Positions 1 to 12,922 of a stretch of DNA of 12,922 nucleotides are shown piece by piece. The notes under the pieces are model-generated. The model saw only the letters and a program-made list of their open reading frames with translations. It did not search any database and had not been told where the DNA came from. Source of the DNA: Dehalococcoidia bacterium UBA3254 (GTDB lineage Bacteria > Chloroflexota > Dehalococcoidia > Dehalococcoidales > UBA3254); NCBI GenBank assembly GCA_002362735.1, contig DEUU01000298.1:1-12922 (forward strand), written 5' to 3'. Each line of letters opens with the position of its first letter. Position 1 is the first letter of the stretch. The position numbers and the translations under genes are program-made.

Positions 1-1187
1 GCCGCCCACATCTGGTGCTGCCCGACACCGGTCACAATTATCGCTGTCCCTTTCGTTACTTCATAGATTTTGCGAATCACAAACTGGGGTAACAAGTTCC
101 TCGCGTTCCTGGTTCTGGTCGTGACCATCGGATGGTCTCTTCGCCACTCTTCCATCTGCGCAATCCAGGCCGTATGTTTCGCTGGCTGGACTAATTTATT
201 TAAAGGATCCAGCACCTTTTTCACATCGCCGACAATTGGAACATCCACCCTGACATTTTTACCGATCTCAGCCGGATCAATATCAATATGGATGATCCTG
301 GCATTTGGAGCGAAAGCGCTTACCCTGGCGGTTACACGATCGTCAAACCTCATCCCGATGGCGATGATCAAATCACAATCGCAGATAGCCTTATTGGCAT
401 ACACCATACCATGCATACCCAGCATACCATAGCTCAAAGGGTTCGATTCCGGAAACGAGCCGATTCCCAGCAAAGTAGTCACTACCGGTATCTGGGCCTT
501 CTCTGCCAGCTGTTTTAATTCTTCATAAGCCCTGGATATAACTACTCCTCTACCGGCTATAATAACCGGCTTATCACAGGAGTTATTGATAATTTCAGCA
601 GCCTTTTTGATCTGAGCCGAATGGCCTTGCACCGTGGGCTTATAGCCTGGCAGATCTACACCATCGGGATACTCATACTCCGCTTTTTCCGTAAAGACAT
701 CTACCGGTATATCGATCAAAATCGGACCAGGCCTGCCGGTCTTAGCCAGATAAAACGATTCCTTAATAATCCTGGGCAACTGACTGGCTTCCATGGCCAG
801 ATAGTTATGCTTTGTTATCGGAAGAGTGATACCCGTAATGTCCACTTCCTGAAATGCGTCTTTACCCAAAGCCGGACGTTCTACCTGGCCAGTAATTGCA
901 ATGATGGGAACGGAGTCCAGTTGGGCATTGGCGATGCCGGTCACCAGATTGGTAGCTCCCGGTCCGGAGGTAGCCAGACAGACACCCACTTTTCCCGTCG
1001 CCCGAGCATAACCGTCGGCAGCGTGGGCTGCTCCCTGCTCGTGCCGTACCAGTATGTGTCGTAACTTCGGATATTGCAGGAGAGTATCATACAACGGTAT
1101 GACTTTTCCTCCGGGAAAGCCGAAGATTACTTCTACTCCCTCTTTTATTAGGCTCTCACATAAAATCTGAGCACCTGTTAATCTCAT
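1..1187 (-). CDS. ilvB: Acetolactate synthase large subunit, C-terminus cut by window edge
   Basis: This thiamine-diphosphate enzyme condenses two pyruvates to acetolactate, or pyruvate with 2-oxobutyrate, as the first common step of valine, leucine and isoleucine synthesis. I translated the minus strand from ATG at 1187 and found one open frame of 395 codons to the edge. The N-terminal motif GFPGGKVIPLYD is at residues 23-34. The ThDP-activating glutamate is E50 in RHEQGAAHAADGYARATGK. SGPGATNLVTGIANA, the IDIPVDV strand and the middle domain with IAIGMRFDDRVTA follow. The last visible residues, VGQHQMWAA, start the ThDP/Mg-binding C-terminal domain, so roughly 170 residues are missing. The start is supported by AAGGAG seven bases upstream. 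It lies 42 bases downstream of ilvD on the same strand, so the two are probably co-transcribed and share the attenuator at 3092-3239. The regulatory subunit ilvN would be expected further left. Confidence 0.96.
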   Translation of the reverse strand, partial: MRLTGAQILCESLIKEGVEVIFGFPGGKVIPLYDTLLQYPKLRHILVRHEQGAAHAADGYARATGKVGVCLATSGPGATNLVTGIANAQLDSVPIIAITGQVERPALGKDAFQEVDITGITLPITKHNYLAMEASQLPRIIKESFYLAKTGRPGPILIDIPVDVFTEKAEYEYPDGVDLPGYKPTVQGHSAQIKKAAEIINNSCDKPVIIAGRGVVISRAYEELKQLAEKAQIPVVTTLLGIGSFPESNPLSYGMLGMHGMVYANKAICDCDLIIAIGMRFDDRVTARVSAFAPNARIIHIDIDPAEIGKNVRVDVPIVGDVKKVLDPLNKLVQPAKHTAWIAQMEEWRRDHPMVTTRTRNARNLLPQFVIRKIYEVTKGTAIIVTGVGQHQMWA

Positions 1188-1229
1188 CTAACCACTCCTT
1201 GACGGGAGAAATTTATTAAAATATAAAGC

Positions 1230-2897
1230 CTATTCTTTAAAAACCGCTCCTGTACTGGCCGAGGTGACTTTTTCAACATAGCGCTTCAGGTATCCGGTCT
1301 TAATTTTAGATTCGAATTCTGGCATTTTTGCTAATCGTTTTGAAATTTCACGAGCGCTTAAATCTACATCGATTTTGTAGTTGGGAATATCAATTTTAAT
1401 GATGTCCCCTTCTTTGACCGCGGCAATAGGCCCACGGCTGGCAGCTTCGGGAGAAACGTGTCCTATGGAAGATCCCCGAGTCGCTCCGGAAAAACGGCCA
1501 TCCGTAATCAAGGCTACCTCTTTATCCAAACCCATTCCTGCAATAATTGAAGTCGGCGTGAGCATTTCACGCATCCCCGGTCCACCCCTGGGGCCTTCAT
1601 AACGAATCACCAGAACATCACCGGGTTTAATTGCGTTCGCCATGATCGCCCTAGTAGCTTCCTCTTCTGAATCAAAAACTCTCGCCGGTCCAGTATGGAC
1701 CATCATCTCAGGAAGGACTGCCGCTCGCTTGACAACGGCACCTTCAGGCGCCAGATTGCCAAATAAAATAGCCGTACCGCCTTTTTGAGAATAAGCTGTC
1801 TTTGAAGAACGTATCACATCCTTATCCACTACCTGCGCTTGACTGACAATCTGGCCAATGGTTGAACCCGAAACTGTTTTACATTTGGTATTCAATAATC
1901 CCTTGATCTGCTTCATAATCGCAGGAATGCCACCCGCTCGGTCCAGGTCTTCAATATGGTGTGCTCCAGTCGGACTAAGTTTACAAATATACGGAGTGCG
2001 CTCGCTGATATCATTTACCGCCTGCAAGGGAAACTCAAACCCGGCTTCGTGCGCTATAGCGGTAAAATGTAATATGGTGTTAGTGCTTCCGCCCAAAGCC
2101 ATATCTACGCTTATAGCATTATTTATCGAATCCCGGGTAATAATATCTCGCGGGCGAACGTTTTCCGCCAGGATTTGGACAATCCTTTGACCAGCTTCCT
2201 TTGCCAGACGTTTTCTTCGAATATCGATAGCTGGAATGGTTCCATTCCCTGGCAAGCCCATCCCAACCGCCTCCGTCAAACAGTTCATTGTATTCGCCGT
2301 ATACATACCAGAACAGCTTCCGCAACCAGGGCAAGCAGCCTGCTCAAGTTGGGCCAGTTCTTCCTCGGTCATTTTGCCACTGGCGGTTTTTCCTACCGCT
2401 TCAAAGGTAGAGCTCAAGTCTACGATTTTGGAACCGTCTGCCGTCGCTAACTTGCCAGCTAACATCGGACCTCCGCTGATAAATATTGACGGTAAATTTA
2501 ATCTCAGCGCCGCCATAATCATTCCGGGAATGATCTTATCGCAATTAGGAATGAACACCAGGGCATCAAAGGCATGAGCTTCAGCGACAACTTCTACGGA
2601 GTCGGCTATCAATTCCCGACTGGGTAAACTATATTTCATACCGGAGTGGTTCATGGCAATGCCGTCGCAAACCGCAATCGTATCCACTTCAAAGGGAACT
2701 CCTCCGGCACTGCGTACTCCGTCTTTAACCGCTTGGGCGATTTCTCGTAAATGCATATGTCCGGGGATTATTTCACTGTAGCTGTTGACGATGCCGATAA
2801 AAGGCTTTTCAAATTCTTCGCGAGTACACCCTAAGGCATATAACAGAGATCGATGGGGAGCCCGCTCGATTCCTTTTTTGATAGAGTCACTTTTCAT
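1230..2897 (-). CDS. ilvD: Dihydroxyacid dehydratase
   Basis: IlvD dehydrates 2,3-dihydroxy-isovalerate and 2,3-dihydroxy-3-methylvalerate to the 2-oxo acids that are transaminated to valine and isoleucine. The 555-residue product has the usual family length. It shows [19 protein letters not shown] (residues 78-96), [10 protein letters not shown] (C119), [19 protein letters not shown] (residues 188-206, with cluster-ligand candidate C195), [15 protein letters not shown] and ITDGRFSG. At the position where [2Fe-2S] plant-type enzymes carry an extra cysteine, this protein reads IIPGHMHL (G46). The E. coli [4Fe-4S] enzyme also has PGH there, which suggests an oxygen-sensitive cluster. I start at ATG 2897, giving MKSDSIKKG, because GGAAGG lies 7 bases upstream and homologues start there. 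The in-frame TTG at 2933 would add 12 residues from a hairpin region. It is the first structural gene after the attenuator. Confidence 0.96.
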
Positions 2898-2913
2898 ATC
2901 TTTACCTTCCGTC

Positions 2914-2931
2914 GGAGAGATCGGCCTCTCC
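2914..2931 (-). promoter_or_regulatory. Hairpin directly upstream of the ilvD ribosome-binding site
   Basis: GGAGAG (read on the minus strand from 2931) pairs perfectly with CTCTCC ending at 2914, across a 6-base loop. It sits three bases upstream of the ilvD Shine-Dalgarno GGAAGG. A run of T precedes it rather than follows it, so it is not a terminator for the operon. It may keep the translation start of ilvD open or act as an mRNA 5' stabiliser for the short transcript. The function is inferred. Confidence 0.4.
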
Positions 2932-2959
2932 AAAAAAATAGTTCCCCAATCTTAAACCA

Positions 2960-2988
2960 ACCATAACATAGCAACCTATTATTGTCAA
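2960..2988 (-). promoter_or_regulatory. Possible internal promoter of ilvD, downstream of the attenuator
   Basis: On the minus strand, a perfect TTGACA (2988-2983) is followed after 17 bases by TATGGT (2965-2960). A TG one base upstream of the hexamer makes it an extended -10. Transcription would start near 2953, about 56 bases before the ilvD ATG. It lies downstream of the leader terminator, so it would give an attenuation-independent basal level of ilvDB mRNA. The -10 matches consensus at only four of six positions. Confidence 0.45.
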
Positions 2989-3091
2989 AAATCCCTCAAA
3001 GCTAAAATCCGCCCGATTTCCTCTTTATTCCGCCCTCATCTACTTAGGTCAGTTAATTTGCCAATATAGTATTTTAACAACTATATACAAA

Positions 3092-3118
3092 AAGCCCAGG
3101 ATTTTCTTTCCTGGGCTT
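3092..3118 (-). terminator. Intrinsic terminator of the ilv attenuator (segments 3 and 4)
   Basis: The arms AAGCCCAGGA and TCCTGGGCTT pair perfectly over 10 bp around a 7-base loop. On the minus strand the stem runs directly into a U tract (CUUUUUG). It lies between the ilv leader peptide and ilvD. Its upstream arm overlaps the sequence that can pair with the leader-peptide codons, so it can form only when the antiterminator does not. No other terminator separates rpiB from ilvD, so this hairpin must also stop transcripts coming from tsaC-rpiB. Confidence 0.88.
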
Positions 3119-3176
3119 GATGTGTTGTTATTTTTTTCTTTAAGTTTTAAGTTCGAACCACAGGCACATCAAGCCC
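3113..3176 (-). promoter_or_regulatory. Antiterminator stem of the ilv attenuator (segments 2 and 3)
   Basis: GGGCTTGATGTG inside the leader-peptide frame (minus strand, 3176-3165) is the exact reverse complement of CACATCAAGCCC (3124-3113), giving 12 perfect pairs. Six bases at the end of segment 3 (AAGCCC, 3118-3113) also form the start of the terminator, so the two structures exclude each other. Segment 2 can alternatively pair with CAAGCC earlier in the leader frame (codons 8-9), giving the 1:2 protector or pause hairpin. This is the classical four-segment layout of ribosome-controlled attenuation. Confidence 0.85.
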
Positions 3177-3239
3177 TTTGCACAGGCGTACAACCAGTAC
3201 AATAAGGGAGAGGCTTGTGACCAGGTTCTTTATAATCAT
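3147..3239 (-). CDS. Branched-chain amino acid leader peptide of the ilvDB operon (30 aa)
   Basis: A 30-codon frame runs from ATG 3239 to TAA 3147. Sixteen of its 30 residues are Ile, Leu or Val. They include the uninterrupted run LIVLVV at residues 12-17 and the ending LDVPVVRT. The composition and its position, between a promoter and a terminator upstream of ilvD, match the role of IlvL-type leader peptides. When charged branched-chain tRNAs are scarce, a ribosome stalled at codons 12-17 would cover segment 1 and leave codons 22-25 (segment 2) free to form the antiterminator. A ribosome reaching the stop codon would cover segment 2 and permit termination. The Shine-Dalgarno is modest (AAGGGA, about 11 bases upstream). 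The peptide itself probably has no function beyond its translation. The sequence is not a shadow of a larger gene. Confidence 0.85.
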   Translation of the reverse strand: MIIKNLVTSLSLIVLVVRLCKGLDVPVVRT

Positions 3240-3274
3240 CTTATATTAATTCCCTTTAGATGAATATTATAATA

Positions 3275-3304
3275 ATCATATTATATGACCGCCGCGCTTG
3301 TCAA
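3275..3304 (-). promoter_or_regulatory. Sigma70-type promoter of the ilv leader and ilvDB operon
   Basis: A perfect TTGACA (3304-3299) begins one base after the rpiB stop codon. It is followed after an 18-base spacer by TATGAT (3280-3275). Transcription would start near 3268, about 29 bases before the leader-peptide ATG. Two further TATAAT hexamers lie nearby, but at spacings of 13 and 27 they fit the -35 box poorly. Confidence 0.75.
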
Positions 3305-3745
3305 CTATAGTATGGTCTCCAGGCGACTAATTTTATCCAGACGGTGCTGGTGACGCCCGCCTTCAAAACGGGTGCTGAAAAAAGTTTTGAGGATATCTTC
3401 AACCCCGGATTCTCCTCTTTCTGCTCCCAAACAAATCACATTGGCATCGTTATGCAATCTTGCTCTTTGAGCTCTAAATACGTCGCAGCATAACGCGGCT
3501 CGGATTCCTTTAATTTTATTGGCGGCAATGCTCATTCCTATTCCAGTTCCACAAATCAAAATTCCGTAATCAGACTCAGAATTGTCAATCGATTCGCATA
3601 CAGATTGTGCAATATCCGGATAATCTACGGAATCGGAAGAATAAGTGCCGAAATCCTGATAGTTGTACCCCATTTTTGAAAGGAGGTTCATGACGAACTT
3701 CTTGTATTCCACTCCCCTGTGATCTGAACCAATCGCAATTTTCAT
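3305..3745 (-). CDS. rpiB: Ribose-5-phosphate isomerase B
   Basis: RpiB interconverts ribose 5-phosphate and ribulose 5-phosphate in the pentose phosphate pathway, and so supplies the ribose for PRPP used by the purine genes further right. The 146-residue protein is of normal RpiB length and starts MKIAIGSDHRG. D8, H9 and R10 belong to the phosphate/sugar site. The catalytic cysteine is C65 in ICGTGIGMSIAANK, and the ring-opening histidine is H98 in LHNDANVICLG. The C-terminus has the family ending RFEGGRHQHRLDKI. It starts 9 bases after tsaC and has no good Shine-Dalgarno of its own, so translational coupling is likely. Pairing of these two genes is also seen in the Bacillus ywlC-ywlF region. 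The TAG stop abuts the -35 box of the next operon. Confidence 0.95.
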   Translation of the reverse strand: MKIAIGSDHRGVEYKKFVMNLLSKMGYNYQDFGTYSSDSVDYPDIAQSVCESIDNSESDYGILICGTGIGMSIAANKIKGIRAALCCDVFRAQRARLHNDANVICLGAERGESGVEDILKTFFSTRFEGGRHQHRLDKISRLETIL

Positions 3746-3754
3746 AGACAGGCT

Positions 3755-4381
3755 TTAAACCACCTCTACCACTTTCGCAATCTCATCTCGAGAAATGGCG
3801 CCAATCCTCAGGATGACTGGCACATCACCGGTGACATCTACCACGGTAGACTCTTTTCCGGAAGGAACCGGTACTCCATCGATAATGAGATCAACCGATT
3901 CACCAATCTCATTCCGAACCTCCTGGGCTGTCAGAACCGGGGGTTTACCGCTTACATTGGCGCTGGTGCCAATTACAGGCATCCCACTTCCCTTGATCAA
4001 GGCTCTGGGCACCGGATGGTCCGGAATTCGGATAGCGACGGTATCTCCTCCACCTGTAATGAGATCTTTGACTACCTTAGTTCGAAAGACAACCAGGGTT
4101 AAGCCTCCGGGTAGAAATTCCTTAATCAAACGCCAGGCATAAGGAGGCAATTCTTTAGCCACTTCGTGTATCTGAGAGGCATCCGCTAACAAAATGGGTA
4201 AAGCCATTTCGGAAGGTCGGTGTTTGATATCGAAAATGCGCTGTATGCCGGATTCTTTATAGACGCCTGCGCCCAGACCATAAACTGTATCCGTCGGAAA
4301 GGCTATGACCCCACCATGCCGGATGATTTCAATTCCCTTCTCAATTTGCTGCCGGATATCTTCTGGTAATTCAACCTGCAT
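3755..4381 (-). CDS. tsaC: Threonylcarbamoyl-AMP synthase (TsaC/Sua5/YrdC family)
   Basis: This family makes L-threonylcarbamoyladenylate from threonine, bicarbonate and ATP, the first step of the t6A37 modification of ANN-decoding tRNAs. The 208 residues cover the YrdC fold: FPTDTVYGLGA at 28-38, the IKHRPSEMALPIL segment with K53 and R55 at 52-64, PGGLTLV at 91-97, TVAIRIPDHP at 114-123, GTSANVSGKP at 138-147 and STVVDVTG at 178-185. The extra C-terminal Sua5 domain of the roughly 340-residue forms is absent, so this is the short type. AAAGG stands 8 bases before the ATG. It is the first gene of an apparent two-gene operon with rpiB and has an extended -10 promoter about 60 bases upstream. 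Confidence 0.93.
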   Translation of the reverse strand: MQVELPEDIRQQIEKGIEIIRHGGVIAFPTDTVYGLGAGVYKESGIQRIFDIKHRPSEMALPILLADASQIHEVAKELPPYAWRLIKEFLPGGLTLVVFRTKVVKDLITGGGDTVAIRIPDHPVPRALIKGSGMPVIGTSANVSGKPPVLTAQEVRNEIGESVDLIIDGVPVPSGKESTVVDVTGDVPVILRIGAISRDEIAKVVEVV

Positions 4382-4441
4382 ATTTTTACCTTTCTCACGA
4401 GGAAATTCGATCCCGAAGATTTCTCAAGATCACTTGACTGT

Positions 4442-4450
4442 AGTATATCA
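4442..4450 (-). promoter_or_regulatory. Extended -10 promoter element for tsaC-rpiB
   Basis: On the minus strand the sequence reads TGATATACT, a TGn extended -10 joined to TATACT (five of six matches to TATAAT). Transcription would start near 4435, about 55 bases before the tsaC start. The -35 region is AT-rich without a good hexamer, as is usual for extended -10 promoters. Confidence 0.5.
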
Positions 4451-4570
4451 CAATGTCATATATGGAATAAATCCGTGCTCGGAATTCTATCTATTTGATC
4501 TGACCAAAGCCCTAACCGTTCTCGCTTGTTATTTGATTATTAATAAGTAAACGCATCCATTTCAGCATTT
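4451..4570. other. AT-rich intergenic stretch without recognisable gene
   Basis: Between the tsaC promoter and the first hairpin I see no convincing coding frame, tRNA or terminator. Open frames reaching into this stretch are antisense to tsaC and carry no recognisable protein pattern. Confidence 0.5.
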
Positions 4571-4599
4571 GCATCAATACTAAGGACCAGTATTGATGC
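4571..4599. repeat. Perfect 11-bp inverted repeat (hairpin)
   Basis: GCATCAATACT and AGTATTGATGC are exact reverse complements separated by the 7-base loop AAGGACC. Neither side continues into a T tract, so an intrinsic terminator is unlikely in either direction. It could be an RNA stem in the leader of the small ORF at 4710, a dispersed repeat unit, or a protein-binding site. Confidence 0.6.
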
Positions 4600-4664
4600 T
4601 TATGAATGATCCGGGGTAACAATTTAGTTTATGAGGACTGCATGAAACCATTCAGAAATAGTTC

Positions 4665-4689
4665 GGCCCCGGTTCACTAAGCCGGGGCC
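4665..4689 (+). promoter_or_regulatory. GC-rich hairpin just upstream of a strong Shine-Dalgarno
   Basis: GGCCCCGG and CCGGGGCC form an 8-bp all-GC stem around a 9-base loop. Flanking GTT and AAC can extend it past one bulged C. An alternative partner for the left arm exists 50 bases upstream: CCGGGG at 4611-4616 is complementary to 4667-4672. Two mutually exclusive folds are therefore possible. The stem ends 6 bases before AGGAGG (4696-4701), which it could expose or hide. A cis-acting RNA role is inferred, and I do not recognise a known riboswitch class. Confidence 0.4.
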
Positions 4690-4709
4690 AACTTTAGGAG
4701 GTTTAAAAG

Positions 4710-4781
4710 ATGATGAAAAGGTTAACTGCTACCAACCACTACAAAATAATTTATATTGAAATCCCTTGCACCACAATATGA
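4710..4781 (+). CDS. Small ORF of 23 codons behind a strong ribosome-binding site
   Basis: AGGAGG (4696-4701) stands 8 bases before tandem ATG codons at 4710 and 4713. The frame encodes a short basic start (MMKRLTATNHYK) followed by IIYIEIPCTTI and TGA. The Shine-Dalgarno is among the best in the window, yet the product is only 23 residues, has no recognisable motif, and no gene follows on the plus strand for over 500 bases. It could be a genuine micropeptide, a regulatory leader peptide, or the 5' remnant of a deleted gene. No function can be assigned. Confidence 0.4.
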   Translation: MMKRLTATNHYKIIYIEIPCTTI

Positions 4782-4831
4782 AATTGGTAACAGGACTTTG
4801 GTACTTGTTGGAACCGGTAAAAAGACTGTTT

Positions 4832-5023
4832 TTAATTTCCCGCTTTTTCCTTTTCAGCAGCTTTCCATCCAGCCATATAAGCCTTGGCTGCAATCTGAAT
4901 CTGCGTCTCGTCCATTAGCCAAACTTTTACATTCCCAAGTAGATATTTTTTGGTTTGCTCCAACGCTGGGCCAGGCTCTATTCCTAACTTATCAACCGCG
5001 ATTTCGATAAAGTTTTTATCCAT
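4832..5023 (-). CDS. Small protein of unknown function (63 aa)
   Basis: I do not recognise this family. The 63-residue product is soluble-looking and charged, begins MDKNFIEIAVDKLGIEPGP and ends with a lysine/glutamate-rich tail (GWKAAEKEKAGN). The stretch from the TQIQI segment to the end could form an amphipathic helix. There is no signal peptide, membrane segment or cysteine motif. The coding call rests on a strong Shine-Dalgarno (AGGAGAG, 3-4 bases before ATG 5023) and reasonable amino-acid composition. It is monocistronic: the nearest minus-strand gene is tsaC, 450 bases downstream, and the plus-strand acetyltransferase diverges from it. No clear terminator follows it. Confidence 0.65.
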   Translation of the reverse strand: MDKNFIEIAVDKLGIEPGPALEQTKKYLLGNVKVWLMDETQIQIAAKAYMAGWKAAEKEKAGN

Positions 5024-5234
5024 TTTCTCTCCTGGTCGGAAAGTGCTCTATTAAAACAATTTTATTGCTTTCGTAACATAAATAAAAGCCCCTAAAAGCC
5101 ATTTTTATGATAAAATTTGGGGGTATAAAACAGATTTAGAAAATGGAAGGAAATTTAATATTTTTAAGGATTTTTTAATTTAGTCGTCGAAGCATATCCC
5201 AAAACATCAGCAAAATCGTTAAAATAAGTAAAGT
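5024..5234. other. AT-rich divergent intergenic region
   Basis: This separates the 63-residue gene (minus) from the acetyltransferase (plus). It contains an imperfect stem built on CCCC at 5092-5095 and GGGG at 5119-5122, with an AT-rich inner palindrome ATTTT...AAAAT at 5101-5116. Read on the minus strand the stem is followed by CTTTTATTT. That would suit a weak terminator or attenuator in the leader of the 63-residue gene. Possible minus promoter hexamers nearby are poor matches. I see no further gene. Confidence 0.35.
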
Positions 5235-5261
5235 TAAGTGAAGATAATTCATCTTGACTTA
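5235..5261. promoter_or_regulatory. Operator-like inverted repeat overlapping the acetyltransferase -35 box
   Basis: TAAGTGAAGAT and ATCTTGACTTA are reverse complements at 10 of 11 positions around the 5-base spacer AATTC. The right arm contains the -35 hexamer TTGACT of the promoter at 5254-5282. A dimeric repressor bound here would block RNA polymerase. No regulator gene is in the window, so the role is inferred from position. Confidence 0.4.
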
Positions 5262-5282
5262 AGCCAAATAGAATCATAAAAT
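5254..5282 (+). promoter_or_regulatory. Sigma70-type promoter of the acetyltransferase gene
   Basis: TTGACT (5254-5259), a 17-base spacer and TAAAAT (5277-5282) match consensus at five of six positions in each hexamer with optimal spacing. The predicted start near 5289 leaves a leader of about 55 bases before the ATG at 5344. Confidence 0.65.
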
Positions 5283-5343
5283 ATGTTGATTCCTTCATCG
5301 AATGCTGAGGGCAAAATAATTTTCAGAGTGATAAAAGGTAAAA

Positions 5344-5991
5344 ATGCGATATAAAGAATTATGGATTCACCTAAATTTTATTCGTCTAATACCGGCTTTA
5401 ACAACTTATCTCGTATCTCCCGAAAGGAAAATTATCAGGCAAGATATAGCTGTATTTATTAAAGATTGTAATATTGAAAAATGTAAGTACCCTTTTTGGA
5501 AAAATCTCCAATACCTGATGCTGTATTATCCTGAATTCAGGAACCTCTTCTATTACAGAACAAAAAAAAGCAGATACATTTTATCCAAACTGATAGAGCC
5601 ATTTTATCCTCGTTTGGTCACTCTGGATATTTCGACCGATTCAATTGGTCCTGGGCTTCTCATTACGCATGGTTACTGCACATTAATATACGCCAAGAAA
5701 ATCGGGGAAAATTGCCGAATTTTTCATGAAGTCACCATTGGCTCTATAAAAGGAGATGGACCCATTATTGGGAATCATGTCTTAATTAATCCTGGGGCTA
5801 AAATTAGCGGTAATATCCGGATAGGTAATAACTCTATTATTGGGGCCAATTCCGTGGTAATCAGGGACGTTCCTGATAATTGTACTGCTGCGGGTGTTCC
5901 GGCACATATCATTTACAATAAAGAATGGGGTGACAAAAAAGAAAACAGTAATAATAAACAGCTAGAACATTTGATCAACTCCATAAGCTAA
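5344..5991 (+). CDS. Serine-acetyltransferase-like left-handed beta-helix O-acetyltransferase
   Basis: This belongs to the hexapeptide-repeat acetyl-CoA-dependent transferases related to CysE. Residues 1-95 are a basic helical region (RYKELWIHLNFIRLIP). Residues 95-190 carry the imperfect hexapeptide turns: IGPGLLITHG, IGENCRIFHEVTIG, IGNHVLINPGAKISGNIRIG, NNSIIGANSVVIRDVP and the ending TAAGVPAHII. H109 in ITHGYC fits the catalytic histidine of CysE. The long GGDRHP loop of classical CysE, with its second histidine, is replaced by the short GSIKGDGP. This resembles enzymes annotated as serine acetyltransferases in polysaccharide loci, so the acceptor may be a sugar and not serine. A Shine-Dalgarno AAAGG precedes the ATG. 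The gene is a single-gene unit with AT-rich flanks and a lysine-rich tail (residues 193-205), which hints at horizontal acquisition. No cysK or glycosyltransferase is adjacent. Confidence 0.75.
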   Translation: MRYKELWIHLNFIRLIPALTTYLVSPERKIIRQDIAVFIKDCNIEKCKYPFWKNLQYLMLYYPEFRNLFYYRTKKSRYILSKLIEPFYPRLVTLDISTDSIGPGLLITHGYCTLIYAKKIGENCRIFHEVTIGSIKGDGPIIGNHVLINPGAKISGNIRIGNNSIIGANSVVIRDVPDNCTAAGVPAHIIYNKEWGDKKENSNNKQLEHLINSIS

Positions 5992-6078
5992 ATAAAATCC
6001 ATTTTATAGCCAATTAATTATTTTTATTAGCTTCGACGCGTCAAAAAATAGTAATCAAAACCTCGTTTTATCCAGACC

Positions 6079-6152
6079 GTGTCTTGCATAATGAAAAAGG
6101 TTATCACCCTCGGAAAAAGGTAAGACACAGCTTGACGAAACATTATTGCAAT
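6079..6152 (+). promoter_or_regulatory. Possible structured leader of guaA
   Basis: Two stems can form but not together. GTGTCTT (6079-6085) pairs with AAGACAC (6122-6128). TTGCATAATG (6084-6093) pairs with CATTATTGCAA (6141-6151), with one bulged T, and reaches into the annotated guaA ATG. The loop contains a 10-codon frame (ATG 6091 to TAA 6121-6123) without a clear Shine-Dalgarno. It does not match the purine riboswitch core that I know. The role is inferred from the competing stems and the occluded start. Confidence 0.3.
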
Positions 6153-7860
6153 GGTAAGCTTTTTATCAATGGAAACAGTTGGAAATCCGCAGAATTTGAC
6201 CCCCGATAAAAGTCACCGAGTCTCAACCAGTAATGACATTGAAGTCTCTACTTATCTGGAGATTGCCAAGCAAAAGACCGGGCAAAAACCGATTGAGAGT
6301 GAAGAAACCACTTTGCCACCTGAACCCGAAGCGATCATCATTATAGATTTCGGCTCTCAATACAGCATGCTCATTGCCAGAAGAGTCCGCGAACTTCAGG
6401 TTTATTGCGAATTAGTCTCTCACGATACCCCGTGGGAAAAGATAGCCTCTCTAAATCCCAAAGGGTTTATTTTATCGGGTGGACCGTCCAGCGTCTATGA
6501 GGACGGCGCTCCCTTAGCCCCGGCCTACGTCTATGAAAGCCATCTGCCAGTCCTTGGTATTTGTTACGGCATGCAGGCTATCACCAAGCAACTCGGAGGT
6601 ACGGTGACTCCGGGTACCCGGCAGGAGTACGGACATGCCATTCTTCACCTCAGCCGCATGGACTCGCCCCTGTTTACCGGACTACCGGAAACAACGGCTG
6701 TCTGGATGAGCCACGGAGATAAGATCGAAGATATCCCAAAGGGATTTTCGGCTCTTGCCTACACTGAAAATACTCCGGTGGCCGTCATGGGCAATGACCA
6801 GAATATTTTCGGCCTTCAATTCCATCCCGAAGTGATACATACTCCTGAAGGGAAAAATATACTAAAGAATTTTATATATCAGATATGTTGCTGTCGCGGT
6901 ACCTGGACCATTGGTAACTTTATCGATGAGAGCATATGCCGAATCCGCAGCAGGGTCGGCGACGGTAAAGTTATCTGTGCTCTTTCCGGCGGAGTGGACT
7001 CCTCCGTGGTAGCCACTCTGATTCACAGAGCTATCGGCGAACAGCTCACCTGTATTTTCGTAGACCACGGTCTGATGCGTAAAGAAGAGGTTGAACGCAC
7101 CTTTAACATTTTCCGGCTGAATCTGGGTATGAATATTATCCTATCCGAGTCCGCCGAAAGATTCCTCAAAAGATTAAAGGGTGTTATTGACCCTGAAGCT
7201 AAACGTAAAATCATAGGTGAAGAATTTATCCGTATCTTTGAAGAAGAGGCTCGCAAGATAGGGAAAGTGGACTTTCTAGCCCAGGGTACTCTTTATCCTG
7301 ACGTCATCGAAAGCGCTTCTTCAGGAAGCCGGGCAGCCGCCAAGATTAAAACCCACCATAACGTCGGCGGGTTACCAGCGGATATGTCGCTTCAATTGCT
7401 TGAGCCCTTACGCTCTCTTTTTAAAGACGAGGTCCGCAAGGTCGGCTCTGAACTGGGACTACCAGAGGAAATGGTCTGGCGCCAGCCATTCCCAGGTCCC
7501 GGTCTCGCTATCCGCATTATCGGTGAAGTGACAAGAGAGAAACTGGATATGCTTCGCGAAGCGGACTATATTGTCATGAATGAAATCAGAGCCGCAGGAC
7601 TTTATCATAAACTGTGGCAGAGTTTCGCCGTATTGACCGATGTTAAATCGGTTGGAGTCATGGGAGACTTCCGCACTTACGGATATCTTTTAGCTGTCCG
7701 GGCCGTTACCAGTGATGATGCCATGACTGCTGACTGGGCGCGGCTTCCATACGATATTCTCGCCCGCATTTCTAATCGTGTTGTAAATGAAGTACGCGGT
7801 ATCAACCGCGTTGTTTACGATATTACCTCTAAACCGCCTTCAACTATAGAATGGGAGTAA
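6151..7860 (+). CDS. guaA: GMP synthase (glutamine-hydrolysing)
   Basis: GuaA converts XMP, glutamine and ATP to GMP. The class I glutamine amidotransferase domain starts at [20 protein letters not shown] (residues 62-81). The nucleophile is C138 in LGICYGMQA, and H225 and E227 in QFHPEV complete the triad. The ATP pyrophosphatase domain has the P-loop [11 protein letters not shown] (278-288), and the C-terminal dimerisation domain ends [10 protein letters not shown]. At 569 residues it is about 50 longer than usual. The surplus is an N-terminal stretch of polar, low-similarity sequence before residue 58. No good Shine-Dalgarno precedes ATG 6151 or ATG 6169. A TTG at 6313, about 10 bases after GAGAGTGA, would give a start with normal length, so the true start is uncertain. 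It is the first gene of the purine cluster, 3 bases before purD. Confidence 0.96.
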
Positions 7861-7863
7861 TCA

Positions 7864-9123
7864 GTGAAAGTTTTAGTGGTGGGAAACGGAGCTCGCGAGC
7901 ATGTTCTAACATGGAAGCTGGCTCAAAGTTCTCGAGTCACACGAATTTACACCACGCCGGGTAACGCAGGAACTGCTCAAATAGCTGTTAATCTTGACAT
8001 CAAACCCACGGATGTCATGTCTCTGTCCCGGGCTGTCAAAGAAAATCATATCGAATTAGTCGTTGTCGGGCCTGAAGCACCTCTAGCCGAGGGGATCGTC
8101 GATCATTTTCAAAAGATCGGTGTACCGATTTTCGGTCCTACGAAAGCGGCTGCCCAAATTGAGGTCAGCAAAGCCTTCTCTAAAGATTTGTTACAAAAAT
8201 ATCATATTCCCTGCGCCCGAAGCCAGACCTTCTCTAATTTTTCTCAGGCTAAAAAATATATCCTTGACCAGGGTGCCCCGCTGGTTATTAAGGCGGATGG
8301 ACTGGCCGCCGGTAAAGGTGTAATTATCGCTGAAACTACTGAACAAGCCCTGGAAGCAGCGTCGAGCATGATGGAAGCCAGAACTTTCGGTCAGGCAGGC
8401 GATAAAATTATTATTGAAGAAAAACTCACAGGGAAAGAGATGAGTTATTTTGCTTTTTCCGACGGCAAGAACGTTCTTCCGATGGTTCCCGCCTGCGATT
8501 ACAAGCGAGTGTATGATGACGATCAGGGTCCAAACACTGGAGGAATGGGAAGTTACAGCCCGCCATACTTTTTCACTCCTGATCTGGAGCAAAGAGTACT
8601 CCAGAACATTGTTGAACCAACGATAAAAGCAATGGATAAAGAAAACCGGCGATATCAGAGCGTACTCTATGCCGGATTAATGGTGAATAATGGAGAGCCT
8701 AAGGTGCTGGAATTCAACGCTCGTTTTGGCGACCCCGAGTGCCAGGTCACCTTAACAAGGCTCAAATCCGACTTCCTGGATATCATTTTTGGCGTCATCA
8801 ATGGCAATTTACCGTCCGTCAAGGTAGAATGGGACCAAAGAGCCTGCGTGGGCGTAGTTTTAGCTTCTGCGGGTTATCCAGGCAGCTATAAAACCGGCTT
8901 TCCAATTACGGGGCTTGACAAGGTCGACCCTGATATTATCGTATTTCATGCGGGCACGAAAGCTGGTGCTGAGCACGGCCAGGTAATGACGAACGGCGGA
9001 CGTGTATTGACCGCAGTAGCACTGGGAAAGACTACAAACGAAGCCCGTGAAAAGATTTATGCCAATATTTCACGGATAACCTTCGAAGGTATGCAATACC
9101 GCAAAGATATTGCCAAATTTTAG
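7864..9123 (+). CDS. purD: Phosphoribosylamine-glycine ligase (GAR synthetase)
   Basis: PurD joins glycine to 5-phosphoribosylamine with ATP, the second step of de novo purine synthesis. The 419-residue monofunctional protein has the normal bacterial length. It shows VVGNGAREHVLTWKLAQS at the N-terminus, VVGPEAPLAEGIVD (67-80), the ATP-grasp lysine/glycine loop KADGLAAGKGV (143-153), the GARS signature around GPNTGGMGSYSPP (222-234) and the metal-binding EFNARFGDPECQ (283-294). Translation starts at GTG 7864, three bases after the guaA stop. GGGAG within the last guaA codons serves as Shine-Dalgarno, so the genes are coupled. No purM or purN domain is fused to it. Confidence 0.97.
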   Translation: MKVLVVGNGAREHVLTWKLAQSSRVTRIYTTPGNAGTAQIAVNLDIKPTDVMSLSRAVKENHIELVVVGPEAPLAEGIVDHFQKIGVPIFGPTKAAAQIEVSKAFSKDLLQKYHIPCARSQTFSNFSQAKKYILDQGAPLVIKADGLAAGKGVIIAETTEQALEAASSMMEARTFGQAGDKIIIEEKLTGKEMSYFAFSDGKNVLPMVPACDYKRVYDDDQGPNTGGMGSYSPPYFFTPDLEQRVLQNIVEPTIKAMDKENRRYQSVLYAGLMVNNGEPKVLEFNARFGDPECQVTLTRLKSDFLDIIFGVINGNLPSVKVEWDQRACVGVVLASAGYPGSYKTGFPITGLDKVDPDIIVFHAGTKAGAEHGQVMTNGGRVLTAVALGKTTNEAREKIYANISRITFEGMQYRKDIAKF

Positions 9124-9134
9124 GAGATAAGATA

Positions 9135-9593
9135 ATGCCAACCGTCGCTATCGTGATGGGTTCAAAATCAGACCTCGAAACCATTCAACCAGCTGTAGAA
9201 ATTTTAAAAGAATTCGGCATTGACTCTGAAGTATCAATTATCTCAGCCCACCGTACACCAGAAAAAGCCCGGGAGTACGCCAAAGCTGCAAGGGAGAAAG
9301 GAATAGAAGTAATTATTGCCGCAGCTGGCGGTGCGGCTCATTTACCGGGGGTTCTGGCAAGTTGGACTACCTTACCCGTTATCGGCGTGCCTCTAGCTTC
9401 AAGTGAATTGAAAGGAGTGGATGCCCTATATTCAATCGTTCAGATGCCGGGCGGTATCCCGGTAGCTTGTGTCTCGGTGGGAAGCTGGGGGGTTAAGAAT
9501 GCGGCCTATTTAGCTGCGGAAATTTTAGGACTCAAGTATAATAGTATCCGTGATGCATACGAAAAATATAGAAACAACCTGGCAAGGAGCTAA
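9135..9593 (+). CDS. purE: N5-carboxyaminoimidazole ribonucleotide mutase (PurE)
   Basis: PurE forms CAIR (4-carboxy-AIR). The 152-residue protein is the stand-alone catalytic domain, with MGSKSD (8-13), the SAHRTP loop carrying H39 and R40 (37-42), AAAGGAAHLPGVLAS (62-76), PVIGVP and GVDALYSIVQMPGGIPVACV. This pattern fits class I PurE, which takes N5-CAIR made by PurK. No purK lies in this cluster, so it must be elsewhere or the enzyme uses AIR and CO2 directly, as class II enzymes do. The start ATG 9135 has GGAGAT eight bases upstream and lies 11 bases after purD. The next gene follows after 3 bases. Confidence 0.95.
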   Translation: MPTVAIVMGSKSDLETIQPAVEILKEFGIDSEVSIISAHRTPEKAREYAKAAREKGIEVIIAAAGGAAHLPGVLASWTTLPVIGVPLASSELKGVDALYSIVQMPGGIPVACVSVGSWGVKNAAYLAAEILGLKYNSIRDAYEKYRNNLARS

Positions 9594-9596
9594 ACC

Positions 9597-10958
9597 GTGA
9601 TCGAACGCTACTCTCGACCCGCGATGAAGCGCGTATGGTCAGATGAAAACAAATTTAACAAATGGCTGGATGTAGAAATCGCTGTCTGTGACGCCTGGTC
9701 TGAGCTGGGAGTCATACCTCGAAAAGCCATGCCCAAAATCAAATTGGCGCGCTGCAACGTAAAGCGCATGGAAGAGATTCTTAAAGAAACTCACCATGAT
9801 ATGACTGCATTTTTAGGCGCGGTAGCCGAAAGTGTAGGAGAAGAATCACGTTTCATTCATCTCGGCCTAACCTCTTCTGATATTATGGATACTTCAACCA
9901 GCTTGCAATTGGTAGAAGCAGCAGACATTATAACCGAAGATATCAAAACCTTGATCGATGTCCTGGCCAGGAGAGCGATAGAATTTAAATATACTACGAT
10001 GATCGGTCGAACCCATGGTGTTCATGCTGAACCGATCACCTTCGGTTTAAAACTGGCGGTTTGGGTCGACGAAATGCGCCGGAATCAGCGTCGGATGACC
10101 GAAGCGCGCAGAAACATCGCTTTCGGCAAGATTTCCGGAGCTGTCGGGACTTATGCCACCGTTCCTCCTGAGGTGGAAGAAAAAGCCTGCGCAAAACTGG
10201 GTATTCAGCCGGCTCCCATCTCAAATCAGATCCTCCAACGTGATCGGCATGCTCATTTTATTACCACTCTGGCCATAATCGCTGGTTCCCTGGATAAATT
10301 TGCGACCGAGATTCGAGCACTGCAAAAAACAGAGATCCATGAAGTAGAAGAACCCTTCTCCGCAGGACAGACAGGATCTTCAGCCATGCCTCATAAACGG
10401 AACCCTGAGCTTTGCGAAAGAGTGAGCGGTTTAGCCAGGTTAATTAGGGGACATTCCGTTACCGCACTGGAAAATATGGCTCTCTGGCATGAACGAGATA
10501 TCAGCCACTCGTCCAATGAACGTTTGATACTGCCGGACTCCTGCCTGGCATTAGACTATATCCTTAATCTCTTTACTTCGATAATGACCGGACTACTGGT
10601 CTTTCCGAAGAGAATGAAGAAAAATCTGGAGTTGACTAAAGGACTGGTCTTTTCCCAACGAGTGATGCTGGCCTTGATTGACAAAGGGTTGAGCCGCCAA
10701 AAAGCCTATGAGTTAGTTCAAAAGAATGCTATGGCAGCCTGGAAAGCGAACCGCAATTTTCTTACTTTGCTCAAGCACGATACCGAAGTTATGGCGGTAA
10801 TCAAACCTAAAGACCTAGAATCAATATTCGATTATCAATACTACCTGGGTCATGTCAACGAGATCTTTAATCGACTGGGTTTAACCGAAGCCCAGTGGCG
10901 AGATAAAACGATTAATTCACCCGCCAATCTCGCCCCCAGGACAATTCAATCGAATTAG
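9597..10958 (+). CDS. purB: Adenylosuccinate lyase
   Basis: PurB removes fumarate from SAICAR (giving AICAR) and from adenylosuccinate (giving AMP), so it acts twice in the pathway. The 453-residue protein, slightly longer than the roughly 430 of many bacterial forms, is all-helical fumarase/aspartase superfamily. H67 lies in THHDM, TSSDIMDTSTS is at 92-102, the general acid region is RTHGVHAEP (138-146, H140), and the flexible signature loop with the catalytic serines is GSSAMPHKRNP (260-270). EVEEPF, a substrate-site segment, precedes it. Translation begins at GTG 9597 with AAGGAG (9584-9589), three bases after the purE stop, so co-translation with purE is likely. The C-terminal tail after residue 438 (SPANLAPRT) accounts for much of the extra length. 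Confidence 0.96.
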   Translation: MIERYSRPAMKRVWSDENKFNKWLDVEIAVCDAWSELGVIPRKAMPKIKLARCNVKRMEEILKETHHDMTAFLGAVAESVGEESRFIHLGLTSSDIMDTSTSLQLVEAADIITEDIKTLIDVLARRAIEFKYTTMIGRTHGVHAEPITFGLKLAVWVDEMRRNQRRMTEARRNIAFGKISGAVGTYATVPPEVEEKACAKLGIQPAPISNQILQRDRHAHFITTLAIIAGSLDKFATEIRALQKTEIHEVEEPFSAGQTGSSAMPHKRNPELCERVSGLARLIRGHSVTALENMALWHERDISHSSNERLILPDSCLALDYILNLFTSIMTGLLVFPKRMKKNLELTKGLVFSQRVMLALIDKGLSRQKAYELVQKNAMAAWKANRNFLTLLKHDTEVMAVIKPKDLESIFDYQYYLGHVNEIFNRLGLTEAQWRDKTINSPANLAPRTIQSN

Positions 10959-11063
10959 GGAGAATAGAGGTTTTCAATTGTCAGTCATCAATTGTTATTC
11001 CCAGCCTCTGCTTTTCTGACAATGAAATCTCAAATGCAAACTGGTTATTAAAAAGGAGTGAGT
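10959..11063 (+). other. Gap between purB and purC with an inverted repeat
   Basis: This is the only sizeable gap in the purine cluster. TTGTCAG (10977-10983) and CTGACAA (11016-11022) form a 7-bp inverted repeat, and two CAATTG palindromes sit at its left. No T tract follows, so it is probably not a terminator. No convincing promoter is visible. It may be an RNA processing or regulatory site that sets purC apart from the upstream genes. Confidence 0.3.
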
Positions 11064-11981
11064 ATGGAAATGGATTCATCAGTGTTACTGGAGACCGATC
11101 TACCAATCCCACTCTTTGGCCGGGGTAAAGTCAGGGATACTTACGATTTGGGCGACCTTCTGCTTATCGTGGCCACTGACCGCATCTCGGCTTTCGATGT
11201 CGTCCTGCCTTGCGGAATCCCGGATAAAGGTCAGGTCTTGAACCAACTGTCCGCCTTCTGGTTTGATCAGACGAAAAAATTAATTCCGAATCACCTGGTA
11301 GAATCCCTGGAAGACGTTAACCGTCTGAACGATTATATCTCTCCCAAAAAGCGTTTTAAGTATCCGGACTGTCTTGTTGGACGCTCCATGCTGGTAAAAA
11401 AAATGGCCCGCATAAACGTTGAATGTGTTGTCCGGGGTTATCTCGCGGGTTCAGCCTGGGAGGAATACCGAAGGACCGGAACTGTCTGCGGATACACCTT
11501 ACCCAAAGGTCTAGTGGAGAGCCAGGAATTGCCAGAACCGCTGTTTACACCTACTACCAAAGCGGAAAAAGGTCATGATTTGCCTCTCACCATGAACGGA
11601 CTAAAAGAAGTGGTAGACGCAACTCTGGCGGAGGAGATGCAAAATGCCAGCTTGACGATCTATTCCTACGCCCGGGATTATGCCAGAGCCAGAGGTATAA
11701 TTATTGCTGATACCAAGATGGAATTTGGCCTGCAGGGCAATAAACTAATCTTGATTGATGAACTTCTGACTCCCGATTCCTCTCGGTTTTGGGACATCAA
11801 CTCGTACGTTGTTGGACAATCTCAACCGAGCTACGATAAACAGCCTGTTCGTGACTGGCTGGAAGCATCAGGATGGAACAAGGAACCACCTGCTCCTATG
11901 CTTCCCCCGGAAATAATCGACTCAACCAGAAGGATTTATATTAAAGCATTTGAGATTCTCACCGGTAAATCGCTGAAATAA
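11064..11981 (+). CDS. purC: Phosphoribosylaminoimidazole-succinocarboxamide synthase (SAICAR synthetase)
   Basis: PurC condenses CAIR with aspartate using ATP, so it uses the product of PurE and delivers the substrate of PurB. The 305 residues match the longer ADE1-like group of SAICAR synthetases rather than the roughly 240-residue bacterial form. Motifs are FGRGKVRDTYDL (18-29), VATDRISAFDV (36-46), CVVRGYLAGSAW (121-132), FTPTTKAEKGHD (161-172), IADTKMEFG (214-222) and IDELLTPDSSRFW (231-243). I choose ATG 11064 because AAGGAG (11053-11058) stands 5 bases upstream. The in-frame GTG at 11058 overlaps that ribosome-binding site and is unlikely. ATG 11070 is the other option. Confidence 0.95.
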   Translation: MEMDSSVLLETDLPIPLFGRGKVRDTYDLGDLLLIVATDRISAFDVVLPCGIPDKGQVLNQLSAFWFDQTKKLIPNHLVESLEDVNRLNDYISPKKRFKYPDCLVGRSMLVKKMARINVECVVRGYLAGSAWEEYRRTGTVCGYTLPKGLVESQELPEPLFTPTTKAEKGHDLPLTMNGLKEVVDATLAEEMQNASLTIYSYARDYARARGIIIADTKMEFGLQGNKLILIDELLTPDSSRFWDINSYVVGQSQPSYDKQPVRDWLEASGWNKEPPAPMLPPEIIDSTRRIYIKAFEILTGKSLK

Positions 11982-11994
11982 TCTTTTTGAATTT

Positions 11995-12024
11995 TTGACA
12001 CCTTAATACAATGTGTATTATTAT
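11995..12024 (+). promoter_or_regulatory. Sigma70-type promoter of the moaD-like/AOR unit
   Basis: A perfect TTGACA (11995-12000), an 18-base spacer and TATTAT (12019-12024, five of six matches) begin 14 bases after the purC stop. A start near 12031 would leave only about 17 bases of leader before the ATG at 12048. The unit can thus be expressed independently of the purine cluster. No terminator is visible between purC and this promoter. Confidence 0.65.
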
Positions 12025-12047
12025 CTGCAAAGGATCGATAATTATTT

Positions 12048-12320
12048 ATGAGTATCAAGGTGCATCTGTACTCGAGTTTACGAGCCTATGCCGGTGATCG
12101 CGACCTTGTAGAAGTCCACGGTTCTACCGTCGGTAAATGTCTCGCTGACCTCGTCTCTCAATTTCCTGATCTGTCACCACTATTGTTCGATGATACGGGG
12201 AAAATGCAAAAAGGTGTTTTCGTCTCGATCAACCTGGAGAGTGCTTACCGGGAGCAATTGACAAAGTCTGTTAAAGACAATGATCATCTTTATCTAATAC
12301 TCATCGTTGCTGGAGGTTAA
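12048..12320 (+). CDS. MoaD/ThiS-family ubiquitin-like sulfur carrier protein
   Basis: This is a 90-residue beta-grasp protein of the MoaD/SAMP type. It starts with IKVHLYSSLRAYAGDRD and the predicted strand-helix pattern, and ends LILIVAGG. The terminal Gly-Gly is the hallmark that is adenylated and thiocarboxylated for sulfur transfer into molybdopterin or tungstopterin. Its position, four bases before an aldehyde:ferredoxin oxidoreductase gene, suggests a dedicated role in the pterin cofactor of that enzyme. MoaD-like genes are commonly neighbours of AOR-family genes. A modest AAAGGAT lies 13 bases upstream of ATG 12048. An alternative is a general thiolation or protein-modifier role. Confidence 0.85.
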   Translation: MSIKVHLYSSLRAYAGDRDLVEVHGSTVGKCLADLVSQFPDLSPLLFDDTGKMQKGVFVSINLESAYREQLTKSVKDNDHLYLILIVAGG

Positions 12321-12324
12321 CTTA

Positions 12325-12922
12325 ATGTATCATGGTGGCTATACCGGGAAAATATTAAGGATAAATTTAACTCAGATGACTTCCTCAGAGGAAGCTGTCT
12401 CTTTTGATCTGGCCAGAAAATATTTAGGGGGAGTCGGTTTCGCTTTCAAATATCTGTATGACGAATTTAAACCAGGTACACCCCCTCTGGATCCGGGGAA
12501 TCTTTTAATATTTGCCGTTGGCCCACTGAATGCCACCGGTGCTCCCTGTTCGAACCGTATGGCGGTGGCTTCCAAATCTCCGCTGACAGGATCCATCGCC
12601 TGTTCGCTGAGCGGAGGATATTTCCCGGATGAAATGAAAAAAGCCGGATATGACATGATCATCGTGGAAGGGAAAGCCCCGCACCTCATTTATGTTTCCA
12701 TTAACGATGGCGAGGTCCGTTTCCGCAGTGCCGCCAAATTTAGCGGGATGCAAACTACAGATACTCAGCTCTTCATTAAAGATGAACTCAAAGACCAGAA
12801 TTTTAGAGTGGCTTGTATAGGCCCCGCCGGAGAAAAGATGATCCCTATGGCCTGCATCGTCAATGAGCGGCGGGCAGCCGGCCGCAAGGGCCTGGGAGCC
12901 GTGATGGGCTCGAAAAACCTGA
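12325..12922 (+). CDS. Aldehyde:ferredoxin oxidoreductase family protein, N-terminal third
   Basis: AOR-family enzymes oxidise aldehydes to acids, or reduce acids, with ferredoxin, using a tungsten (or molybdenum) bis-pterin and one [4Fe-4S] cluster. The 199 visible residues form the AOR N-terminal domain. They begin YHGGYTGKILRINL and continue with RKYLGGVGFA (31-40), GPLNATGAPCSNRM (66-79), SKSPLTGSIACSLSGGYF (83-100) and the pterin-binding RRAAGRKGLGAVMGSKNL (182-199). The cluster cysteines lie in the missing C-terminal two thirds. The start ATG 12325 has GGAGG (12312-12316) eight bases upstream. That GGAGG is formed by the two glycine codons ending the preceding gene. The substrate cannot be told from this part: a generic AOR, a benzoyl-CoA-reductase-like or another W-enzyme subfamily remain possible. 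Confidence 0.92.
   Translation, partial: MYHGGYTGKILRINLTQMTSSEEAVSFDLARKYLGGVGFAFKYLYDEFKPGTPPLDPGNLLIFAVGPLNATGAPCSNRMAVASKSPLTGSIACSLSGGYFPDEMKKAGYDMIIVEGKAPHLIYVSINDGEVRFRSAAKFSGMQTTDTQLFIKDELKDQNFRVACIGPAGEKMIPMACIVNERRAAGRKGLGAVMGSKNL

Follow-up and report, generated by a model that had tools for sequence, protein, structure and literature searches.

A probable ribosome-mediated attenuator between rpiB and ilvD in a Dehalococcoidia genome and related elements in the Dehalococcoidales

The enterobacterial ilv and leu attenuators comprise an Ile/Leu/Val-rich leader, pairings of the 1:2/2:3/3:4 logic, and an intrinsic terminator before the first gene. The element analyzed here lies between rpiB and ilvD in a 12,922-nucleotide stretch of DNA, called the window in its whole length. 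It is similar to the enterobacterial layout in leader, logic, and terminator, but it belongs to Chloroflexota and its 1:2 helix is weak. According to a 2010 survey, leader-peptide systems were known in Proteobacteria and Actinobacteria, to which Firmicutes was added (PMC2965389). By their descriptions, the Firmicutes hisS/hisZ leader peptides (PMC2965389) and the S. aureus ilv-leu leader peptide (PMC5794164) represent the same attenuation outside Proteobacteria and Actinobacteria, in another phylum than the window and before other genes. The C. glutamicum ilvBNC leader, MTIIRLVVVTARRLP, is reported to have its start codon one nucleotide from the transcription start, and replacement of three leader Val codons abolished the Val response (PMC11857589). 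As described there, ilvBNC shares with the window a short leader with branched-chain amino acid (BCAA) codons, a choice between antiterminator and terminator, and an ilv operon; nevertheless, the window differs in its phylum, its ilvD-first operon, its 30-codon leader, its inferred 5' UTR of approximately 28 nt, and its position before a second promoter. The Veillonella ilvD motif WRC-18-2 is also a structured leader before ilvD, in some cases with a possible terminator; however, it is presented as a weak riboswitch candidate in Firmicutes, and the accessible part of that report describes no leader peptide (PMC8632094).

What has been published on RNA-based regulation of amino acid genes in Chloroflexota, as given in the accessible text of one report, consists of T-boxes for ileS and trp genes in two Dehalococcoides strains (PMC2494555). 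A 2016 survey of leader genes counted Chloroflexi among the groups whose genomes were too few for a judgment (PMC4833913). In the open-access literature, we found no account of amino acid genes in Chloroflexota being controlled by leader-peptide attenuation; the mechanism is known, and its place, its form, and the re-coded set reported below are new as far as that literature was searched. Judged from its sequence, the element is very probably a ribosome-mediated (leader-peptide) transcription attenuator controlling ilvD-ilvB. What the DNA itself shows is the set of parts, retained in two relatives, together with a copy re-coded for its place before valS and sister elements whose codons match the gene downstream.

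The gap between rpiB and ilvD is read on the minus strand in the order P1, leader frame, segment 2, segment 3, terminator, P2, and ilvD (Table 1). The ATG of ilvD was placed at position 2897 by comparison with relatives, and ilvB was found 3' of ilvD in 17 of 17 Dehalococcoidia loci tested. A further gene of the window, encoding L-threonylcarbamoyladenylate synthase, was named via NCBIfam. Among the best 80 ilvD relatives in a scan of genome contigs, the closest to the window's ilvD were L001 (84%) and L002 (86%), both from Dehalococcoidia MAGs (genomes G001 and G002, respectively), followed by one at 72%. The initial annotation had judged the lineage to be neither proteobacterial nor actinobacterial, and these nearest relatives agree, pointing to Dehalococcoidia of the Chloroflexota. 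In an ilvD tree of 40 rows, from which L096, L100, L115, L004, L013, the fragments L093 and L094, and L123-L221 (too little ilvD) were excluded, the window, G001, and G002 formed one clade (100/100). In the genome set analyzed, the family of G001 and G002 comprised three genomes, the third being G006. The order-level set comprised 156 genomes, G003 included, and the class-level sample 393 genomes.

Table 1. Features of the rpiB-ilvD region, in coordinates of the window
Feature	Position	Strand	Basis
rpiB, ribose-5-phosphate isomerase B, upstream gene	3305..3745	-	NCBIfam PRK05571/TIGR01120 above cut-off; sequence; same junction in G001 and G002
Promoter P1, TTGACA-18-TATGAT	3275..3304	-	Sequence; TTGACA at the same place in G001 and G002
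Putative leader peptide frame, 30 codons plus stop, 16 Ile/Leu/Val	3147..3239	-	Sequence; homologous frames in G001 and G002
Segment 1, weak pairing partner of segment 2	3210..3220	-	Fold; shuffles
Predicted stall codons 12-17, Leu-Ile-Val-Leu-Val-Val (all Ile/Leu/Val)	3189..3206	-	Sequence; footprint model
Segment 2, GGGCTTGATGTG, codons 22-25	3165..3176	-	Sequence; shuffles
Segment 3, CACATCAAGCCC, overlapping the 5' arm of the terminator	3113..3124	-	Sequence; shuffles
Terminator hairpin (segments 3:4), 10 bp, 7-nt loop	3092..3118	-	Sequence; fold; compensatory A-U to G-C in G001 and G002 (by eye)
Second promoter P2, TTGACA-17-TATGGT, extended -10, downstream of the attenuator	2960..2988	-	Sequence; counterparts in other loci
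ilvD, dihydroxy-acid dehydratase, regulated gene	1230..2897	-	NCBIfam TIGR00110 above cut-off
ilvB, acetolactate synthase large subunit, cut off by the window end	1..1187	-	Reading and synteny

The promoter, the leader frame, and the perfect complement that the initial annotation had reported in this gap were all recovered. P1 matches 11 of 12 consensus bases, with its -35 box immediately 3' of the rpiB stop codon; it was not significant on its own, because the region holds three promoter-like sites compared to a mean of 1.4 in shuffles. The leader frame, MIIKNLVTSLSLIVLVVRLCKGLDVPVVRT, runs from ATG to TAA behind a weak Shine-Dalgarno sequence, with six of its Ile/Leu/Val codons consecutive. 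Among the 222 small ORFs (12-45 aa) of the window, it was the sole one composed of at least half Ile, Leu, and Val with a run of at least six, a composition also seen in 9 of 29,011 ORFs from 100 dinucleotide shuffles of the window. Segments 2 and 3 are perfectly complementary and can form a 12-bp antiterminator; when the frame was shuffled 5000 times and compared with the same 55 downstream bases, a single shuffle attained this length. The folding of the leader had a z of -3.84, and none of 200 shuffles was equally good.

The 10-bp terminator was found, with its stem at 3118..3092, but its U-tract is short (CTTTTTG) and two of the five U lie within the stem. In the proposed scheme of 1:2, 2:3, and 3:4 pairings, the latter two were found in the sequence, whereas helix 1:2, although present in the full-length MFE fold, is a weak part of the element: its pairing was matched in 321 of 2000 shuffles for the window, 56 of 2000 for G002, and 4 of 2000 for G001. 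Segment 1:2 pairing therefore exists but is not special within the window alone.

The window's attenuator form, designated form C, is also found in G001 and G002, in which rpiB, P1 directly after the stop codon, leader, antiterminator, terminator, P2, and ilvD follow in the same order. Their leaders are MYSQKFNTGLVLIVNVALVCARPGVSAQI and MNLQKLNTGLVLIVVVALLCERPGVSAEN, and CTTATTGTA (Leu-Ile-Val) is invariant across all three. Conservation of the frame and covariation in relatives had been suggested at the outset as a check on the element, and two compensatory changes were seen by eye in G001 and G002 relative to the window: at position 5 of segment 2, a double change from U-A to C-G that keeps the pairing, and in the terminator a double change from A-U to G-C that likewise does so. 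By the same comparison, the antiterminator further shows one A-U to G-U change and the loss of one outer end pair in both relatives, and the terminator one A-U to G-U change. Apart from the BCAA core, the leader sequence is poorly conserved; of 10 codons differing between G001 and G002, 8 specify another amino acid, and an Asn interrupts the Ile/Leu/Val run in G001, both of which speak against the attenuator reading.

A model, R2, was built from the window, G001, and G002. Searched against G001, G002, and G006, it matched the first two and not G006, and gave one additional chance-level match in G002 at E 1.9. In the wide searches, both of which used stricter filters that lose weak matches, R2 matched 4 of the 156 order genomes, namely G001, G002, G090 (E 2.3e-5), and G135 (E 5.9e-4), and G002 alone among the 393 sampled class genomes. 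The window's exact form is rare in the order, and most genomes have other ilvD leaders. That the form comes from three close sequences and one distant copy counts against the attenuator reading. The E-value of G135 is on its own marginal across about 156 genomes. This copy (L278, G135:C119:2102-2265, minus strand) lies directly before valS; the best NCBIfam match of the downstream gene was valine-tRNA ligase PRK13208 at 687 bits, for a 480-aa piece against a whole-protein cut-off of 738. Its leader, MVNISYSATSVVVVVTGAWRVSSLTTT, has consecutive Val codons at positions 11-15 and is the sole one of 46 small ORFs there with five Val running. The G135 antiterminator has 7+7 bp (14 bp; -24.3 kcal/mol), and a terminator is present. 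The Val run ends approximately 4 nt before segment 2, so that segment 2 would stay accessible only if the ribosome stalled near the start of the run. The G090 match (L277, G090:C109:47975-48134, minus strand) lies before an MFS transporter (Pfam), and its candidate leader has Ile, Leu, or Val at 5 of 32 codons, without clear stall codons.

A counterpart of P2, that is, a promoter near ilvD, was found in most examined loci, both within the order and in other Dehalococcoidia; a P2-type promoter, TTGACAAT...TAGTTTACT, occurs in most of L003-L016. In G006, P2 follows the rpiB stop codon immediately, and neither the R2 search nor the upstream region revealed form C there. In G001 (L092), a worn terminator-like hairpin of another form, defined below as form B, lies between P2 and ilvD, about 45-60 bases before ilvD; the window instead has, by eye, a 6-bp hairpin, GGAGAG/CTCTCC, at 2931-2914, just 5' of the ilvD ribosome-binding site. 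Transcription from P2 would escape the switch and give an unattenuated basal level. This promoter bears on another explanation, namely that the hairpin merely terminates the rpiB unit, that ilvD is transcribed from P2, and that the leader frame is a chance ORF. In its favor, P2 is located past the terminator and is the counterpart of the promoter that ilvD usually has in the order; in addition, the hairpin receives a terminator score on either strand, and the amino acids beyond the core vary freely. However, P1 stands directly after the rpiB stop codon in all three members of the clade, the Leu-Ile-Val core, segment 2, and the compensatory changes have been retained, a 12-bp complement is as rare in shuffles as stated above, and G135 carries a copy with five Val codons before valS. 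We therefore consider this explanation quite unlikely.

The initial annotation had also favored control by leader translation rather than by a T-box, and this is supported as the best reading of the sequence. T-box RF00230 had no match in the window, and no Rfam family matched the window at the gathering score; in 10 related loci, the single gathering-score match was a tRNA in L150. A permissive scan of the leader gave four sub-threshold matches (TEG147, MicC, rimP, and RsaJ), which were taken as chance and of which none is a T-box. A T-box, a riboswitch, or a protein-binding leader could nevertheless govern the operon with the ORF being incidental, and the T-box model did match 4 of 5 Dehalococcoidia genomes searched. 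In G002, however, the three T-boxes precede a trpB-like gene, trpE, and ileS, and none is found at the ilv operon; these genes agree with those reported for the two Dehalococcoides strains (PMC2494555). A T-box or known riboswitch as the controller was rejected given the lack of a gathering-score match in the window, and we regard the whole alternative as highly improbable.

Under leader-peptide attenuation, RNA polymerase would start at P1 and a ribosome would begin the 30-codon leader. Under a shortage of charged Leu-, Val-, or Ile-tRNA, the ribosome would stall at codons 12-17 and leave segment 2 free; 2:3 would then pair before segment 4 is made, no terminator would form, and transcription would continue into ilvD. 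When charged tRNA is plentiful, the ribosome would cover segment 2 as segments 3 and 4 emerge, the 3:4 terminator would form, and transcription would stop near position 3089. The switching itself we infer, in part from a footprint model in which 28 nt were masked as the ribosome and the RNA ended before segment 4 (partial transcript). In the window's partial transcript, segments 2 and 3 paired with a probability of 0.88-1.00 when codons 12-17 occupied the A site and of 0.00 when codons 21-28 did; the switch point of the G001 and G002 leaders was at codons 18-21. In this partial-transcript model, the stall codons are thus predicted to be placed such that segment 2 is exposed by a ribosome halted on them and masked by one that moves on. 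Two results depart from the textbook scheme. First, 2:3 also paired in the partial transcript when the ribosome was absent (0.99, window) or rested on the stop codon (window, 0.99; G002, 0.55; G001, 0.65); termination would depend on a moving ribosome covering segment 2. Second, in the full transcript with codons 12-17 in the A site, the equilibrium probability of the terminator was 0.51-0.99 in the window, 0.44-0.95 in G002, and 0.09-0.95 in G001. As the terminator is likely at full-length equilibrium despite the stall, the switch must be kinetic, with 2:3 forming before segment 4 exists.

Among 130 ilvD upstream regions of the order, 36 carried form A, 75 form B, and 2 form C; 16 were without a perfect terminator and 1 was masked. 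Form B was defined as a terminator-like hairpin with a perfect stem no more than 75 nt from ilvD and without a BCAA leader, and the class of 16 was set by the same perfect-stem, 75-nt criterion. The form B hairpin is typically CCGTCC..GGACGG plus a T-run, often some 15-45 nt downstream of the -10 box; it was seen in the last 120 bases before ilvD at L096, L104-L106, L109, L110, L113, L114, L117-L120, L122, and many of L123-L221. The form A set includes L102, with L145 read in another frame and the starts of L097, L163, and L166 moved; L144 and L179 were dropped as false. Form A leaders have 12-17 codons, usually with LVLV or LVLIV, usually followed by GTGGG, and a terminator of the type GCCGTCCC-loop-GGGACGGC-T. 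In 36 of 36 ilvD leaders of this form, the ATG lies 6-10 nt after the -10 box, compared to 35 nt in the window's leader. Such a leader would start at or beside the first base of the transcript. In this placement of the start codon near the presumed transcription start, form A resembles C. glutamicum ilvBNC as reported (PMC11857589).

A second model, R1, was built from the 36 form A ilvD leaders; since the alignment misplaced the terminator arms, it has only 2 base pairs and works as a sequence profile. R1 matched 40 of the 156 order genomes, G001 and G002 not among them, and 7 of the 393 genomes in the class sample. The 60 matches listed for the order comprised 37 before ilvD (the 36 plus G053, with the leader MNSLRFSLVLIITYCSQ), 21 at other sites, and 2 weak matches, in G031 and G156, where form B is found. 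The 21 non-ilvD sites (L252-L254 and L256-L273) lie before leuS (15) and valS (6), so that the order holds 58 form A elements. A perfect-stem terminator was present in 56 of 57 elements tested, and a loop-proximal alternative duplex of at least 5 bp in 53 of 56. The antiterminator strength averaged 14.78, compared to 12.86 for shuffled spacers with a best of 14.56 among 200 shuffle means; it is thus barely above shuffles, and the case for a form A antiterminator rests on the recurring GTGGG/CCCAC. Order-wide tallies of terminator pairs are not in register, as stem length varies, and no covariation count was drawn from them. A pattern search for further regulated genes gave 59 matches in 43 of 156 genomes, and the reversed control pattern gave none. 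One match lies in G044, and a form-B-like one lies in G065, the latter with no assigned gene. Two others, G016:C103:1503-1563 and G080:C24:34081-34141, resemble T-box leaders, judged by GGGTGGTACCGCGG, which we take to be a T-box motif, and have terminators like the ilvD ones.

The codons of the form A leaders were found to differ with the downstream gene, where leuS and valS were assigned from the top NCBIfam match to the N-terminal 285-480 residues (among the 15 LeuRS pieces, 5 score below the full-length cut-off). Leu and Val averaged 3.20 and 0.27 in the leuS leaders, such as MKRKNLTLTLSIDSP, and 1.00 and 3.67 in the valS leaders, such as MKRTVVVVTI; the form A ilvD leaders averaged 2.44 Leu, 2.42 Val, and 1.78 Ile. 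Leu exceeded Val in 15 of 15 leuS leaders, and all six valS leaders had at least three Val, one of them in a tie with three Leu. The difference between leuS and valS codons was reached in 3 of 100,000 label permutations, uncorrected for relatedness. Moreover, in each of the six genomes that carry both kinds, the valS leader has at least three Val and the leuS leader at most one. The distance from the -10 box to the start codon is 6-9 nt in all 15 leuS leaders. Among the six valS leaders it is 8 nt in two and 19-21 nt in the other four, which are therefore not leaderless. Leader peptides with cognate codons before ilvB and before leuS have been described in Actinobacteria, but the available account does not present them as one element (PMC1262725), whereas ilvD, leuS, and valS of the Dehalococcoidales share one recognizable element with different codons.

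This tracking of the downstream gene by the leader codons of the sister elements also weighs against a peptide that works in trans, or that couples translation to the next gene, instead of through stalling in cis. A trans-acting leader peptide, peTrpL, has been reported (PMC7298713); in the window, however, the frame ends approximately 250 nt before ilvD and the sequence beyond the BCAA core is poorly conserved, and we hold this explanation to be improbable in the extreme. If cis attenuation by ribosome stalling holds, this classical mechanism extends to Chloroflexota, and the 58 form A elements with the form C valS copy make up a natural codon-swap experiment linking leader codons to the regulated gene. 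The leaders are short and easily overlooked in annotation.

Beside rpiB, the window's family appears to have gained an upstream promoter-attenuator unit while an older downstream one decayed. More broadly, the Dehalococcoidales may carry modular attenuator cassettes before ilvD, leuS, and valS that are re-coded at each locus to suit the amino acid of the controlled gene, in form A and in the window's form, the latter before ilvD in one family and before valS in G135. In the many genomes with form B, the peptide is absent, leaving a promoter and a terminator that possibly sense something else, and the new unit by rpiB beside the decaying ilvD one would mean that attenuators turn over at a fixed locus. 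To this proposal as a whole we give about even credence. If the stalling mechanism holds, the variety of leaders in front of a single gene would likewise illustrate possible gain, loss, and relocation of attenuators.

Several other features of the window were noted. A hexapeptide acetyltransferase at 5344-5991, flanked by the tsaC/rpiB block on one side and the guaA-purDEBC block on the other, has its best matches to EpsC/CysE, which remain below their cut-offs. At 6151-6340, guaA was listed with approximately 60 additional N-terminal residues ahead of the conserved start, and its true start is probably further in. By eye, 12048-12922 holds a small ubiquitin-like (MoaD/ThiS-type) ORF followed by the apparent start of an aldehyde ferredoxin oxidoreductase.
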